Both the position numbers and the translations under genes were made by a program. The notes beneath the pieces are model-generated. The model was given only the letters and a program-made list of their open reading frames with translations. It did no database searches and was not told where the DNA came from. DNA of 64,000 nucleotides. Origin: Lysobacter sp. FW306-1B-D06B. GTDB lineage: Bacteria > Pseudomonadota > Gammaproteobacteria > Xanthomonadales > Xanthomonadaceae. The stretch spans positions 2,914,001-2,978,000 of the forward strand of contig NZ_CP151802.1 in assembly GCF_038446665.1 (NCBI RefSeq), written 5' to 3'. Shown here piece by piece: positions 1 to 64,000 of this stretch (position 1 is its first letter; each line of letters begins with the position of its first letter).

Positions 1-257
1 TCGCGCATGATGTATTCCACCGACGAGAACGCTTCGGCCGCCGACGGCTTGAAGTGCATCGCCAGGAAGATGCCGGTCACGAGCTGGTTCACCAGCACCA
101 CCGAGGCGAGCGCGCCGAAGAGGTACCAGATGTTGAAGTTCTTCGGCGCGTAGTACGTGGCGGTGTGCGCGGAGACGAACGACAGCCACGGCAGGCGGTC
201 CTCGACCCAGGCCAGCACGCGGTTCTTCGGGTATACGCGGACGATCTTTATCGCCAT
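1..257 (-). CDS. petB: Cytochrome b N-terminus (bc1 complex type), partial
   Basis: Only the first 85 codons are in the window; the gene runs off the left edge. The product resembles cytochrome b, the membrane subunit of the ubiquinol:cytochrome c oxidoreductase. Seen: the segment NFNIWYLFGALASVVLVNQL followed by TGIFLAMHFKPSAAEAFSSV, which matches the first transmembrane helix and following loop of bc1-type cytochrome b. The start ATG lies inside the end of the upstream ohr gene (10-bp overlap), so the two are probably translated together. A Rieske iron-sulfur gene normally precedes petB; here ohr takes that place, so this may be a second or specialised cytochrome b rather than the housekeeping copy. 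The haem-ligand histidines lie outside the window. Confidence 0.8.
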   Translation of the reverse strand, partial: MAIKIVRVYPKNRVLAWVEDRLPWLSFVSAHTATYYAPKNFNIWYLFGALASVVLVNQLVTGIFLAMHFKPSAAEAFSSVEYIMR

Positions 258-790
258 GACGGGCCTCCCGTGCCGACCGGAGACGGCGTTGCGGTGTCCG
301 GCGCGAGTGCGACGGCATGCTCGATGCCCTGCCTGAACATCTTCGCGTAAGGGCAGATGCGCTCGGTGTTGCGGATGAGTTCGGCGGCGACGCTGCGCTC
401 GATCCCGGGCAGGTTCACCGCGACTTCCGCCGAGAGCAGGAACAGGCCGTCGACCGGATCGCGCGAGAAAGTGACGGCCGCTTCCACGCTGGCACCGGCC
501 AACGACAGCCCGGCGCGCATCGCCAGCAGGGTCATCGCGCCGTGGAAGCACGCCGCGTAGGCGGCGGCCAGCAGTTGCTCCGGATTGCAGCCTCCGCCCT
601 GCCCGCCCAACGCCAGCGGCAGGCGCAGGTCCAGATCCAGTGCACCGTCGTCGGATCGCGCCATGCCCGAGGCGCGTCCATGCGCGGCTTCGCCTCCGGT
701 GACGCACACCCTGCCCGTGTAGAGCGGATGGACGTCATCGCCGTAGTACTTGTCCAGCAGGCGCGGCGACGGTGGCTTGAGCGTGCTCAT
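248..790 (-). CDS. ohr: Organic hydroperoxide resistance protein, Ohr/OsmC family
   Basis: A 180-residue OsmC-fold peroxidase, expected to reduce organic hydroperoxides in the cytoplasm using a pair of reactive cysteines. Seen: the two family cysteines, in AAYAACFHGAM (residues ~90-100) and in RNTERICPYAKM near residue 150, and the Ohr hallmark NPEQLLAAAYAAC. The start is MSTLKPP at 790; longer in-frame starts upstream lack family similarity. At about 180 residues it is longer than the usual ~140, because of a C-terminal tail rich in Pro, Thr and Ser. Its stop codon lies inside the start of the cytochrome b gene. It is a paralogue of the Ohr at 23288-23710. Confidence 0.88.
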   Translation of the reverse strand: MSTLKPPSPRLLDKYYGDDVHPLYTGRVCVTGGEAAHGRASGMARSDDGALDLDLRLPLALGGQGGGCNPEQLLAAAYAACFHGAMTLLAMRAGLSLAGASVEAAVTFSRDPVDGLFLLSAEVAVNLPGIERSVAAELIRNTERICPYAKMFRQGIEHAVALAPDTATPSPVGTGGPSWR

Positions 791-908
791 GGCGATCCCC
801 GACAAATCCTTGTGGTGCCACCGGCGTCCGGCCCGGTCGCCATGCCGTGTGCCGCTCGTCGTGTTCGACGAGCGACGGTGCCGCGATGGGCGCGAGCCCG
901 ACATCGCG

Positions 909-1679
909 TTACTCGCGCGGTGCGTACCGCGCGAACTCCGACTGGCGCAGCCAGCCTTCGAAACCAATCTCGCCCTGCCACGCCGTGCCCAACGGCACGA
1001 GCGTGTCGTCCTGCAATTGCGCACCGAAGTACAGCGCGCTTGGGTCGCCGACGACTTCGCGCGGATCCTGGGTGATGCGAAGGAAACGCTGGGCCAGTTC
1101 CGCCAGCGACGTGCGCTCCGGTCCGGCGATGTCCGCCGTGCCGTTCAACGGCGCCTGCTGCGCGTGGCTCGCGACGGCATCGGCTACGTTCTCCGCAGCG
1201 ATGGGCTGTACCAGCGCGGTGGGCATGTGCACCGAACCGTCCTTGTCGCCGGACTGGATGATGCCCGGCAGGAACTCGTAGAACTGCGTGGAATGGATGA
1301 TGGTGTAAGGGATGCCCGACTCGCGGATCAGGCGCTCCTGCGCGAGCTTGCCGCGGAAGTAGTCGCTGCTGGCGAGGCGATCGGTGCCCACCACCGACAG
1401 CGCGATGTGATGGCCCACGCCCGCCTTCTTTTCCGCGCCGAGCACCTTCTGGCCGGCCGCTTCGAAGAACTCGCGCACGGCATCGCCCACGAACACCGGC
1501 GAGTTCGCCAGGTCCACGACGACCTGCGTCCCCGCCATCGCTTCGTCCAGGCCTTCTCCGGTCAGGATGTTGACCCCGGTGGACGGCGCGGCGACGACGA
1601 CTTCATGCCCGGCCTTGCGCAGGCGCTCGACCACCTTGCTGCCGATGAGGCCGGTTCCACCAATGACGACGATTTTCAT
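909..1679 (-). CDS. NmrA-like NAD(P)-binding protein
   Basis: A 256-residue atypical short-chain dehydrogenase/NmrA-type protein. Seen: the N-terminal Rossmann motif MKIVVIGGTGLIG with the GxxGxxG signature, an acidic ADDR-less second strand, and the family-typical segment IPYTIIHSTQFYEF in the middle. The start at 1679 is chosen because GGAGGTCGAAC lies just before it; an upstream in-frame ATG lacks such a site. The catalytic Tyr-x3-Lys of classic SDRs is not obvious, so it may be a redox sensor or an enzyme of unknown substrate. It lies 150 bp downstream of the LysR gene on the same strand and may be its target. Confidence 0.82.
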   Translation of the reverse strand: MKIVVIGGTGLIGSKVVERLRKAGHEVVVAAPSTGVNILTGEGLDEAMAGTQVVVDLANSPVFVGDAVREFFEAAGQKVLGAEKKAGVGHHIALSVVGTDRLASSDYFRGKLAQERLIRESGIPYTIIHSTQFYEFLPGIIQSGDKDGSVHMPTALVQPIAAENVADAVASHAQQAPLNGTADIAGPERTSLAELAQRFLRITQDPREVVGDPSALYFGAQLQDDTLVPLGTAWQGEIGFEGWLRQSEFARYAPRE

Positions 1680-1828
1680 GTTCGACCTCCGTGAACGAAT
1701 GAGCGGCCGCCGCATGCAAGCGCGGCGACACGAATGACTGTCGGGCTGATGCTAGGAAGCGCGCCGGCGCGGCAGTAGCCCTGTGGGTGGACGCACGTTG
1801 TTGCCCGCCACGCATCAATCGCGGGCGC

Positions 1829-2857
1829 TCACGCGGCCTCGTCGATGCGCTCCAGGCGCGCGGCGCCAACCTGCGTGGTTTGCCAGTGCGCGATGACGTC
1901 CAGGTCCAGGGCGCGGATCTGCGCGGTCATTAAGTCGATGAACGCGCGGATGCGCTTGGGTTGCTGGCGCCGGCTCAGGTAGCACAGGTAGTGGCCGCGG
2001 TCGTCGGGCGCGAACGGGTCCAGGCACGTCACCAGCGCGCCGCTGCGCAGCGCGTCGCAGACCTGGTAAGCCGGGAGCTGGACGATGCCGTGGCCGTCGA
2101 GTGCGGCCTGCAGCGCGAGTTCGGGGTCGTTGAACACCAGTTCGGCCGGTGGCCGCACGTTGCGCGCACGGCCTTCCACGCGGAAATCCCAGCTCTGCAG
2201 CCGGCCGTTGGCGAGTCGCTGGTTGATGCACGCATGTGCGGGTAGTTCATCCACCGTCGAAGGCAACCCGTGCGCCTGCACGTAAGCCGGCGAAGCGCAC
2301 GTCAGCATCTGCATCGGCACCAGTTGCTTGGCGATCACCTGGCTGTCTTCCAGCGCACCGTCGCGGAACGCGACGTCGATGCGATCGCCCGCCAGATCGA
2401 GCGGGCGATCGTCGAGCAGCAACTCCACCGACACGCCCGGATACGCCGCGCGGAAGCCGTTGAGCAGCGGCGCGATGACCTTTCGACCGAAGCCGTGCGG
2501 GGCGCTGACGCGCAACTCGCCGCGCGGCGGGCCTTCGCGCAGGTCGCGCATTTCTTCCAGCGCCTGCAGGATGCGCTCCACGCCGGGGCGGCAACTCTCG
2601 TAGAACAGCTCGCCTTCGCGCGTGAGCGAGGTGGAACGCGTGGTGCGCAGGAACAATCGCGCACCGAGCTGGCCTTCGAGCTTCTGCACGCTGCGGCTGA
2701 CCGCCGAGCGGCCGATGCCGAGCCGGTCGGCCGCGCGCGCGAAACTGCCCTCCGTGGCGACGGCGATGAAGGCGACCACGCCGGCATAGCTGGCGGAGAA
2801 GCTGGCGCTCAGCACGTCGTGACCTTCGGTGGACTGGGGAATCGTCGCCAGGTTCAT
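1829..2857 (-). CDS. LysR-family transcriptional regulator
   Basis: A 342-residue DNA-binding regulator. Seen: an N-terminal winged helix-turn-helix (residues ~28-85) with GSFARAADRLGIGRSAVSRS followed by VQKLEGQLGARLFLRTTRS, then a type-2 periplasmic-fold effector domain (from about residue 110). The subgroup resembles regulators of nearby oxidoreductases, but the ligand cannot be read from the sequence. The ATG at 2857 overlaps the stop of the preceding sigma-4-like reading frame as ATGA, and GCGAGGACGCC supplies a ribosome binding site. A candidate ECF41-type promoter lies 270 bp upstream, so expression may follow that sigma factor. About 30 residues precede the HTH, a little more than usual. 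Confidence 0.9.
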   Translation of the reverse strand: MNLATIPQSTEGHDVLSASFSASYAGVVAFIAVATEGSFARAADRLGIGRSAVSRSVQKLEGQLGARLFLRTTRSTSLTREGELFYESCRPGVERILQALEEMRDLREGPPRGELRVSAPHGFGRKVIAPLLNGFRAAYPGVSVELLLDDRPLDLAGDRIDVAFRDGALEDSQVIAKQLVPMQMLTCASPAYVQAHGLPSTVDELPAHACINQRLANGRLQSWDFRVEGRARNVRPPAELVFNDPELALQAALDGHGIVQLPAYQVCDALRSGALVTCLDPFAPDDRGHYLCYLSRRQQPKRIRAFIDLMTAQIRALDLDVIAHWQTTQVGAARLERIDEAA

Positions 2858-3120
2858 GGCGTCCTCGCTGGGTTTGCGATGGAGCGGGCGTGCTCGCGCG
2901 CACATGCGCGGGCCAGTTCCACCTGTTGGCGGCATGCCGGTGGCGGCAGGCCGAGGAGAGCGGAGATGTCGTCGTAGCTGGCGCCGAAGACCTCGTGCAG
3001 CATGAATGCGGCACGGGCACTGGGCGGCAGTGCGTCGAGCACGATGAGGAATTCCGCCCACACCCGCTCCGACGGCGTGGGCAGCGCAGGGTCCCGGCTG
3101 GGAGTGTTTTCGGCGTCCAT
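2854..3120 (-). CDS. Truncated ECF sigma factor: region-4 domain only
   Basis: An 88-residue reading frame that keeps only the -35-recognition part of an ECF sigma factor. Seen: ALPPSARAAFMLHEVFGASY followed by DDISALLGLPPPACRQQVEL, which is a sigma-4 helix-turn-helix and is clearly similar to ALERLAPDARAAFLLHEVFE-like sequence in the full ECF gene at 3767. Region 2 is absent. It could be a decayed sigma gene, a small DNA-binding regulator, or just a coupling leader for lysR, whose ATG overlaps its stop. The start is uncertain: the ATG at 3120 has no good ribosome site, but a candidate promoter -10 lies only about 8 bases upstream, which would allow leaderless translation. Confidence 0.5.
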   Translation of the reverse strand: MDAENTPSRDPALPTPSERVWAEFLIVLDALPPSARAAFMLHEVFGASYDDISALLGLPPPACRQQVELARACAREHARSIANPARTP

Positions 3121-3128
3121 ATCCAGTA

Positions 3129-3155
3129 GACGGCCCAGGACGGCGGTTTGTGACG
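3129..3155 (-). promoter_or_regulatory. Candidate ECF41-type promoter
   Basis: On the minus strand, CGTCACA is followed after exactly 16 bases by CGTC. ECF41 sigma factors are reported to use TGTCACA-N16-CGTC; this site differs at one base. It would start transcription at or just before the ATG at 3120 and read through the sigma-4 fragment into lysR. The full ECF41 gene is 600 bp away. The match is short and was found by eye, so chance remains possible. Confidence 0.45.
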
Positions 3156-3289
3156 TGTCGGCATTGGTGCCCTCGGCGCAACACGATGCGTCCGTCGCGA
3201 CGCCTTCCGGCGCCTGCATCGCGCGCCTAGCCTTGCAGCGAGCCTGGCGCGGTGCGCCGGGCGTCCCATCTGCTTGCCAGGAGCGCGCC

Positions 3290-3694
3290 ATGCACCTGCG
3301 TCATCTGCTGCTTCCCCTTGTCCTGCTTCCGATCGGCGCGACCAGCGCCGCCGGCCCCGCTGCACCGGAGCCCATCGTCACGCCCGTGATGACCAAGGCG
3401 CTGCCGGAATATCCGGGCAAGGAAGTGCTCATCCTCAAGGTCCAGTACCCGCCGGGCGGCGCCGACCCGGTGCATCGCCACGACGCGCACGGCTTCGTCT
3501 ACGTCGTCGACGGCTCCATCGTCATGGGCGTGGAGGGCGGCAAGGAGGTCACGCTCAAGCCGGGCGAGGCCTTCCACGAAGGCCCGCAGGATCTCCATAC
3601 CGTCGGCCGCAACGCGAGCAGCACGGAGCCGGCGACGTTCGTGGTATTCCTGCTCAAGGACGCGGGCAAACCGCCGGTGCTGCCGCCGAAGTAA
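3290..3694 (+). CDS. Exported cupin-domain protein
   Basis: A 134-residue protein with a signal peptide (MHLRHLLLPLVLLPIGATSA, cleaved near residue 20) and one cupin-2 beta-barrel. Seen: the cupin motif 1 as HRHDAHGFVYVVDGSIVMGV (residues ~62-82) and motif 2 around PGEAFHEGPQDLHTVGRN. The histidines and Glu probably bind a metal in the periplasm; the substrate is unknown. CCAGGAGCGCGCC before the ATG is a good ribosome site. It lies just upstream of the ECF41 gene, in the same direction, a position often held by genes functionally tied to such sigma factors. Confidence 0.85.
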   Translation: MHLRHLLLPLVLLPIGATSAAGPAAPEPIVTPVMTKALPEYPGKEVLILKVQYPPGGADPVHRHDAHGFVYVVDGSIVMGVEGGKEVTLKPGEAFHEGPQDLHTVGRNASSTEPATFVVFLLKDAGKPPVLPPK

Positions 3695-3766
3695 CTGCGC
3701 ACGGCGGTCCATGAGCGCGGCCGCCGCGCGTGCCAGACTGCGGCTTCCTCTTCCGCTTCGAGTGGG

Positions 3767-4654
3767 ATGGAAGACGCTACCGCTACCTTCGGGCGATTGC
3801 GGCCTCGCATGCTGGGCGCGGCGTATCGCATGCTCGGCTCGTTGAGCGAGGCCGAGGACGTCGTGCAGGACGTCTGGCTGCGCTGGCACGACGCCAATCC
3901 GGCGCGCATCGAGAACGCCGAAGCCTGGCTGATCGCCGCGACCACGCGCCGTGCCATCGACCGCCTGCGCCTGGCGCGCAACGAGCGCGAGCACTATGTG
4001 GGCATCTGGTTGCCCGAGCCCGTGCTCACCGACGGCCCTTCCACGCCCGAGCAAGTGCAGGAAGCCTCCAGCGATCTGTCGATCGCCTTCCTCACCGTGC
4101 TCGAACGCCTTGCGCCCGACGCGCGCGCGGCGTTCCTGCTGCACGAAGTGTTCGAGGCGGACTACGCGCAGATCGCCGACATCCTGGGAAAGACCGAAGC
4201 GACGTGCCGCAAGATCGTGCAACGCGCGAAGGAGCACCTTCGCGAGGACCGCCCGCGCTACGTAGTCTCCGACCAGGCACACCAGCGGCTCATGCGCCGC
4301 TTCCTGGAAGCGGTGTCCAGCGGCGACTTCGCGGCGATGAAGACCCTGATGGCCGAGTCGGCGGTGCTCGTCGGCGACGGTGGCGGCGTCGTCACCAGCT
4401 TCCCCAAGCCCATGGTCGGCGGCGACCGCATCGCCGCGCTGCTGTACGCGGCGCGCCTGCGCTTCAAGGACGAGCTGCACATCCGCGGGGCCATCATCAA
4501 CGGCCGCATGGCCCTGCTGCGCTACATACACGACGAACTGGAATCCGTGCAGTCCTACGAGACGGACGGCGAACGCATCGTGCGCGTGTACGTGCAGCGA
4601 AATCCCGAAAAGCTCAGGCGTGTGGCGCGGCGGGAGGTGATGGCGATGAGTTGA
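3767..4654 (+). CDS. ECF41-family sigma factor with fused SnoaL-like domain
   Basis: A 295-residue extracytoplasmic-function sigma factor. Seen in order: sigma-2 (residues ~5-75, with GAAYRMLGSLSEAEDVVQDV), a linker containing WLPEP (near 89), sigma-4 (~115-165, DARAAFLLHEVFEADYAQIA), and a C-terminal NTF2/SnoaL-like domain with DGGG (near 206) and RNPEKL (near 278). WLPEP, DGGG and NPxKL are the known signatures of group ECF41, in which the fused C-terminal domain controls activity and no separate anti-sigma factor is needed. Family members often control a nearby COE-type oxidoreductase, epimerase or decarboxylase gene; the cupin, NmrA-like and SDR genes around it are candidates. No obvious ribosome site precedes the ATG. 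Confidence 0.93.
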   Translation: MEDATATFGRLRPRMLGAAYRMLGSLSEAEDVVQDVWLRWHDANPARIENAEAWLIAATTRRAIDRLRLARNEREHYVGIWLPEPVLTDGPSTPEQVQEASSDLSIAFLTVLERLAPDARAAFLLHEVFEADYAQIADILGKTEATCRKIVQRAKEHLREDRPRYVVSDQAHQRLMRRFLEAVSSGDFAAMKTLMAESAVLVGDGGGVVTSFPKPMVGGDRIAALLYAARLRFKDELHIRGAIINGRMALLRYIHDELESVQSYETDGERIVRVYVQRNPEKLRRVARREVMAMS

Positions 4655-4660
4655 AGGCCG

Positions 4661-4760
4661 GGAATGGGGATTCGGGATTGGGGATTCGTAAAAGCCTAGT
4701 GTGATGTCCCGGAGTGCTGCTCTTGCAAATCCCGAATCCCGAATCCCGAATCTCAATCCC
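4661..4760. repeat. Large inverted repeat built from GGGATTCG units
   Basis: The left arm (4661-4688) carries GGGATTCGGGATTGGGGATT and the right arm (4727-4760) carries CCCGAATCCCGAATCCCGAA, with about 40 bases between. The element exactly fills the gap between two convergent genes and can fold into a long hairpin, so it may end transcription from both sides. This kind of iterated GGGATTCG palindrome is familiar from Xanthomonadaceae intergenic DNA. Confidence 0.8.
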
Positions 4761-5453
4761 TCACTCATCAAACGGCGCACCCATCAGCGCATCCACGCTC
4801 GAGCCCGGATCGTAGCCCGGCACGAAACGCAGGCCGAAGTCGCGTGCAAAGTTGTCGTAGGTCGTTTCCGGACGCGTTCGCGCGATGCGGCAGACGTCGT
4901 CGGTGAAGCGCTGCTTCATCTGCAGGCGCGGGAACGCTTCGAGGATGTTCGCCATCACGTCGGTGGGAATCGCGTCAAAACCCCACCCGCCCCAGTCCAG
5001 GCCGACACCGACGACGCCCAGCGCCACTTCGCTTTCCTTGTGCAGGCAGATCGAAGGCGTCGAGTTCAGCGCCACGCCGTCCCAGACGAGCTGGCAGCGG
5101 TGTTCGTCCAGGCCTTGTGCGCGCGCGAACGTGCGCGCCGCGTTGGCGCCTTCCACTTCGAAACGCAGTGGCCCCTGGAACGCCTCCGCCAGGCCCAGGT
5201 CGTGTAGCAACGTCACCACGGCGAGCACTTCCGGATCGTGCGCCGTGCCGTCCTTCCCGGCCATGGCCGCCGCGAACAGCCACGACCGCATGACGTGGTT
5301 GAACAGATAAGGCTCGCAGTGCGCGCGTGCGTATTCGATCGCGCGCGACACCAGCGGCGTGTCCGGCACTTCCACGCCGGCCAGCATGCGCGTGGGGAGC
5401 GCGCGCCCGGACGGGGCGACGGCCTGCGTGGCGTTGGCGGTGGTCTGGTTCAT
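4761..5453 (-). CDS. HD-domain protein, cyanamide hydratase-like
   Basis: A 230-residue metal-dependent HD-superfamily protein. Seen: PYLFNHVMRSWLFAAAM (first His ligand) and VVTLLHDLGLAEAF (the HD pair), an arrangement like that of fungal and bacterial cyanamide hydratase-like proteins. The true substrate in bacteria is usually unknown. The start is placed at MNQTTANA (5453) because GAGGGC lies at proper distance from it and too close to the alternative ATG six bases upstream. It is convergent with the ECF41 gene and separated from it only by the palindromic repeat. Confidence 0.78.
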   Translation of the reverse strand: MNQTTANATQAVAPSGRALPTRMLAGVEVPDTPLVSRAIEYARAHCEPYLFNHVMRSWLFAAAMAGKDGTAHDPEVLAVVTLLHDLGLAEAFQGPLRFEVEGANAARTFARAQGLDEHRCQLVWDGVALNSTPSICLHKESEVALGVVGVGLDWGGWGFDAIPTDVMANILEAFPRLQMKQRFTDDVCRIARTRPETTYDNFARDFGLRFVPGYDPGSSVDALMGAPFDE

Positions 5454-5689
5454 CTGCATGCCCTCGGGCCGGTTCGTACGCCGATCCTCGTGCGCGGCGC
5501 GCCCACGCGGTATCACCGGCGACGGCCACACCGTGTTTCCCGGCGCACACCAATGCGCAACGGCAAGTGCATTGGTGCCCGGCACGCAACGCGGTGGTCC
5601 CGTGCGTGCGTCTACCGGACCGCGGTCGCAGTTCCTACTGTTGGCGCATCGTGCCGACGCGGTCGGCGCACCCCTACGGAGCAGCACAA

Positions 5690-6439
5690 ATGGACGACCT
5701 CAGCGGAAAGATCGCGCTCGTGACGGGCGGCGGCAGCGGCATCGGCCTGGCCTCGGCGAAGATGTTCGCCGATCAGGGCGCGCAGGTGATCATCACCGGG
5801 CGCCGAATGGACGTGGTCGATCAGGCGCTGGAACACATCGGGCGCGGCGCGATCGGCATCATCGGCGACGTCGCGGATGTCTCGCACCACGAGACCATCG
5901 CGCACGAGTTGATGCGCAGCTTCGGCGGCCTGGACATCTACATGGCCAACGCCGGCGTCAACACCATCAACCACTCCTCGCAGGTGAGCGAGGCCGAGTA
6001 CGAAGCGCAGTTCGCCGTGAACACGCGCGGCGTGTTCTTCGGCGTGCAGAAGCTGGCGCCGGTGATGCGTAACGGTGGCTCGGTGATCATCACCGGCTCC
6101 ATCGCCAGCGATCGCTACATGGAAGGCCACGCGGTGTACGCGGGCTCCAAGGCGGCGATCCTCGCGTTCGCGCGATGCTGGGCCGTGGAGCTCAAGGCGC
6201 GGCGCATCCGCGTCAACGTGATCAGTCCGGGTCCGGTGGACACGCCGATCCTCGACAAGCTGGGGCTGCCGCCGGAAGCCCGTGCGCTGCTGGAGAAGAA
6301 CGTGTCCGAGGCGATTCCACTGGGACGCCTGGGCACGCCGGACGAACTCGGCAACGCGGCGCTGTTCCTGGCATCGGATGCCAGCAGCTTCATCACCGGC
6401 ATCAACCTGCGCGTGGACGGCGGCATGTCGCTGCTGTGA
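5690..6439 (+). CDS. SDR-family NAD(P)-dependent oxidoreductase
   Basis: A 249-residue classical short-chain dehydrogenase. Seen: cofactor motif TGGGSGIG (residues ~12-19), NAG motif ANAGVN (~87), catalytic Ser in ITGSIASD (~134), and YAGSKAA (Tyr-x3-Lys, ~147-151), followed by a C-terminal INLRVDGGMSLL typical of the family. CTACGGAGCAGCACAA before the ATG gives a ribosome site. Substrate unknown. It is divergent from the HD-domain gene and followed closely by the chloroperoxidase-like gene. Confidence 0.9.
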   Translation: MDDLSGKIALVTGGGSGIGLASAKMFADQGAQVIITGRRMDVVDQALEHIGRGAIGIIGDVADVSHHETIAHELMRSFGGLDIYMANAGVNTINHSSQVSEAEYEAQFAVNTRGVFFGVQKLAPVMRNGGSVIITGSIASDRYMEGHAVYAGSKAAILAFARCWAVELKARRIRVNVISPGPVDTPILDKLGLPPEARALLEKNVSEAIPLGRLGTPDELGNAALFLASDASSFITGINLRVDGGMSLL

Positions 6440-6496
6440 TCCACCGCGTGCGTTCGCGCGATGGCACGCGCGGCGCTTTCGCACGGAATCCCTTCC

Positions 6497-7516
6497 ATGA
6501 GCACGCCCGTTCGCGACCATCCGCTCCCCTCCCCCACTGCGCCGAAGGCGTTCGACGCGCGCGAAAGCGTCGACCCTTTGCGCCGCAGGTTGCTCGCGGC
6601 GGGCGTGCTCTCCCCTGTCCTGGCGGCGCTTTCAGCAAGCGCTTTCGCCGCCGTCACGCGACGTCCCGCTCCCCCATCACCGAGGAACACCGACATGAAA
6701 TCCATCACCACCACCGATGGCACGCAGATCTTCTACAAGGACTGGGGCACGGGCCAGCCCATCGTGTTTCATCACGGTTGGCCGCTGTCCGGCGACGACT
6801 GGGACGCGCAGATGCTGTTCTTCCTCGCCCAGGGCTATCGCGTGATCGCGCACGATCGTCGCGGCCACGGTCGCTCGACGCAGACTGCGAGCGGCAACGA
6901 CATGGACACGTATGCCGCCGATGTCGCCGCGCTCGTCAAACACCTCGACCTGCGCGATGCGATCCACATCGGCCACTCCACTGGCGGCGGCGAAGCGGCG
7001 CGCTACGTCGCACAGCACGGCGCGGGGCGCGTGGCGAAGCTGGTGCTGATCGGCGCGGTGCCGCCGTTGCTGCTCAAGACGGACGCCAACCCGGGCGGCA
7101 CGCCGAAGGACGTCTTCGACGGACTGCGCAAGGGGCTGGCGGCCAATCGCGCCGGCTTCTACTGGGATTTTCCGGTTCCCTTCTACGGTTACAACCGCGC
7201 GGGCGCGCCGCTGTCGGAGCCGGTGCGCCAGAACTGGTGGCGCCAGGCCATGATGGGCGGCGCGAAGGCGCAGTACGACTGCATCGCGGCGTTCTCCGAA
7301 ACCGACTTCACCGACGACCTCAAGCGCATCGACGTGCCCACGCTGGTGATGCACGGCGACGATGACCAGATCGTGCCCATCGCCGACTCCGCGCTGCTCA
7401 CGGCCAAGCTGCTGAAGAACGCCACGCTGAAGGTCTACAAGGGCTATCCGCACGGCATGTGCACCACGCATGGCGACGTGATCAATCCCGATCTGCTCGC
7501 GTTCGTCCGCGGCTGA
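6497..7516 (+). CDS. Chloroperoxidase/arylesterase-type alpha/beta hydrolase, probably exported
   Basis: An alpha/beta hydrolase of the cofactor-free haloperoxidase/esterase group. Seen: oxyanion region [12 protein letters not shown], nucleophile elbow [12 protein letters not shown] (Ser), acid in HGDDDQIVP and base in [11 protein letters not shown]. The 339-residue form begins with a twin-arginine-like leader ([20 protein letters not shown]), implying export. An internal ATG at 6695 (MKSITTTDG) has a better ribosome site (GAGGAACACCGAC) and corresponds to the usual cytoplasmic start of this family. Both forms may be made; the longer is chosen because the leader is in frame and has a complete signal-peptide layout. 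A hairpin terminator follows. Confidence 0.82.
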
Positions 7517-7553
7517 TCGCGTCTGCGCGGACCATCGCATCGGCCTGGATGCC

Positions 7554-7580
7554 GGGGGCGCTCTGTTCCGGAGCGCCCCC
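7554..7580 (+). terminator. Hairpin terminator after the chloroperoxidase gene
   Basis: A perfect 10-bp stem (GGGGGCGCTC / GAGCGCCCCC) with a 7-base loop, 38 bases after the stop codon. There is no long T run, so it may be a weak or factor-assisted terminator. Confidence 0.65.
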
Positions 7581-7654
7581 GCAGCCATGTTCAGCCACGT
7601 CAAAACGCAAAAGTAGTAGCGTCGTTCGTCCGGTAGCCGCGTGCTGGAGGCGCC

Positions 7655-7861
7655 ATGTACGACGTACCCGTAACCGACAGCCAGCGTGCGTTCCTCGAGG
7701 ACCTCGGACGCACCGCACGGGCGCATCTTTCCCACCTCGATTGGGACGAGGTCGAACCGCATCTCAGGCTGGGCTGGTATTCCAGCGTGCTGTCCAACGA
7801 TCTGGATTGGGGACGCGTGGAAGCGATCGCGCACGAGAGCTGGGCCCGCGATCCGTTCTGA
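7655..7861 (+). CDS. Small hypothetical protein (68 aa)
   Basis: A short acidic protein, MYDVPVTDSQRAFLEDLGRT at its N-terminus, with no motif I recognise. GGAGGCGCC directly before the ATG is a strong ribosome site, and the composition is that of a real soluble helical protein (regular spacing of Leu, many Asp/Glu/Arg, four Trp). It stands alone between the chloroperoxidase gene and the convergent YqaA-like gene. Function unknown; no signal peptide or membrane segment is seen. Confidence 0.7.
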   Translation: MYDVPVTDSQRAFLEDLGRTARAHLSHLDWDEVEPHLRLGWYSSVLSNDLDWGRVEAIAHESWARDPF

Positions 7862-7885
7862 TCAGCGCCCCCATCGACGCGTGCC

Positions 7886-8308
7886 TCATGCGTAGTGCGC
7901 AGTGATCAGCGCAAGCGCCACGTAGCGCCCTGTCTTCGCGATCGCGACCAGCACCACGAACACGCGCAACGGTTCGCGCATCGCGCCCGCGGCCAGCGTC
8001 AGCGGATCGCCGATGATCGGCATCCAGCTCAGCAGCAACGACCACTTGCCATAGCGCGCGTACCACGCCTGCGCGCGCGCCATCGCGGCCGGCTTCACGG
8101 GGAACCAGCGCCGGTCGCTGAAGCGCACCAGCTCGCGACCCAGGAACCAGTTGACGGTCGATCCCAGTACGTTGCCGACGCTGGCCGCGAGCACGAGCGC
8201 CCACGGCGCATAGCCGGCCAGTTGCAGGCCCACCAGCGCGCCTTCCGATTGCGCCGGCAGCAGCGTGGCGGCGACGAAGGCGATGAAGAACAACCCCAGA
8301 TAGGCCAT
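7886..8308 (-). CDS. YqaA-family inner membrane protein
   Basis: A 140-residue integral membrane protein of the VTT/SNARE-associated (DedA-like) superfamily. Seen: hydrophobic segments at residues ~3-25 and ~37-60, the motif GSTVNWFLGRELVRF, and SWMPIIGDPLTLAAGAMREP, which is typical of YqaA with its G-D-P turn in a re-entrant helix. DedA relatives take part in lipid flipping and envelope homeostasis; the exact role of YqaA is not known. The start at 8308 (MAYLGLFF) gives the normal family length. It is divergent from modA, with the ModE box between them. Confidence 0.85.
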   Translation of the reverse strand: MAYLGLFFIAFVAATLLPAQSEGALVGLQLAGYAPWALVLAASVGNVLGSTVNWFLGRELVRFSDRRWFPVKPAAMARAQAWYARYGKWSLLLSWMPIIGDPLTLAAGAMREPLRVFVVLVAIAKTGRYVALALITAHYA

Positions 8309-8357
8309 CGCGTGGATTGTAGAGGCCCCCCGTTGAGCCCCGGGGGCGGCGGGCATA

Positions 8358-8381
8358 CGCTATGTACCGCGCTATATATCG
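8358..8381 (+). promoter_or_regulatory. ModE-binding site upstream of modA
   Basis: CGCTATGTA-CCGCGC-TATATATCG. The two 9-base halves match the known ModE operator (CGCTATATA-N6-TATATAGCG) at 16 of 18 positions, with the right 6-base spacer. It ends 23 bases before the modA ATG, where bound ModE-molybdate would block transcription. modE itself is present at 10518-11324. Confidence 0.8.
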
Positions 8382-8404
8382 ATGCCATCCCGAGGAGCAA
8401 GCCC

Positions 8405-9169
8405 ATGCGTGCCTGGATCCATCGCGTCCTCCTGCTGCTCGCGCTCGCCGTTGCGGGCCCCGCCCTGGCCGAGGAGCCGGTCCGCGTGTTCGCCGCGGCC
8501 AGCCTGACCAATGCCCTCAACGACATCGGCCTGGAATGGCGGAAGGCCGGGCATCCCAAGCCCAGCCTGGCCTATGCCGCATCCTCGGCGCTCGCCAAGC
8601 AGATCGAAGCCGGCGCCCCGGCGGACGTGTTCGCCTCCGCCGACCTGACGTGGATGGACTATCTGGACAAGCGCGGGAAGCTCCAGGCGGGCACGCGCCG
8701 CAACCTGCTCGGCAACACGCTGGTGATGATCGTGCCGCAGGGCCGTGCGTTCCCGGTGCAAGTCCGGCGCGGCTTCGACCTGGCCGGCGCTTTCGAAGGC
8801 AGGCTCTGCACCGGCGAGCCCGGCGTCGTTCCGGCCGGTATCTATGCGCGCGAAGCGATGCAGAACCTGGGCTGGTGGGACGCGATGAAGAACCGCATCG
8901 TCGGCACCGACGACGTGCGCACGGCGCTGGCCTTCGTCGAGCGCGGCGAGTGCCCGCTCGGCATCGTGTACGCCACCGATGCGAAGATCAGCCGGAAGGT
9001 CGACGTGCTCGCTTCCTTCCCGCCCGGCAGCCACAAGCCCATCGTCTATCCCTTCGCCGCCGTGGAAGGCGCGCGGCCGCAGGCGCAGGCGTTCCTGCGC
9101 TTCGTGCAGACCTCGCCGCAGGCCGCCGCGATCTTCGCCAAGTACGGCTTCACCCGGCTCAAGCCCTGA
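8405..9169 (+). CDS. modA: Molybdate ABC transporter, periplasmic binding protein
   Basis: A 254-residue periplasmic molybdate-binding protein. Seen: a signal peptide (MRAWIHRVLLLLALAVAGPA, cleavage after ALA near residue 22), the family opening VRVFAAASLTNALNDI, and AGAPADVFASADLTWMDYL, both typical of ModA oxyanion-site loops; GIVYATDAK near the C-terminus is also conserved. AGGAGCAAGCCC precedes the ATG. The stop overlaps the modB start (TGATG). It feeds molybdate to ModBC for molybdenum cofactor synthesis; the paoABC operon in this window makes a molybdoenzyme. Likely repressed by ModE through the box just upstream. Confidence 0.95.
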   Translation: MRAWIHRVLLLLALAVAGPALAEEPVRVFAAASLTNALNDIGLEWRKAGHPKPSLAYAASSALAKQIEAGAPADVFASADLTWMDYLDKRGKLQAGTRRNLLGNTLVMIVPQGRAFPVQVRRGFDLAGAFEGRLCTGEPGVVPAGIYAREAMQNLGWWDAMKNRIVGTDDVRTALAFVERGECPLGIVYATDAKISRKVDVLASFPPGSHKPIVYPFAAVEGARPQAQAFLRFVQTSPQAAAIFAKYGFTRLKP

Positions 9170-9891
9170 TGGCGATGTGGCTCACGCCCGAGGAGTGGGA
9201 CGCACTGGCGCTGTCGGCCAAGGTCGCGCTGTGCGCGACGGCCGCCTGCCTGCCGTTCGGCATCGCGCTGAGCTGGCTGCTGGAGCGGCGGCAGTTCCCG
9301 GGCAAGGTGTGGATCGACACGCTGGTGCAGTTGCCGATGGTGCTGCCGCCGGTCGTCCCGGGGTATCTGCTGCTGTTGCTGCTGGGCACGCAGGGGCCGC
9401 TGGGCGGCTGGTTGAAGGAGACGTTCGGCATCGTGATCGCCTTCACCTGGAAGGGCGCGGTGATCGCCTCGGCGGTGATGGCGTTTCCGTTGATGGTGCA
9501 GCCGATCCGGCTCGCGATCCGCCTGATCGATCCGCGCCTGGAGAAGGCCGCCGCCACCCTCGGCGCGAAACCGTGGGACACCTTCTTCACCGTGACCTTG
9601 CCGCTGTCGGTGCCGGGCCTGATCGCCGGCTGCATCCTGTGCTTCTCGCGCAGCCTGGGCGAGTTCGGCGCGACGATGGCCTTCGTCGGCAACATCCCCG
9701 GCGAGACGCGCACGCTGCCGCTGGCGATCTACAGCCTCACCCACCTCCCCGACGGCGAAGCGGCGGCCTTGCGACTGTCGCTGCTGTCCATCGCGCTGGC
9801 CGTGGCCGCGCTGCTGGTGAGCCGCTGGATCAGCCTGCGTGCGGAGCGACGCCTGGGCTTTCTCGATCGGGGCCCGCATGCTGAGCTTTGA
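9169..9891 (+). CDS. modB: Molybdate ABC transporter, permease
   Basis: A 240-residue inner membrane permease with about five to six transmembrane segments. Seen: the EAA loop as LEKAAATLGAKPWDTFFTVT (residues ~125-145), which contacts the ATPase, and the family segment GEFGATMAFVGNIPGETRTL near residue 165. It starts on the base shared with the modA stop and overlaps modC by 14 bp, so modABC is one translational unit. Confidence 0.95.
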   Translation: MAMWLTPEEWDALALSAKVALCATAACLPFGIALSWLLERRQFPGKVWIDTLVQLPMVLPPVVPGYLLLLLLGTQGPLGGWLKETFGIVIAFTWKGAVIASAVMAFPLMVQPIRLAIRLIDPRLEKAAATLGAKPWDTFFTVTLPLSVPGLIAGCILCFSRSLGEFGATMAFVGNIPGETRTLPLAIYSLTHLPDGEAAALRLSLLSIALAVAALLVSRWISLRAERRLGFLDRGPHAEL

Positions 9892-10528
9892 TCTGAACTT
9901 CGCACGCGGTGGGTTCGTCTTGAACGCCGCCGCCCGAGTCGGCGCAGGCGTCACCGGTGTGTACGGGCCGTCGGGCTCGGGCAAGAGCACCCTGCTGGCG
10001 CTGCTCGCCGGATTGCTCACGCCCACGCGCGGGCAGGTGCGGCTGGGCGAACGCGTGCTGGTGGACACCGCCGCGCGGCGCGTGCTGCCGCCGTGGGAAC
10101 GCCATGTCGGCCTGGTCTTCCAGGACGGCCAGTTGTTCCCGCATCTCACCGTGCGGCAGAACCTGTTGTACGGATTCGCGCGCATTCCGCAGGCCGGCCG
10201 CAATTTCGATCTGGCCGGCGTGGCCGGGTTGCTGGAACTGACCCCGCTGCTCGACCGCCGCCCCACTCTGCTCTCCGGCGGCGAACGCCAGCGCGTCGCG
10301 CTCGGCCGTGCGTTGCTGTATTCGCCGCAACTGCTCTTGCTCGACGAACCGCTGTCCTCGCTCGACGACCGCCTCAAGCAGCAGATCCTGCCCTTCCTCA
10401 AGCGCATCAAGGACGAGACACGCATTCCGATGCTGTACGTCACCCACGCGCACAGCGAGCTGGACTACCTCGCCGATCGCGCCTACGGCATGGAGCGCGG
10501 AACGCTCCTGGCGCAAGTCACGGACTGA
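9878..10528 (+). CDS. modC: Molybdate ABC transporter, ATP-binding protein (short form)
   Basis: A 216-residue ABC ATPase. Seen: Walker A GPSGSGKST (residues ~30-38), Q-loop LVFQDGQLFPHLTV, signature LSGGERQRVALGRA (~133), Walker B LLLLDEPLSSLDD and the H-loop His in YVTHAHSELDYLAD. Usual ModC proteins have about 350 residues, with a C-terminal molybdate-binding TOBE domain; here that domain is missing. Molybdate sensing by TOBE domains is present instead in ModE next door. The 3' end overlaps the convergent modE by 11 bp. Confidence 0.94.
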   Translation: MLSFDLNFARGGFVLNAAARVGAGVTGVYGPSGSGKSTLLALLAGLLTPTRGQVRLGERVLVDTAARRVLPPWERHVGLVFQDGQLFPHLTVRQNLLYGFARIPQAGRNFDLAGVAGLLELTPLLDRRPTLLSGGERQRVALGRALLYSPQLLLLDEPLSSLDDRLKQQILPFLKRIKDETRIPMLYVTHAHSELDYLADRAYGMERGTLLAQVTD

Positions 10529-11324
10529 CGGCGAGGATCACGCTCGACGCCTTGAACAGCGCCGTCGCCGGCACGCCTTCGGCCAGCTTCAACTGCTCGG
10601 CCGAGGCATTGGTGACGATGGCGGCGATGGCGTTGCCGCCGGCCACTTCGATCACCACTTCGGTGTTCACCGCGCCCGGAATCACGCGCGTGACCGTACC
10701 CGGCAACTGATTGCGCGTGGACAGCCGCACGCCATCCAGATCGGTGCCGACGATGACGCTGGACGCCTTCACCAGCGCGATCGCCTGGCCGCCTTCGGCC
10801 AGGCCCATGCGCTGCGCGCTTTCGTGCGTGACGATCGCGACGATCCGGCCCCCGCCGGACAACTCCAGCTCGACTTCGTCGTTCACCGCGCCCGTGGCGA
10901 TGCGCACGATGCGGCCGGACAGGTGGTTGCGGGCGCTGGTCTGCATGTCGAACCTCGCAAGGATGTTCAGATCGTGGAGGTCCAGGCCGGGGCGGGCATG
11001 GGCGATGCGTGCGTTGAGGCTTTCGATGAAGCGCGCGTTCTCGGCCTCGACCTCGCGCCAGGTGGCGACGAGCCGCTCGCCGTCGGGCGTCAGGCGCGTT
11101 CCGCCGCCGCCCTTGCCGCCGACCACGCGCTCCACCAGCGGCTTGTCGGCGAGGTTGTTCATGGCTTCGATCGCATCCCACGCCGCCTTGTAGCTCAGGC
11201 CGACATGACGCGCCGCGGCGGCGATGGACGCCTCGCTGCCGATGGCCGACAACAGCGCCATCCAGCGCTGGCTGCCGAAGGTGCCGTGCCGTGCTTCGAC
11301 GGTGAGCGAACTGAGGATGCGCAT
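10518..11324 (-). CDS. modE: Molybdate-responsive regulator ModE
   Basis: A 268-residue repressor/activator. Seen: a LysR-like winged HTH (residues ~20-85; AAAARHVGLSYKAAWDAIEA), then two tandem Mop/TOBE domains (~125-190 with SARNHLSGRIVRIATGAVND, and ~200-265 with STRNQLPGTVTRVIPGAVNT), which bind molybdate and switch DNA binding. The architecture is that of full-length E. coli ModE. It is convergent with modC; its expected target is the palindrome upstream of modA. Confidence 0.95.
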   Translation of the reverse strand: MRILSSLTVEARHGTFGSQRWMALLSAIGSEASIAAAARHVGLSYKAAWDAIEAMNNLADKPLVERVVGGKGGGGTRLTPDGERLVATWREVEAENARFIESLNARIAHARPGLDLHDLNILARFDMQTSARNHLSGRIVRIATGAVNDEVELELSGGGRIVAIVTHESAQRMGLAEGGQAIALVKASSVIVGTDLDGVRLSTRNQLPGTVTRVIPGAVNTEVVIEVAGGNAIAAIVTNASAEQLKLAEGVPATALFKASSVILAVSP

Positions 11325-11447
11325 CCGAGGGTCGCGGGACTGAACGCGGCCACTGTACCGCAGCGTTCCGGCCCGGCGCGGGAGCCTCCATCACGCCTGC
11401 TGACGTACGATCGGCACCCGGAGCACGTTCACTCCCCAGGGACCTCG

Positions 11448-13640
11448 ATGGACACACCGGTTTCGCCCGCCGCTGCGATCATCACGCCGGAACTCGATCG
11501 GCGCCCCGCACGCCCTCCGGACCACCTGGCCGAGAGCCGCGCGCTGGTGGCGTTGATGAAGGCGCTCAAGGCGCCCGATGCGAGCATCCTGCACGAATTG
11601 GCCGAAACCGCGCTGCGCCTGTGCCATGCGGGGTCGGCCGGCATCAGCCTGGCCAGCGAGCACGAGGGGCCGCACATGGCCCGCTGGCGTGCCTGCGCCG
11701 GCCGGTGGTCGCCCTTCCTGCGCGACACCATCCCGCGCGGCATCACGCCCGACCCCGCCGCGCCGCTGCTCATCCGTCATCCCGAACTTCACGCCGATGA
11801 CGCGCGCGAAGGCGCGCCCGCGCTGCACGAGGCGCTGCTCGTGCCATTCGAGGTGGCCGGCCAGAGGATCGGCACGGTGTGGGTGGTCCACCACGAACCG
11901 GCGCACGCGTTCGACCGCGAGGACGTCCGCCTGCTGCAGGACCTGGGCGATGTCGCCGCGCTGGCGTTCCAGGCCATCGAGCAACAACAGCAATTGCGCG
12001 ACGCGCTCGACCGCCAGATCGCCGGCTCGCACCTGCTCCAATCCGTCAGCGTCGGCCTGATCTCCGAGGACGACATCGGCCCGCTCTACGCGCAGATCCT
12101 CGAAGCGGCGATGACGATCATGCGCGCGCAGTTCGCAAGCCTGCAGCGCGTGGATCGCAACGGCGAACTGCAACTGCTCGCCTCCTCCGGATTCCATCCC
12201 GAATCGGCCCGCTACTGGCAGGTCATCACCATGGAGTCAGCCAGCAGCTGCGCACAGACGCTGCGCGAACGCGACCGCTTCTTCATCGCCGATGCCGAGG
12301 AAGCCGCCGAGCTCGTCGGTGCCGGCAACCTGGCCGAATACCGCCGCTCCGGCATCCGCGCGATGCAGTCCACACCGCTGATCTCGCGCAAGGGCAAGCT
12401 CGTCGGCGTCATTTCCACGCACTGGCGCGAACCTTATGCGCTGGTGGACAGCGACCTGCGCCTGTTCGACGTGCTCGCGCGCGAGACCGCCGACCTGATC
12501 GAGCGCACCAACGCCGAAGCCGCGTTGCGCGAGGCCGACCGACGCAAGGACGAGTTCCTCGCCGTGCTAGGCCACGAACTGCGCAATCCGCTGGCGCCGT
12601 TGAGCACCGGCATCGAACTGCTGCAACGCGCCGGCCGCGACCCCGCGCTGACCGACAGCATCCACGCCATGATGAAGCGGCAGCTCGTGCACCTCACCCG
12701 GCTGGTGGACGACCTGCTCGACCTGTCGCGCATCACCACCGGCAAGATCGAACTGCGGCGCGAACCGATCGACCTGCGCGTGGTGATCGAGGCGGCCGTC
12801 GAACTGACGCGTCCGCTGATGGAGCAGCGCGGGCACTGCCTAACTGTGGAGCACCACGACACGTTGCTGCCGGTGCACGGCGATCTGGAGCGGCTTACGC
12901 AGGTCGTCGCGAACCTGCTCGGCAACGCCGCCAAGTACATGGAATCCGGCGGTCGCATCACCCTGCGCTCGGCGGCCGAGGGCGAACAGGCCGTGCTGCG
13001 CGTGAGCGACACCGGCTTCGGCATTCCCGCCGATCGCATCGACGAAGTGTTCGAGATGTTCTCGCAGGTGCCCGAGCATCGCGAACGCCGCGGCGGCGGC
13101 GGACTCGGTATCGGACTGGCGCTCTCGCGCCGACTGGTCGAACTGCACGGCGGCACGTTGAAGGCGACAAGCCCCGGGGCCGGACATGGAAGCGAGTTCG
13201 TCGTGCGATTGCCGCTGGGCATCGTCGCGCCGTCGGCGAAGCGCGACGCCGGCATCCGCAAGGCCGCCGCCGCGCCGCGCCGTGTGCTGATCGTGGACGA
13301 CAACGTCGATGCGGCACTCAGCCTGCAGGCGGCACTGGAACTGGACGGCCACGTGGTGGACGTCGCCCACGACGGGCCCAGTTCGCTCGGCCTGCTCGAA
13401 CACGGCGAGCCGGAGGTGCTGTTGCTGGACATCGGCCTGCCGCTGATGGACGGCTACCAGCTCGCGCGACGCATCCGCGAGCGCCCCGGCGGCGACGGTC
13501 TGCTGCTGGTGGCGATCACCGGCTGGGGCCAGGCCGGCGATCGCGAACGCGCCCGGCAAGCCGGGTTCGACGTGCACATGACCAAGCCGATCAGCCTGGA
13601 CGTGTTGTCCGCCACGCTGGAGCGCGGCAAGCCGGTGTGA
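11448..13640 (+). CDS. GAF-GAF hybrid sensor histidine kinase with receiver domain
   Basis: A 730-residue soluble hybrid kinase. Seen in order: GAF-like domain (residues ~40-180), second GAF (~205-345), a HisKA box FLAVLGHELRNPLAPLSTGI (His near 374), HATPase with N box VVANLLGNAAKYM, G1 DTGFGIP and G2 GGGGLGIGLAL, and a C-terminal receiver (~605-725) with VLIVDDN, phospho-acceptor LLLDIGLPLMDG and Lys in MTKPIS. No membrane segment is visible, so the signal is probably cytoplasmic and sensed by the GAF domains. The ATG at 11448 has AGGGACCTCG before it; the frame is open far upstream, but those codons overlap modE. No cognate regulator is adjacent. Confidence 0.92.
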   Translation: MDTPVSPAAAIITPELDRRPARPPDHLAESRALVALMKALKAPDASILHELAETALRLCHAGSAGISLASEHEGPHMARWRACAGRWSPFLRDTIPRGITPDPAAPLLIRHPELHADDAREGAPALHEALLVPFEVAGQRIGTVWVVHHEPAHAFDREDVRLLQDLGDVAALAFQAIEQQQQLRDALDRQIAGSHLLQSVSVGLISEDDIGPLYAQILEAAMTIMRAQFASLQRVDRNGELQLLASSGFHPESARYWQVITMESASSCAQTLRERDRFFIADAEEAAELVGAGNLAEYRRSGIRAMQSTPLISRKGKLVGVISTHWREPYALVDSDLRLFDVLARETADLIERTNAEAALREADRRKDEFLAVLGHELRNPLAPLSTGIELLQRAGRDPALTDSIHAMMKRQLVHLTRLVDDLLDLSRITTGKIELRREPIDLRVVIEAAVELTRPLMEQRGHCLTVEHHDTLLPVHGDLERLTQVVANLLGNAAKYMESGGRITLRSAAEGEQAVLRVSDTGFGIPADRIDEVFEMFSQVPEHRERRGGGGLGIGLALSRRLVELHGGTLKATSPGAGHGSEFVVRLPLGIVAPSAKRDAGIRKAAAAPRRVLIVDDNVDAALSLQAALELDGHVVDVAHDGPSSLGLLEHGEPEVLLLDIGLPLMDGYQLARRIRERPGGDGLLLVAITGWGQAGDRERARQAGFDVHMTKPISLDVLSATLERGKPV

Positions 13641-13662
13641 ACCGCGAACAAAGGGGGCGTGC

Positions 13663-14292
13663 ATGAAGCTGCTGGTCGTCGGATCCACCGGGTTGGTCGG
13701 GCGTCATGCGTTGACGCTCGCGTTGGCGCATCCGCAGATCGAAACCGTCGTCGCGCCAGTGCGGCGCCCGTTGCCCGCGCATCCCCGGCTGCTCTCGCCT
13801 GTCGTGGATTCCGATGCCCTGCCCGCCGATGCGCCGTGGTGGCACGTCGATGCCGTCGTCTGCGCACTGGGCACGACGATGCGCATCGCGGGATCGGAAG
13901 CCGCGTTCCGTCGCGTGGACCATGACTATCCGCTTGCGGTCGCCCGCCTGGCGCGCGCGCACGGCGCAACGACCTACGCGCTGAATTCCGCGCTCGGCGC
14001 CGATACGGGTTCGCGCGTGTTCTACAGCCGCGTGAAGGGCGAAGTCGAACACGACCTCGCCGCGATGGGCTTCGATTCGCTCACCTTCGTCCGCCCCGGC
14101 CTCATCGGCGGCGATCGCGAAGAGTTCCGCGCCGGCGAGCGCGCCGCGATGGTCGTGTTGCGTGCGCTGCATCCGGTGCTGCCCAAGCGCTGGCGCATCA
14201 ATCCCGCCGAACGCATCGCGCAAGCGCTGATCGACGCCGCCGTGCATGCGCGACCCGGGACGCACGTCGTTTCCTCCCAGGCGCTGGTCTGA
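13663..14292 (+). CDS. NAD(P)H-binding protein, TIP30/HTATIP2-like
   Basis: A 209-residue Rossmann-fold protein of the atypical SDR group. Seen: MKLLVVGSTGLVGRHAL (GxxGxxG), VVCALGTTMRIAGSEAAFRR, and YSRVKGEVEHDLAAMGFDSL, which places a Tyr-x3-Lys pair; FVRPGLIGGDREEFR follows, as in TIP30-like proteins. AAAGGGGGCGTGC before the ATG is a good ribosome site. The substrate is unknown. It starts 22 bp after the kinase gene and may be cotranscribed. Confidence 0.86.
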   Translation: MKLLVVGSTGLVGRHALTLALAHPQIETVVAPVRRPLPAHPRLLSPVVDSDALPADAPWWHVDAVVCALGTTMRIAGSEAAFRRVDHDYPLAVARLARAHGATTYALNSALGADTGSRVFYSRVKGEVEHDLAAMGFDSLTFVRPGLIGGDREEFRAGERAAMVVLRALHPVLPKRWRINPAERIAQALIDAAVHARPGTHVVSSQALV

Positions 14293-14377
14293 GCGTCCGC
14301 ATCACCGCGCCCTAACCCGCCCGGCGCAAGACTTCGAGCACGCGCGCCATCGAACGCGACGGCTTCGGAGATCCCGC

Positions 14378-15052
14378 ATGAAGATCCTCATGGTGCTCAC
14401 CTCGCACGACACGCTGGGCGACACCGGCGTCAAGACCGGCTTCTGGCTGGAGGAGTTCGCGGCGCCCTACTACGTCTTCACCGATGCCGGCGTGGAAGTG
14501 ACGGTCGCGTCACCGAAAGGCGGGCAACCGCCGATCGACCCCAAGAGCGACGACCCCGCCAACCAGACGCCCGCGCAGGATCGTTTCAAGGCCGATGCGA
14601 AAGCGCAGGCCGTGCTCGCGAACACGCGACGGCTGGATTCGGTGTCTGCGGGCGATTACGACGCGGTGTTCTATCCCGGCGGCCACGGTCCGTTGTGGGA
14701 CCTGGCGGAAGATCCCGTGTCGATCAAACTGATCGAATCGTTTTACGACGCGGGCAAACCCGTCGCCGCCGTCTGCCACGCGCCCGCCGTGCTGCGCCAC
14801 GTGAAGCACGACGGCGCGCCTCTGGTGAAGGGCAAGCGCGTTACCGGTTTCACCAACTCCGAAGAAGAAGCGGTGAAGCTGACGAAGGTCGTGCCCTTCC
14901 TGGTCGAGGACGAACTCAAGCGCCTGGGCGGAAAGTACGAGAAGGCCGGCGACTGGCAGAGCTTCGCCATCACCGATGGTCGATTGATCACCGGGCAGAA
15001 CCCCGCATCGTCGGAAGCGACGGCGAAGGCGCTGCTGGGGCTGCTGCGCTGA
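14378..15052 (+). CDS. DJ-1/PfpI family protein (type 1 glutamine amidotransferase-like)
   Basis: A 224-residue protein of the Hsp31/glyoxalase III-like branch of the DJ-1 superfamily. Seen: GFWLEEFAAPYYVFTDAGVE near the N-terminus (Glu of the active site), YDAVFYPGGHGPLWDL, and the nucleophile elbow VAAVCHAPAVLR with the reactive Cys near residue 130 followed by His. Such proteins detoxify methylglyoxal and repair glycated amines; which activity applies here is not known. CGGAGATCCCGC precedes the ATG. Confidence 0.9.
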   Translation: MKILMVLTSHDTLGDTGVKTGFWLEEFAAPYYVFTDAGVEVTVASPKGGQPPIDPKSDDPANQTPAQDRFKADAKAQAVLANTRRLDSVSAGDYDAVFYPGGHGPLWDLAEDPVSIKLIESFYDAGKPVAAVCHAPAVLRHVKHDGAPLVKGKRVTGFTNSEEEAVKLTKVVPFLVEDELKRLGGKYEKAGDWQSFAITDGRLITGQNPASSEATAKALLGLLR

Positions 15053-15078
15053 GCGGCTTTGCGTGCGGCAGCGAATGC

Positions 15079-15104
15079 GTCATCCCCGCCTTCGCGAGGA
15101 TGAC
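15079..15104. repeat. Short GTCATCCC palindrome
   Basis: GTCATCCCCGCC followed by TTCGCGAGGATGAC forms an imperfect hairpin. It belongs to the same family as the palindromes at 33691-33717 and 59855-60004 and lies between the convergent DJ-1 and autotransporter genes. Confidence 0.65.
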
Positions 15105-15162
15105 AGCGCAAGAGAACATCGGTGTCCGAACCTTGGGGGCCGAACTGACAGTGGCGAAAGAA

Positions 15163-15186
15163 GAAGGGCGGCTTTCGCCGCCCTTC
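15163..15186 (-). terminator. Hairpin terminator of the autotransporter gene
   Basis: A perfect 10-bp stem (GAAGGGCGGC / GCCGCCCTTC) with a TTTC loop, 26 bases beyond the autotransporter stop codon. On the minus strand it is followed by TTCTTTC. It may also stop transcripts coming from the DJ-1 gene. Confidence 0.8.
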
Positions 15187-15212
15187 TCCGTTGCTCAGAT
15201 CGTTCGCACCGA

Positions 15213-18200
15213 TCAGAAGCGGACCGACAGACGCGCCGTGGCCTGGTGGTCGCGGGCTTCGTCCGCGAACTGGCCTTCGTAGCCCAGCTCCAGCTGCGTA
15301 ACCGGGTTCAGCCACGCCGATACGCCGAGCTCGGCCACGGCAGCATCCTCCGCCAGCGGCGCACCGGCGACGCTGAAGTCGCCACCGCTGGACCAGCTCA
15401 TGCGACTCGTCGAGACCACATCGTCCGACACGTGACGCCAGCCCAGACCGCCGCGCAGATCGAACCAGCCGGCGCCGGTGCCGCGACTGGTCAGCGAGAG
15501 TGCACCACGCAGGCCGAGGGTGGACACGTCGAGCGTCGTCTCCTCGTCGGCCACATGCAGCGCGAGGCTGCCGCCGGTTTCGGAGAACGCATCGCTTTCG
15601 GTGGTGACGCGCGCGTACTGCAGGTACGGCTCCAGCGATCCGCGTTCGCCGTCGATCGTGTAACCGCCTTCGACGAACACCTGGTTCGTGGTCGCGTCGT
15701 AATCGGCGACCAGACGCTGGTTCATGCCCGGCAGTGCGACGGTGCGCTGGCTGTCGATCGCGTGCTGCGCCAGGCCCACGCCGCCGCGCACGGCGAATGC
15801 GCCCCAGCCGCCGTCGACGTACAGGCCCACATGCAAGGTGTCGGCATCGCCCTTGGATGCGCGCGCGACGACGTTCGCGTCGGTGCGCTCGCTTCCGGCC
15901 ATCACACCGAGCTGCCAGCCGTCCTCGAAACGGTGATCGGCGCCGATCAGCAGGCCGCTGCCGTTGTAGTCCACCGACGCGGCGTTGCCGTCGCCGTCGA
16001 GCGAACCGCCCGCGACGAGCGCATGCGCCCACACCGCGCTGCCCGGTTCGGCGGCTTCCGCCAGCGGCGAATGGCCGGCACGCATGCGGTCGAACGCGGC
16101 CTCGCGCAGGCGCCTGGCGTCATCGGCCAGCACCGTGCGCGCGCTCGCGTGGAACTCGCCGTCCAGCTGTTCGAAGGCCGCCGCGGTTGCGCCCAGGTCC
16201 AGGCCCATCAGGCTGGATTGCAGGCGCGAGGCATCGCCCGTCGTGCGGATGCCCGCCGTCACGCGCGTCGCGTCGATGGCACCACCGACCGCGGCGGTGT
16301 TGCCGGTCGACATCGCGGCGGCGTACGAGTTCGGCGTCACCGCCAGCACGACCGAGTTGGCCTCGTAGCGCACGTCGAAACGCGCGTTCGCCGGCAGGCC
16401 CGACAGCGGCTGGACCAGTCCCGTGTAGGAACCGTCCACGCCGCCCTGCGCCTGCACGATGGCGAAGGTATCGCCCACGTTCGGCGTGAAGGCATTGGTG
16501 GCCGCACCGGTGATGCCGCGCAGGCGCGGCTCCAGCGTGCCGGCGGCGGTGTAGACGCTGTTCGCGCCCACCAGCCACAGCGTGTCGAAGTGGCCCGCGC
16601 CGTTGCCGGCGGTGCGGCCGTCGACGTCGGCCACGAACGTGCTGCCGGCGTGCTGGAGCACGTTGCCCGTCACCACCAGCGTGCCCGGCGAGTTGCCCGG
16701 CGAGAGCACGCCCCTGACGTCCATCGCGCCTTCGACGCGACCCGAACCGCTGGCCGTGCCGTCCGCGTACACCCACACGTTGCCGGTGAAGGTGCTGTTG
16801 AAGCCCAAATCGCCCTGCTCGATGCACGCGCCGATGGCGTTGGCGCCGACGCCGCGCATGTCCAGGCGGCCCGCGCCGGACTTGATCAGGCACGCACTGC
16901 CGTCCACGGTGCCGGTCAGCGTGGTCGTCGCCGCACCGCGCGTTTCGAAGCGCGCGTTCTGGCCGGTGACGTGCACGTTCTGGGTGACGTTCATGCCGGT
17001 CAGCGCGGTGAAGTTGCCGTCCTGGCCGATGTAGATGTCGCCGCCGATCGCGCCGGCCGCTTCCTGCGAGGTCACGGCGATGGAGCCGCCCTGCACCTGC
17101 ATCAGCACCTGGCTGTTGTGGCCCGACAGCGTCAGCACGCCGCCGCCCAGCTTCTGCACGATGCCCGAGCCGCCGATGTCGCCGGACACCACGACATCGA
17201 AGCCGTTGGTGTCGAACACCGCCGAGCGCGTGTTGTCGACGAAGATCTCGTGCGAGATCGTCATCGCATCCAGCGTGCGCAGCGTGGTGTTGTCGGCGAT
17301 GGTGACGACGCTGCCGTCGCGGCCGAGCGCCGCATCGGAGGCGAACTCCAGCGTGCCGCCCTTGACGTTGATGCCGTCCTGCGTGTTCTGGCCCTTCAGC
17401 GTGAGCGTGCCGTCGCCGACCTTGTTGAGGACGCCATTGCCCGACAGGTCGCCGTTGAGGACGACGTCGTGGCCGGCCGTGTCGACGATGGATTTCGTCG
17501 AGGTGAGTGCGAAGTCGTTGTCGCTGGTGAAGCCGTCGGTGGTGCGCAGCGTGGCTTCGCCGATGCTGACCGTCCCGTGGCCCAGGTTGGCGTCGCTGGA
17601 GACTTGCAACGTGCCGCCGTTCACGACGAGGCCGCCGGTGAAGGCGTTGTCGCCGCTGAGCGTCTGCGTGCCGCCTTCGATGGCGAGTCCGCCGTCGCCG
17701 GCGATGTCGCCGCTGAATTCGCCGCGCGCATCCGTCAGCACCAGCACGTTGCCGCCCAGTTCGACGTTGCCGCCGCCCGTGAGCGACTGGACATCGATGT
17801 CGCCCGATGCGCCGCCGATGTCCAGCGTGCCTTCGGCCACGACATCCGACCCGGCGATGCAGCCCTGCCCGGCGAGCGACAGCGTGGCGCCGCGATCGAT
17901 CAGGGTCGCGCCGGTGTAGGTGTTGCAGCCGCTGAAGGTCTGCGTGCCGCCGGCGATGTTCACGCCACCCTGACCGTCGATGACGCCGCCGAAGTCGCCA
18001 TGCGCGTCCGTGAGCAGCAGGCCGTTGCCGCCCAGGTCGACCGTGCCGTTGCCGGTGAGCGACTTCACGTGCGCGTCGCCGTCGCCGCCGCCGAGGTCGA
18101 AGTGGCCCTGCGCCACGACGTCGCTGTTGGCGATGCTGCCTTCGCCCGTCAATGCGAGCGTCGCGCCGCTGGAGATGGTGGTGGTGCCGCCGTAGGTGTT

Positions 18201-19967
18201 CTCGCCGCTCAGCGTTTGCGTGCCGCCGTCGATGGCCAGGCCGCCGGCGCCGCCGATGCTGCCGCCGAAGTCGCCGTTCGCATCGGCCAGTACCAGCGTG
18301 TTGCCGCCCAGACCGACCGTGCCGTCGCCGGTGAGCGACTGCGCGCCGACATCGCCATCGGCCTGTGCGATGTCGAAGGTGCCGTCCGCGATGACATCGG
18401 AGTTGGCGACGCAGCCCTGCCCCGCGACCGCCAGTGTGGAGCCGGCGTGGATCACGGTATTGCCGCTGTAGGTGTTGCAGCCGCTGAGCGTCTGCGTGCC
18501 GCCTTCGATGGTGACGCCGCCGGTGCCGTCGATGGTACCGGCGAAGTCGCCGGTCGCGTCGGTCACGACCAGGCCGTTGTCGCCGAGCGCGACTTCGCCC
18601 GTCGCGCCGCCGGTGAGCGACTTCACGTTGACGGCGTCGTTGGAACCTTCGATGTCGAACGTGCCGTTGTTCACCACGTCCGAGGCGGCGATGCTGCCTT
18701 CGCCCGTCAACGCCAGCGTCGCGCCGTCGTCGATGGTGGTCGTGCCGGTGTAGGTGTTCTCGCCGGTCAGCGTGACGGAGCCGCCGTTGCCGGAATTGGT
18801 GATCGTCAGCTCGCCGGGCGTGCCGCCGTCGACGTCGGAGATCACGCCGCCGAATGTCGCGTCATGGCCGTTCTGGTCGATCGTGCCGCCGTCGCCGTCG
18901 ATGGTGAAGTCCAGGTCGACATCCGCGCCGTCGGTGTCGACCACCAGCGTGCCGCCTTCGAACGCGCCGTCGCTGGCGCCGTCCAGGTCGTCGGTGCCGG
19001 TCGTGGTGTCGATGACGGCCGTGGTCGGCAGGCCCGGCGTGGTCGGCGCGCCGCTGCCGGGGTTGGGCGCGATGGGACCGAAGGGCACGCCGTGGTCGAA
19101 CGTCAGGCCGGGCTGCTGATCGATGAGCAGGACCGGGCTGTTGACCTCGTCGTCGAGGTTGAACGTCAGGAAGCCCAGGCGATAGGTGCCCGACACGCTC
19201 ACCGAATAGGTGGCGATCTGCCAGCCCGTCGCGCCGTAGCTGCCGGTGGAATAGCTGCCGGTGCCCAGGTTGGTGGCGCCCAGCAGCGCGAACTGTGCGT
19301 TCTGGTTGTTCACCACGCCCAGCGCGAAAGGATCATCCACGTTCACCAGCGAGGTGAACGAACCGTCGTTGTACGGCTCGTAGTCGGTGGAGACGTACTG
19401 CCAGGCCATCGTGAACGCATCGCCGGCTTCCAGGACCAGATCCTGGTAGAGCCAGGCCGCATTGGTGAGCGAGGCCGCGCCCATCATCGACTGCACGTTG
19501 CTCTGGCTCTGCGCGGTCAGGCCCAGCGCGCTCAGGCCCGCGCCGACGTTGCCCGCCTGGCCTGCCTGCAGGGACGCCATGTAGTTCTGGTACGGCGTCA
19601 CCGTCCACAGGTGCGGGCCCGGTGCGGGGCCGACCTGGGAATCGAAATCGGTCATGCCGGTGACGACCGAAGCGCCCACGCCGGTCGATCCGTAGGAACC
19701 CGACGACTGCGATCCGGTGCCGCCGCCCGCGGTCCAGCCGCTCAGCGTGCCGTCCTCGAAGCTTGCGTTCTGGATGTCCACCGCAGCGAAGGCGGCCGTG
19801 GGCGAGAGCAGCAATGCCGCCAGCAGAGCCGCGCACATGCGCGTCATGGCCGGTGCGTCGTGCGTGGCGGCGGAACGAGCGCCCTTCACACGACCGCGGA
19901 CAAGCTCGGAAGCGACAACCCACTGGTTGAGCGCACGGTTCCAGACAACGCGAAAAACGTGATTCAT
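15213..19967 (-). CDS. Autotransporter adhesin with PATR repeats and three cysteine pairs
   Basis: A 1584-residue type Va autotransporter. Seen in order: an extended signal peptide opening MNHVFRVVWNRALNQWVVAS (ESPR type) with cleavage after AAFA near residue 62; an N-terminal domain (~63-300) beginning NASFEDGTLSGWT that resembles carbohydrate-binding jelly-roll modules; a beta-helix passenger with tandem PATR-type repeats (TLSGxNTYxG); and a C-terminal beta-barrel (~1310-1584) ending in ...SVRF, with the usual terminal Phe. The mature protein has only six cysteines, as three pairs each 22 residues apart, one helix turn, so disulfides across neighbouring rungs are likely. It may be an adhesin or surface structure; no protease triad is seen. 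Confidence 0.93.
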   Translation of the reverse strand: MNHVFRVVWNRALNQWVVASELVRGRVKGARSAATHDAPAMTRMCAALLAALLLSPTAAFAAVDIQNASFEDGTLSGWTAGGGTGSQSSGSYGSTGVGASVVTGMTDFDSQVGPAPGPHLWTVTPYQNYMASLQAGQAGNVGAGLSALGLTAQSQSNVQSMMGAASLTNAAWLYQDLVLEAGDAFTMAWQYVSTDYEPYNDGSFTSLVNVDDPFALGVVNNQNAQFALLGATNLGTGSYSTGSYGATGWQIATYSVSVSGTYRLGFLTFNLDDEVNSPVLLIDQQPGLTFDHGVPFGPIAPNPGSGAPTTPGLPTTAVIDTTTGTDDLDGASDGAFEGGTLVVDTDGADVDLDFTIDGDGGTIDQNGHDATFGGVISDVDGGTPGELTITNSGNGGSVTLTGENTYTGTTTIDDGATLALTGEGSIAASDVVNNGTFDIEGSNDAVNVKSLTGGATGEVALGDNGLVVTDATGDFAGTIDGTGGVTIEGGTQTLSGCNTYSGNTVIHAGSTLAVAGQGCVANSDVIADGTFDIAQADGDVGAQSLTGDGTVGLGGNTLVLADANGDFGGSIGGAGGLAIDGGTQTLSGENTYGGTTTISSGATLALTGEGSIANSDVVAQGHFDLGGGDGDAHVKSLTGNGTVDLGGNGLLLTDAHGDFGGVIDGQGGVNIAGGTQTFSGCNTYTGATLIDRGATLSLAGQGCIAGSDVVAEGTLDIGGASGDIDVQSLTGGGNVELGGNVLVLTDARGEFSGDIAGDGGLAIEGGTQTLSGDNAFTGGLVVNGGTLQVSSDANLGHGTVSIGEATLRTTDGFTSDNDFALTSTKSIVDTAGHDVVLNGDLSGNGVLNKVGDGTLTLKGQNTQDGINVKGGTLEFASDAALGRDGSVVTIADNTTLRTLDAMTISHEIFVDNTRSAVFDTNGFDVVVSGDIGGSGIVQKLGGGVLTLSGHNSQVLMQVQGGSIAVTSQEAAGAIGGDIYIGQDGNFTALTGMNVTQNVHVTGQNARFETRGAATTTLTGTVDGSACLIKSGAGRLDMRGVGANAIGACIEQGDLGFNSTFTGNVWVYADGTASGSGRVEGAMDVRGVLSPGNSPGTLVVTGNVLQHAGSTFVADVDGRTAGNGAGHFDTLWLVGANSVYTAAGTLEPRLRGITGAATNAFTPNVGDTFAIVQAQGGVDGSYTGLVQPLSGLPANARFDVRYEANSVVLAVTPNSYAAAMSTGNTAAVGGAIDATRVTAGIRTTGDASRLQSSLMGLDLGATAAAFEQLDGEFHASARTVLADDARRLREAAFDRMRAGHSPLAEAAEPGSAVWAHALVAGGSLDGDGNAASVDYNGSGLLIGADHRFEDGWQLGVMAGSERTDANVVARASKGDADTLHVGLYVDGGWGAFAVRGGVGLAQHAIDSQRTVALPGMNQRLVADYDATTNQVFVEGGYTIDGERGSLEPYLQYARVTTESDAFSETGGSLALHVADEETTLDVSTLGLRGALSLTSRGTGAGWFDLRGGLGWRHVSDDVVSTSRMSWSSGGDFSVAGAPLAEDAAVAELGVSAWLNPVTQLELGYEGQFADEARDHQATARLSVRF
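17652..18761 (-). repeat. Four tandem 92-94-residue repeats within the autotransporter
   Basis: Units begin (minus strand) at 18761, 18479, 18203 and 17927, with a divergent fifth at 17651, so the periods are 282, 276, 276 and 276 bp. Units 1 and 3 start ENTY and carry GEGS; units 2 and 4 start CNTY and carry GQGC. The pattern alternates, suggesting a two-unit block that was duplicated. Each unit ends in a GGTQTxSG motif before the next. Confidence 0.9.
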
Positions 19968-20400
19968 TCGGATGCGGCTCCCCACCGCAGGACAGGACGA
20001 AGAACGAACGAGCAGGCGCCGGCGCACACCGCGGGCCGGCAACGACGGACGTTGCGGACGCGTTGGTGCAATGGGCATGCCGGCGCGGAACCCGCGCTGC
20101 AGGCGGTTCCGGCGTGGAGGTCCCCGCTCGCCCTCGTTAACGTCATCGATCCGATTTACTTGATCGCGTTCACACTTTTTCATTCCGAAACCGCTCATTC
20201 GGCAAAGTTCGGGCCGCGAGGCGCGATTGAGCGGGTCGCGGTGAGGGAACCAGGCGGCCCGCCGCTTTGTATCGCCGTGTATCCACCGCCCGACGGGCCA
20301 CCTTTCCCGACAAAACGCCCGCAATCGCGACACGAGCGCGATACCGCCCGGCCTCGAAATGGCGCCACCGGAAAACACCGCCGCCTTCGAGGAAACCCCG
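19968..20400. other. Divergent intergenic region between autotransporter and DoxX genes
   Basis: 433 bases without a gene, holding the promoters for both sides. The stretch 20135-20210 is clearly richer in A and T than its surroundings and is the likely core promoter area. GGAACC at 20246-20251 followed 16 bases later by TGTATC could be an ECF-type promoter for the DoxX/HvfA operon, but the match is weak. No palindromic operator stands out. Confidence 0.5.
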
Positions 20401-21075
20401 ATGTCCACCGTCTCCGCTGCATCCCCTGCGCCCCTGCTGTCCCGCGTCGACGGCGTCGGCGCGTGGCTCGCCCCGCTCGGTCTGCGCGTGCTGCTGGCGT
20501 GGGAGTTCTTCGAGGCCGGCCGCGAGAAGTTGCAGGGCGAGAACTGGTTCGCCGAGCTGGCCGACAAGTTTCCGCTGCCGTTCTCGCTGCTGGGCGCCAA
20601 CGTCAACTGGACGCTGGCGACGTGGACGGAGCTGCTGGGCAGCATCGCGCTGCTGATCGGCCTAGGCACGCGCTACGCGGCGGCGACGCTGTTCGTGGTG
20701 ACGGTCGTTGCGATCCATGCCGTGCACTGGCCGTCGGAGTGGTCGAGCCTCGCCGAGCTCTGGCAGGGCTACGCGATCAGCAATGACGGCTACGGCAACT
20801 ACAAGCTCCCGCTGATCTACCTGGCGATGTTGCTGCCGCTGATGTTCGGCGGCGCCGGACGCCTGAGCGTGGATCACCTCATCGCTTCGCGCCGCGCATC
20901 CACCGCCGCCGCGACGCCCGACACGCTGGCCTGGGGCGTGGTGCTGTTCGCCATCGGCACGACCGTCTCGCTGCTGCTGCCGTGGGCCGGTGCCGCGCTC
21001 GCCGTTTCCGGCGTCGCCCTGATGGCCTGGCCGCGCCGCCGCAGGACCGCGTCGGAACTGCTGGCCGCGGCCTGA
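20401..21075 (+). CDS. DoxX-family membrane protein, first gene of the Hvf-like operon
   Basis: A 224-residue integral membrane protein. Seen: DoxX-type opening [20 protein letters not shown], about five hydrophobic segments, and a central extramembrane part containing [20 protein letters not shown]. DoxX proteins commonly accompany DUF692/DUF2063 pairs, and in known Hvf and gig-type operons they are thought to help electron transfer or export of the modified product. The ATG at 20401 follows GAGGAAACCCCG; a longer in-frame start lacks a ribosome site. It lies 75 bp before the precursor-like gene. Confidence 0.85.
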
Positions 21076-21150
21076 TCGCCCTTTTCGATGTTCCCGCGCC
21101 ATGCACGGCGCAACCCCCGCACGGCCCCCGTGCACACCTGGAGACTCACC

Positions 21151-21606
21151 ATGTCACGCAACACCACCCGCAACACCGCCGGCATGATCGGCATCGCCCT
21201 CGCCGGCCTGGTCCTGGGCAATTCCGCCTTCGCGATGCAGCCCCTCGCGCAGGGCTACATGCTCGCCGCCAGCCACGCCGCGGGCGAAGGCAAGTGCGGT
21301 GAAGGCAAGTGCGGCAGCACGCAGGCCAAGCCGGCCAAGGGCGCCGCGTCGAAGGCCGCCGAAGGCAAGTGCGGCGAAGGCCAGTGCGGCGACGCACGCT
21401 TCAACAAGACCGACGCCAATGACGACGGCCTCGTCTCCAAGGCCGAGTACCTGAAGGCCGTGCCGACCGGCGAAGGCTGGGCCGACAAGGACGCCAACGC
21501 CGACGGCTTCATCTCCGAGCGCGAAGCCTACGACTACACGAAGGCGCGCTTCGAAGCCAACGGCAAGAAGGTCCCGATCGGCCGCTTCGCCGCCTTCCCG
21601 GAATAA
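21151..21606 (+). CDS. hvfA: HvfA-like RiPP precursor with EGKCG repeats fused to EF-hand loops
   Basis: A 151-residue exported protein. Seen: a signal peptide (residues 1-28, ending NSAFA), then four five-residue motifs, EGKCG at 46-50, 51-55 and 71-75 and EGQCG at 76-80, arranged as two pairs. Two canonical 12-residue EF-hand loops follow: [12 protein letters not shown] (88-99) and [12 protein letters not shown] (114-125). In the HvfA family, EGKCG cysteines are converted by the DUF692 enzyme to oxazolone/thioamide copper ligands; here HvfB and HvfC homologues follow directly. Known HvfA precursors are short and lack EF-hands as far as I recall, so the calcium-binding module is unusual. It may bind copper in the periplasm with calcium-dependent folding. 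Only four cysteines, all in the motifs. Confidence 0.85.
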
Positions 21607-21661
21607 CCCCGTCCCGCCGCGCCCCGCGATGCCATCGCGGGGCCCTCATCGAGTCCACGCC

Positions 21662-22516
21662 ATGACGCAACTCCCTTCCGCTTCCGCCGGCCTCGGCCTG
21701 CGCCGCAGCCTGATTCCAGAGCTGCTGGCGATGGACGACGGCGCCGTGGACTTCCTCGAACTGGCGCCGGAAAACTGGATCGGCGTCGGCGGCCGCTCCG
21801 GCGAACAGCTCGCGCAGTTGTCGGCGCGGCTCCCGTTGAGCGCGCACGGGCTGTCGCTCTCGCTCGGCGGCACCGAACCGCTGGACATGAAGCTGCTGCT
21901 GGGCACGCGCGAGTTGCTGGAACGCCACGGCATCGCGCTCTACAGCGAGCACCTGAGCTACGCCTCCGACGACGGCCATCTCTACGACCTGATGCCGATT
22001 CCGTTCACCGATGAAGCCGTGCGTCACGTTGCCGCGCGCATCCGCGTGGTGCAGGACGTGCTGGGGCGCCGCATCGCGGTGGAGAACGTCTCCTACTACG
22101 CCGCGCCGTACCAGGCGCTGGCCGAGATCGATTTCGTCCGCGCCGTGCTCGACGAGGCCGACTGCGACCTGCTGCTGGACGTGAACAACCTCTACGTGAA
22201 CTCGATCAACCACGGCTACGACGCGCAGGCGTTCCTTGCGCGGCTGCCGGGCGAGCGCATCGCCTCGTACCACATCGCCGGCCATTTCGACGAAGACATC
22301 GACCTCAAGGTCGACACGCACGGCGCGCCGGTGAAGGCCGACGTGTGGGACCTGCTGGCCGACGCGTACCGCCGCTTCGGCGTGCGTCCGACGCTGCTGG
22401 AACGCGACTTCAACTTCCCGCCGCTGTCCGAACTGCTGACCGAAACCAACCGCATCCGCACGATGCAGGCCGCCTACGCCGACCGTGCGCGCCTGCTGGA
22501 GCTGGCCCATGCATGA
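21662..22516 (+). CDS. hvfB: DUF692 multinuclear non-heme iron enzyme (MNIO), HvfB-like
   Basis: A 284-residue TIM-barrel enzyme of the MNIO family, which uses two or three irons to modify peptide cysteines. Seen: [56 protein letters not shown] and [10 protein letters not shown], which carry the conserved His, Glu, Asp and Asn metal ligands of DUF692. Expected to modify the EGKCG cysteines of the protein encoded 55 bp upstream. The start at 21662 ([14 protein letters not shown]) gives family length. It overlaps the hvfC-like gene by 8 bp. Confidence 0.93.
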
Positions 22517-23288
22517 GCTTCGCCAGCAGCAGTACACGCTTGCGCGTCACCTGCGCGACCCGTCCGCGCACCCGCCGCCGCCCGGCCTGGAGCCGCGCCG
22601 GGTGAAGGTGTACGCGGAACTGTTCTTCAACTCGATCGAGGGCTTGCTCTCCGGCGGCTTCCCGGTGATCCGCCAGACGCTCGGCACGACCGCGTGGAAG
22701 GCGCTGGTGCGCGAGTTCTATGCGAACCATCGCAGCCGCACGCCGTTGTTCCCGCAGGTCGCGGGCGAGTTCGTCGATTACCTGGACGAGCGTGCGGATG
22801 ACACGACGCTGCCGCCGTGGCTGCCGGAGCTGGCGCATTACGAGTGGATCGAGCAACTGCTGCTCACGCACGACGCGTCGCATCCGCTCGACGATGCCGA
22901 CATCGACCCGCTCGACGGCGTGCTGCGCCTGTCGCCACTGGCGATGCCGCTGGCCTACCGCTGGCCGGTGACGGAGATCGGCCCGGACTTCGTGCCCGAC
23001 GCACCGCCGCCGGAGGCGACCACGCTGGTCGTGCATCGCGATGCCGACCACGAGGTGCGTTTCGTGCGCATCGCGCCGCTGGTCTATCACCTGCTGGTGT
23101 CGATCCAGGCGCATGCGCGCAGCGGTCGCGGGCATCTGCTGGCGCTGGCGGACGAAGCCGGCGTCGATCCCATCGAATTCCAGGCACACGCCCTGCCGGT
23201 GCTGCACGCCTTGCGTGCACAGGGCGTGGTCTTCGTTCCCCCGCAACTCCCGCACCTTCCCTCCCCCAACGCAATGGAATCCCCGTGA
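22509..23288 (+). CDS. hvfC: DUF2063 partner protein, HvfC-like
   Basis: A 259-residue protein of the family always paired with DUF692. Seen: an N-terminal DUF2063 domain (residues ~1-95; [20 protein letters not shown] and [11 protein letters not shown]) and a C-terminal domain (~145-240) like the HvfC peptide-recognition module. It is thought to deliver the precursor to the MNIO enzyme. ATG at 22509 lies within the last codons of hvfB; its stop overlaps the next ATG (TGATG), tying the Ohr gene to this operon. Confidence 0.92.
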
Positions 23289-23710
23289 TGAGCACTTCCC
23301 TCGAAACCGTCATCTACACCGCGCACACCCACGTCACCGGCGGCCGCAACGGCACCGGCCGTTCCAGCGACGGCGCGATCGATGTCCTGCTGAGCACGCC
23401 CGGCTCGAACAAGCCCGGCACGAACCCGGAGCAGCTGTTCGGCATCGGCTATTCGGCCTGTTTCATCGGCGCGATTGGCTTTGCCGCGAGCGAACTCAAG
23501 GTGAAGCTGCCCGAAGGCTTCGGCGTCGATGCCGACGTCTCGCTCGGCAAGATCGCCACCGGCGAGTACCAGCTCGCGGTGAAGCTCAACGTCCGCCTGC
23601 CGGGCCTGGACGAGGCAACGCGCCGCCAGCTCGTCGAGATGGCACACCGCACCTGCCCGTATTCGCGCATGACGCGCGGCGAGGTGGAGGTGGAGATCGC
23701 GACCTCGTGA
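23288..23710 (+). CDS. ohr: Ohr-family peroxidase in the Hvf-like operon
   Basis: A 140-residue OsmC/Ohr-fold hydroperoxide reductase. Seen: TNPEQLFGIGYSACFIGAIG (first Cys) and MAHRTCPYSRMTRG (second Cys), the pair needed for peroxide reduction, plus a C-terminal EVEVEI strand. Length is typical. The ATG shares a base with the hvfC-like stop and GGAATC lies seven bases before it, so it is translationally coupled. Coupling a peroxidase to a copper-peptide operon makes sense if the cells meet copper and oxidants together. A composite palindromic repeat follows. Confidence 0.92.
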   Translation: MSTSLETVIYTAHTHVTGGRNGTGRSSDGAIDVLLSTPGSNKPGTNPEQLFGIGYSACFIGAIGFAASELKVKLPEGFGVDADVSLGKIATGEYQLAVKLNVRLPGLDEATRRQLVEMAHRTCPYSRMTRGEVEVEIATS

Positions 23711-23717
23711 CAACAAA

Positions 23718-23835
23718 GCCCCTCTCCCGCCTGGGGGAGAGGGGTTGGGATGAGGGCCCGAAGCACCGGATGCTCCAATCGCAACGCCTGCCCTCATCCG
23801 CCTGCCGGCACCTTCTCCCGCACGCGCGAGAAGGG
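23718..23835. repeat. Composite palindromic repeat, copy 1
   Basis: A left hairpin (GCCCCTCTCCCGCCTGGGGG then AGAGGGGTTGGGATGAGGGC) and a right hairpin (CCTTCTCCCG / CGCGAGAAGGG) flank a variable 40-base centre; TGCCCTCATCCGCCTGCCGG joins the two. The same composite, with a different centre, is at 51436-51556. It lies between the Ohr gene and the thioredoxin gene. Confidence 0.85.
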
Positions 23836-23901
23836 ACGCTTCGGCCGACGCCTCTTCTTCCACTTTCGGAGGAAGATCTTCTGCACCACGGAGGTAGAAC
23901 C

Positions 23902-24441
23902 ATGTTCCGTTCCATTCTCGCCACGCTCGCGCTGGGCCTGTCGCTGTTCATCGCCGGCTGCGCGCCGGGCGCGCAGGCCGAGCCGGCACGCCCGGCACCG
24001 GCGCCGGAATTCACCGGAATCGCGCGATGGCTCAACGCACCGCCGCAGACCATGGCGGGCCTCAAGGGCAAGGTGGTGCTGGTCGAGTTCTGGACGTACT
24101 CGTGCATCAACTGCATCCACGTCCTGCCGCATGTGAAGCAGTGGCATGAGCGCTACCGCGACGACGGTCTGGTGGTGATCGGCGTGCACACGCCCGAGTA
24201 CGCCGAGGAGCAGAGCACCGCCAACGTGCAGCGCGCCATCGAGCGCTTCGGCATCACCTATCCGGTGGCGCAGGACAACCTGTACAAGACCTGGGACGCC
24301 TACGGTAATCGCTTCTGGCCGGCGTTCTACCTCGTCGATCGCGACGGCCGCATCGTCCATCGCCATTACGGCGAAGGCGATTACGAGGCCACCGAAGCCC
24401 GCATCCGCCAGCTGCTGGCGGCCAAGCCGGTTGCGCACTGA
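23902..24441 (+). CDS. TlpA-like thioredoxin lipoprotein
   Basis: A 179-residue periplasmic thioredoxin-fold protein. Seen: a lipoprotein signal with lipobox FIAGC (Cys near residue 19), then a thioredoxin domain with the redox motif WTYSCINCIHVLP (C-I-N-C near residue 65), and the cis-Pro region as NRFWPAFYLVDRDG. SCINC is characteristic of the TlpA/DipZ-C-terminal subgroup. CGGAGGTAGAACC is a strong ribosome site. It may keep periplasmic or copper-site cysteines reduced, which would suit the Hvf-like genes upstream, although a repeat separates it from them. Confidence 0.9.
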   Translation: MFRSILATLALGLSLFIAGCAPGAQAEPARPAPAPEFTGIARWLNAPPQTMAGLKGKVVLVEFWTYSCINCIHVLPHVKQWHERYRDDGLVVIGVHTPEYAEEQSTANVQRAIERFGITYPVAQDNLYKTWDAYGNRFWPAFYLVDRDGRIVHRHYGEGDYEATEARIRQLLAAKPVAH

Positions 24442-24504
24442 CGTACCACGGCACCACCCTGCGCAGTGGCACAATCACCGACATCGATGGACGCCGGCGC
24501 CCGA

Positions 24505-25245
24505 ATGGAACACGTAGACCACATCCTCGTCGTGGATGACGACCGCGAGATCCGCCAGATGATCGCGGACTATCTGGAAAAGAACGGACTGCGCGCCACC
24601 GCCGTGGCCGACGGCCGCGAGATGCGCGCGGTGCTCGACACCCACGCGGTCGACCTGATCGTGATGGACCTGATGATGCCCGGCGAGGACGGCCTCACGC
24701 TCACGCGCAACCTGCGCGCCGGCAAGCATCGCGCGGTCCCGGTGGTGATGCTGACCGCGCGCGACGACCAGACCGATCGCATCATCGGTCTGGAGATGGG
24801 CGCGGACGACTACGTCGCCAAGCCGTTCGCGCCGCGCGAGTTGCTGGCGCGCATCAAGGCGGTGATCCGGCGCACGCGCATGCTTCCGCCGAACCTGCAG
24901 GTGACCGAGGCCGCGCGCATGCTCGCCTTCGGTCGCTGGCGCCTGGACACCACCTCGCGCCACTTGCTCGATCCCGAAGGCACGGTCGTGGCGCTGAGCG
25001 GCGCGGAGTTCCGCCTGCTGCGCGTGTTCCTCGACCATCCCAACCGCGTGCTCAGTCGCGACCAGCTGCTCAACCTGACCCAGGGCCGCGATGCCGAGCT
25101 GTTCGATCGCTCCATCGACCTGCTCGTGAGCCGCCTGCGCCAACGCCTGCTCGACGACGCGCGCGAGCAGAGTTACATCAAGACCGTGCGCAGCGAAGGC
25201 TACGTCTTCAGCATGGCGGTGACGGTCGTGGGCGAGGACGAATGA
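24505..25245 (+). CDS. OmpR-family response regulator
   Basis: A 246-residue two-component regulator. Seen: receiver domain with ILVVDDDREIR (acid pair), phospho-acceptor LIVMDLMMPGEDG, Thr in VVMLTAR and Lys in YVAKPFAPRELL; then a winged-helix DNA-binding domain (residues ~145-235) with SGAEFRLLRVFLDHPNRVLS and IKTVRSEGYVF. Start uncertain: ATG at 24505 or 24487, or GTG at 24466; none has a good ribosome site. The stop overlaps the kinase start (ATGA). It may regulate the neighbouring Hvf-like genes, but no target site is recognised. Confidence 0.93.
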   Translation: MEHVDHILVVDDDREIRQMIADYLEKNGLRATAVADGREMRAVLDTHAVDLIVMDLMMPGEDGLTLTRNLRAGKHRAVPVVMLTARDDQTDRIIGLEMGADDYVAKPFAPRELLARIKAVIRRTRMLPPNLQVTEAARMLAFGRWRLDTTSRHLLDPEGTVVALSGAEFRLLRVFLDHPNRVLSRDQLLNLTQGRDAELFDRSIDLLVSRLRQRLLDDAREQSYIKTVRSEGYVFSMAVTVVGEDE

Positions 25246-26561
25246 GCACCGCATCGCGCGAGGGTTCGCGCTGGCTGCCGCGCTCGATGGCCTCGCGGCT
25301 GTACCTGCTGCTGGCCGGCGGCCTGCTGATCGCGCACGGGCTTTCGTTCGGCATGCTCTTCTACGAGCGTTACGAATCGGCCACCTCGATGCTGATGACC
25401 AACCTGGAGCAGGACGTGGTCGTCGCGGTGAACCTTCTCGATCACCTGCCGCCGGAGGAACGCGCGCACTGGTTACCGATGCTGCGGCGACGCACGTTCC
25501 ACTACACGCTCGATCCCGCGCAGGAAGGCACACCGCTGCCGAACGAGTCCACGCGCGAGATGGCCGGGATGATCGCCAACGCCCTGGGCCCGCGCTATCC
25601 GACACGCGCGCGCCTGGTGTCGCGCGATCCCGAACGCTTCCAGGTGCAGGTGCGCTTGAGCGACGGCAGTCCGCTGGTGATCGAAGTGCAGCCGTCGGTG
25701 ATGCCGTTGGCGAAGTGGCTTCCGTACGTGCTGGCAACACAGTTGGCCTTGTTGCTGCTGTGCGCCTGGGCCGCGGTGCGCCTGGCGACGCGTCCGCTCG
25801 CGCGGCTGGCCAATGCGGCCGAAACGCTGCGCCCCGGCGGCGACGGCGCGCGCCTGCCCACCGGCGGCCCGACCGAGGTCGCGCAGGCCGTGGGCGCGTT
25901 CAATGCGATGCAGGACCGCATCGCCCGCTACATGAAGGAACGGCTGCAGATCCTGGCGTCCATTTCGCACGACCTGCAGACGCCGATCACGCGCCTGCGG
26001 CTGCGCGCCGAAGCGATGGGCGAGTCGCCCGAGCGCGAGAAGATCATCGACGACCTCGACCAGATGCAGCACCTCGTGCGCGAAGGCATCGCCTACGCAC
26101 GCAGCGCGCACGGCGATGCGGAAGCGCCCGCTCGCGTGGACCTCGACGCCTTCCTCGACAGCCTGGTTTGCGATTACCTCGACACCGGACGCAACGTGAG
26201 TTTCTCGGGCCGTGTCGGCATGCCGGTGGTCACGCGACCGCAGGCGTTGCGGCGCGTGGTCGTGAACCTCGTCGACAACGCGCTCAAGTACGCCGGCGCG
26301 GCGGAAGTGGAGGTGTCCGGCAGTGACGACGGCGCGGTGATCCACGTACGCGATCGCGGGCCCGGCATTCCGGAAGCGGAGTTGTCGAAGGTGCTGGAAC
26401 CGTTCTATCGATTGGAAGCTTCGCGCAATCGCGATACCGGCGGCACCGGGCTGGGGCTGGCGATCGCCACGCAACTCGCCGATGCCATCGGCGCCACGCT
26501 CACGCTGCGCAATCGCGACGGCGGCGGGCTGGAGGCGATCGTGCGTTTGCCGCGAGCTTGA
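25242..26561 (+). CDS. Two-component sensor histidine kinase
   Basis: A 439-residue membrane kinase. Seen: transmembrane segment 1 (residues ~20-40), a periplasmic sensor of about 110 residues rich in charged residues, transmembrane segment 2 (~160-180), HAMP (~180-235), HisKA with ASISHDLQTPITRLRLRAEA (His near 245), and HATPase with N box NLVDNALKYAG, G1 DRGPGIP and G2 GGTGLGLAIA. The layout is EnvZ-like. Translationally coupled to the regulator. The periplasmic sensor has no cysteine or His-rich metal site that I can see, so the signal is open. Confidence 0.93.
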   Translation: MSTASREGSRWLPRSMASRLYLLLAGGLLIAHGLSFGMLFYERYESATSMLMTNLEQDVVVAVNLLDHLPPEERAHWLPMLRRRTFHYTLDPAQEGTPLPNESTREMAGMIANALGPRYPTRARLVSRDPERFQVQVRLSDGSPLVIEVQPSVMPLAKWLPYVLATQLALLLLCAWAAVRLATRPLARLANAAETLRPGGDGARLPTGGPTEVAQAVGAFNAMQDRIARYMKERLQILASISHDLQTPITRLRLRAEAMGESPEREKIIDDLDQMQHLVREGIAYARSAHGDAEAPARVDLDAFLDSLVCDYLDTGRNVSFSGRVGMPVVTRPQALRRVVVNLVDNALKYAGAAEVEVSGSDDGAVIHVRDRGPGIPEAELSKVLEPFYRLEASRNRDTGGTGLGLAIATQLADAIGATLTLRNRDGGGLEAIVRLPRA

Positions 26562-26576
26562 GGGTCGCTTGTCCTA

Positions 26577-26624
26577 CCCCTCTCCAGCACGCGGCGACCG
26601 AAGGGAGTGCAGAGCTGAGAGGGG
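26577..26624. repeat. Palindromic repeat of the GCGACCGAAGGGAGTGCAGA family
   Basis: CCCCTCTCC and GAGAGGGG arms flank the core GCGACCGAAGGGAGTGCAGA. The core recurs inverted near 28930-28955. It lies between the kinase gene and a LysR gene on the same strand. Confidence 0.7.
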
Positions 26625-26681
26625 CTAATGTCGGCATCAGCCAAGTCGATACGATTGCCATAGACGCACCCGGAGACGCCC

Positions 26682-27599
26682 GTGGACCGCATCGAGGCCA
26701 TGAAGATCTTCATCGCCGCATTGGACGAAGGCAGCCTTGCAGGCGCCAGTCGGCGCACCGGGCGTTCGGCGGCGGCGGTGAGTCGCGCCGTCGCCTATCT
26801 GGAAGCGCACGTCGGCGTGCCACTGCTGCACCGGACCACGCGCTCGATCAAGCTCAGCGAGGCCGGCGAGCGTTACGCCGCCGCGTGCCGCAAGGTGCTG
26901 GCCGACCTGGAGGAAGCCGACCGCCAGGCCGCGGGCGAACGCTCCGTGCCGCGCGGCATGCTGACCATCACGTCCACCGTGTTCGCCGGTGTCGAATTGC
27001 TGCAGCCCATCGTCGATGCCTTCATCGACGAGTTCCCCACCGTCAACGTGCGCATGCACCTTCTAGAACGCCCGGTCAATCTGGTCGAAGAAGGCATGGA
27101 CCTGGCGCTGCGCATCACCCATCTGGCCGATTCGACGCTCGTTGCGCACCACGTGGGCCAGGCGCGACGCGTCGTCGTCGCCTCGCCCCGTTACCTGGCG
27201 CTGCATCCGCGCATCGAGGAACCGGCGGATCTGGCCAAGCACCAGATCGTCACGACCGCGCACATGGGCCTGGACTCGTGGACGTTCCCGCCGCTGGAGG
27301 GATCGAACGTGCCGCGTGCCGTGTCGTTCGCGCCGCGCCTGGTGGTCAACAACGTGCGCGCGGCGATCGCCTCCGCCGTCGCCGGACACGGCGTCACGCG
27401 CATGCTGTCGTACCACGTCGCGCCGGAAGTCGAAGCCGACGCGTTGCGCGTCGTGCTTGCGCATGCCGAGCCCGCGCTCATCCCGGTGAGCCTGGTGTCG
27501 CCGCAGGGCCGCCTGTCGGTTCCCAAGGTGCGCGCCTTCGTCGATTTCGCCCTGCCCCGGCTGCGCGCGACCTTCGCGCGGCGCACGCTTCCCGCCTGA
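26682..27599 (+). CDS. LysR-family transcriptional regulator
   Basis: A 305-residue regulator of the CrgA/DsdC-like subgroup. Seen: N-terminal HTH (residues ~5-65; GSLAGASRRTGRSAAAVSRA then VAYLEAHVGVPLLHRTTRS), and a type-2 periplasmic-fold effector domain from residue ~90. The start is a GTG at 26682 with CGGAGACGCCC before it, giving MDRIEAMKIF, which is the usual start of this subgroup; an ATG six codons in lacks a ribosome site. It lies upstream of an SDR and a tautomerase gene in the same direction and may control them. Confidence 0.92.
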   Translation: MDRIEAMKIFIAALDEGSLAGASRRTGRSAAAVSRAVAYLEAHVGVPLLHRTTRSIKLSEAGERYAAACRKVLADLEEADRQAAGERSVPRGMLTITSTVFAGVELLQPIVDAFIDEFPTVNVRMHLLERPVNLVEEGMDLALRITHLADSTLVAHHVGQARRVVVASPRYLALHPRIEEPADLAKHQIVTTAHMGLDSWTFPPLEGSNVPRAVSFAPRLVVNNVRAAIASAVAGHGVTRMLSYHVAPEVEADALRVVLAHAEPALIPVSLVSPQGRLSVPKVRAFVDFALPRLRATFARRTLPA

Positions 27600-27752
27600 A
27601 CCAAGCCCTGCGGCATGGGCGATTCCACCGCTGCGCGGAAGAATGTCTGCCGGAACCGGTGGATTCGCAAGCGCAAGGTGCGCTCCTAGATTGAGTGGCG
27701 TCCGGAACAGCCACATCGGCACGTCCGGCTCCCCCACTACCGGAGTCACACC

Positions 27753-28463
27753 ATGAACACCCCCACCAAAGTCGTCGCCATCACCGGTGCCTCGCAGGGC
27801 ATCGGCGCCGGTCTGGTCCAGGCCTTCCGCGATCGCGGTTACCGCGTCGTCGCCAATTCGCGCTCGATCAAGCCGTCGAACGATCCGGACATCCTCACCG
27901 TTCCCGGCGACATCGCCGACCGCGAAGTCGCGCAGCGCGTGATCGGCGAAGCCGTGGCGAAGTTCGGCCGCATCGACACCCTCGTCAACAACGCCGGCAT
28001 CTTCACCGCCAAGCCGTTCACGCAGTTCACGCCACAGGATTACGCCGCCAACCTGTCCACCAACGTGGACGGCTTCTTCCACATCACCCAGGCCGCCATC
28101 GCGGAGATGGAGAAGCAGGGTTCCGGCCACGTGGTGAGCATCACCACGAGTCTGTCCGACCATGCCATCGACGGCGTGCCGTCGGTGCTGGCCTCGCTGA
28201 CCAAGGGCGGCCTGAATGCGGCGACGAAGTCGTTGGCCATCGAGTACGCCAAGCGCGGCGTGCGCGTGAATGCGGTCTCCCCTGGCGTGATCAAGACGCC
28301 GATGCATGCGCCGGAAACGCACGACTGGCTCGCGGCGCTGCATCCGGTGGCGCGCATGGGCGACATCGGCGACGTCGTGCAGGCCGTGCTGTTCCTGGAA
28401 TCGGCTGGCTTCGTCACCGGCGAGATCCTCCACGTCGACGGCGGCCAGAGCGCCGGCCACTGA
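27753..28463 (+). CDS. SDR-family oxidoreductase
   Basis: A 236-residue short-chain dehydrogenase. Seen: TGASQGIG (residues ~10-17), NNAGIF (~80), Ser in ITTSLSD (~132), while the catalytic Tyr position reads VLASLTKGGLNAA: the Tyr-x3-Lys tyrosine is replaced by Leu/Ala with only Lys retained. This departs from active classical SDRs. The C-terminus EILHVDGGQSAGH is normal. Preceded by CGGAGTCACACC. Possibly a non-catalytic or altered enzyme. Confidence 0.85.
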   Translation: MNTPTKVVAITGASQGIGAGLVQAFRDRGYRVVANSRSIKPSNDPDILTVPGDIADREVAQRVIGEAVAKFGRIDTLVNNAGIFTAKPFTQFTPQDYAANLSTNVDGFFHITQAAIAEMEKQGSGHVVSITTSLSDHAIDGVPSVLASLTKGGLNAATKSLAIEYAKRGVRVNAVSPGVIKTPMHAPETHDWLAALHPVARMGDIGDVVQAVLFLESAGFVTGEILHVDGGQSAGH

Positions 28464-28489
28464 CGCATCGCTTCCCTCAGGAGAACGAC

Positions 28490-28726
28490 ATGCCCATCGT
28501 CACCATCCAGGTCACCCGCGAAGGCTCCACGCCGGAGCGCGACTCGGTCACGGCGCAGGAGAAGGCCGCGCTCATCAAGGGCGTGAGCGAGCTGCTGCTG
28601 GAGGTCCTGCACAAACCGCTGGACTCCACATTCGTCATCATCGAAGAGGTCCCGCTGGAGAACTGGGGCTGGGGCGGCCTGCCCGTCCCGGAACTGCGAC
28701 GACGACGCGCGGCGGGAGAGAAGTAG
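28490..28726 (+). CDS. 4-oxalocrotonate tautomerase-like protein
   Basis: A 78-residue member of the tautomerase superfamily. Seen: MPIVTIQVTREG, where Pro2 becomes the catalytic N-terminal proline after Met removal, ALIKGVSELLLEVLHKP, and VIIEEVPLENWGWGGLPV. Members isomerise enol/keto acids in aromatic breakdown; the substrate here is unknown. CAGGAGAACGAC precedes the ATG. It lies 26 bp after the SDR gene and is probably in one operon with it. Confidence 0.92.
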   Translation: MPIVTIQVTREGSTPERDSVTAQEKAALIKGVSELLLEVLHKPLDSTFVIIEEVPLENWGWGGLPVPELRRRRAAGEK

Positions 28727-29105
28727 TCCGGTACTCCTCGTCGAGGCCGCGCGAGGTGGAGATTGAAATGCAAAGGCCCCTCCCTCTTGGCATCGAACCG
28801 TCAGCTGCGTGCTCCTCTCCCCTTGCGGGAGAGGGACAGGCTCGCGCAGCGAGCCAGGGAGAGGCGTGGGCCGCTGCAAAGAACGCGCTTCGCGCGCTCC
28901 TCTCTTCCGGCGGTTCGCGCCACCTTCTCAGCTCTGCACTCCCTTCGGTCGCCTCAAGGGGAGAAGGAAGAGCCAGACCCTTCACCGCAACCCCGCAGCA
29001 AGCAGCGCAACCTCGCAACAGCACCGCGTCCCCACGGGTACTCGTGGCCGACGTCCCGCCGCCGCGTCGTCATCCAGGACGGAACCGACCTCATCGGAGC
29101 CTCCC
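28727..29105. repeat. Gene-free stretch filled with palindromic repeats
   Basis: 379 bases. A hairpin element (28810-28866) contains CTCTCCCCTTGCGGGAGAGG followed by GACAGGCTCGCGCAGCGAGCC. Another (28921-28967) holds, inverted, the core found at 26577-26624 (reading TCTGCACTCCCTTCGGTCGC here). The segment between has GAACGCGCTTCGCGCGCTCC, a further small palindrome. Reading frames through it have no protein-like features. Confidence 0.75.
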
Positions 29106-29561
29106 ATGTCCTCCGCCCCCGCCCCCCATTCACACAGCCACGCACCGTCCGCGTTCGCCCGGCGCCCGATCCTCACCGGCATCGCCGTCGGCATCGTCAC
29201 GCTGGTGCCGCATGCGTTCCTGACACCGCAGGCGTCGCTCGCCTTCGCCGCCGTGGTGATCGCGCTGATCGCCGGGATCTACTTCGGCTTCGCCGTCATG
29301 AACGGCTCGCCTTTCGATCAAATGGTCGAATTCAACGTGACCGGCCTGTTCACGCTGGCGGGCCTGCTCGGGCTCCTGCTGTGGCCGATTCTTCTGCCGC
29401 TGGCGTACTTCGGTCATGCGCTGTGGGATCTGGCGCACCACAACCGTTCGCGCCTGTCGCTGGTGAAGATCCCGCAGTGGTATGTGCCGTGGTGCGTGGT
29501 GATCGACGTGATCGTCGGCGCCGGGCTGTTGCTGATCTGGCGCAACCACGGCCTGATCTGA
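29106..29561 (+). CDS. Small integral membrane protein
   Basis: A 151-residue membrane protein of unknown function. Seen: a His/Pro/Ser-rich N-terminus, then four hydrophobic segments (residues ~22-40, ~44-65, ~73-97 and ~127-147) and conserved-looking polar parts NGSPFDQMVEFNVTGLFTLA and HALWDLAHHNRSRLSLVKIP. ATCGGAGCCTCCC precedes the ATG. The next gene, an alpha/beta hydrolase, starts 21 bp downstream. Confidence 0.75.
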   Translation: MSSAPAPHSHSHAPSAFARRPILTGIAVGIVTLVPHAFLTPQASLAFAAVVIALIAGIYFGFAVMNGSPFDQMVEFNVTGLFTLAGLLGLLLWPILLPLAYFGHALWDLAHHNRSRLSLVKIPQWYVPWCVVIDVIVGAGLLLIWRNHGLI

Positions 29562-29582
29562 CACTGACTTGCAGAGGTGCCC

Positions 29583-30446
29583 ATGAACCCCGTCGTCTTC
29601 CACCGCACGCCCGTCGGCGATGCGACGATCTTCCACCGCGAGGCCGGCCCGCGCGATGCGCCTGCCGTGTTGTTGCTGCACGGATTCCCCACGTCCTCGC
29701 ACATGTTCCGGCACCTGATCCCGCGGCTCGCGGACCGGTTCCGCGTGATCGCGCCGGACCTGCCCGGCTTCGGCTTCAGCGAAGCGCCCGGGCGCGATCG
29801 CTTCGCGTACACCTTCGATCACCTGGCGCAGGTGATGCAGGACTTCACCGATGCGATCGGGCTGGAGCGACATGCGCTGTACGTCTTCGACTACGGCGCG
29901 CCGGTGGGCTGGCGCATGGCGATGGCGCGGCCGGAGCGCATCACGGCGCTGATCACGCAGAACGGCAATGCCTACGAAGTTGGACTCAGCGACGGCTGGG
30001 GCCCGACGCGCGCGTACTGGGACGATCCCTCGCCCGCCAACCGCGACGCCATGCGCGCCATGCTCACGCTGGAGACCACGCGCTGGCAGTACGTGCACGG
30101 CGCGCCCGACGAATCGCAGGTGGCACCGGAGGCGTACTGGCTGGATGTCGCGCTGATGTCGCGGCCCGGAAACGACGAGATCCAGCTCGACCTGTTCCTC
30201 GACTACGCGAACAACGTCGCGCTGTATCCGCAGGTCCACGCCTACTTCGCCCGCCACCGGCCGCCGCTGCTGGCGGTGTGGGGCCGGCACGATCCCTTCT
30301 TCCTGCCTGCCGGCGCGGAAGCGTTCCGGCGCGATCTGCCCGATGCCGAGGTGCATCTGCTCGACACCGGCCACTTCGCGCTGGAAACCCATGTCGACGA
30401 GATCGCACAGCGGATGCGCGAGTTCCTGCAGCGACAGGCGCTCTAG
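29583..30446 (+). CDS. Alpha/beta hydrolase, haloalkane dehalogenase/epoxide hydrolase-like
   Basis: A 287-residue hydrolase. Seen: oxyanion motif LLLHGFPTSSHMFRHLIPRL, nucleophile elbow YVFDYGAPVGWRMAM with Asp instead of Ser (typical of epoxide hydrolases and dehalogenases), acid in VWGRHDPFF and base in LDTGHFALETH. The second half-site DLPGFGFSEAPG is also conserved. AGAGGTGCCC precedes the ATG. The substrate cannot be told from the sequence. Confidence 0.88.
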   Translation: MNPVVFHRTPVGDATIFHREAGPRDAPAVLLLHGFPTSSHMFRHLIPRLADRFRVIAPDLPGFGFSEAPGRDRFAYTFDHLAQVMQDFTDAIGLERHALYVFDYGAPVGWRMAMARPERITALITQNGNAYEVGLSDGWGPTRAYWDDPSPANRDAMRAMLTLETTRWQYVHGAPDESQVAPEAYWLDVALMSRPGNDEIQLDLFLDYANNVALYPQVHAYFARHRPPLLAVWGRHDPFFLPAGAEAFRRDLPDAEVHLLDTGHFALETHVDEIAQRMREFLQRQAL

Positions 30447-30456
30447 CGCATCGCGA

Positions 30457-31704
30457 TCACGATTGCAGCGCGGGATGCAGCGCGTCCGGGTTTCGCGGCC
30501 GGCGCGCTGAGGGAAACCACAGCGCGATCGCCGCGGCCCCAAGGCCTACGGCCATCGAACCGACGTACATCCAGACGTAGCTGCCGTAGCGATCGAACAG
30601 CCAGCCGCCGATCAGCGGGCCCGACGCCATGCCCAGGCTCGACAGCATGCCGGCCGCGCCCAGGACCATGCCGAGGATGCGCGGGCTGAACGCTTCGCGT
30701 GCCAGCGAGGCGTACAGCGGCATCGTGCCGCCGTAGGCCATGCCGAACACGATCGCCACGGCGTAGAAGCCGTCGAGCCGGTTCACCGCCAGGTACGACA
30801 CCGCCGCCACGGCCTGCACCAGCAGCCCCGCCACCAGCACGGGCTTGGCGCCCACGCGGTCGGCGAGCAATCCGCACAGCACGCGTCCGCCCAGCCCCGC
30901 CGCGCCTTCCATGCTGTAGATGGTCACGGCCGTGGTCACGGCCAGGCCGCAGCCGACGGCGTAGCTGACGGTGTGGAAGATCGGCCCCGAATGGGCCGCG
31001 CAGCACGCGAAGAACGTCAGCGCCAGCACGATGAAGGCGCGCGATCGCAATGCCTTGCGTGCGTCGGAGACCGTACCGTCGCCGGTGTCGTCCCCATGCG
31101 CATGCGCCGCGGCCGGCGCCGTGCGCACGAACCACGCCGCCGGCAGCGTCAGTGCCCACGCCAGCACGCCGACGACGAACAACGTCTGCCGCCAGTCGTA
31201 ATGGCTGATCAGCCACGCGACCAGCGGCGACATCGTCATCGGCGCCACGCCGACGCCGGCCGATACCAGCGACACGGCGAGGTTGCGGCGCTTCTCGAAC
31301 GAGGCGGCTGTCGCGGCGATCACCGGCGTGAAGAAGCTCGCCACCGCCACGCCCATCAGCACGCCGTAACCCAGCTGGAACTGCCACAGGCTGCTCGCGC
31401 GGCTGGCGAGGATGCAGGCCAGACCGAGCAGCAGCGCGCCGGCGAACACGACCATGCGCGGGCCGACACGATCGCTCAGCACGCCCCAGCCGAATCCCGC
31501 CACGCCCATGCTCAGGAACGCCCAGGTCATCGCGCCCGACAACGCACCGCGTGACCAGCCCGTGGCGGCGCTCATCGGACCCAGCAGCACGGCGAGCGCG
31601 AAGATCACGCCCACGCCTACGCAGCCCAGCACGGCGCCGGCGGCGACCAGCGGCCAGTTGCGGTCGAGGGGAACGGGAACGGGAACGGCAGCGGTGCGGT
31701 TCAT
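30457..31704 (-). CDS. MFS transporter, OFA/monocarboxylate-like
   Basis: A 415-residue inner membrane transporter with 12 predicted helices. Seen: LLGPMSAATGWSRGALSGAM after helix 1, the loop 2-3 motif GWGVLSDRVGPRMVVFAGAL (Gx3DRxGxR type), and the mirrored GRVLCGLLADRVGAKPVLVA in the second half. The layout resembles the oxalate/formate antiporter-like and monocarboxylate subgroup. A His-containing central loop (AHAHGDDTGDGT) separates the halves. Convergent with the alpha/beta hydrolase. Confidence 0.88.
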   Translation of the reverse strand: MNRTAAVPVPVPLDRNWPLVAAGAVLGCVGVGVIFALAVLLGPMSAATGWSRGALSGAMTWAFLSMGVAGFGWGVLSDRVGPRMVVFAGALLLGLACILASRASSLWQFQLGYGVLMGVAVASFFTPVIAATAASFEKRRNLAVSLVSAGVGVAPMTMSPLVAWLISHYDWRQTLFVVGVLAWALTLPAAWFVRTAPAAAHAHGDDTGDGTVSDARKALRSRAFIVLALTFFACCAAHSGPIFHTVSYAVGCGLAVTTAVTIYSMEGAAGLGGRVLCGLLADRVGAKPVLVAGLLVQAVAAVSYLAVNRLDGFYAVAIVFGMAYGGTMPLYASLAREAFSPRILGMVLGAAGMLSSLGMASGPLIGGWLFDRYGSYVWMYVGSMAVGLGAAAIALWFPSARRPRNPDALHPALQS

Positions 31705-31792
31705 GCGGGGCGGCTCCGTCGGGACTCATCCGGTTCGACGAACCGGCGGCATCGGAATCGACATCCGGCGCGACGCCCGCGCCTTCGCCCGC

Positions 31793-32302
31793 TCAGTCGG
31801 CGTCCGTGGCGCCTGCGCGCGTCCCCAGCGCCTCCAGTTCCCTCGTCATGAAGACCCATTGCGCCTGGCTGGCCACGGCGAGCTCGCCGAGCAACCGCAC
31901 CGCCGTGTTCGCGTGCCCGCAGGCGCCGGACGGATCGGCTTGCGCGGAGGTGAAGGCCAGTTCGACCGCGCGCATGTAGCCCGCGGTCGCGTCCTTCTTG
32001 GCCCGTTCCTGCTCCAGGAATGCCGGTGCCTGCGCCAGCCGGGCATAGAACGCGGCCTTGTCCTGGGCATTCCAGGCGCCAGAGTCGAGGCGCGCCTGCC
32101 CCGCCGCGTCCAGGCGGGCCTGGTGCGCCGCTTCGCTGGACTTGTAGTTCGCATACAAGCGGTCGAGTTCGCCGGTGAATCCGGCGATCAAGGCCTCCGG
32201 CGGCACGGACGGGTCGCACGTGTACTTCCCGGCTGCGCGCGCGGATGCGGGTGCGGTCATCGCAAGCGCCACGGCCGCGATCAGTGCGGTACGGACAAGC
32301 AT
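31793..32302 (-). CDS. Hypothetical exported protein
   Basis: A 169-residue protein with a signal peptide (MLVRTALIAAVALAMTAPAS, cleaved after ARA near residue 24). The mature part is helical, rich in Ala, Glu and Arg, with two cysteines (KYTCDPS and SGACGHA) that may form a disulfide. No family recognised. The start at 32302 follows GGGGAGGGAACCG. It lies 90 bp downstream of the choloylglycine-hydrolase-family gene on the same strand. Confidence 0.75.
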   Translation of the reverse strand: MLVRTALIAAVALAMTAPASARAAGKYTCDPSVPPEALIAGFTGELDRLYANYKSSEAAHQARLDAAGQARLDSGAWNAQDKAAFYARLAQAPAFLEQERAKKDATAGYMRAVELAFTSAQADPSGACGHANTAVRLLGELAVASQAQWVFMTRELEALGTRAGATDAD

Positions 32303-32395
32303 CGGTTCCCTCCCCAGGGACGCCACCGGCATGGGGTGGCGCATGCGGCAAGGCTACACGGCATGCGTGCACGTGTGTCGCGCGTCCGGCGGAGC

Positions 32396-33463
32396 TCAAC
32401 CGCCCGGCGACACCCCCATGAACTTGAACAGCTCGGCCGGCACGAACTTCGCCGCGACGTTGCCGGCGAAGACGTTGCGCTGGTCCGGGCCAAGATCGAG
32501 CCGGGCGACCTGGCCGGTTTCCTTCGAGAAGTCCAGGTCGTCGAGCTTCACCCAGAACGTGTTGGGCGTCAGCGCGGACTCGAAGAAGTACAGCCTGCGC
32601 TTGTGGTCGGCGACGGTGCGCCAGCGCGTGGAGGAAATGTTCGGCTGGTCCGGCGTGGTGATGCCGTAGGGCACGGACACGTTGCGGATCACGCTGAACA
32701 CGCTGGCCAGTGCCACCACGGGATCCTCGTCCTTGGGGATGGCGTCGATGTAGAACGAAGCACGCGCGAAGCGGTCGGAGGAGCGGTTCGTGCCGGGCAG
32801 CATCACCGTCCCGCCGATCTGCTTCCAGTAGGCGTTGAGCGCGAGTTGCTCGTCGAAGATCGGCGAATTGGTCATCACCTGGTACTGGCGTCCGTGGTGG
32901 ATGACCTGCTTTCCACCGATGTACTCGACGATGGCGCTGTCGCCGCTGGCATCGGACATCGACAGGTGCATCGTCGCCAGGCGGTCCTCGCCGGGCACCT
33001 TGTCGGTCACCAGCGTGAAGGGTTCCTTGCGCAACGCCGCCACGGCCTCGGCGACGGTGGCGAAGTTGTCCAGCACGTACTGGGCCCATAGCGAAATGGC
33101 CAGGCCCGGCTTGCGGCCCGCATGCTTCGGGTATTCGGACTCGACCAGCCACAGCACGTTGGCGACCAGGCCCTTCTCGTTCATGCCGTCGGTGGTGGCG
33201 ATGTCGTAGCCGGACGCGATGACACTGCCGTAGCGCGAGGTCCAGCGCAGCGTGCCCGGGCCGGTTTCGCCGGTGCGTTCCATCCCGCGCGGGAACACCC
33301 ACAGATTGGTGGCCATGTCGCTTTTCCAATCCATGGTGCGTGCGGTGATGACATCGCCGTTCGGGCCGAGATAGACCAGGCGCGTGCAGGCCCGCGCTGG
33401 CGTGGCCGTCAACGCCGACATCAAGGCGAAGGTCCCCAAGGCGATTGCGACGGTTCGAAACAT
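32396..33463 (-). CDS. Exported choloylglycine hydrolase/penicillin V acylase family enzyme
   Basis: A 355-residue Ntn-hydrolase. Seen: a signal peptide ending ATPARA, directly followed by Cys (CTRLVYLGPNG), which becomes the N-terminal nucleophile after cleavage (near residue 26); RTMDWKSDMATNLWVFPRG supplies the conserved Arg and Asp; Asn in MTNSPIFDEQ; and NRSSDRFARASFY the late Arg. Gram-negative relatives are periplasmic and some hydrolyse penicillin V and long-chain acyl-homoserine lactones, so quorum quenching is possible. Bile salts are an unlikely natural substrate here. Confidence 0.9.
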   Translation of the reverse strand: MFRTVAIALGTFALMSALTATPARACTRLVYLGPNGDVITARTMDWKSDMATNLWVFPRGMERTGETGPGTLRWTSRYGSVIASGYDIATTDGMNEKGLVANVLWLVESEYPKHAGRKPGLAISLWAQYVLDNFATVAEAVAALRKEPFTLVTDKVPGEDRLATMHLSMSDASGDSAIVEYIGGKQVIHHGRQYQVMTNSPIFDEQLALNAYWKQIGGTVMLPGTNRSSDRFARASFYIDAIPKDEDPVVALASVFSVIRNVSVPYGITTPDQPNISSTRWRTVADHKRRLYFFESALTPNTFWVKLDDLDFSKETGQVARLDLGPDQRNVFAGNVAAKFVPAELFKFMGVSPGG

Positions 33464-33923
33464 GACGCTGGCCTCCGTGTCCTGGAAGTTCGGTCCTGCG
33501 AATACCCCGCGTTCGCGGCGCGGATGAACGCGGCAATTCGGCGCTGGATCGAGTTAAGGCGCCATGAAAGCAAAGGCGCTGTCGACCGTGTGTGGCGAGG
33601 CTGCGCCTGCCGTGACGGCAGTGGGATGTGCATGGCGTGGCATGTCCGCATGACGGCTCGACCCTCCCTGCGTCGGGCGTGATGTGACCTGTGCGCCCCC
33701 GCCTTCGCAGGGATGACGTCATCCGGATCGCCTGGCATGCCGTCACATTCCGCAGACGCGCAGCGCGTGATACGGACCGTTTCCACCTCACCTTCACCGT
33801 GCCTCGACTCTCATGCATGAGTCCGCGTATCTCATGCGCGGGCCGTGGCGGGCACCCCGTCGCGCGCCAGCGTCGCGGGCATCGCCCCCATGCGCCCGCG
33901 ATGGCCAGCCGGAGGAGTGCTTC
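33464..33923. other. Gene-free region upstream of the aldehyde oxidoreductase operon
   Basis: 460 bases separating two divergent operons. It contains the palindrome at 33691-33717 and the perfect 12-base palindrome CTCATGCATGAG at 33811-33822, about 100 bases before the paoA start, which could be an operator. No protein-like reading frame is evident. Confidence 0.5.
33691..33717. repeat. Short palindrome, GTCATCCC family
   Basis: GCCCCCGCCTTCGCAGGGAT followed by GACGTC, an imperfect copy of the family seen at 15079 and 59906. Confidence 0.55.
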
Positions 33924-34568
33924 GTGGACGGCATCCGCAACTTCCCCATCACGCGGCGCGAGCTGCTCAAGGCGGGCGTGACGTCCGCAACCGCCATGGC
34001 CGTTCCTTCCTTTGCAGTGGCCCAGGGCGCTGATCCGTCCGCCTCGTCGCCACCGGTGGTGGAGAAGGTCTCCCTCCTGGTGAACGGCAAGGCGCAGACG
34101 CTCCAGTTGGACACGCGCACGAGCCTGCTCGATGCCTTGCGCGAGCACCTGCACCTCACCGGGACCAAGAAGGGCTGCGATCACGGACAGTGTGGCGCCT
34201 GCACGGTCATCGTGAACGGACGCCGCATCAACGCATGCCTGACCCTGGCCGTGATGCACGAGGGCTCGCGCATTACCACCATCGAAGGCCTTGGCACGCC
34301 GGACAATCTGCACCCGTTGCAGGCGGCGTTCGTCAAGCACGATGGCTACCAGTGCGGGTATTGCACGCCCGGCCAGATCTGCTCGGCCGTGGCAATGCTG
34401 GAAGAACTCAAGGACGGCGTTCCCAGTCATGTCAGCTCCAATCTCACCGCCCGCCCGCAGGCCACGCAGGACGAGATCCGCGAACGCATGAGCGGCAACA
34501 TCTGCCGTTGCGGCGCGTACTCCAACATCGTCGAGGCGATTACCGAGGTCGCGGGGAGGGTCGGATGA
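33924..34568 (+). CDS. paoA: Aldehyde oxidoreductase, [2Fe-2S] subunit with Tat signal
   Basis: A 214-residue iron-sulfur subunit. Seen: a twin-arginine signal ([20 protein letters not shown]), a plant-type ferredoxin domain with [15 protein letters not shown] plus a later Cys, and a second [2Fe-2S] domain with [13 protein letters not shown] and GNICRCGAY. This order and the leader match PaoA (YagT) of the periplasmic aldehyde oxidoreductase PaoABC. The start is a GTG at 33924 with CCGGAGGAGTGCTTC before it; in-frame ATGs upstream add non-homologous sequence. Overlaps paoB by ATGA. Confidence 0.93.
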
Positions 34569-35515
34569 AGGCCTTCGGCTACGAGCGCGCCACGTCTCCC
34601 GCCGATGCGGCGGCGGCGGTCGCGCGCACGCCCGGTGCGATGTTCATCGCCGGCGGCACCAATCTGCTTGATCTGATGAAGCTGGAGATCGAGACGCCTG
34701 CCTACCTCATCGACGTGAATGCGCTGAAGCTCGACCGGATCGAACGCACGGGCGACGGGGGGATGCGAATTGGCGCCCTGGTACGCAACACCGACCTGGC
34801 CGCTGACGCCCGCGTCCGACGCGACTACGCTGTGTTGTCGCGTGCGTTGCTGGCCGGCGCGTCGGGGCAGCTGCGCAACCGCGCGACGACCGCGGGCAAT
34901 CTGCTGCAACGCACGCGCTGCCCCTACTTCTACGACACGAACCAGCCGTGCAACAAGCGCCTTCCCGGCAGCGGCTGCGGTGCGCTGGAAGGCTTCAGCC
35001 GGCCGCTGGCCATCGTCGGCGGCAGCGACCAGTGCATCGCCACGCACCCCAGCGACATGGCCGTGGCGCTGCGCGTACTCGACGCGACGGTGGACACCGT
35101 AAAACCGGACGGCACCACGCGCAGCATCGCGCTCGACGAGCTGTACCTGGCACCCGGCAACACACCGCATCTGGAGACCGTGCTGGAGCGCGGCGAACTC
35201 ATCACCTCGGTCACGCTGCCCAAGCCGCCCGGCGGCAAGCACGTGTACCGCAAGGTGCGCGATCGCGCGTCGTATGCGTTCGCGCTGGTGTCCGTGGCCG
35301 CCGTGGTGCAACGCGACGGCAGCGGGCGGGTCGCGATGGGCGGCGTCGCGCACAAACCGTGGCGCATCGCGGAGGCGGACGCCCAGCTGGGCAACGGCGC
35401 CGAGGCCGTCACCGATCGCCTGTTCGCCGATGCCCGCCCCACCGATCAGAACGCCTTCAAGCAATTGCTCGCGCGGCGCACGCTCGATGCAGTGCTGGTG
35501 GACGTGAAGGGGTAA
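34565..35515 (+). CDS. paoB: Aldehyde oxidoreductase, FAD-binding subunit
   Basis: A 316-residue flavin subunit of the xanthine dehydrogenase family. Seen: FAD-binding [17 protein letters not shown] (residues ~35-50) and [20 protein letters not shown] (~100), and a Cys-rich insertion [20 protein letters not shown] followed by CGA, which in E. coli PaoB holds an extra [4Fe-4S] cluster. It passes electrons from the molybdenum site through FAD. Start overlaps the paoA stop. Confidence 0.93.
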
Positions 35516-35518
35516 GCC

Positions 35519-37726
35519 ATGAAGTTCGACACGCCCGCGGGCACGAATCCCATCGACAATCTCAAGGTGGTCGGCCAGCCACTCGACCGCATCGACGGAC
35601 CGCACAAGACGACCGGCACCGCCACGTATGCGTACGAATGGCACGATGCATTCCCCTCGCCCGCGTACGGCTATGTGATCGCGGCGGGGATCGGCAAGGG
35701 CCGTATCGCATCGATGGACATCGAGGACGCCAAGGCCGCGCCGGGTGTGCTGGCGGTGGTCACCGCGAAGAATGCGGGGCGGCTCGGCAAGGGCGATTTC
35801 AATACCGCCCGGCTGCTGGGCGGACCTGAAATACAGCATTACCATCAGGCGATCGGCCTCGTCGTGGCCGAGACGTTCGAGCAGGCGCGCGCCGCAGCGC
35901 AACGGGTGCGCGTGCAATACGACCGCGGACGCGGCGCCTTCGACCTTGCGCTGGCCAAGCCTTCCGCGAAGCGTCCGACCAACGAAGCCAAACCGGACTC
36001 CGCGGTGGGCGACTTCGAGCGTGCGTTCGAGGAGGCCCCGGTGCAGCTGGACGAGACCTACACCACGCCCGACCAGTCGCACATGATGATGGAGCCGCAT
36101 GCCTCCATCGCGCACTGGGACGGCGACCAGCTCACGTTGTGGACCTCGAACCAGATGATCAACTGGGGGCGCGGCGACGTTGCCAAGACGCTGGGCATCG
36201 GCCGGGAGAACGTGCGTCTGATCTCGCCGTACATCGGTGGCGGTTTCGGCGGCAAGCTGTTCGTTCGTTCCGATGCCGTGCTGGCCGCCCTGGGCGCGCG
36301 CGCCGCGCGCCGCCCGGTGAAGGTCGCCCTTCCCCGCCCGATGATGGCCAACAACACCACCCATCGCCCCGCCACGATCCAGCGCATCCGCATCGGCACG
36401 ACGCGCGACGGCAAGATCACCGCGATCGCGCACGAGAGCTGGTCCGGTGATCTGCCCGGCGGCGGCGCGGAAATGGCCGTGCAGCAGACGCGGTTCCTGT
36501 ATGCCGGCGCGAATCGCAAGACCACCACCCGCCTGGCGGTGCTCGACCTGCCCGAAGGCAACGCGATGCGTGCGCCCGGTGAGGCGCCCGGCCTGATGGC
36601 GCTGGAAGTCGCGATGGACGAGATGGCCGAGAAGCTCCAGATGGATCCGGTCGAGTTCCGCATCCTCAACGACACGCAGGTGGACCCGGAGGATCCGCAG
36701 CGTCCGTTCTCGCAGCGGCAACTCAATACCTGCCTGAGCGAGGGGGCCGAACGCTTCGGCTGGAAGCAGCGCAACGCCCAGCCGGGCCAGGTACGCGACG
36801 GCCGCTGGCTGGTCGGCATGGGCGTGGCCGCCGGCTTCCGCAACAACCTCACGATGAAGTCCGCCGCCCGTGTGCGCCTGGACCGGCAAGGCATGGTCAC
36901 CGTCGAAACCGACATGACGGACATCGGCACGGGTTCCTACACGATCATTGCGCAGACCGCGGCGGAAATGTTGGGCGTGCCGATCGAACGCGTAGTGGTG
37001 AAGCTGGGCGATTCCTCCTTCCCCGTCTCCGCCGGCAGCGGTGGCCAGTGGGGCGCGAACAGCTCCACGGCCGGTGTGTTCGCAGCCTGCGACAAACTGC
37101 GTCGCGCCATCGCCGAGAAAGTCGGCCTCGCGCCGGACGATGCGGTGTTCGCGGATGGTCAGGTCCGTTTCGGCGACCGCATCGTGCCGCTTGCAGAGGC
37201 CGCGGCGGACGGCGACATCGTGGCCGAGGAGGCCATCGAGTTCGGCGACCTGGCGAAGAAGTTCCAGCAATCCACCTTCGCCGCGCACTTCTGCGAAGTC
37301 GGCGTGGACGTCGCGACGGGCGAGACGCGGGTGCGACGCATGCTCGCCGTGTGCGCCGCCGGCCGCATCCTCAATCCGAAATCGGCACGCAGCCAGGTGA
37401 TTGGCGCGATGACGATGGGCATCGGCGCCGCGTTGTCGGAAGAGTTGGTGGTCGACAAGCGGCTGGGGTTCTTCGTCAACCACGATCTGGCCGGCTACGA
37501 GGTTCCCGTGCATGCGGACGTTCCGCACCAGGAAGTGGTGTTCCTCGACGAGGTCGATCCGATGTCCTCGCCGATGAAGGCGAAAGGCGTGGGCGAACTC
37601 GGCATCTGCGGCGTGACCGCGGCCGTCGCCAATGCGATCTACAACGCGACCGGAATACGCGTGCGCGAGTACCCGATCATGCTCGACAAGCTGCTGCCCA
37701 AGCTGCCGCCGGTGCAGCGCGCATAG
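35519..37726 (+). CDS. paoC: Aldehyde oxidoreductase, molybdenum-binding subunit
   Basis: A 735-residue molybdopterin-cytosine-dinucleotide subunit. Seen: IDGPHKTTGTATYAYEW near the N-terminus, YIGGGFGGKLF (Moco binding, ~240), MRAPGEAPGLMALEVAMDEM (~345), GSGGQWGANSST (~505), and the active-site Glu in KGVGELGICGVTAAVANAI (~690). Oxidises aldehydes, often aromatic, to acids in the periplasm after Tat export with PaoA. Follows paoB by 3 bp. No PaoD/XdhC-type insertion chaperone is visible downstream, so it must come from elsewhere. Confidence 0.95.
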   Translation: MKFDTPAGTNPIDNLKVVGQPLDRIDGPHKTTGTATYAYEWHDAFPSPAYGYVIAAGIGKGRIASMDIEDAKAAPGVLAVVTAKNAGRLGKGDFNTARLLGGPEIQHYHQAIGLVVAETFEQARAAAQRVRVQYDRGRGAFDLALAKPSAKRPTNEAKPDSAVGDFERAFEEAPVQLDETYTTPDQSHMMMEPHASIAHWDGDQLTLWTSNQMINWGRGDVAKTLGIGRENVRLISPYIGGGFGGKLFVRSDAVLAALGARAARRPVKVALPRPMMANNTTHRPATIQRIRIGTTRDGKITAIAHESWSGDLPGGGAEMAVQQTRFLYAGANRKTTTRLAVLDLPEGNAMRAPGEAPGLMALEVAMDEMAEKLQMDPVEFRILNDTQVDPEDPQRPFSQRQLNTCLSEGAERFGWKQRNAQPGQVRDGRWLVGMGVAAGFRNNLTMKSAARVRLDRQGMVTVETDMTDIGTGSYTIIAQTAAEMLGVPIERVVVKLGDSSFPVSAGSGGQWGANSSTAGVFAACDKLRRAIAEKVGLAPDDAVFADGQVRFGDRIVPLAEAAADGDIVAEEAIEFGDLAKKFQQSTFAAHFCEVGVDVATGETRVRRMLAVCAAGRILNPKSARSQVIGAMTMGIGAALSEELVVDKRLGFFVNHDLAGYEVPVHADVPHQEVVFLDEVDPMSSPMKAKGVGELGICGVTAAVANAIYNATGIRVREYPIMLDKLLPKLPPVQRA

Positions 37727-37903
37727 CGATCGCCCGGCGTCGACGCCCTTCTCGCCGTGTTGATGTCGCTGAACCCCAAGCCAATGGATGCCGCCATTGC
37801 GTGAGCTGGATGTGGCGGGAGGCGGTAGAAGTCGTCGAGTCGGTGGACGTGCGCATTCTCGGGCATGCGTGCCGGCCGATGCCATGCCGACAGGGAGCTT
37901 CAG

Positions 37904-39514
37904 GTGAACCGTTCCGTCGTCGAGCCCGAATCCGAACCGCCCGCCTCCACCGCGGCCTGCGACCCCGCGTTCGCGCCGGAGATCTTCGCGCGCATCGTCG
38001 AACAGAGCAGCGTCGGCATGGTCGTTGCGGCAGCCGGTTCGGACAACCCGGTCCTGTACGTGAACGATGCGTTCCTGCGCATGAGCGGCCATGCGCGCGA
38101 GGAGGTGCTCGGTCGCAACTGCCGGTTCCTGCAGGGGCCGGACACCGACCCCGCCGCCGTGGCGGACATCGCCGCGGCGATCCGCGAGGACCGCGAGTTC
38201 GTCACCGAGATCCTCAACTACCGCAAGGACGGCAGCACGTTCTGGAACCTGCTGCACATCTCGCCCGTGCGCGAAGCCGATGGCAGCGCGAGCTGCCTGT
38301 TCGGGTACCAGCGCGACGTGACCCGCCGCAAGGAAATGGAGGATGCGCTGCAGCAATGCCTGCGGCTGGAGGCGCTGGGCAAGCTGACCGGCGGCATTGC
38401 GCACGAGTTCAACAACCTGTTGCAGGTGATCGGAACGACGCTCGACATCCTCGAGGTCGACGTGATGCAGAGCCCCGAGCTCTCCAGTCGCAGCCTGCGT
38501 CATTTCGCCAGCTGCCGCGACGCGATCGATCGCGTCGATGTGCTGACCTCGCAACTGCAGACCTTCGCGCGTGGGCGCCCGGGCAGCGCGACACCCTTGT
38601 CGGTCAACACGTTGCTGGAAAATCTGCGTACCGTCCTGAGCCGGTCGCTGGGTGAACAAGTGCAGCTCACGCTCCTCAAGGAAGAGGACCTGTGGTGGTG
38701 CAGCATCGACCCGGTGCTGGCGGAAACCGCGCTGCTCAACGTGGCGATCAATGCCCGCGATGCGATGCTGGGACGCGGTGACCAGAGCCTGGTCATCACC
38801 TCGCGCAACCGGCACGTCGAGGTGCACGAGGCACGCATGCGCGACATCGCGGCGGGCCGTTATGTGGCGATCGAGCTGGAGGACAGCGGTTGTGGCATGC
38901 CGCGCGCGATCCTGGGCCGCGTGCTCGATCCCTTCTTCAGCACCAAGGGCGAAGGCAAGGGCGTGGGACTGGGCCTGTCGATGGCCTACGGCTTCGCGCG
39001 CCAGTCCGGCGGCACGCTGTTCGTGGAGAGCCAGGAAGACAAGGGAACCCGCATCACCTTCCTGCTGCCCGTATGCGAGTCTGCCGAACCGTCCGGCGTG
39101 GAAGACGAGCGGGACGCCGCGCCGTCGCAGCCCCGCGTGCTGGTGGTGGACGACCGCGAGGACCTGGCCTTCCTGATGCAGGAAGCGCTCTCGATGGGCG
39201 GATACCACGTCGCCACCGCCCACGATGCCGAGTCGGCTCTCGCCATGCTGCAACAGGACGGGCCGTTCGATCTGCTGCTCAGTGACATCGTGATGCCAGG
39301 CGCGCGCGATGGCGTGGCGCTGGCACGCGATGCGGTGCGTCGCTTCCCGCATCTGAGCGTGTTGCTGATGACCGGCCACGCCGGCGGCGAGTCCGGCGAT
39401 GGGCCGATCGAGTTCGATGTGCTCGCCAAGCCGTTCCGGCAACCGGAGCTGCTTGCCAAGGTGCAATCGGCTCTGGAGGCGTCGAGAGGTCGGAGCGCCC
39501 AAGGCGGCCGTTAG
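37904..39514 (+). CDS. Blue-light LOV-domain hybrid histidine kinase
   Basis: A 536-residue photoreceptor kinase. Seen in order: a LOV/PAS domain (residues ~25-135) with the flavin-adduct motif GRNCRFLQGPDTD (Cys near 72) and NYRKDGSTFWNLLHISPVRE; HisKA with LGKLTGGIAHEFNNLLQVIG (His near 167); HATPase with NVAINARDAM, DSGCGMP and GVGLGLSMAYG; and a receiver (~415-530) with VLVVDDRED, LLLSDIVMPG and AKPFRQPE. The start is GTG 37904, supported by CAGGGAGCTTCAG. Architecture is that of known LOV-HK-REC proteins. Its signal partner is not adjacent. Confidence 0.93.
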   Translation: MNRSVVEPESEPPASTAACDPAFAPEIFARIVEQSSVGMVVAAAGSDNPVLYVNDAFLRMSGHAREEVLGRNCRFLQGPDTDPAAVADIAAAIREDREFVTEILNYRKDGSTFWNLLHISPVREADGSASCLFGYQRDVTRRKEMEDALQQCLRLEALGKLTGGIAHEFNNLLQVIGTTLDILEVDVMQSPELSSRSLRHFASCRDAIDRVDVLTSQLQTFARGRPGSATPLSVNTLLENLRTVLSRSLGEQVQLTLLKEEDLWWCSIDPVLAETALLNVAINARDAMLGRGDQSLVITSRNRHVEVHEARMRDIAAGRYVAIELEDSGCGMPRAILGRVLDPFFSTKGEGKGVGLGLSMAYGFARQSGGTLFVESQEDKGTRITFLLPVCESAEPSGVEDERDAAPSQPRVLVVDDREDLAFLMQEALSMGGYHVATAHDAESALAMLQQDGPFDLLLSDIVMPGARDGVALARDAVRRFPHLSVLLMTGHAGGESGDGPIEFDVLAKPFRQPELLAKVQSALEASRGRSAQGGR

Positions 39515-39555
39515 CCGCTCGATGTCACGCGCGAGCCTGCGCAGGCGGCAGGCAC

Positions 39556-39978
39556 TCACCGACATGCCTTGCGCACCTGCTCGTCGAGCCGGCTAAGCAA
39601 GTCGTACGTGCGTTTGAGGCCCACGCGCTCCAGCGTCTGCTCGCGCGTTTCGCGCGCGGCTGCGCATGCCGAAGGCGGTGTAGCGCCGCCGGTGGCACGG
39701 CCGTTCCGCGCAACGCGGGCGCTCGCGGTGCCGGCGCGGCGTGAGAGGAACTCCGACTCCGCCCGGTCGTGTTCGCGCGCAAGCAGGCGCGAACGCAGTT
39801 GCTCCGCCGTGGGGGGCGGTTCGGGTACGGCGTCCCAGCGGGCGGCTTCGTGGATGCGTCCATCGCATGGAGCGCTCTGGTAGCTCGCCTTGCCCCCGGC
39901 GTCCACGCACTTGTACACGGTCTGCGCCGTCGCCGAGGCGCTCCACAGTGCGCAGGCAAGCCAAGCTCCGTGTCGCAT
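39556..39978 (-). CDS. DUF4124-domain exported protein
   Basis: A 140-residue protein. Seen: signal peptide (MRHGAWLACALWSASATA), then the DUF4124 signature QTVYKCVDAGGKASYQSAPC (residues ~19-38), and a long, Arg/Ala-rich helical C-terminus probably forming coiled coil. The family is widespread in the envelope of gamma- and betaproteobacteria; its function is unknown. AAGGGCAACGAC precedes the ATG. Confidence 0.85.
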   Translation of the reverse strand: MRHGAWLACALWSASATAQTVYKCVDAGGKASYQSAPCDGRIHEAARWDAVPEPPPTAEQLRSRLLAREHDRAESEFLSRRAGTASARVARNGRATGGATPPSACAAARETREQTLERVGLKRTYDLLSRLDEQVRKACR

Positions 39979-40130
39979 GTCGTTGCCCTTCGCGAATGAT
40001 GCGAAAAGGCTACGCGGGAGGCGCAAGCGAAGGTGTAGGACGCAAGGCCGCTGCGATGAAGCCAACAACGCGACGCGCTGTCGGAATTCGCCTCCGTCTG
40101 AGCGGCGGATTCAACCAGAGAGGCGTCGGA

Positions 40131-40451
40131 TCAGACCGCGTTCACGCGTGTCTGGCACTCCAGCACGAGCATCGCCGCGCCGTTGGGAACGCACATGGAC
40201 GGACTGGTGTCGAGCACGAGCGCGCGTCCGCCCGCGAACACCCGCGTGCTGCCCTGCAGCCACTGCCCACCCGTGCAGCGAAGCGCGTCGGCCGGCGCAG
40301 GCAGATTGCAGTGCGCGATCTCGTACGGCGCAGCCACCGTCACCACCGGATGACCCGCCAGCGTCACGCGCGAGTACGGAATCGTCGGCACGGCGGGACC
40401 GCCGTGCGAGCACGTGACGCTGGCGCCCAGGTGCAGCACGAGTCCGGCCAT
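40131..40451 (-). CDS. PAAR-like spike-tip protein
   Basis: A 106-residue protein resembling the PAAR-like tips of contractile injection systems. Seen: VTCSHGGPAVP near residue 13, IAHCNLPAPADALRCTGGQW near 45-65 and SMCVPNGAAMLVLEC near 85-100; Cys and His residues of this pattern bind zinc in PAAR-like tips. It begins one base after the stop of the gpV gene and is translated with it. No effector domain follows. Confidence 0.75.
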   Translation of the reverse strand: MAGLVLHLGASVTCSHGGPAVPTIPYSRVTLAGHPVVTVAAPYEIAHCNLPAPADALRCTGGQWLQGSTRVFAGGRALVLDTSPSMCVPNGAAMLVLECQTRVNAV

Positions 40452-40452
40452 C

Positions 40453-40980
40453 TCACACCACCGTCAGCGCGCCGTCGTTGATGGTGACCATCGAGCCGGC
40501 CAGCACGATGCTCGCGCCGCGACCGTTGCTGATGGTGATCCCGGCGTCGTTGACCGCGATCGACGCACCCGATTGCGAGCGCAACAGCACCCCGCCGTCG
40601 GGACCGGGCACGTCCGACACGCTGAGCGCATTGCGGCCCGGCGTCTGCAGCACCAGGCTCGGTGCGACCGCCTGCCCCGCCTGCGCCAGCGACGGAAGCT
40701 CGGCCGCGTCCACCCAGTAGCCGCCCACCCAGATCGGCAGCTCCGCATCGCCTTGTTCGAACTCCACCCACACCGGCGCACCCACCGGCGGCAGCAGGAA
40801 CATGCCGCTCTGGTGGCCGGCCACGGGCACGCAGGGCATCGCCCAGCGCGCATCGCCGTTGAAAATCTTGGGAACCTGCACGAGCACGCGCCCGAGTTGC
40901 AGCGGGTCGATGTTTTCCACCACCACCCCGCGATGCTTGCCGTAGTGGCGCAGCGGCGCGGGCTTGCTCGTATGCGGCAT
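40453..40980 (-). CDS. Baseplate spike protein, gpV/VgrG-like
   Basis: A 175-residue phage-baseplate-V-type protein. Seen: HYGKHRGVVVENIDPLQLGR (residues ~12-32), VPVAGHQSGMFLLPPVGAPV and WVEFEQGDAELPIWVGGYW, which form the Gp5-type OB fold; then a glycine-rich beta part (~115-175; SGASIAVNDAGITISNGRGA) that suits a beta-helical needle. AAGGACCTGCGAC precedes the ATG. It would form the spike of a contractile machine with the PAAR-like tip. No sheath, tube or ATPase gene is adjacent. Confidence 0.82.
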   Translation of the reverse strand: MPHTSKPAPLRHYGKHRGVVVENIDPLQLGRVLVQVPKIFNGDARWAMPCVPVAGHQSGMFLLPPVGAPVWVEFEQGDAELPIWVGGYWVDAAELPSLAQAGQAVAPSLVLQTPGRNALSVSDVPGPDGGVLLRSQSGASIAVNDAGITISNGRGASIVLAGSMVTINDGALTVV

Positions 40981-41068
40981 GTCGCAGGTCCTTGGACGTG
41001 TGTCCCCCCTGTCCTTGCGAACGTGAACGGTGGTTGGCGCAGGACATGCCATGCCGCTCGTCGGAACA

Positions 41069-41085
41069 TTCAACCCGATGGTTGA
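41069..41085. promoter_or_regulatory. Distal ArsR operator
   Basis: TTCAACC-CGAT-GGTTGA, an inverted repeat that overlaps the likely -35 (TTGACA at 41082-41087). Its centre is exactly 40 bp from the centre of the second copy. Confidence 0.7.
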
Positions 41086-41110
41086 CACTCGATCCGGCAC
41101 GAAGCACATT
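41082..41110 (+). promoter_or_regulatory. Promoter of the arsR-type operon, probably leaderless
   Basis: TTGACA (41082-41087), a 17-base spacer and CACATT (41105-41110). Transcription would begin about 7 bases later, at or next to the ATG at 41118, leaving little or no leader and no ribosome site. Confidence 0.6.
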
Positions 41111-41127
41111 CAACCACATGGTTGAAT
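41108..41127. promoter_or_regulatory. Proximal ArsR operator across the start codon
   Basis: ATTCAACCACATGGTTGAAT, an inverted repeat with 8-base arms. It covers the -10, the probable transcription start and the ATG (41118-41120), so a bound repressor would block initiation directly. Confidence 0.75.
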
Positions 41128-41516
41128 TAACTTCCGATCGTCTCGACGCCGTGTTCCGCGCGCTCTCCGACCCGACGCGACGCGCGATGCTGCGCAACCT
41201 CTCGCGCCAGCCGCGCAGCGTGGGCGAGCTGGCCGAACCGTTCGAGATCTCGCTGGCCGCCGCCTCCAAGCACATCAAGGTGCTGGAAGGCGCGGGACTG
41301 GTGCAGCGCGAAGTGCAGGGCCGTACGCATGTATGCCGCCTCGACGCTCGCCCGCTGCACGCGGGCATGGAATGGATGCGCCACTACGAACAGTTCTGGA
41401 ACCAGCGCCTGGATGCCCTCGACGCCTTGTTGCGCGCCGAGGACCGCGATCAAGCCGCACGCAAGGCACCCACGCGCAAAGCACCTAATGCACGACCGCC
41501 CAGGAGCAAGCGATGA
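41118..41516 (+). CDS. ArsR-family repressor
   Basis: A 132-residue winged-helix repressor of the subgroup paired with SRPBCC (AHSA1) proteins. Seen: FRALSDPTRRAMLRNLSRQP (residues ~12-32), the recognition helix in FEISLAAASKHIKVLEGAGL, and the wing VQREVQGRTHVCRLD. The metal-binding Cys pair of true ArsR (CVC) is absent, so the ligand is not arsenic. The C-terminus is basic (RKAPTRKAPNARPPRSKR). The start codon lies inside its own operator, pointing to autorepression and a leaderless transcript. Confidence 0.92.
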   Translation: MVELTSDRLDAVFRALSDPTRRAMLRNLSRQPRSVGELAEPFEISLAAASKHIKVLEGAGLVQREVQGRTHVCRLDARPLHAGMEWMRHYEQFWNQRLDALDALLRAEDRDQAARKAPTRKAPNARPPRSKR

Positions 41517-41617
41517 AGCCGGTGACCGTACGCGTGAGTCGTCGCTTCAGGGCCCACGAGATGGCTGAGCGGCAGATCGAGCCCTTTTCCCCCGACACGA
41601 CGGAGATTCCACGATGA
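41513..41617 (+). pseudogene. 34-codon relic of an SRPBCC gene
   Basis: A tiny reading frame whose start overlaps the ArsR stop and whose stop overlaps the next ATG, both as ATGA. CAGGAGCAAGCG gives a strong ribosome site. The first half, MKPVTVRVSRRFRAHEMAER, looks like the N-terminus of an AHSA1/SRPBCC protein (VTVRVSRRF-A--ER); the rest has no family features. It seems to be the two ends of a deleted gene, still coupled in translation. Confidence 0.5.
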
Positions 41618-42153
41618 ACGACTTCGGCATCGTCACCGCGCCCGACACGGTGCGCATCGAACGCCTCCTGCCCGGCCCGATCGAACGCGTCTGGGCCTAC
41701 CTCACCGAATCGGAGAAGCGCGGCACCTGGCTGGCCCGCGGCGCGATGGACCTGCGACCCGGCGGCGCGGTGGAGCTGGTGTTCCACAACAACCGGCTCA
41801 CCGACAACGACGTCGCACCGCCGGAGAAATACGCGAAGTTCGGCGACGAGATCCACTCGCACGGCCAGGTCGTCGAATGCGATCCGCCGCGCCTGCTGGT
41901 CTTCACCTGGGACGAGGAGAGCGGCGGCGATTCGCAGGTGCGCATGGAACTGGCGCCGCAGGGCGACGAGGTGCGTCTGGTCCTCACGCACAGCCGCCTG
42001 GCCACTCGCGACGGCATGATCAGCGTTTCCGGCGGTTGGCACACGCACCTGGGCATCCTGGCCGACCGTCTCGCGGGTCGCACGCCGGCCGGATTCTGGG
42101 CGACGCATTCGCGCGTTGAAGCGGAGTACGAGCGGCGCATTCCTGCGGCGTAA
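41614..42153 (+). CDS. SRPBCC (AHSA1-like) domain protein
   Basis: A 179-residue START-like ligand-binding protein. Seen: VRIERLLPGPIERVWAYLTE (residues ~12-31), LARGAMDLRPGGAVELVFHN, and a C-terminal helix with GGWHTHLGILADRLAGRTPA, typical of AHSA1-like proteins found next to ArsR repressors. Probably binds a hydrophobic ligand; the role is unknown. Preceded by CGGAGATTCCACG. Confidence 0.88.
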   Translation: MNDFGIVTAPDTVRIERLLPGPIERVWAYLTESEKRGTWLARGAMDLRPGGAVELVFHNNRLTDNDVAPPEKYAKFGDEIHSHGQVVECDPPRLLVFTWDEESGGDSQVRMELAPQGDEVRLVLTHSRLATRDGMISVSGGWHTHLGILADRLAGRTPAGFWATHSRVEAEYERRIPAA

Positions 42154-42201
42154 GGCGCCGTGTGCGGTTGCGTTGGCCGTTTGACTGATCCGCCCACCTG
42201 A

Positions 42202-42241
42202 GCCCCTCTCCCGCTTGCGGGAGAGGGGTTGGGGTGAGGGC
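42202..42241. repeat. Single-hairpin palindromic repeat
   Basis: GCCCCTCTCCCGCTTGCGGG followed by AGAGGGGTTGGGGTGAGGGC. The same unit occurs inverted at 47322-47361 and as the left half of the composites at 23718 and 51436. It lies between the SRPBCC and FKBP genes. Confidence 0.85.
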
Positions 42242-42256
42242 TGCTACTCTTGGCGC

Positions 42257-42709
42257 ATGAACCTTTTCCAGCGCGCTTCACTGCGCATCGTCGCCCTCGC
42301 CTTCACCGTCGCGCTCGCCGCCTGCGCCGATCCGGGGCCGCCGCCGGGCGGCACGATTCCCCGCTTCGAAGCCATCGACCAGCAGGTCGGCACCGGCGCG
42401 GTCGCCGCGTCCGGCCAGGACGTGACCGTGCACTACACCGGTTGGAACTACGACAGCCGCAAGCCCGACGGTCGCGGCGACAAGTTCGACAGCTCGCGCG
42501 ATCGCAATGAGCCCTTCACCTTCCTGCTCGGCGCCGGCCGCGTGATCCGCGGCTGGGACGAAGGCGTGGCCGGCATGCGCGTGGGCGGCAAGCGCGTGCT
42601 GATGATCCCGCTGGAATACGGCTACGGGCGCAAGGGCGCGGGCGGCGTGATTCCGCCCAACGGCTCACTGGTGTTCGAGGTCGAACTGCTCGACGTCAAG
42701 GCGCACTGA
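42257..42709 (+). CDS. FKBP-type peptidyl-prolyl isomerase lipoprotein
   Basis: A 150-residue isomerase that helps protein folding in the envelope. Seen: a lipoprotein signal with lipobox LAAC (Cys near residue 23), then one FKBP domain: VTVHYTGWNYDSRKPDGRGD, KFDSSRDRNEPFTFLLGAGR, VIRGWDEGVAGMRVGGKRVL and GVIPPNGSLVFEVELLDV. The aromatic residues of the active pocket (Tyr, Phe, Trp) are kept. The preceding repeat ends 16 bases before the ATG. Confidence 0.94.
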   Translation: MNLFQRASLRIVALAFTVALAACADPGPPPGGTIPRFEAIDQQVGTGAVAASGQDVTVHYTGWNYDSRKPDGRGDKFDSSRDRNEPFTFLLGAGRVIRGWDEGVAGMRVGGKRVLMIPLEYGYGRKGAGGVIPPNGSLVFEVELLDVKAH

Positions 42710-42718
42710 GGCCACGCC

Positions 42719-43708
42719 TCAGGCCAGCGACGCGGCGGCCTGCGCGGCGATCTCGAACGAGTGCACGCGTGCGGCGTGTTCGAAGACATTGGCGGTGATC
42801 ATCAGTTCGTCGGGCTTGTGGCGTTCGATGAAGGCCGCCATGCCATCGCGCACGGTCGGCAGGTCGCCGACCACCGAACAGGCCAGTGCCTGCTCGACGC
42901 CGCTCTTCTCCAGCGGCGTCCAGTACGACTCGATGTCGTCGATCGGCGCCGGAATCAGGCCCGGCCGACCGCGTCGCAGATTGACGAACGCCTGCTGCAA
43001 GGTCGTGAACGCACGCCGCGCCTGCGCGTTGCTTTCCGCACCGACCACGTTGAGCGCGAGCATCGCGTAGGGCTGTTGCAACCGCTTGGACGGCTTGAAC
43101 TCGCGACGGTACATGGTGAGCGCGTGATCCATCGCGTCGGGCGCGAAGTGCGAGGCGAACGCGAACGGCAGGCCCAATTGCGCGGCCAGTCGCGCCGAGA
43201 ACAGGCTCGACCCCAGCAACCACACCGGCACGTCCAGCCCCGCGCCGGGCACGGCGCGCACGGCCTGCCCGGGCTGCACGGGTTCGAAGTAATGCAGCAG
43301 CTCGACCACGTCCTGCGCGAACATGTCGGCCGCCTCGAAGTAACGGCGCAGCGCGTGCGCGGTCGCATGGTCGGTTCCAGGCGCGCGCCCCAGCCCCAGG
43401 TCGATGCGATCGGGATACAGCGATGCCAGCGTGCCGAACTGCTCGGCCACCTGCAGCGGCGCATGGTTGGGCAGCATGACGCCGCCCGCGCCGACACGGA
43501 TCGTGCGCGTGCCACAGGCAACGTGACCGATCAGCACCGCCGTCGCGGCGCTGGCGATGCCCGGCATGTTGTGGTGCTCGGCCAGCCAGTAACGCTGGAA
43601 GCCCAGGCGCTCGGCATGGCGCGCCAGATCGAGCGTGTTGGCGAACGCCTGCGCGGCGTCGCTGCCTTCGGTGATCGGGGCCAGGTCGAGGACGGAAATC
43701 GGAACCAT
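42719..43708 (-). CDS. LLM-class flavin-dependent oxidoreductase (luciferase-like)
   Basis: A 329-residue TIM-barrel monooxygenase of the MsnO8/YhbW-like branch. Seen: [16 protein letters not shown] opening ([19 protein letters not shown]), [55 protein letters not shown] and [20 protein letters not shown]. These are the flavin and substrate loops of the family. Length is normal. Convergent with the FKBP gene. Confidence 0.93.
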
Positions 43709-43827
43709 GCGGGCACTCCTTGCAGTGACCTTCCGATGTGGGGCCGTGCCGCGCCGATCAAACCCGCGCAGCGTTCCACCCCCGCGCGTTCAGCATTGCA
43801 CGTACGACGACACCGGCGTGTGAGGCC

Positions 43828-44274
43828 TCACCACAGGTCGAAGACCACGCCGTCGCGTTCGTTGTCCCAGATCGTGCTGAAGACCCACCACCGGCCATGT
43901 TCGAAGCACAGCTGGATGCTGTTGGCGCCGCGTTTGATCACGGGCGACTCCGGCGATTCGCGCGCTTCGTAGTGGCTCCACACATGGGCGACCTGGCCGA
44001 AGCGCTCCACGCGCTGGTCGATCTCGACCTCGAAGAAGCCGTTGGCGGCGAAGTACGGCGTGACGTCCTCGATGTAGCTGTCCACGCTGAACACCACCGA
44101 GCGCGTGCCGCCATCGGGTTCCACCACGGTACGCAGGCTGCGCGCCTGCGGGTGCTGGAGGAAGCGGAAGCGCGCCCAGTCGCGCGGCGCGCCGGCCGGG
44201 CCGGAAATGCACTCGTAGATCGCACGCACGATCGTGGGGATGTCCTGCGTGTCCTGCCACCATTGCGGGTTCAT
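43828..44274 (-). CDS. NTF2/SnoaL-like fold protein
   Basis: A 148-residue soluble protein. Seen: IVRAIYECISGPAGAPRDWA, a helix followed by a GPAGxPRDW turn common to this NTF2-like family, SVDSYIEDVTPYFAANGFFE and VAHVWSHYEARESPESP, then HGRWWVFSTIWDNER. Probably a small hydrolase-like or ligand-binding cone fold; function unknown. It may share a transcript with the serine hydrolase gene just downstream (34 bp). Confidence 0.8.
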   Translation of the reverse strand: MNPQWWQDTQDIPTIVRAIYECISGPAGAPRDWARFRFLQHPQARSLRTVVEPDGGTRSVVFSVDSYIEDVTPYFAANGFFEVEIDQRVERFGQVAHVWSHYEARESPESPVIKRGANSIQLCFEHGRWWVFSTIWDNERDGVVFDLW

Positions 44275-44308
44275 CGGGGTTCTCCTTGTGTTTGGGCGAT
44301 CGTGGCGG

Positions 44309-45934
44309 TCACGAGCCCGCTGCGCCGGACGCTTCCACCACAGGCTTCAAGCGCAGATCCTGGAAGTCGAAACTGAAATCCGTCAGCGGCGAGATCGCCT
44401 CCATCCGCGCCTCACGGACTTCACCGTCCGCATCCAGCGCGAAGGTCATGAATGCATCCGCGTTGAGCCAGCGCTCGTTCCAGCGCACCACGAAGGTGTC
44501 GTTCTGCCAGGGCTCCATCCGGCCGACGAGGTCGGGCGAGCGGCTGAAACGCACGGTGAGGCCGTCGTGCCCCTGTTCGACGACGACGTCGCCGTACCAC
44601 GGATCGCGATACGTCTTCGCATAGGTCGCCAACGGACGCGACGGCGGCGCATTGGCGGCGCGTGCCTGCACATGCTTGCGCCAGTCCTCGTCCGCCTTGC
44701 CTTTCGATTTGGCGAGCGCGGCGGCGTAGGCGGCCGTCCAGTCGGTGCGCGGCGCTTCGAGGAAGGCATCGAGCACGCGCATCGTCACCGCATTGAAGGC
44801 GCCGCCCACCTCAGCGTTGGTCAGCACGATCACGCCGAGGCCGCGCTGCGGTACCAGCGTCACGCGCGAGACCATGCCCGGCCAGCCGCCGGTATGCCAG
44901 ACCAGCTTGTTGCCGCGATAGTCGGACAACTGCCAGCCTTCGCCGTAGCCCAGGAAGTTCGGCTTCGCCGCTTCCAGTTCGGGCACGCTCGGCTTGGGGA
45001 TCGTGATGGGGGTGATGATCGACCACATCTGTTGCTGGCGTTCCTCACTGAACAACCGCTGCTGCGTGCCCTTGGCGTCGGTGAAGGTGCCGCCGGCGAG
45101 TTGCATGCGCATCCAACGGCTCATGTCGTGCACGCTGGAATAGAGTCCGCCCGCGCCGGACACGTTGCTCCACGACATGCGCGGTGCCGGTTGCAGATCC
45201 TTGAAATCGGCCTTGGCGTGGCCGGTGGCGACGTTGTCGCGTGGTCGCAGCGAATCGCTGTTGAAGCGCGTGTCGCGCATGCCCAGCGGCGCGAAGATGC
45301 GCTGCTGCAGGAACTGCGCGTAGCTCTGCCCGCTGGCCTTCTCGATCACCAGCTGCGCCACACCGTAGAGGATGTTGTCGTAGGCGTACTGGCCGCGGAA
45401 GCTGCCGGTGAGCGGGACGTCCTTGAGGCGCCGCGCGACTTCCTCGGTGGAGTAGTCCGTGCCCGGCCAGTACAGCAGATCGCCCGCGCCCAGGCCCAGG
45501 CCGCTGCGGTGCGCGAGCAGGTCGCGCACACGCATTTCCTGCGTCACGTAGGGATCGGACATGCGGAACCACGGCAGGTGGTCGATGACGCGGTCGTCCA
45601 GGCTCAGCTTGCCTTCGTCGGCGAGGATCGACAGCGATGCCGCGGTGAAGGCCTTGGTGTTGGAGGCGATGGCGAACAGCGTGTTCGCGTCGACCTTGGC
45701 TGGCTTGCCCATCTCGCGCACGCCGAAGCCGCGTTCGAGCACCACCTCGCCGTCCTTCACCACCGCCACCGCGATGCCCGGCACGTCGAACTGCCTGCGC
45801 ACGTTCTCCACGTAGGCGTCGAAGTCCTGCAATTGCGAAGGCAGCGTGCCTTCCTGCGCCTGCGCGCCCTGCGCCAGCAGCGCGCCGGCCATCATCGTGC
45901 CGAGCACGCCCGCCTGCCTGATTCCCCGAAGCAT
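44309..45934 (-). CDS. Exported serine beta-lactamase-like hydrolase
   Basis: A 541-residue class-C-type serine hydrolase. Seen: a signal peptide ending QGAQAQ (residue ~27), Ser-x2-Lys as FAIASNTKAFTA (~95), Tyr-x-Asn as YAYDNILYG (~190), and the third box as WHTGGWPG (~345). A C-terminal domain (from ~430) with DPWYGDVVVEQGHDGLTVRF is of DUF3471 type. The family includes esterases and D-amino-acid peptidases; beta-lactam hydrolysis is not implied. Confidence 0.92.
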   Translation of the reverse strand: MLRGIRQAGVLGTMMAGALLAQGAQAQEGTLPSQLQDFDAYVENVRRQFDVPGIAVAVVKDGEVVLERGFGVREMGKPAKVDANTLFAIASNTKAFTAASLSILADEGKLSLDDRVIDHLPWFRMSDPYVTQEMRVRDLLAHRSGLGLGAGDLLYWPGTDYSTEEVARRLKDVPLTGSFRGQYAYDNILYGVAQLVIEKASGQSYAQFLQQRIFAPLGMRDTRFNSDSLRPRDNVATGHAKADFKDLQPAPRMSWSNVSGAGGLYSSVHDMSRWMRMQLAGGTFTDAKGTQQRLFSEERQQQMWSIITPITIPKPSVPELEAAKPNFLGYGEGWQLSDYRGNKLVWHTGGWPGMVSRVTLVPQRGLGVIVLTNAEVGGAFNAVTMRVLDAFLEAPRTDWTAAYAAALAKSKGKADEDWRKHVQARAANAPPSRPLATYAKTYRDPWYGDVVVEQGHDGLTVRFSRSPDLVGRMEPWQNDTFVVRWNERWLNADAFMTFALDADGEVREARMEAISPLTDFSFDFQDLRLKPVVEASGAAGS

Positions 45935-46054
45935 CGTTTTCGCCGGCTCCCACTAGGTCTGTGTACAGCCTGGAAGATACCGCGTCCGCGCGCGAGGGCC
46001 GCAGGTCAGGGGCGCCCTGCATAATGTCGATCCTGCTCCCTCGCTGTGCCCCGC

Positions 46055-47305
46055 ATGCCCGCTTCTCCCGAATCCTCCGTGCGCCTGGCCATCATCGGCG
46101 GCGGCCCCGCCGGCCTGATGGCCGCCGAAACCGCGCGCGCGGCCGGCGTGGAGGTGGATCTGTTCGAGGCCAAGGGTTCGGTGGGGCGCAAGTTCCTCAT
46201 CGCCGGCAAGGGCGGGCTCAACCTCACCCACGGCGAACCGCGACCGGCGTTCGATGCGCGCTATGGCGCCCGCGCGCGCGAAGTGGGCGCGTGGCTGGAC
46301 GATTTCGACGCCGACGCGCTGCGCGCATGGGCGCGCGGCTTCGACGTGGAGACCTACGTCGGTACCTCGGGCCGCGTGTTTCCGGTCGATCGCAAGGCCG
46401 CGCCACTGCTGCGCGGCTGGGTGCGGCGGCTGCGCGAGGACGGCGTGCGTTTCCACGTGCATCACACCTGGCTCGGCTGGCGCGACGACGGCGCGCTGCG
46501 CTTCGACACGCCCGAAGGTGAAATCGCCGTGCGGGCCGATGCGACGGTGCTCGCGCTCGGCGGCGGCAGTTGGCCGGAGCTGGGTTCCGATGGCGCCTGG
46601 GTTCCGGCCCTGGAGGCGCGCGAGGTGGACGTGGCGCCGCTGCAACCGTCCAATTGCGGGTTCGACATCGGCTGGAGCGCGCACTTCGCCGAGCGCCACG
46701 CCGGCGCACCGCTGAAGCCCGTCATCGCGCACTGGCACGACGAACAGGGCCGCCCGCACGAATTGCAGGGCGAATGCGTGGTCACGCAGACCGGCATCGA
46801 GGGCAGCCTGATCTACGCGCTTTCGGCGATGCTGCGCGATGCGATCGCCGCTCACGGCGAAGTGCTGCTGGAACTGGACCTTGCCCCCGCCCGCGAACTG
46901 CACCGCCTGCGCGCCGACCTGGAGAAGCCGCGCGGCGGCCGCAGCCTCACCGAACACCTGCGCCGCCATGCCGGCATCACGGGCGTGAAGGCCGCGCTGC
47001 TCTACGAGCTGCTGGGCAAGGAGGCGATGCACGACACGCAACTGCTGTCGCGCACGATCAAGCGCCTGCCGTTGCGGCTGCTGCGCGCGCGCCCCATCGC
47101 CGAAGCGATCAGCAGCGCGGGCGGTGTGCGTCTGGAAGCGCTGGACGCCGACACGCTGATGCTGCACGCGATGCCCGGCGTGTTCTGCGCGGGCGAAATG
47201 CTGGACTGGGAAGCGCCGACCGGCGGCTATCTGCTCACGGCCTGCTACGCGAGCGGGTTGCGCGCGGGGCGTGGGGCGGTGGCGTGGCTGGGCAGAAATG
47301 AGTGA
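46055..47305 (+). CDS. HI0933/BaiN-like flavoprotein
   Basis: A 416-residue FAD-binding protein of the TIGR03862 type. Seen: VRLAIIGGGPAGLMAAETAR (dinucleotide fold), VGRKFLIAGKGGLNLTHGEP (the family's K-GGxN motif), LALGGGSWPELGSDGAW, and the C-terminal FCAGEMLDWEAPTGGYLLTA. Probably a reductase; substrate unknown. The ATG at 46055 is preferred to a GTG three codons earlier; neither has a strong ribosome site. Confidence 0.92.
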   Translation: MPASPESSVRLAIIGGGPAGLMAAETARAAGVEVDLFEAKGSVGRKFLIAGKGGLNLTHGEPRPAFDARYGARAREVGAWLDDFDADALRAWARGFDVETYVGTSGRVFPVDRKAAPLLRGWVRRLREDGVRFHVHHTWLGWRDDGALRFDTPEGEIAVRADATVLALGGGSWPELGSDGAWVPALEAREVDVAPLQPSNCGFDIGWSAHFAERHAGAPLKPVIAHWHDEQGRPHELQGECVVTQTGIEGSLIYALSAMLRDAIAAHGEVLLELDLAPARELHRLRADLEKPRGGRSLTEHLRRHAGITGVKAALLYELLGKEAMHDTQLLSRTIKRLPLRLLRARPIAEAISSAGGVRLEALDADTLMLHAMPGVFCAGEMLDWEAPTGGYLLTACYASGLRAGRGAVAWLGRNE

Positions 47306-47321
47306 GTGATTCGCGGGCTTC

Positions 47322-47361
47322 GCCCTCACCCCAACCCCTCTCCCGCAAGCGGTAGAGGGGC
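47322..47361. repeat. Single-hairpin palindromic repeat, inverted copy
   Basis: GCCCTCACCCCAACCCCTCT followed by CCCGCAAGCGGTAGAGGGGC, the reverse complement of the unit at 42202-42241 with one change. It fills the gap between two convergent genes. Confidence 0.85.
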
Positions 47362-47387
47362 TTTGTCGGTTCGGGCTGCTGGCGCGC

Positions 47388-48062
47388 TTACCGCCCCTGC
47401 GCGATCTTCTTGTCCGACGTGTTCACGCCGCCGGCGATCGGGAAGTACTGCACGCTGGCGCACAGCTCGATGCCGTTGGCGGTCGCGGCCGGCAGGTCGG
47501 TGCCCTTCAGGCCGATCAGCTTGAGCGTTTCGCCGGTGGGGTCCTCGACCTTCGCCAGCGCGATGAAACCGGTCCGATTGCCGCCGCACATGGCATTGGC
47601 CGGCGACTGCGTCGGCGGGGTTTCCTCCAGCACGCGGCGCAGTTCCACCGGCTGCGAGGCGTCGACGATCATCGCTTGCGCATACGTGCTGCCCGGCGAG
47701 TACTGATCGCCGCCATTGACCAGGGCGACGCGTTCGGTGGTGAAGGTCGCGCCGTTCTCGCCCTTGATCACCGTGTCCTCCAGCGAGAGCTTGCCGGTGA
47801 CGGCGGTGGCCACCGGATTGCCGGGATCGAACTCGCCCAGCGCGACCGGCTTGATCATCGGCGGCGCGGCGCGCTCGACCGGCTTGGCGTTGACGTCCGG
47901 CTGCGGATTGGCGGCCGGCGCCGGCGCGGTGATCGCTTCCGGCGGCGCGGTGTTCACCGGTGCCGAGGGCTCGCAGGCCGACAGGCCGGCCACCGCCATC
48001 AGCGCCGCCGCGACACGCGGGGCCATCCACACCACACCGGACTTCGTCATCGCCTTGCTCAC
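47388..48062 (-). CDS. Hypothetical lipoprotein
   Basis: A 224-residue protein. Seen: a lipoprotein signal with lipobox LSAC (Cys near residue 30), a Pro/Ala-rich linker (~31-70), then a beta-rich domain with three further cysteines. No family recognised. A GTG at 48062 is chosen because AAGGAG lies eight bases upstream; the ATG four codons later lacks that site at a good distance. Confidence 0.75.
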   Translation of the reverse strand: MSKAMTKSGVVWMAPRVAAALMAVAGLSACEPSAPVNTAPPEAITAPAPAANPQPDVNAKPVERAAPPMIKPVALGEFDPGNPVATAVTGKLSLEDTVIKGENGATFTTERVALVNGGDQYSPGSTYAQAMIVDASQPVELRRVLEETPPTQSPANAMCGGNRTGFIALAKVEDPTGETLKLIGLKGTDLPAATANGIELCASVQYFPIAGGVNTSDKKIAQGR

Positions 48063-48114
48063 AGATCAGGCTCCTTGCTGCCGTGGACGCGGCGGGGGAA
48101 GGCCGTGGGCCGCG

Positions 48115-48852
48115 TCAGGCGGCGTCGTCCACCAGGGGTTGGAGTTCGGGATCGAGCGCCACGCGCTCGTCGAACACGAAGCAGCGACCATCGTAATGGC
48201 GGCCGCCGACCTGCTCAAAGTAACCCAGAATGCCGCCGTCGAGCTGCAACACGTTATGCATTCCGTCGGACTGCATCCACAGCGCGGCCTTCTCGCAGCG
48301 GATGCCGCCGGTGCAGAAGCTCACCACCGTCGTGTCGCGCAGCGTCGGGCGATGCGCCTGCAGTGCCTGCGGCAGATCGGTGAAGTTGTCGATCGGCAGC
48401 GTCAACGCACCATTGAAGGTGCCGTAGGCGAACTCCTCGCGATTGCGCGTATCGAGCATCACCACCGGCTTGCCTGCATCGTCGTGCCCTTGATCGAGCC
48501 AGCGCGCCAGCACCTGCGGTTCCACCGTCGGCGCGCGACCTTGCAGCGGCGAGGCGTTCTCGCGACGGAAGCTGATGATCTCCGGCTTCACCTTCACCTT
48601 GAGCCGCGCGAACGGTTGCGACTGGCTGTGGCTGAACTTGACGATGATCTGCGCGAAGCGCGGATCCTCACGCAATGCATCGAGGAAACCGTGGAGCGCG
48701 GCGTCCTCGCCCGCCAGGAACAGGTTGATGCCCTCGCCCGCCACCAGCATTGTGCCGCGCAGCGCGGCGGCCTCGGCGCGTTCGCGCAGGGTGGCGGCCA
48801 GGGCCTCGGGGCGGTCGATGGAGACGAAGTGGTAGGCGGCGAGATTCAGCAT
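48115..48852 (-). CDS. trhO: tRNA uridine(34) hydroxylase TrhO (rhodanese-like)
   Basis: A 245-residue enzyme that hydroxylates U34 of tRNA using oxygen. Seen: LNLAAYHFVSIDRPEALAAT at the N-terminus, GTMLVAGEGINLFLAG, KVKVKPEIISFRR, and a C-terminal rhodanese domain with VMLDTRNREEFAYGTFNGAL and the active Cys in VVSFCTGGIRCEKAALWM. The length is shorter than E. coli YceA (350), as in many proteobacteria. Start 48852 gives the conserved N-terminus. Confidence 0.92.
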   Translation of the reverse strand: MLNLAAYHFVSIDRPEALAATLRERAEAAALRGTMLVAGEGINLFLAGEDAALHGFLDALREDPRFAQIIVKFSHSQSQPFARLKVKVKPEIISFRRENASPLQGRAPTVEPQVLARWLDQGHDDAGKPVVMLDTRNREEFAYGTFNGALTLPIDNFTDLPQALQAHRPTLRDTTVVSFCTGGIRCEKAALWMQSDGMHNVLQLDGGILGYFEQVGGRHYDGRCFVFDERVALDPELQPLVDDAA

Positions 48853-48905
48853 GCGCCTATTGTACGGCGACGTCGTTACTTGAAGTTCAGGGCGTAACTC
48901 ATTGA

Positions 48906-49559
48906 TCAAACATGGCCAGAAGGCGACGTTTGCCGCAACCACCGGGCCGCAAGCGCCAGCCAGACCAGGATCGCGGCGATCACCGCCTTCTGACTCAGCC
49001 CGCGCGGCAGGTCGCGCCAGAGCGCGTGCAGCCACAGCGAGATGAAGCAGAACACCGCCAGCGCGAAGGCCAGCGCGAAGTGGCGGCGCCAGCGCGGGTC
49101 GCGACGCAGCGACCAGCTCTGCACGAGCATGCCCACCGTCGTGCCGAGAAAGGCCAGCGGCGCGGAGATCGCGTGCACGTAGGCGTGCGTCGTCATCGCG
49201 CCCGGGCCGCCGCGGTCGGTCTCGGCCCAGGCGGTGATGGCCAGCGCGATCGCGCCGACCAGGAACAGCACCAGCGCCGCAGGACTGCGGCCGGTGCGGG
49301 TCGCCGCGCCGTAGTAGCCCGCGCCGATCAGGCCCAGGCTCATCGCAAGCCCGAGGTAGGCCAGCTGCAACCACAAGCCGACCGGCCCGAGCAGGTAGAA
49401 ACTCAGCGTCGCACGGACCCAGTCCAGGTCCGTGCGCAGGAACTGCATCGCGGTGGCGACCACCGCGAACACGGTCACCCCACCCAGCGCCCAGGTCCCG
49501 ATCGTTCGCGTCCGTGCCGCCGTCAGGCGCGCTTCGACTACGACCGGGACGTCGGACAT
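48906..49559 (-). CDS. DUF998-family membrane protein
   Basis: A 217-residue integral membrane protein with six or so helices. Seen: FLRTDLDWVRATLSFYLLGP (residues ~40-60), AWAETDRGGPGAMTTHAYVH in the centre, and a basic loop SLRRDPRWRR. The DxD--RATLSxY pattern is common in DUF998. Function unknown. Its ATG shares a base with the stop of the DUF1993 gene (TGATG). Confidence 0.82.
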   Translation of the reverse strand: MSDVPVVVEARLTAARTRTIGTWALGGVTVFAVVATAMQFLRTDLDWVRATLSFYLLGPVGLWLQLAYLGLAMSLGLIGAGYYGAATRTGRSPAALVLFLVGAIALAITAWAETDRGGPGAMTTHAYVHAISAPLAFLGTTVGMLVQSWSLRRDPRWRRHFALAFALAVFCFISLWLHALWRDLPRGLSQKAVIAAILVWLALAARWLRQTSPSGHV

Positions 49560-50068
49560 CAGCGTGCTCCCATGTAATCCAGTTTGCCGACCGGCACGCC
49601 GTTGTGGCGCAGCAGCGCGTAGGCGGTCGTCACGTGGAAGAAGAACTGCGGCAGGCCGTACTGGAGCAGGTAGCCGCGACCGTCGAAACGGCGCTCCTTC
49701 GGGGTACCGGGGCGCAGGACGATCTCGCGCTCCCCGGCGCCGTCGAACAGCAGCGCGTCCAGGCCTTCGACGAAGGCCAGCGTGCGCGCGATGCGCTCGC
49801 GCAACTCGGCGAAACTGCGCTCTTCGTCGGGCATCGCGGGCACTTCGACATCGGCCAGGCGCGCCGAGATGCTCTTGGCGAAATCGCAGGCGATCTGCAC
49901 CTGGCGCAGCAGCGGGAACATGTCCGGGAACAACCGCGTCTGCAGGAGGACGTCCGGGTCGTAGCCCGCCGTCTTCGCGTGCTCTTCACCCTTGGCGAGC
50001 ACGCCGTCGAGTGCGCGGAGCATGTGGCGGAACACGGGCACACTGGCCTCGTGCAGGGAAAGTGACAT
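49559..50068 (-). CDS. DUF1993-family protein
   Basis: A 169-residue all-helical protein of the DinB-like DUF1993 family. Seen: SVPVFRHMLRALDGVLAKGE, LLQTRLFPDMFPLLRQVQIA, and LPQFFFHVTTAYALLRHNGV PVGKLDYMG-type ending with a His in the family's position. Some DinB-like proteins bind metal and small thiols; nothing more can be said. Translationally coupled to the membrane protein gene that follows. Confidence 0.9.
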   Translation of the reverse strand: MSLSLHEASVPVFRHMLRALDGVLAKGEEHAKTAGYDPDVLLQTRLFPDMFPLLRQVQIACDFAKSISARLADVEVPAMPDEERSFAELRERIARTLAFVEGLDALLFDGAGEREIVLRPGTPKERRFDGRGYLLQYGLPQFFFHVTTAYALLRHNGVPVGKLDYMGAR

Positions 50069-50136
50069 GCAGCAACTCCATCAGGAACGACGATGCCGGC
50101 GATGTTACGGCCGCCGCGCCGCTCCGTCACTTCCCT

Positions 50137-51330
50137 TCACGTCGCGGCTAGCGCGGCGCGGTCCTGCGCCAACGAGGCGTACAACGTTTCCACCTGGCGC
50201 GTGAGCGCTTGCGAACTCCAACGTCGTGCGTCGTGCGGACCGGCCGCCGACAGCGACGCGCGCAGCTCGGCCGAACGCAGCAGCCTGGCGGTCTGTTCGG
50301 CGAAGGCGTCCACGTCCTCGGGGGCGATCAGCGCGCTGTGCGTATCACGCAGCACCATCGCCGTGCCCATCACCGCGGTGGAGACGATGGGCACGCCCAG
50401 CGCCATGGCTTCGATCAGCACCAGCCCCTGCGTTTCCGTGGGCGAAGCGAACACGAACGCGTCGCCGGCCCGATAGGCGTCCAGCAGCGTCGAGCGGCGG
50501 TCCAGGTTGCCGAAAAAGCGCACGTTCGTCCCAATGCCCAGCTCGTCCACGAGCCGGCGCAGGCGCGGTTCGTCCGGGCCTTCGCCGGCGATGAGGAACA
50601 GCAGGTCGGGGAACTGCGCGACCAGCCGCTGCACCACGCGCAGCAGGAAGGCGATGTTCTTCTCCAGCGAGAGCCGGCTGACCGTCACTAGTGCCGGCCG
50701 CGTGGGGGCGATGCCGTGCTGCGCGCGGAAGCGCGCGCCGTCGCCGCCCAGGAACTCGGCCAGGTCGATGCCCGTCGGCAACACCGTGTGCGGCGTGGCG
50801 ATGCCGTAGCGCTGCAGCACGTCGACCATCTGCGCGCTGGGGACGATGAGGTGATCCACGCCGTGGCACAGGCGGCGCGAAGCCACGCGCGCGACGTGCC
50901 GGCCGATGGCGGTCGGCAACCACGGCAGGTAGTGGCCGACGTACTCCTCGAAGTAGGTGTGATACGTCTCCACCGTCGGCACGCCCAGTTCGCGCGCCAG
51001 CTGCACGCCCATCGCATGCGCGCGGAAGGGGGTGTGGATGTGGACGACGTCCCATTCGCGCTCGGCCAGTGCATCGCGCACGCGGTGGGCGTCACGGGCA
51101 CGCATCAGGCGGTCCTCGGGGTCGAAGAAGATCACCCGCGACGGGACGCGGATGACCTCGAATTCGCCCTGTCCGTCGTGCTGCTCCTGGCCGCTGCCTT
51201 CGCCGTAGTCCGGCGCGACGATGGTCACCGCATGGCCCCTCTGCGCCAGCGAGCGGGCGAAGGTGCGGATCGAGGTGGAAACCCCGTTGACCCGCGGGAA
51301 GTACACGTCGGAAAGCATCAGCAGGTTCAT
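50137..51330 (-). CDS. GT4 glycosyltransferase (diacylglycerol glucosyltransferase-like)
   Basis: A 397-residue glycosyltransferase. Seen: LSDVYFPRVNGVSTSIRTFA at the N-terminus, VHIHTPFRAHAMGVQLAREL, YHTYFEEYVGHYLPWLP, and the C-terminal nucleotide-sugar part with TVSRLSLEKN, AGEGPDEPRLRRL and FASPTETQGLVLIEAMALG (Glu-x7-Glu). The closest group transfers sugar to lipids, including enzymes that make glycolipids when phosphate is scarce. A Pho-box-like direct repeat 55 bp upstream supports that idea, but the acceptor is inferred. Confidence 0.88.
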   Translation of the reverse strand: MNLLMLSDVYFPRVNGVSTSIRTFARSLAQRGHAVTIVAPDYGEGSGQEQHDGQGEFEVIRVPSRVIFFDPEDRLMRARDAHRVRDALAEREWDVVHIHTPFRAHAMGVQLARELGVPTVETYHTYFEEYVGHYLPWLPTAIGRHVARVASRRLCHGVDHLIVPSAQMVDVLQRYGIATPHTVLPTGIDLAEFLGGDGARFRAQHGIAPTRPALVTVSRLSLEKNIAFLLRVVQRLVAQFPDLLFLIAGEGPDEPRLRRLVDELGIGTNVRFFGNLDRRSTLLDAYRAGDAFVFASPTETQGLVLIEAMALGVPIVSTAVMGTAMVLRDTHSALIAPEDVDAFAEQTARLLRSAELRASLSAAGPHDARRWSSQALTRQVETLYASLAQDRAALAAT

Positions 51331-51384
51331 CGCGTGCGTCCGTCCGGCGCATGCGTCCGGGTTCCTGGAATTGCAGCGGAGTTT

Positions 51385-51402
51385 TGTTACAGGCGTGTCA
51401 CA
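51385..51402 (-). promoter_or_regulatory. Pho-box-like direct repeat before the glycosyltransferase gene
   Basis: On the minus strand, TGTGACACGCCTGTAACA: two TGTnACA units in direct repeat with an 11-base period, the spacing of PhoB half-sites (TGTCAT-N5-TGTCAT). It ends 55 bases before the ATG. TGCAATTC 10 bases further could serve as a -10. Confidence 0.45.
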
Positions 51403-51435
51403 TCGTCGCCATCAAACGCCCGCTACCGCTCAATA

Positions 51436-51556
51436 GCCCCTCTCCAGCCTGCGGGAGAGGGGTTGGGGTGAGGGCGTGGGCCGAGGAAGCGCCTGATGTC
51501 CTGGCAGCCTGCCCTCATCCGCCTGCCGGCACCTTCTCCCGCGCGCGGGAGAAGGG
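51436..51556. repeat. Composite palindromic repeat, copy 2
   Basis: The left hairpin (GCCCCTCTCCAGCCTGCGGG then AGAGGGGTTGGGGTGAGGGC) and right hairpin (CCTTCTCCCG / CGGGAGAAGGG) are the same as in the copy at 23718-23835, including the GCCTGCCCTCATCCGCCTGC link, but the middle 40 bases differ. It lies between the glycosyltransferase and soxR genes. Confidence 0.85.
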
Positions 51557-51598
51557 CTGCTCCAGTGAAGCTTCCACGGATGAGCTTCCACGAGTTCC

Positions 51599-52039
51599 CT
51601 ACTCCTCCACCCACCGCTGCGCCCCGCTGCCCTGCTCGGCCAGCACGTCGCCCGGGTTGGCCAACCGGCAGCGGTCCAGCGACAGACAGCCGCAACCGAT
51701 GCAGTCATCGAGCGTGTCGCGCATCTGGATCAGCTGCTGGATGCGCACGTCCAGTTCCTCGCGCCAGGCGCTGGACAGGCGCGACCAGTCGCGGCGCGTG
51801 GGCGTTCGCGCTTCGGGCAGGCTGGCCAGCGCATCGCGGATCGTCGCCAGCGGCATGCCCACGCGCTGGGCGGCGCGGATGATCGCGATCCGCCGCAGCA
51901 TGTCGCGCCCGTAACGACGCTGGTTGCCGGCCGTGCGCTGGCTGTGGATCAGCCCCTTGGCCTCGTAGAAGTGCAGCGTGGAGACGGCAATGCCGCTGCG
52001 CTGGGCCACCTCGCCGACGGTGAGTTCCTCGTGCGCCAT
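51599..52039 (-). CDS. soxR: Redox-sensitive regulator SoxR
   Basis: A 146-residue MerR-family activator. Seen: [20 protein letters not shown] (HTH), the dimer helix, and the [2Fe-2S] cysteine cluster in [16 protein letters not shown] (C-x2-C-x-C-x5-C). Oxidation of the cluster by redox-cycling compounds switches on target promoters. The divergent oxidoreductase and MFS genes share its control region, which holds a perfect SoxR box. Length and C-terminus are typical. Confidence 0.97.
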
Positions 52040-52042
52040 GGC

Positions 52043-52073
52043 TTGACCTCAACTTAAGTTGAGGTTCTATCCT
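52043..52073 (+). promoter_or_regulatory. SoxR-controlled promoter with SoxR box
   Basis: CCTCAACTTAAGTTGAGG (52047-52064) is a perfect 18-base palindrome and a close match to the SoxR operator. It sits in an unusually long 19-base spacer between TTGACC (52043-52048) and TATCCT (52068-52073), the arrangement that MerR-type proteins correct by twisting DNA. It reads toward the oxidoreductase gene. Confidence 0.9.
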
Positions 52074-52101
52074 CGCCTGCGTCTTCGATTCGAGTCAAAC
52101 C

Positions 52102-53088
52102 ATGGACACACGCAATGCACGCGACGGCTACGTCGCAGGCACGGCCCGGAAGCCGACGATGCAGGCGGTCGTGTTCGATGAATACGGCGGCGCGGACGTG
52201 CTGCGACTGGCGCAGCTTCCCCTGCCCTCGCCCGCCCGCGGCGAGGTTCGCGTGCGCGTGCGCGCGGCGGGCGTGCAGCCGGCCGACTGCGCCACGCGCA
52301 CCGGCTGGTTCGCCCGGCGCGGCATCGGCCATTCGCCCTTTCCGCGCCAACTCGGCAATGAGTTCGCCGGGGTCGTGGAGGCTGTCGGCAAGGGCGTGGC
52401 CGAACTCGCGGCAGGCGATGAAGTGTTGGGATGGACCCGCGCGAACGCGTACGCCGAGACCGTCGTCGTGCCCGCGGAGCAGCTCGTGCGCAAGCCGTTG
52501 ATGATGTCGTGGGCGGTGGCCGGCGCGTTGTCGGCGTCCGGCCAGACGGCGCACGCCGCGGTGCAGGCGCTGGACATCGCGCCAGGCGACACGGTGCTGG
52601 TGCACGGCGCGGCCGGCGGCGTGGGCACGATCGCCGTGCAGCTGGCGCGTTTGCGCGGCGCGCGCGTAATCGGCACGGCGAGTCGCGATAACCACGACTA
52701 CCTGCGCTCGCTCGGCGCCGAACCGGTGCTGTACGGCACCGGGCTCGCCGAACGCGTCCGCCAACTCGCGCCGCACGGCGTGCAGGCGGCGCTGGACGCC
52801 AGCGGGCGTGGCGCGCTGGACGCGTCCATCGCGCTGGGCATCGCGCCATCGCGCATCGGCACGCTGGTGGATGTCGAGGACGTCGAACGCCTCGGTGTGA
52901 ACGCCCAGCGCAGCCGCGAACGGCTGCAGGCGCTGGTCGCCCTGCACGAGGCCGGCCGCCTGCGCGTGCACGTGCGCGACATCTATCCGCTGGCGAACGC
53001 CGCCGCGGCACACCGCGATGTGGAGAACGGGCACGGACGTGGCAGGGTGGTGCTCATGATCTACACCCCCTTCGGGCAGGCGTCGTGA
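52102..53088 (+). CDS. NADP-dependent quinone oxidoreductase-like protein (MDR family)
   Basis: A 328-residue medium-chain reductase without structural zinc. Seen: MQAVVFDEYGGADVLRLAQL (the usual start of the family), VRVRAAGVQPADCATRTGWF, LGNEFAGVVEAVGKGVAELA, and the NADP fold VLVHGAAGGVGTIAVQLARL. An internal ATG at 52159 begins exactly at MQAVVF with GGAAG before it and may be the true start; 52102 adds 19 residues. SoxR-induced quinone detoxification is plausible. The stop overlaps the MFS start. Confidence 0.9.
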   Translation: MDTRNARDGYVAGTARKPTMQAVVFDEYGGADVLRLAQLPLPSPARGEVRVRVRAAGVQPADCATRTGWFARRGIGHSPFPRQLGNEFAGVVEAVGKGVAELAAGDEVLGWTRANAYAETVVVPAEQLVRKPLMMSWAVAGALSASGQTAHAAVQALDIAPGDTVLVHGAAGGVGTIAVQLARLRGARVIGTASRDNHDYLRSLGAEPVLYGTGLAERVRQLAPHGVQAALDASGRGALDASIALGIAPSRIGTLVDVEDVERLGVNAQRSRERLQALVALHEAGRLRVHVRDIYPLANAAAAHRDVENGHGRGRVVLMIYTPFGQAS

Positions 53089-54539
53089 TGGACGGAAGGC
53101 AGGAGCCCGAGGCGCTGTCGGGCACGCCCGCGCGCGATGGCCGCACGGATGCGACGTGGCCCGCGACCGACGCGCCGCAGGACACGGCGGATGCGCAGCA
53201 CCTGTTCGCCCGCCGCTACCGGGGCACGACGATCGGCGCCGTGGTGCTGATCGCGCTGTATGCGTTCGAGGCGCTCGCCGTGGCGACGGCGATGCCCACG
53301 GTGGCCCAGGCGCTCGACGGCCTGCCGCTGTACGCGCTGGCCTTCGGCGGCGCGCTGGCGGCGTCGGTGGTCGGTATGGTCGCGTCGGGACGCTGGGCCG
53401 ACCTGCGCGGCCCGTCGCCACCGCTGCGGCACGGCATCGTCTGGTTCGCGCTGGGGCTGCTGATCGCGGGGCTGGCGCCGTCGATGTGGGTGCTGTTGCT
53501 GGGGCGCATCGTGCAGGGTTTCGGCGGCGGCCTGATGTCGGTGGCGCTCTACGTCGCGGTCGGGCGCGTGTATCCGCCGGCCATGCACCCGCGCATCTTC
53601 GCGGCCTTCGCCGCGGCGTGGGTGGTGCCGGCGGTGGTCGGGCCGACCATCAGCGGCGCGCTGGTCGAACACCTCGGCTGGCGCTGGGTGTTCCTGTCGG
53701 TGCCGTTGCTGGCGATCGCCGCGGCGGCCTTCGTGCTGCCCGCGGTGCGCGGCCTGGGCCCCGCACCCGGCGAAGTGCACGATGACGACGGCGCCCAGGC
53801 GCATCGCCTGGCCTGGGCCATCGGCGCGGCGGCGAGTGCGCTCACGCTGCATTACGCCGGACAGCTGCATCACGCCGGCGGCGTGCTGATGCTGGCGGTC
53901 GCGACCGTTTCCCTGCTCGTCTGCGCCTGGCACCTGCTGCCGCGCGGCACGCTGCGCGCCGCACGCGGATTGCCGATGGTGATCGCCATGCGCGGCATCG
54001 CCTCCAGCGCGTTCTTCGGCACCGAGGTGTTCATCCCGCTGCTGCTCTCGCGCGAACGTGGTCTCTCGCCCACGATGGCCGGCGCCGCGCTCACGCTCGG
54101 TGCGCTGGGCTGGTCGCTGGGGTCGTGGTACCGCAGCCGGCCGTCGCAACCGTTCACGCCGCCGCAACTGCTGCGCATGGGCATGTCGATGATCGTCGTC
54201 GGCGTGGCGGGCGTGGCCGCGTCGGTGTCGCCCACCGTGCCGGTGGCGGTGGGCATCGTCGGTTGGATCGCCGCGGGCCTGGGCATGGGCGCGCTGTTCC
54301 CGACGCTGTCGGTGCTCACGCTCGCGCTCTCGCCGGCAAACCGCCAGGGCGTGAACGCATCGGCGTTGCAGCTGTGCGATGCGCTGTTCACCGCGACGGT
54401 GCTGGCCATCGGCGGTTCGATCTTCGCGGCGCTGCTGACGCGCGCGCCGTCGCTGGCGTACCTGGTGGGGTTCGCGATCTCCGCCGCGCTGGCGCTGCTC
54501 GGCGCGGTGCTGGCCTCGCGCGTGCGTCCGCCGGGCTAG
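53088..54539 (+). CDS. MFS efflux transporter, 14-helix (DHA2-like)
   Basis: A 483-residue transporter. Seen: EALAVATAMPTVAQALDGLP (motif typical of drug/H+ antiporters), ASGRWADLRGPSPPLRHGIV, LLLGRIVQGFGGGLMSVALY and an RNA-like A-R rich loop between halves; helices number about 14. It is coupled to the quinone reductase gene (TGATG) under the SoxR promoter, so it probably expels redox-active toxins such as phenazines. The stop TAG shares CTAG with the convergent AraC gene stop. Confidence 0.9.
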   Translation: MDGRQEPEALSGTPARDGRTDATWPATDAPQDTADAQHLFARRYRGTTIGAVVLIALYAFEALAVATAMPTVAQALDGLPLYALAFGGALAASVVGMVASGRWADLRGPSPPLRHGIVWFALGLLIAGLAPSMWVLLLGRIVQGFGGGLMSVALYVAVGRVYPPAMHPRIFAAFAAAWVVPAVVGPTISGALVEHLGWRWVFLSVPLLAIAAAAFVLPAVRGLGPAPGEVHDDDGAQAHRLAWAIGAAASALTLHYAGQLHHAGGVLMLAVATVSLLVCAWHLLPRGTLRAARGLPMVIAMRGIASSAFFGTEVFIPLLLSRERGLSPTMAGAALTLGALGWSLGSWYRSRPSQPFTPPQLLRMGMSMIVVGVAGVAASVSPTVPVAVGIVGWIAAGLGMGALFPTLSVLTLALSPANRQGVNASALQLCDALFTATVLAIGGSIFAALLTRAPSLAYLVGFAISAALALLGAVLASRVRPPG

Positions 54540-55468
54540 CCGGACACGCCGCGCATCGCCATCACTTCGCGCCGCGGCGGTGCGCCGAACAGGCGCCGGT
54601 ATTCGCGACTGAACTGCGACGGGCTTTCGTAACCCACGCGATGGCTCGCAGCGGCGGCTTCGATGCCGTCCACCATCATCAGGCGCCGCGCTTCCTGCAG
54701 GCGCAGCTGCTTCTGGAACTGCAGGGGCGTCATCGCCGTGGCGGCCTTGAAGCGCTCGTGCAGCGATGAAGCGCTCATGCACGCGACCGCGGCGAGTTGC
54801 TCGATGCGCAGCGGTTCCTGGTAGCGGGTCTTGATCAGATCGATCGCGCGCGCCACGCGCTGCGCCGGGCCGTCCGCGTCACACAGCTCGCGCAGGCGCA
54901 GGCCGAGCTCGCCGGTGAGCACGCGGTAGTGGATCTCGCGCAGCGCCAGCGGCGCCAGCACGGCGGCCTCGTCCGGCGTGTCCAGCAGACGCACCAGGCG
55001 CAGCACGGCATCCAGCAACGTCGCGCTGGTGCGCGCCAGGTACAACGCGCGTCCGCCGCTCGCCGCGCGGGTGCGTTCGGCCGGCAGTTGCAGCAGCAGT
55101 TCGTTGACCAGCGCGGTGTCGATGTCGATGCGCAGGCACAGGTAAGGCGACTGCGGCGTGGCATCGAGGATCTGGCCGGTGATCGGCAGCGACATCGACA
55201 CCACCAGGTAATTCAGCGGGTCGTAGTGGAAGACCTCTTCGCCCAGCAAGGCACGCTTGCGGCCCTGGACGACCACGCACAGGCTCGGGTGATAAACCGA
55301 CGGCAGCGGCTGCGAGGGCGCGCTGGCCTGGATCAGCGACAGCGCCGGAACGCAGGACGGATGCAGCCCGTCGCCGGGGATGTTTCGGGCAATCCGGTCG
55401 GCCAGCTCGGCCTGTTGGGCCTCCAGTCCGTGGGGCGCGGCGATCACGTTCGAAGCGTTGTCGTTCAT
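54536..55468 (-). CDS. AraC-family regulator with AraC_N (cupin) domain
   Basis: A 310-residue regulator. Seen: N-terminal AraC_N domain (residues ~25-180; LPSVYHPSLCVVVQGRKRAL and HYDPLNYLVVSMSLPITGQI), and two C-terminal HTHs (~200-300; LRIEQLAAVACMSASSLHER and SHRVGYESPSQFSREYRRLF). The type often controls aldo-keto reductases and SDRs; an AKR gene lies divergent, 171 bp away. Start 55468 follows GGCGGAAACCC. Confidence 0.93.
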   Translation of the reverse strand: MNDNASNVIAAPHGLEAQQAELADRIARNIPGDGLHPSCVPALSLIQASAPSQPLPSVYHPSLCVVVQGRKRALLGEEVFHYDPLNYLVVSMSLPITGQILDATPQSPYLCLRIDIDTALVNELLLQLPAERTRAASGGRALYLARTSATLLDAVLRLVRLLDTPDEAAVLAPLALREIHYRVLTGELGLRLRELCDADGPAQRVARAIDLIKTRYQEPLRIEQLAAVACMSASSLHERFKAATAMTPLQFQKQLRLQEARRLMMVDGIEAAAASHRVGYESPSQFSREYRRLFGAPPRREVMAMRGVSG

Positions 55469-55639
55469 GGGTTTCCGCCGTGGAGGGCACGCGGCGATTA
55501 TGCGCCGGGCCATCTTCACGCCAAGTGTGCGCGGCACAACGGCGGAGGATCGGGCAAGGATCGCAGAGCAATGGGCTAACGCCCGACGGTGGCGCGGGAG
55601 GAGCATGTCCACCTCGCCCCCACCGTCGCAGGAGTCCCC

Positions 55640-56638
<999 letters not shown>

Positions 56639-56736
56639 TCCACCGCCGGCGCGACCGCGCCGGTTTCACTCCCTCGCCCAACGCGGCCGGTAATTCCGGC
56701 CGCGACGGCGCCCTGCACCCCCGCTACGGAGACACC

Positions 56737-57501
56737 ATGTCCGACTCCCTCGGTTCCAACACCCTCGACATCGCCGGCAAAGTCATCGCCATCACCGGCG
56801 CCAGCAGCGGCATCGGCGAAGCCACCGCGCTGCGTCTTGCCAAGCACGGCGCGCTGCTCGCCCTCGGCGCGCGCCGCACCGATCGCCTCGAAGCCCTCGC
56901 GGCACGCATCCGCGAAGCCGGCGGCGAAGCGCCGCTGGTGCACGCACTGGACGTGACGCGCCGCGAGGAGGTCGAAGCCTTCGTGCAGGCGACACTCGCA
57001 CGCCACGGCCGCATCGACGTGCTGGTCAACAACGCCGGCGTGATGCCGCTCTCGCGCATGGCCGACCTCAAGGTCGACGAGTGGGAGCGCATGGTCGACG
57101 TCAACGTGAAGGGCGTGCTGTTCGGCATCGGCGCCGTGCTGCCGTCGATGAACGCGCAGCGCTCGGGCCAGATCGTCAACGTCTCTTCCGTTGCGGGCCG
57201 GCAGGTGTTCGCCACCGCCGCCGTCTACTGCGCGACGAAGTTCGCCGTGCATGCGCTGTCGGAAGGCCTGCGCCAGGAATCGCCGTTCCTGCGCGTGACC
57301 ACCATCGCCCCGGGCGCGGTGGAATCGGAGCTGACCAGCACCATCTCCGATCCGGCGATGAAGCGCGAGGTCGACGAGGTCTTCCGCAAGGAACAACTGC
57401 CGGCCGACGCGATCGCACGCGCCATCGCCTTCGCGATCGGCCAGCCGGCCGACGTCGACGTCAACGAACTGGTCGTGCGACCGACGGCGCAGCCGTACTG
57501 A
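56737..57501 (+). CDS. SDR-family oxidoreductase
   Basis: A 254-residue classical short-chain dehydrogenase of the YdfG-like group. Seen: ITGASSGIGEATALRLA (residues ~19-35), NNAGVMPLSRM (~97), Ser in NVSSVAGRQV (~148) and YCATKFAVHALSEGLRQE (Tyr-x3-Lys, ~162-166). ACGGAGACACC precedes the ATG. Follows the AKR gene by 98 bp and is ended by a strong hairpin. Confidence 0.93.
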   Translation: MSDSLGSNTLDIAGKVIAITGASSGIGEATALRLAKHGALLALGARRTDRLEALAARIREAGGEAPLVHALDVTRREEVEAFVQATLARHGRIDVLVNNAGVMPLSRMADLKVDEWERMVDVNVKGVLFGIGAVLPSMNAQRSGQIVNVSSVAGRQVFATAAVYCATKFAVHALSEGLRQESPFLRVTTIAPGAVESELTSTISDPAMKREVDEVFRKEQLPADAIARAIAFAIGQPADVDVNELVVRPTAQPY

Positions 57502-57507
57502 GGTGGC

Positions 57508-57541
57508 GCATCGACGCGGCCCCACACGGCCGCGTCGATGC
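57508..57541 (+). terminator. Strong hairpin terminator after the SDR gene
   Basis: A perfect 14-bp stem (GCATCGACGCGGCC / GGCCGCGTCGATGC) with a 6-base loop, 6 bases after the stop codon. No T run follows. Confidence 0.75.
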
Positions 57542-57605
57542 GTGTATGTGCGGGAATGGACGAATCGCGGCGGGACCCGCGCGGGCGGCGCGCGGGCGCG
57601 TCATC

Positions 57606-58532
57606 ATGAGCGCAACCTCGATCAATCCCGTGCCGCCAGGCTGGCGACGACGCAGACGGACGGACGCCGTGAACCGCAGCCAGACTTTCGACACCTACAG
57701 CGCCCGCATCGGCAAGGTCGTGACCTACCTGTCGCAGCGGCTGGACCAACCGCTCACGCTGGCGCAACTGGCCGAAGTGGGCCATTTCTCGCCCTGGCAC
57801 TTCCACCGCATCTACCGCGGCCAGATGGGCGAAACGGTGACCGCGACGCTGCGGCGCATGCGCCTGCACCGCGCCGCCAGCGACCTGCTGGACAGCCCGC
57901 GCAGCATCGCCCAGATCGCACGCCGCGCCGGCTACGGCAGCACTGCCGCGTTCACGCGCGCGTTCGGTGCGACGTACCGCTGCACGCCGGCGGTGTTCCG
58001 GCAGCGGCGTGCCTCGCCGCCGGAGATCGCGCGTGGCGACACTTCCCTCACCGCACAGGACATCGCCATGTACAGCGCGCAGATCGCCACTTTCCCGCCC
58101 GTCCGTGTGGCCGCCCTTCCCCATCGCGGCGACTACAAGCAGATCGGCGCGACCTTCGACCGCTTGATGGAATGGGCGGGCCAACACGGCCTGCTCGGCC
58201 CTGCGGCGCGCAGCTTCGGCGTGTATTACGACGCACCCAATGAAGTGCCCGTGGATGCGTTGCGTTCCGACGCCTGCCTGCTCGTGCCGGCCTCCGCGCC
58301 GCTGGCCGACGGCATGCGCTGGATCGAGATCGCCGGCGGCCGCCACGCCGTGGTCGTGCACACCGGCCCCTACGCCGAACTCGAACGAGCTTACGACTGG
58401 CTGTTCTGCCACTGGCTCCCGGGCAGCTATGAGGAAGCGGGCGATGCGCCGGTGTTCGAGGAATACCTCAACGATCCGTCCACGCTGCCGCCCGCGCAAT
58501 GGCGCACCGCGATCTGCCTGCCGTTGAAGTGA
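57606..58532 (+). CDS. AraC-family regulator with GyrI-like effector domain
   Basis: A 308-residue regulator of Rob/RobA layout. Seen: AraC-type double HTH at the N-terminus (residues ~35-135; LTLAQLAEVGHFSPWHFHRI and IAQIARRAGYGSTAAFTRAF), then a GyrI/BmrR-type ligand domain (~155-308) with VRVAALPHRGDYKQIGATFD and GRHAVVVHTGPYAELERAYD. Such proteins respond to hydrophobic drugs. The start at 57606 is uncertain; a GTG at 57669 (VNRSQTFDTY) would remove 21 basic residues. Confidence 0.9.
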   Translation: MSATSINPVPPGWRRRRRTDAVNRSQTFDTYSARIGKVVTYLSQRLDQPLTLAQLAEVGHFSPWHFHRIYRGQMGETVTATLRRMRLHRAASDLLDSPRSIAQIARRAGYGSTAAFTRAFGATYRCTPAVFRQRRASPPEIARGDTSLTAQDIAMYSAQIATFPPVRVAALPHRGDYKQIGATFDRLMEWAGQHGLLGPAARSFGVYYDAPNEVPVDALRSDACLLVPASAPLADGMRWIEIAGGRHAVVVHTGPYAELERAYDWLFCHWLPGSYEEAGDAPVFEEYLNDPSTLPPAQWRTAICLPLK

Positions 58533-58536
58533 GCCG

Positions 58537-59013
58537 TCAATCGCCCTTCTGATAGGTGCCGATCAGTTCGGTCTGCGCGAGGACGTGTCCTTCCATCGCG
58601 CCGAGCAGGCGCATCTTGTCGACCTCGCCCAGGTCCGGCAATTCGACATCGAGCGCGTAGAGCTTGAAGAAGTAACGGTGCCGCCCGATCGGCGGGCACG
58701 GCCCGCCGTAACCGGCTCGATGCCAGTCGTTCTGGCCGGGCCTGGATTCACGCGGCAACTGCTCGGTGGTAACGCCTTCGACCAGTCCATCGGCGGTGCC
58801 CGGCAGGTTGTAGAGCACCCAGTGCACCCACACGCGCTTGGGTGCAGCGGGATCGGGCGCATCGGGATCGTCGACGACGAGCGCGAAACTTCGCGTGCCC
58901 GTCGGTGCGCCGGACCATCGCAGCTCGGGAGAACAGTCCTCACCCTCGCAGGTGAACTTCGACGGGATGCCGCCGCGATGGGTGAACGATGGCGAAGCAA
59001 GCTGGAAAGTCAC
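58537..59013 (-). CDS. YbhB/YbcL-type PEBP protein
   Basis: A 158-residue phosphatidylethanolamine-binding-protein fold. Seen: FTCEGEDCSPELRWSGAPTG, ALVVDDPDAPDPAAPKRVWV HW-type anion-site motif and YGGPCPPIGRHRYFFKLYAL (G-x-R-H). Role unknown in bacteria. The start is a GTG at 59013 with AAGGAG at good distance; a longer ATG form adds an unrelated N-terminus. Confidence 0.92.
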   Translation of the reverse strand: MTFQLASPSFTHRGGIPSKFTCEGEDCSPELRWSGAPTGTRSFALVVDDPDAPDPAAPKRVWVHWVLYNLPGTADGLVEGVTTEQLPRESRPGQNDWHRAGYGGPCPPIGRHRYFFKLYALDVELPDLGEVDKMRLLGAMEGHVLAQTELIGTYQKGD

Positions 59014-59147
59014 GCGCGACTCCTTGACTGGGCTGCACGGACGAGGCTCCGCATGCATGCGTTCGCGGACGCGATCACCGCCATGTCCGGAACCCTCGCG
59101 ACACCGCCCGATTCTAGGCGCGCATCCGCGCCAGCCATCACGGCCCG

Positions 59148-59759
59148 CTAACGTTTCGTCGTCACCGCGCGCCGCAGGTTGCTTCGTGCCTGCGTGTCGA
59201 AGCGTTCGTGGAAGAACGGCGTGAGGTAGATGCGTTCGCGCGTCAGCAGCGCCTTGAGGAATCGCTTGCGGTTGATCTTGAACAACCAGCCGGGAACGAC
59301 GGCGCGGTACTCCGCGGCGATGCCGCGGTCATAGGCGTCGAACACCGCCGGCGCAGCGCCGAGGATCGCCATGTCGCAATCCAGGAACAGCGACGCCTCC
59401 TCGTCCACATCGCCGGGCGAGAACGTGCCGTGTCGCGCGGTGAGTTCGATCAGCTGGCGGACGCGGGCGATATCGATGCCGCGCCCGGGCATCCAGCGTT
59501 CGATGTGCTCGGCGGCCAGATCGGCCGATCGCGACTCGTTGTCCTGGCGCCCCGCCTCGTAGATGGCGTCGTGGTAGAGCACCGCGAGCGCCGCCTCGAT
59601 CGGCCGCTGCCAGCCCGGCCCCTGTGCGACGGCGTGGTAATGCCGCAGCACTTCCTGCACATGCTGGAAGTTGTGGTACGCACGCGGCGGCGTCGCGTAC
59701 GCGGCTTCCAGCGCGGCGCGCTGTTCTTCGGGGAGTTCGAAGGGGAGCGGGAGCGTCAT
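59148..59759 (-). CDS. HD-domain predicted metal-dependent phosphohydrolase
   Basis: A 203-residue protein. Seen: PPRAYHNFQHVQEVLRHYHA (YHNxxH metal ligands, residues ~25-40), LAVLYHDAIYEAGRQDNESR (HD, ~63), and FLDCDMAILGA with the C-terminal Asp. The YHN-HD pattern marks a family near tRNA-nucleotidyltransferase/ppGpp-type HDs; substrate unknown. Start 59759 fits the family (MTLPLPFEL). Confidence 0.88.
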   Translation of the reverse strand: MTLPLPFELPEEQRAALEAAYATPPRAYHNFQHVQEVLRHYHAVAQGPGWQRPIEAALAVLYHDAIYEAGRQDNESRSADLAAEHIERWMPGRGIDIARVRQLIELTARHGTFSPGDVDEEASLFLDCDMAILGAAPAVFDAYDRGIAAEYRAVVPGWLFKINRKRFLKALLTRERIYLTPFFHERFDTQARSNLRRAVTTKR

Positions 59760-59854
59760 GGGGCGGTGCCGGGGCGGGTTGGCGCATTGTCGCACCCGCA
59801 GGTGGAAGCACGCTTGCACGGTGACTGCGGTGGCGGGCACGCCCTGCATGGGCC

Positions 59855-60004
59855 GTCATCCTGGCGAAGGCCGGGACCCAGGCCGTCACACCGTCCGTTC
59901 CATCACGTCATTCCCGCGTTCGCGGGAATGACGACAAGGTGGTTTACCTGAGAGGGAGTGCCCGTGCGTTGCCGGCCTGATTCCCGGCCTTCGCCGGGAA
60001 GACG
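59855..60004. repeat. Cluster of three related palindromes
   Basis: Unit 1 (59855-59878), unit 2 (59906-59933; CGTCATTCCCGCG then TTCGCGGGAATGACG, a near perfect hairpin) and unit 3 (59979-60004; ATTCCCGGCC / CGCCGGGAA). They are members of the GTCATCCC family also at 15079 and 33691. They fill the gap between two genes on the minus strand. Confidence 0.8.
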
Positions 60005-60050
60005 ACAGTCCTTGCGATCACCGCAACGCGCTAGGCGCCGAAAACACCCC

Positions 60051-60395
60051 TCACGCCTTCCGCAGAAAGATCGTCTTCAACACCAGTCCCTTGATCTTGT
60101 CCGAGTTGCCCTCGATGTGCTCTGCATCGTCCTCGACCAGGCGGATGTTGCGGATCACCGTGCCCTGCTTGAGCGGGATCGAGGAACCCTTGACCTTCAG
60201 GTCCTTGATGACGACGACCGTGTCGCCGTTGGCGAGCACGTTGCCGTTGCTGTCGCGCACGACTACCGCCGAGGCGTCGCCGCCCTCACCCGCTTCCGCG
60301 GGCCATTCGTAACCGCAATCGGCACAGACGAAGTTCGCCCCGTCGACGTAGGTGTTGGTAAGCGTGCATTGCGGACAGGCGGGCGACGTGGGCAT
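60051..60395 (-). CDS. yjdM: YjdM (PhnA-like) zinc-ribbon protein
   Basis: A 114-residue protein. Seen: an N-terminal zinc ribbon (CPQC near residue 7, CADC near 24), then VVVRDSNGNVLANGDTVVVI KDLKVKG-type beta-barrel and GLVLKTIFLRK at the end. Known as PhnA, although a role in phosphonate breakdown is not supported for this family. CAGGAATCATCCC precedes the ATG. Confidence 0.94.
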   Translation of the reverse strand: MPTSPACPQCTLTNTYVDGANFVCADCGYEWPAEAGEGGDASAVVVRDSNGNVLANGDTVVVIKDLKVKGSSIPLKQGTVIRNIRLVEDDAEHIEGNSDKIKGLVLKTIFLRKA

Positions 60396-60461
60396 GGGAT
60401 GATTCCTGCTGGGGCGCGCAATTCTACGCGACCGTGAAGGCCTTCCGTGGCGCGGCGCGCG

Positions 60462-60818
60462 TCAAGGCGCAGTCTTCTCGCGTTCCAGCTCGCGGATCTC
60501 GGCCACGTCGCGTTCGAGGAAATAGTTGAGGAAGGTGCGGATCACCGCCACCGCCGCCAACCGGCCGATGCCGTCCCAATCGGGGGTGATCGAGGATTCG
60601 ATGATGTCCGCCGCAAGCTGGAACGTCAGCCCCGCCACCAGCCAGTGCGAGTAGCGCATCCACAGGCGACGACGCTCGTGCTTGTCGATGGCGCGGCTGG
60701 CCAGCAACGCGATGCCGTCCTTCAGTGCGATCAGCGTACCGACCACGATGGTGCCCAGCGCGATGAAGTCGATCGCGATGATCACCGGTTCCGATACCGC
60801 CACCAGCCACTGTTCCAT
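60462..60818 (-). CDS. DUF1622-family membrane protein
   Basis: A 118-residue protein with two or three membrane helices (residues ~10-32, ~55-75 and ~82-100). Seen: ALGTIVVGTLIALKDGIALL, RYSHWLVAGLTFQLAADIIE and AVIRTFLNYFLERDVAEIRE, characteristic of DUF1622. Function unknown. GGGAGGGTGTC precedes the ATG. Confidence 0.88.
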   Translation of the reverse strand: MEQWLVAVSEPVIIAIDFIALGTIVVGTLIALKDGIALLASRAIDKHERRRLWMRYSHWLVAGLTFQLAADIIESSITPDWDGIGRLAAVAVIRTFLNYFLERDVAEIRELEREKTAP

Positions 60819-60863
60819 GACACCCTCCCGGACTGCGCCGTGAGATCGCGCGGATCGTGTGCT

Positions 60864-61790
60864 TCAGCCGCGCACCACCAGGCGGAAGCCGACATGGCAG
60901 GTCGACGTGTCCACCGGCTGCGCCATGCGCGCGGCCGGACGGTAGCGCCGGCAATAGTTCGGCGCGCACAGGTGCGAACCGCCCTTCATCACGCGACGCG
61001 GGATGCGTGCCGCATCGTTCGGGGCCATGCTCGCCTCGCGTTCGCCGCCGCGTGGGTTCTGCAGCGTGCAGCAGGCGTGCTGCTGCAAGCGGCCGTGATC
61101 CTGGTACCAGTCGGCGGTCCATTCCCAGACGTTGCCGATCATGTCGTACAGGCCGTAGCCGTTCGCATCGAAAGAGCCCACCGGCGCGGTCCAGGCGAAA
61201 CCGTCTTCGGGCCTCATCTCCCACGGGAACTCGCCCTGCCAGGTGTTCGCCATGTGGCGCCCGCCCGGCACGAGTTCACTGCCCCAGGCGAATTCGGTGT
61301 CGTCCGCGCCGCCCTTCGCCGCGAACTCCCATTCGGCCTCGGTGGGCAGTTCCTTGCCGATCCACTGCGCGTAGGCCAGCACGTCCGCGTAGGCGACGTG
61401 CACGACGGGGTGGTCGTCCAGCCCGTCCAGGCTGCTGTCGGGCCCGCGCGGATGGCGCCAGTCGGCACCGGCGACGTACTGCCACCAGTGGAAATGATTG
61501 CGCAGGTCCACGCGACCCGGCGGCGGCACGAACACCACCGAGGCCGGCGCCAGCATCGCCGGATCCGCATTGGGGTAATCGGCCGGATCGGCCGGCTTCT
61601 CCGCTTGCGTGACATGGCCCGTGGCCGCGACGAAGCGCGCGAAATCGCGATTGGTCACCGCGTGACGGTCGATCCGGAAGTCGTCCACGCGCACCTTGTG
61701 TGCCGGGCGCTCTTCCGGATAGTGATGGTCGGAGCCCATCGTGAAGGCGCCCCCTTCGATGCGGACCATGTTGTCGAACGAGACGCTCAA
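60864..61790 (-). CDS. Formylglycine-generating enzyme (sulfatase-modifying factor)
   Basis: A 308-residue FGE-fold protein that oxidises the sulfatase active-site Cys to formylglycine. Seen: VRIEGGAFTMGSDHHYPEER, ELPTEAEWEFAAKGGADDTE, GNVWEWTADWYQ and GGSHLCAPNYCRRYRPAARM, whose two cysteines (C-x4-C) match the catalytic pair of human FGE. The start is a TTG at 61790 directly after GGAGGTCGGGA, an unusual but well supported initiation codon. Third gene of the sulfatase-HAD-FGE operon. Confidence 0.93.
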   Translation of the reverse strand: MSVSFDNMVRIEGGAFTMGSDHHYPEERPAHKVRVDDFRIDRHAVTNRDFARFVAATGHVTQAEKPADPADYPNADPAMLAPASVVFVPPPGRVDLRNHFHWWQYVAGADWRHPRGPDSSLDGLDDHPVVHVAYADVLAYAQWIGKELPTEAEWEFAAKGGADDTEFAWGSELVPGGRHMANTWQGEFPWEMRPEDGFAWTAPVGSFDANGYGLYDMIGNVWEWTADWYQDHGRLQQHACCTLQNPRGGEREASMAPNDAARIPRRVMKGGSHLCAPNYCRRYRPAARMAQPVDTSTCHVGFRLVVRG

Positions 61791-61819
61791 TCCCGACCTC
61801 CGTCTGCGTGGCCGACGGC

Positions 61820-62734
61820 TCAGTCGGCGAACACGCGGTTCCAGTCCCTCGCCATGCTCACCACGCCGATGCCGAGTTCGGCCGCGCGGTCGAGCCCTTC
61901 CCGCAGCGCACTGAGCTTGAAGTCGCGGTCGTACGCGAATTCACGCGCGGCATCGTCGTGATGCAGATACCACGCCATGCGCGGCCCATCCCCGGCAAGC
62001 GTATACCGGATCATCGCCAGGTCGCCATCGGAATTTCCGAACGCAAACACCGGCCGACGCCCGATGTGCAGGGCGATATTGACCACCTTTTCCTCGCGAT
62101 CGTCGAAGCTTCCCAACTCCGGAAGCTTCCGCAACGCCATGCCGCCCTCGCCGTCCTCCAGCTTCATCTTCGTGCTGGAACCGACGACCTGCTCCGGCGG
62201 AATGCCGTACAGCTGTTCGGCCACGACGCGGACGAACTCGACGCCGCCCCCGGTCACGATGTAGGTCTTGAAGCCGTTGGCGCGCAGGTGGTCGAGCAGC
62301 TCGCGCTGCGGCAGGTACGTGTTGCGGATGAACTGGCGCCTCAGCTTCGGGTGCTCGGCCTGCCGCAGCCAGCGCCAGGCATTGGCGTGGAATTCCTCCA
62401 CCGTCATGCCGGCGTGCGTGGCGAACGCCGGCTCGAACACGTCCTTCTTCGGCAGCGACGTCAGCGTCTTCAGATCGCCGTCGATCATCGCCTTGAAGGC
62501 CGGCTTGTCCAGCAACGCCGGATCCTGCTGCGTCAGCCGCCGCACCTCGGCGAGTGCGAAGAACACCTGCACCTGCAACGGGTACTCGCACCACAGTGTG
62601 CCGTCGTTGTCGAACACGGCGATGCGCTCGGCGGGCGGAATGAAATCCGGCCCGCCGTCGCGGGTGGTGCGCGCGACGAAGTCGAGGATCGCCGACTTCG
62701 CCGCGCCGTCGTTCCATGAAGGCAGTGGCTCCAT
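61820..62734 (-). CDS. HAD-superfamily phosphatase
   Basis: A 304-residue haloacid-dehalogenase-like hydrolase. Seen: IAVFDNDGTLWCEYPLQVQV (motif I, Asp-x-Asp, residues ~38-57), TYIVTGGGVEFVRVVAEQLY (motif II Thr), Lys in SSTKMKLEDG (motif III) and FAFGNSDGDLAMIRYT (motif IV). FDNDGT indicates a phosphoserine-phosphatase-like branch often found beside arylsulfatases. Substrate unknown. It begins 18 bp after the sulfatase stop. Confidence 0.9.
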   Translation of the reverse strand: MEPLPSWNDGAAKSAILDFVARTTRDGGPDFIPPAERIAVFDNDGTLWCEYPLQVQVFFALAEVRRLTQQDPALLDKPAFKAMIDGDLKTLTSLPKKDVFEPAFATHAGMTVEEFHANAWRWLRQAEHPKLRRQFIRNTYLPQRELLDHLRANGFKTYIVTGGGVEFVRVVAEQLYGIPPEQVVGSSTKMKLEDGEGGMALRKLPELGSFDDREEKVVNIALHIGRRPVFAFGNSDGDLAMIRYTLAGDGPRMAWYLHHDDAAREFAYDRDFKLSALREGLDRAAELGIGVVSMARDWNRVFAD

Positions 62735-62752
62735 TGCTTCCGGCTCCGTCGC

Positions 62753-64000
62753 TCAGCTGGACTTGCTGGAGATCTCGCCCATCTTCTGTTTCGCCTGGTC
62801 GAGGTTGAAACTGCCCGCCTCCTGCGCGGGCGGGAACTCCTCGAACGTTTCCATGAACTTGGTGGCGGCCGCCATCGCGCCGTAGATCCAGAAGGCGTTG
62901 TGGATCATCCAGTCCCAGTACACGTTCGACGTCACGTCCGCGCGCTCGTACGGATCCATGCGAAGGTTGAATATCTTCGGCATCCGCAATGCGGTGAACG
63001 GCTCGGCCCACACCTGCATGGTGCCCCTGCAGCGCTGTTCCATGAACACGATCTTCCAGTTTTGCCAGCGTATGCCGAGGATGTCGCCGTCGTCGCTGAA
63101 GTAGAAGAACCACTTGCGCGGCGACTCGTCGACCTCGCCGGTCAGGTACGGCAGCAGGTTGTAGCCGTCGACGTGGTTCTTGTACTTGCGTCCGTTGACG
63201 GTCGCGCCCTTCTTCAGCCGATCGACGCAGGTCGTGTCGCCCGCCGCCGCCAGCAGGGTCGGCAACCAGTCGTGGTGCTGGATGATCTCGTTGCTCACGA
63301 CACCCGCAGGAATACGCCCCGGCCAGCGAATCAGCTCGGGAATGCGGAAGGCGCCTTCCCAGTTGGTGTTCTTCTCGCTGCGGAACGGCGTCATGCCCGC
63401 GTCCGGCCAGCTGTTCATGTGCGGGCCGTTGTCGGTGGAATAGATGACGATGGTGTCTTCCGCCAGGCCCAGTTCGTCGAGAAGATCCAGCATCTGGCCC
63501 ACGTTCTTGTCGTGGTCGATCATCGTGTCGTGGTATGGCGACTGGTGTTGACCGGCCTGCCCGAGGCTCTCGGGCTTGGTGTGGGTGATGAAGTGCATGT
63601 GCGTGGTGTTGAGCCACACGAAGAACGGCTTGTCGGCCTTGTTCTGCCGGCGGATGAAGTCCGTCGCGGCTTCGACGAACTCGTCGTCGCAGGTCTCCAT
63701 GCGCTTGCGATTCAGCGGGCCGGTGTCCTTGATCTTCTGCTTGCCCACCCTTCCCCAGCGCGGATGCGTGGTCGCATCGTCCTTGTCGGTGGCCCAGCTG
63801 TGGATCACGCCGCGCGGGCCGAACTGCTCGCGATAACGGGGATCCTTCGGATAGCCGTCCATCTCCGGCTCTTCTTCGGCGTTGAGGTGGTAAAGATTGC
63901 CGAAGAACTCGTCGAACCCGTGCAGCGTGGGCAGGAACTTGTTGAGATCGCCCAGGTGGTTCTTGCCGAACTGGCCCGTCGCGTAACCACGATCCTTCAG
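62753..64000 (-). CDS. Arylsulfatase, partial (5' end outside window)
   Basis: The last 415 codons of a sulfatase. Seen: YATGQFGKNHLGD (the G-Y-x-T-G-x-x-G-K-x-H second signature), NGPHMNSWPDAGMTPFRSEK, FFVWLNTTHMHF, DKNVGQMLDLLDELGLAEDT and GRIPAGVVSNEIIQHHDWLP. The C-x-P-x-R cysteine motif modified to formylglycine lies beyond the window. The FGE gene two genes downstream supplies the modifying enzyme. A long C-terminus continues past the sulfatase fold. Confidence 0.93.
   Translation of the reverse strand: MKDRGYATGQFGKNHLGDLNKFLPTLHGFDEFFGNLYHLNAEEEPEMDGYPKDPRYREQFGPRGVIHSWATDKDDATTHPRWGRVGKQKIKDTGPLNRKRMETCDDEFVEAATDFIRRQNKADKPFFVWLNTTHMHFITHTKPESLGQAGQHQSPYHDTMIDHDKNVGQMLDLLDELGLAEDTIVIYSTDNGPHMNSWPDAGMTPFRSEKNTNWEGAFRIPELIRWPGRIPAGVVSNEIIQHHDWLPTLLAAAGDTTCVDRLKKGATVNGRKYKNHVDGYNLLPYLTGEVDESPRKWFFYFSDDGDILGIRWQNWKIVFMEQRCRGTMQVWAEPFTALRMPKIFNLRMDPYERADVTSNVYWDWMIHNAFWIYGAMAAATKFMETFEEFPPAQEAGSFNLDQAKQKMGEISSKSS

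What the first reader, a model, noticed from the sequence alone, without database searches (positions are those of the whole stretch)
20401..23710. Hvf/bufferin-like operon whose precursor fuses EGKCG motifs to a pair of EF-hand loops
The exported protein at 21151 has four five-residue EGxCG motifs (46-50, 51-55, 71-75, 76-80) followed by two perfect 12-residue EF-hand loops (88-99, 114-125). Directly downstream are a DUF692 MNIO enzyme and a DUF2063 partner, and upstream a DoxX protein. EGKCG cysteines are known substrates of HvfB-type enzymes, which make copper-binding oxazolone/thioamide groups. I do not know of a described precursor with a calcium-binding module after the core. The core would then be held between a signal peptide and a folded follower, so calcium could gate folding, export or copper binding.
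Basis: partly seen in the sequence, partly recalled or inferred. Interest (0 to 1): 0.88.

Follow-up and report, generated by a model that had tools for sequence, protein, structure and literature searches.

The report
Calcium-binding, copper-RiPP precursor operon (EfhP type)
This is a Lysobacter-type operon for a small exported protein that joins four cysteine motifs, of a kind that enzymes turn into copper-binding rings, to a calcium-binding domain; the same design is known from Pseudomonas aeruginosa (EfhP), and the link suggests that a protein studied as a calcium sensor may also be a chemically modified copper binder.

Summary
Antoine et al. [quoted passage not shown] aeruginosa EfhP (PA4107) has four EGKCG repeats, EF loops at 88-99/115-126 and DUF692 and DUF2063 genes downstream.

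EfhP supplies data for the calcium half: Kd 13.7 uM, molten globule without Ca2+. The EF pair should thus be unfolded in the cytoplasm, where HvfB/HvfC act, and fold after export. The chemistry is now assigned as 5-thiooxazole, not oxazolone/thioamide.

New here: (1) one tandem BfmR-type box (GATACA-N4-GATACA) in 64 kb, 118 bp upstream of the operon, and a BfmRS orthologue downstream. Such boxes precede 51 of 54 EF-tailed precursors (background windows 9 of 1360; EF-in-the-middle precursors 0 of 15, but 2 of 2 in Pseudomonas; EF-less 0 of 9). (2) The genome has a second operon whose EF pair sits BETWEEN EGKCG blocks, a layout absent from the text I read. (3) Both EF loops keep all five ligand positions in 347 of 361 homologues.

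Modification, copper binding and calcium gating are untested. Verdict: new member of a known kind, worth linking to EfhP.

The parts
20264..20283 (-). tandem BfmR-type box, GATACACGGC-GATACAAAGC, ending 118 bp before the ATG of the first gene
   Evidence: only tandem GATACA-N4/5-GATACA in the 64 kb, even with one mismatch allowed; motif GATACAnnGC from Cao et al. 2014 (passages)
20401..21075 (+). HvfX (DoxX-family) gene
   Evidence: NF050144 149.4 bits, cut-off 80; PF07681
21151..21606 (+). EF-hand captophorin / EfhP-type precursor, 151 aa
21151..21234 (+). signal peptide, residues 1-28 (cleavage AFA|M inferred by eye)
   Evidence: F27 100% and A28 99% in 120 homologues; no predictor run
21244..21261 (+). 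conserved segment LAQGYM (residues 32-37), proposed recognition motif (inference)
   Evidence: pattern in 114 of 120 and 118 of 121 homologues, and by eye in the nine EF-less precursors printed
21286..21315 (+). [10 protein letters not shown], residues 46-55
21361..21390 (+). [10 protein letters not shown], residues 71-80
21412..21447 (+). EF-hand loop 1, [12 protein letters not shown], residues 88-99
21490..21525 (+). EF-hand loop 2, [12 protein letters not shown], residues 114-125
21662..22516 (+). HvfB-family MNIO (DUF692); start 21662 or 21629
   Evidence: NF003818 415 bits, cut-off 360; closest solved relative 3bww; R14 R15 D249 F250 counted from 21662
22509..23288 (+). HvfC partner protein (DUF2063 plus NGO1945_C), overlapping the MNIO gene by 8 bases
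   Evidence: NF050145 275.4 bits, cut-off 142; 3dee
23288..23710 (+). Ohr-family peroxiredoxin, start overlapping the HvfC stop by one base
   Evidence: TIGR03561 147.1 bits, cut-off 88.85; overlap read
23902..24441 (+). ResA/TlpA-like redoxin, probable lipoprotein (by eye), CINC motif
   Evidence: PF08534 51.1 bits, cut-off 26.6; a homologue in 6 of 43 MNIO loci
24505..25245 (+). BfmR-type response regulator (searched as 24511-25242)
   Evidence: reciprocal best match, 76% identical, to the regulator of an efhP-type locus in another genome; next best 47% in both directions
25242..26561 (+). BfmS-type sensor kinase
   Evidence: 57% identical to the kinase of the same efhP-type locus (one direction only); Pfam HisKA/HAMP/HATPase

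Best explanation
A Lysobacter-type counterpart of the P. aeruginosa efhP-PA4106-PA4105 operon, encoding a calcium-binding captophorin (MNIO-made copper-binding RiPP protein). Proposed steps. (1) A BfmR-type response regulator encoded downstream binds the tandem box upstream of HvfX and switches the operon on. (2) In the cytoplasm the signal peptide, perhaps with the LxxGYx[LV] segment, docks on HvfC, and HvfB turns the four EGxCG cysteines into 5-thiooxazoles. The EF pair stays molten because cytoplasmic Ca2+ (about 0.1 uM, recalled) is far below a Kd near 14 uM. (3) Sec exports the unfolded chain and the signal peptide is cut. (4) The EF pair folds on periplasmic Ca2+, leaving a flexible copper-binding arm on a soluble calcium-held domain. 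Shown by others in relatives: 5-thiooxazoles and Cu binding in captophorins; signal-peptide dependence in HvfA; Ca binding and Ca-dependent folding in EfhP; BfmR control of efhP. Shown here: gene order, motif and ligand conservation, box conservation, regulator orthology. Inferred: that this protein is modified, binds copper, and that calcium timing matters in the cell.
For: Gene families over curated cut-offs. FonB specificity and catalytic residues have counterparts by motif and number: R14 R15 and D249 F250 here; R15 R16 D249 F250 in FonB (FonB sequence not seen). FonBC tolerates A, R or T at core position 3 (Q was not among the variants named), so EGQCG is plausible. The last two EGxCG are near-invariant in 120 homologues. 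All five EF ligand positions are kept in both loops in 113/120, 116/121 and 118/120 homologues of three searches, 361 distinct sequences. The EF pair is modelled at pLDDT 85-91 (10-residue means, 81-130) and residues 17-72 under 50; top PDB matches are EF-hand proteins, best E 0.015. EfhP: same layout and operon, Kd 13.7 uM, molten without Ca. HvfA without signal sequence gets under one modification per peptide. Tandem box: 51 of 54 EF-tailed precursors against 9 of 1360 background windows. Regulator is a reciprocal best match at 76%. In 247 sampled genomes of the family, all 143 with the EGKCG repeat domain also have an MNIO; 50 have MNIO only, 54 neither (lists copied by hand).
Against: No modification, copper or calcium experiment exists for this protein. 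It fails the full-length HvfA model (31.8 against 95) and its EF hands are below Pfam's cut-off. Gly at EF position 6 is kept in both loops in only 63 of 120 close homologues, so affinity may vary. The EfhP orthologue L115 has GL, not GY, in the proposed recognition motif. EfhP work points to calcium and iron; the EfhP passages I read report no copper phenotype. No box was counted at L037, L085 or L112, and none lies upstream of the other two precursor genes of this genome. 42 of the 51 box-bearing loci are Pseudomonadaceae, so they are not independent. The window's boxes lie on the minus strand and could serve the divergent autotransporter-like gene instead. efhP also depends on CarSR.
Confidence: 0.72

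Rival explanations
1. Calcium sensor first: the EF pair exposes a hydrophobic face when Ca2+ is bound and docks on a partner in the envelope (as proposed for EfhP); the EGxCG arm senses a metal (the EfhP authors suggest iron) and signals rather than sequesters.
For: EfhP binds Ca2+, becomes more hydrophobic, and disabling Ca binding abolishes Ca induction of pyocyanin (abstract); efhP deletion disturbs Ca control of iron-uptake genes; a two-component system is encoded beside the operon.
Against: The EfhP binding work I read of used signal-less protein made in E. coli from the efhP coding region alone, so the cysteines were presumably unmodified; the EGKCG chemistry characterised elsewhere binds copper; no partner is named in the passages I read.
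Confidence: 0.3
2. The EF pair is only a solubility and stability handle: a calcium-stabilised domain that keeps a copper-loaded peptide from aggregating, with no gating or signalling.
For: EF-less fontiphorin forms large particles and precipitates when loaded with copper; the EF pair is found either after or inside the core, as expected of a passive module.
Against: A passive handle would not need both sets of calcium ligands kept in 347 of 361 homologues, unless folding itself depends on them, as in EfhP.
Confidence: 0.3
3. The EF pair is the substrate-recognition follower for HvfB/HvfC.
For: EF-tailed and EF-in-the-middle precursors go mostly with different MNIO clades (5 label changes on the tree, shuffled mean 16.0).
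Against: EF-less precursors share the leader motif and have MNIOs of the same family; the signal peptide is the leader in HvfA; EF position varies; clades also follow taxonomy and the sample was seeded with an EF-tailed query.
Confidence: 0.08
4. The cysteines are not modified; the protein is an ordinary periplasmic EF-hand protein with thiols.
For: 32 EF-tailed genes among 80 loci have no MNIO in the fetched stretch (up to 5 kb each side), and the genome has such a solo copy.
Against: 25 of those 32 were checked, with three EF-less loci: all 28 genomes have an MNIO elsewhere; here MNIO and HvfC follow directly.
Confidence: 0.08

Closest known systems
EfhP (PA4107) of Pseudomonas aeruginosa, operon PA4107-PA4106-PA4105
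   Different: HvfX first and Ohr last in one run of genes here; redoxin and BfmRS directly downstream. I did not see the PAO1 EfhP sequence itself
[quoted passage not shown] 2025, PMC12452194)
   Same: short EGKCG domain, two EF hands at the C terminus, unstructured core, MNIO/DUF2063/DoxX cluster
   Different: nothing found in the architecture; BfmR control and the EF-in-the-middle sister layout are not in the sections and passages I read
HvfA/oxazolin, fontiphorin and gonophorin (captophorins)
   Same: EGKCG core modified by an MNIO with its HvfC/PME1 partner; Sec signal peptide and HvfX in the HvfA case
   Different: no EF hands are mentioned for them in what I read
Bufferins Buf1/Buf2
   Same: MNIO plus DUF2063 plus DoxX, exported
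   Different: no DUF2282 match in Pfam; MNIO scores below the BufB cut-off (266.5 against 310)
Lanmodulin
   Same: EF hands with a short gap between loops (14 residues here; 12 in the alignment)
   Different: scores 14.2 against a cut-off of 135; serine at loop position 9 here (Asp in LanM recalled)

Membership tests
EfhP / Buf_EGKC|EF-hand_5 chimaera | short EGKCG domain followed by two EF hands | tested here: met
   note EF-hand_5 is under Pfam's gathering score
EfhP / Buf_EGKC|EF-hand_5 chimaera | N-terminal signal peptide or membrane helix | tested here: met
   read by eye from the sequence (AFA|M) and conserved; no predictor was run
EfhP / Buf_EGKC|EF-hand_5 chimaera | MNIO and DUF2063 genes directly downstream | tested here: met
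EfhP / Buf_EGKC|EF-hand_5 chimaera | BfmR-type box upstream and BfmR orthologue encoded (sequence level only) | tested here: met
   known for EfhP, not a feature used by Antoine et al. in what I read
EfhP / Buf_EGKC|EF-hand_5 chimaera | binding of that regulator to the box | not testable with these tools
   -
EfhP / Buf_EGKC|EF-hand_5 chimaera | Ca2+ binding and Ca-dependent folding | not testable with these tools
   shown for EfhP by others
captophorin (EGKCG class) | HvfB-family MNIO with RR and DF specificity residues | tested here: met
   against; matched by motif and number, FonB sequence not seen
captophorin (EGKCG class) | HvfC/PME1 partner | tested here: met
captophorin (EGKCG class) | 5-thiooxazole on Cys, copper binding | not testable with these tools
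HvfA sensu stricto (NF050188 equivalog) | score over 95 bits | tested here: not met
   31.8 bits
bufferin Buf1/Buf2 | BufB-type MNIO (310 bits) | tested here: not met
   266.5 bits
lanmodulin | NF053806 over 135 bits | tested here: not met
   14.2 bits

The most novel reading that the evidence does not exclude
EfhP-family 'calcium sensors' are thiooxazole-bearing copper-binding proteins whose calcium domain acts as a compartment switch: unfolded while the cytoplasmic enzyme works and while Sec threads the chain, folded once in the calcium-rich periplasm. They form the core of a BfmR regulon kept in Pseudomonadaceae and part of the Lysobacteraceae. If so, the EfhP biochemistry published so far was done on the unmodified form, and its Ca and Fe phenotypes need re-reading as copper/redox phenotypes. 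Two separate layouts (EF pair after, or between, the core blocks) would mean that the switch matters more than its place.
Probability: 0.4. Interest if true: 0.75.

Novelty: new member of a known kind. Interest (0 to 1): 0.52.

Why it matters
It ties together two literatures that barely touch in the texts I searched: the Ca2+-sensor work on EfhP (0 occurrences of DUF692 and MNIO in the main texts of the 2022 and 2024 papers; the 2014 paper does name DUF692) and the MNIO/captophorin work (Antoine et al. name EfhP once in the text as an example). The joined view gives direct tests: the mass of native EfhP-type protein, the folding state at cytoplasmic and periplasmic calcium, and copper binding. 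The conserved BfmR-type box adds a regulator, so the inducing signal can be looked for in a non-pathogen.

Tried and rejected
Lanmodulin-like rare-earth binding: weak hits only, loop position 9 is Ser; set aside. EF pair as recognition follower: disfavoured. Plasmid carriage: no match (tblastn, E 1e-5) among 72,556 plasmid records. Sigma-70-like promoters in 19900-26700: none found; terminator-like sites near chance (4 against a mean of 3.0, sd 1.9). First MNIO extraction by regex found one locus only and was repeated with a wider pattern, which still missed three of 45 loci (L036, L091, L099); the tree is therefore of 42 rows, seeded by an EF-tailed query, quick method, with a flagged long-branch join (L108, L112), and shows only clustering. 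L052 and L060 are counted apart because their MNIO lies upstream of the precursor. L087 is counted with the EF-tailed solo set although its EF loops are degenerate. In six loci (L035, L036, L037, L056, L066, L083) the stretch before HvfX was searched for boxes besides the stretch before the precursor. L085 was counted as a box miss because its HvfX start was not in my table; a one-mismatch tandem lies at 4150, about 340 bp before its HvfX match. Some loci come from one organism (L050/L061, L054/L067). PAO1 EfhP itself was not found (one search lists 120 of 1714 hits; a look through the 362 proteins then held found no published loop); a genome with EfhP's loop I was found in 1 of 25 genomes, whose second loop differs from the published one by one residue.

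Papers: Antoine 2025 abstract, sections 14, 15, 21 and passages; Gadgil 2025 abstract, sections 6, 10-13 and passages; Manley 2026 abstract and passages; Sarkisova 2014 section 14 and passages; Kayastha 2022 abstract, sections 5 and 7, part 1 of 2 of section 11, passages; mBio 2024 (PMC11559002), Cao 2014 (PMC4148453) and PMC8025907 passages only; Junger 2026 not held, known from a citation in Manley. That the EF-in-the-middle layout is undescribed rests on paper searches and on those sections and passages; figures and supplements were not seen.
Full report
1. The observation. The gene run is HvfX (20401-21075), precursor (21151-21606), MNIO (21662 or 21629 to 22516), HvfC (22509-23288) and an Ohr peroxiredoxin (23288-23710). 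HvfC and Ohr each start inside the gene before them, so Ohr probably belongs to the operon. HvfX, MNIO, HvfC and Ohr pass curated equivalog or subfamily cut-offs; the precursor passes the HvfA repeat-domain model NF050137 but not the full-length HvfA model.

2. It is a known architecture. Antoine et al. [quoted passage not shown] EfhP of P. aeruginosa has EF loops at 88-99 and 115-126 and is operonic with a DUF692 and a DUF2063 gene. The 2024 mBio paper reports four EGKCG repeats in EfhP and suggests iron sensing. I did not see the PAO1 sequence. The genes around it fit what the papers say of PA4101-PA4107: regulator and kinase, a ferric-reductase-like gene (by eye), HvfX, HvfC, MNIO.

3. Chemistry. 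The EGKCG class is now assigned 5-thiooxazoles, with revision of the oxazolin structure, and products bind copper. FonB residues that set specificity or catalysis (R15 R16, D249, F250) have counterparts by motif and number at R14 R15, D249 and F250. Only the two-repeat, not the one-repeat, fontiphorin peptide was modified; this precursor has two pairs.

4. Conservation. In 120 homologues found with the window protein the last two EGxCG motifs are essentially invariant and each residue of the first two is present in 92-95%. Both EF loops keep all five ligand positions in 113 of 120, 116 of 121 and 118 of 120 proteins of three searches (361 distinct sequences); with Gly6 in both loops as well, 63, 113 and 118. 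These are the best 120 of 313, 1225 and 1714 hits (the second set also holds its query), so distant ones are not represented. The model of the window protein has a mean pLDDT of 62 and is confident only for the EF pair; that of the second layout is weaker (EF pair 81-83, mean 57). Top PDB matches of both are EF-hand proteins, none with E under 0.001, as expected for so small a domain.

5. A second layout in the same genome. The second MNIO of this genome (G000:C1:2288752-2289564) follows a 121-aa precursor with the order EGKCG - EF - EF - [10 protein letters not shown]. Of the 120 hits listed for it, 107 have this order by a strict pattern (10 with one loop matched, 2 without the first motif, 1 without the last). 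Among 80 loci found with the EF-tailed alignment, I class 17 as this layout, 54 as EF-tailed and 9 as EF-less. MNIOs of the two layouts cluster mostly apart (42 rows, 5 label changes, shuffled mean 16.0, 0 of 200 shuffles as low), though taxonomy contributes and two Pseudomonas EF-in-the-middle loci group with EF-tailed ones. A third, solo EF-tailed gene lies about 6 kb before the window.

6. Dependence on MNIO. In 247 sampled genomes of the family, 143 have the EGKCG repeat domain and all 143 have an MNIO; 50 have MNIO without it, 54 neither (Fisher p about 1e-25, but the genomes are related). Of 32 EF-tailed loci without MNIO in the fetched stretch, 25 were checked together with three EF-less ones, and all 28 genomes have an MNIO elsewhere; there was no control set of genomes without such a gene.

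7. Recognition. A motif of the type LxxGYx[LV] follows the signal peptide in 114 of 120 and 118 of 121 homologues and, by eye, in the nine EF-less precursors printed; L115 has GL for GY. HvfA without its signal sequence is hardly modified. So the recognition element is probably N-terminal, not the EF pair.

8. Regulation. BfmR directly activates PA4107-PA4106-PA4105 and its motif is GATACAnnGC; in ChIP-seq/RNA-seq the efhP promoter is among its top three sites and efhP the most activated gene. The window has a perfect tandem of the motif at 20264-20283, the only tandem in 64 kb even at one mismatch; of 5000 single-base shuffles of the 400-bp region, 0 gave a perfect tandem and 5 one with a mismatch. 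Single half-sites with one mismatch are at chance level in the window (35 against 36). The downstream response regulator is the reciprocal best match of the one at the efhP-type locus of G286 (76%, next best 47%). In the 80 loci, a tandem box with at most one mismatch in 12 lies within 350 bp upstream in 17 of 20 EF-tailed operons (10 perfect), 2 of 2 with MNIO upstream (2) and 32 of 32 solo genes (13); in 0 of 15 EF-in-the-middle operons of Lysobacteraceae type, 2 of 2 Pseudomonas ones and 0 of 9 EF-less ones; and in 9 of 1360 background windows of the EF-tailed loci. Many Pseudomonas loci have two such tandems on opposite strands, the window one. The 51 positive loci fall in six families, 42 of them Pseudomonadaceae. 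Regulator or kinase homologues over 50% identical lie inside 13 of 43 MNIO loci and in none of 37 without MNIO.

9. Mechanism and weight. Ca-free EfhP is a molten globule and Ca2+ binds at 13.7 uM; cytoplasmic calcium is far lower (recalled) and periplasmic calcium reflects or exceeds the outside. Hence the proposal that the EF pair is a compartment-dependent folding switch on a copper-binding arm. What is shown is anatomy and conservation; modification, copper and in-cell calcium effects are inferred.

10. Verdict. A real, well-conserved member of a described but little-studied class. The value lies in the link to EfhP and BfmRS and in the second layout, not in the fusion itself.

Noticed in passing
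L002:2359-2721 (minus), G000:C1 near 2.289 Mb: Second captophorin operon of the same genome: precursor with the EF pair between EGKCG blocks, then MNIO and HvfC; a PhoU-like ORF lies on its upstream side (by eye).
   Followed up: partly
L003:1336-1809, about 6 kb before the window: Solo EF-tailed precursor, six EGxCG, EF loop 1 with His at position 6, no MNIO in the 3-kb locus, no BfmR-type tandem upstream.
   Followed up: partly
window 23288-23710: Ohr peroxiredoxin overlapping the HvfC stop; an Ohr homologue lies within 4 kb of the MNIO in 7 of 43 loci.
   Followed up: partly
window 23902-26561: ResA/TlpA-like redoxin and BfmRS-type two-component system; homologues of all three lie beside EF-tailed operons in Lysobacter, Stenotrophomonas and Steroidobacter (6 of 43 loci), in changed order.
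   Followed up: yes
32 of the loci L038-L087 (Pseudomonas, one Lysobacter): EF-tailed precursors without MNIO in the fetched stretch; all 32 carry the tandem box (at most one mismatch) upstream.
   Followed up: partly
window 30219-30228 (minus): One further perfect single GATACAnnGC half-site.
   Followed up: no
window 15213 to about 19950 (minus): Large autotransporter-like gene with passenger repeats, divergent from the operon (by eye from the translation; no family search run); it shares the intergenic stretch with the box.
   Followed up: no
window 21412-21525: Only 14 residues between the two EF loops (14 or 15 in nearly all homologues), shorter than in calmodulin (about 24, recalled) and near lanmodulin.
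   Followed up: partly
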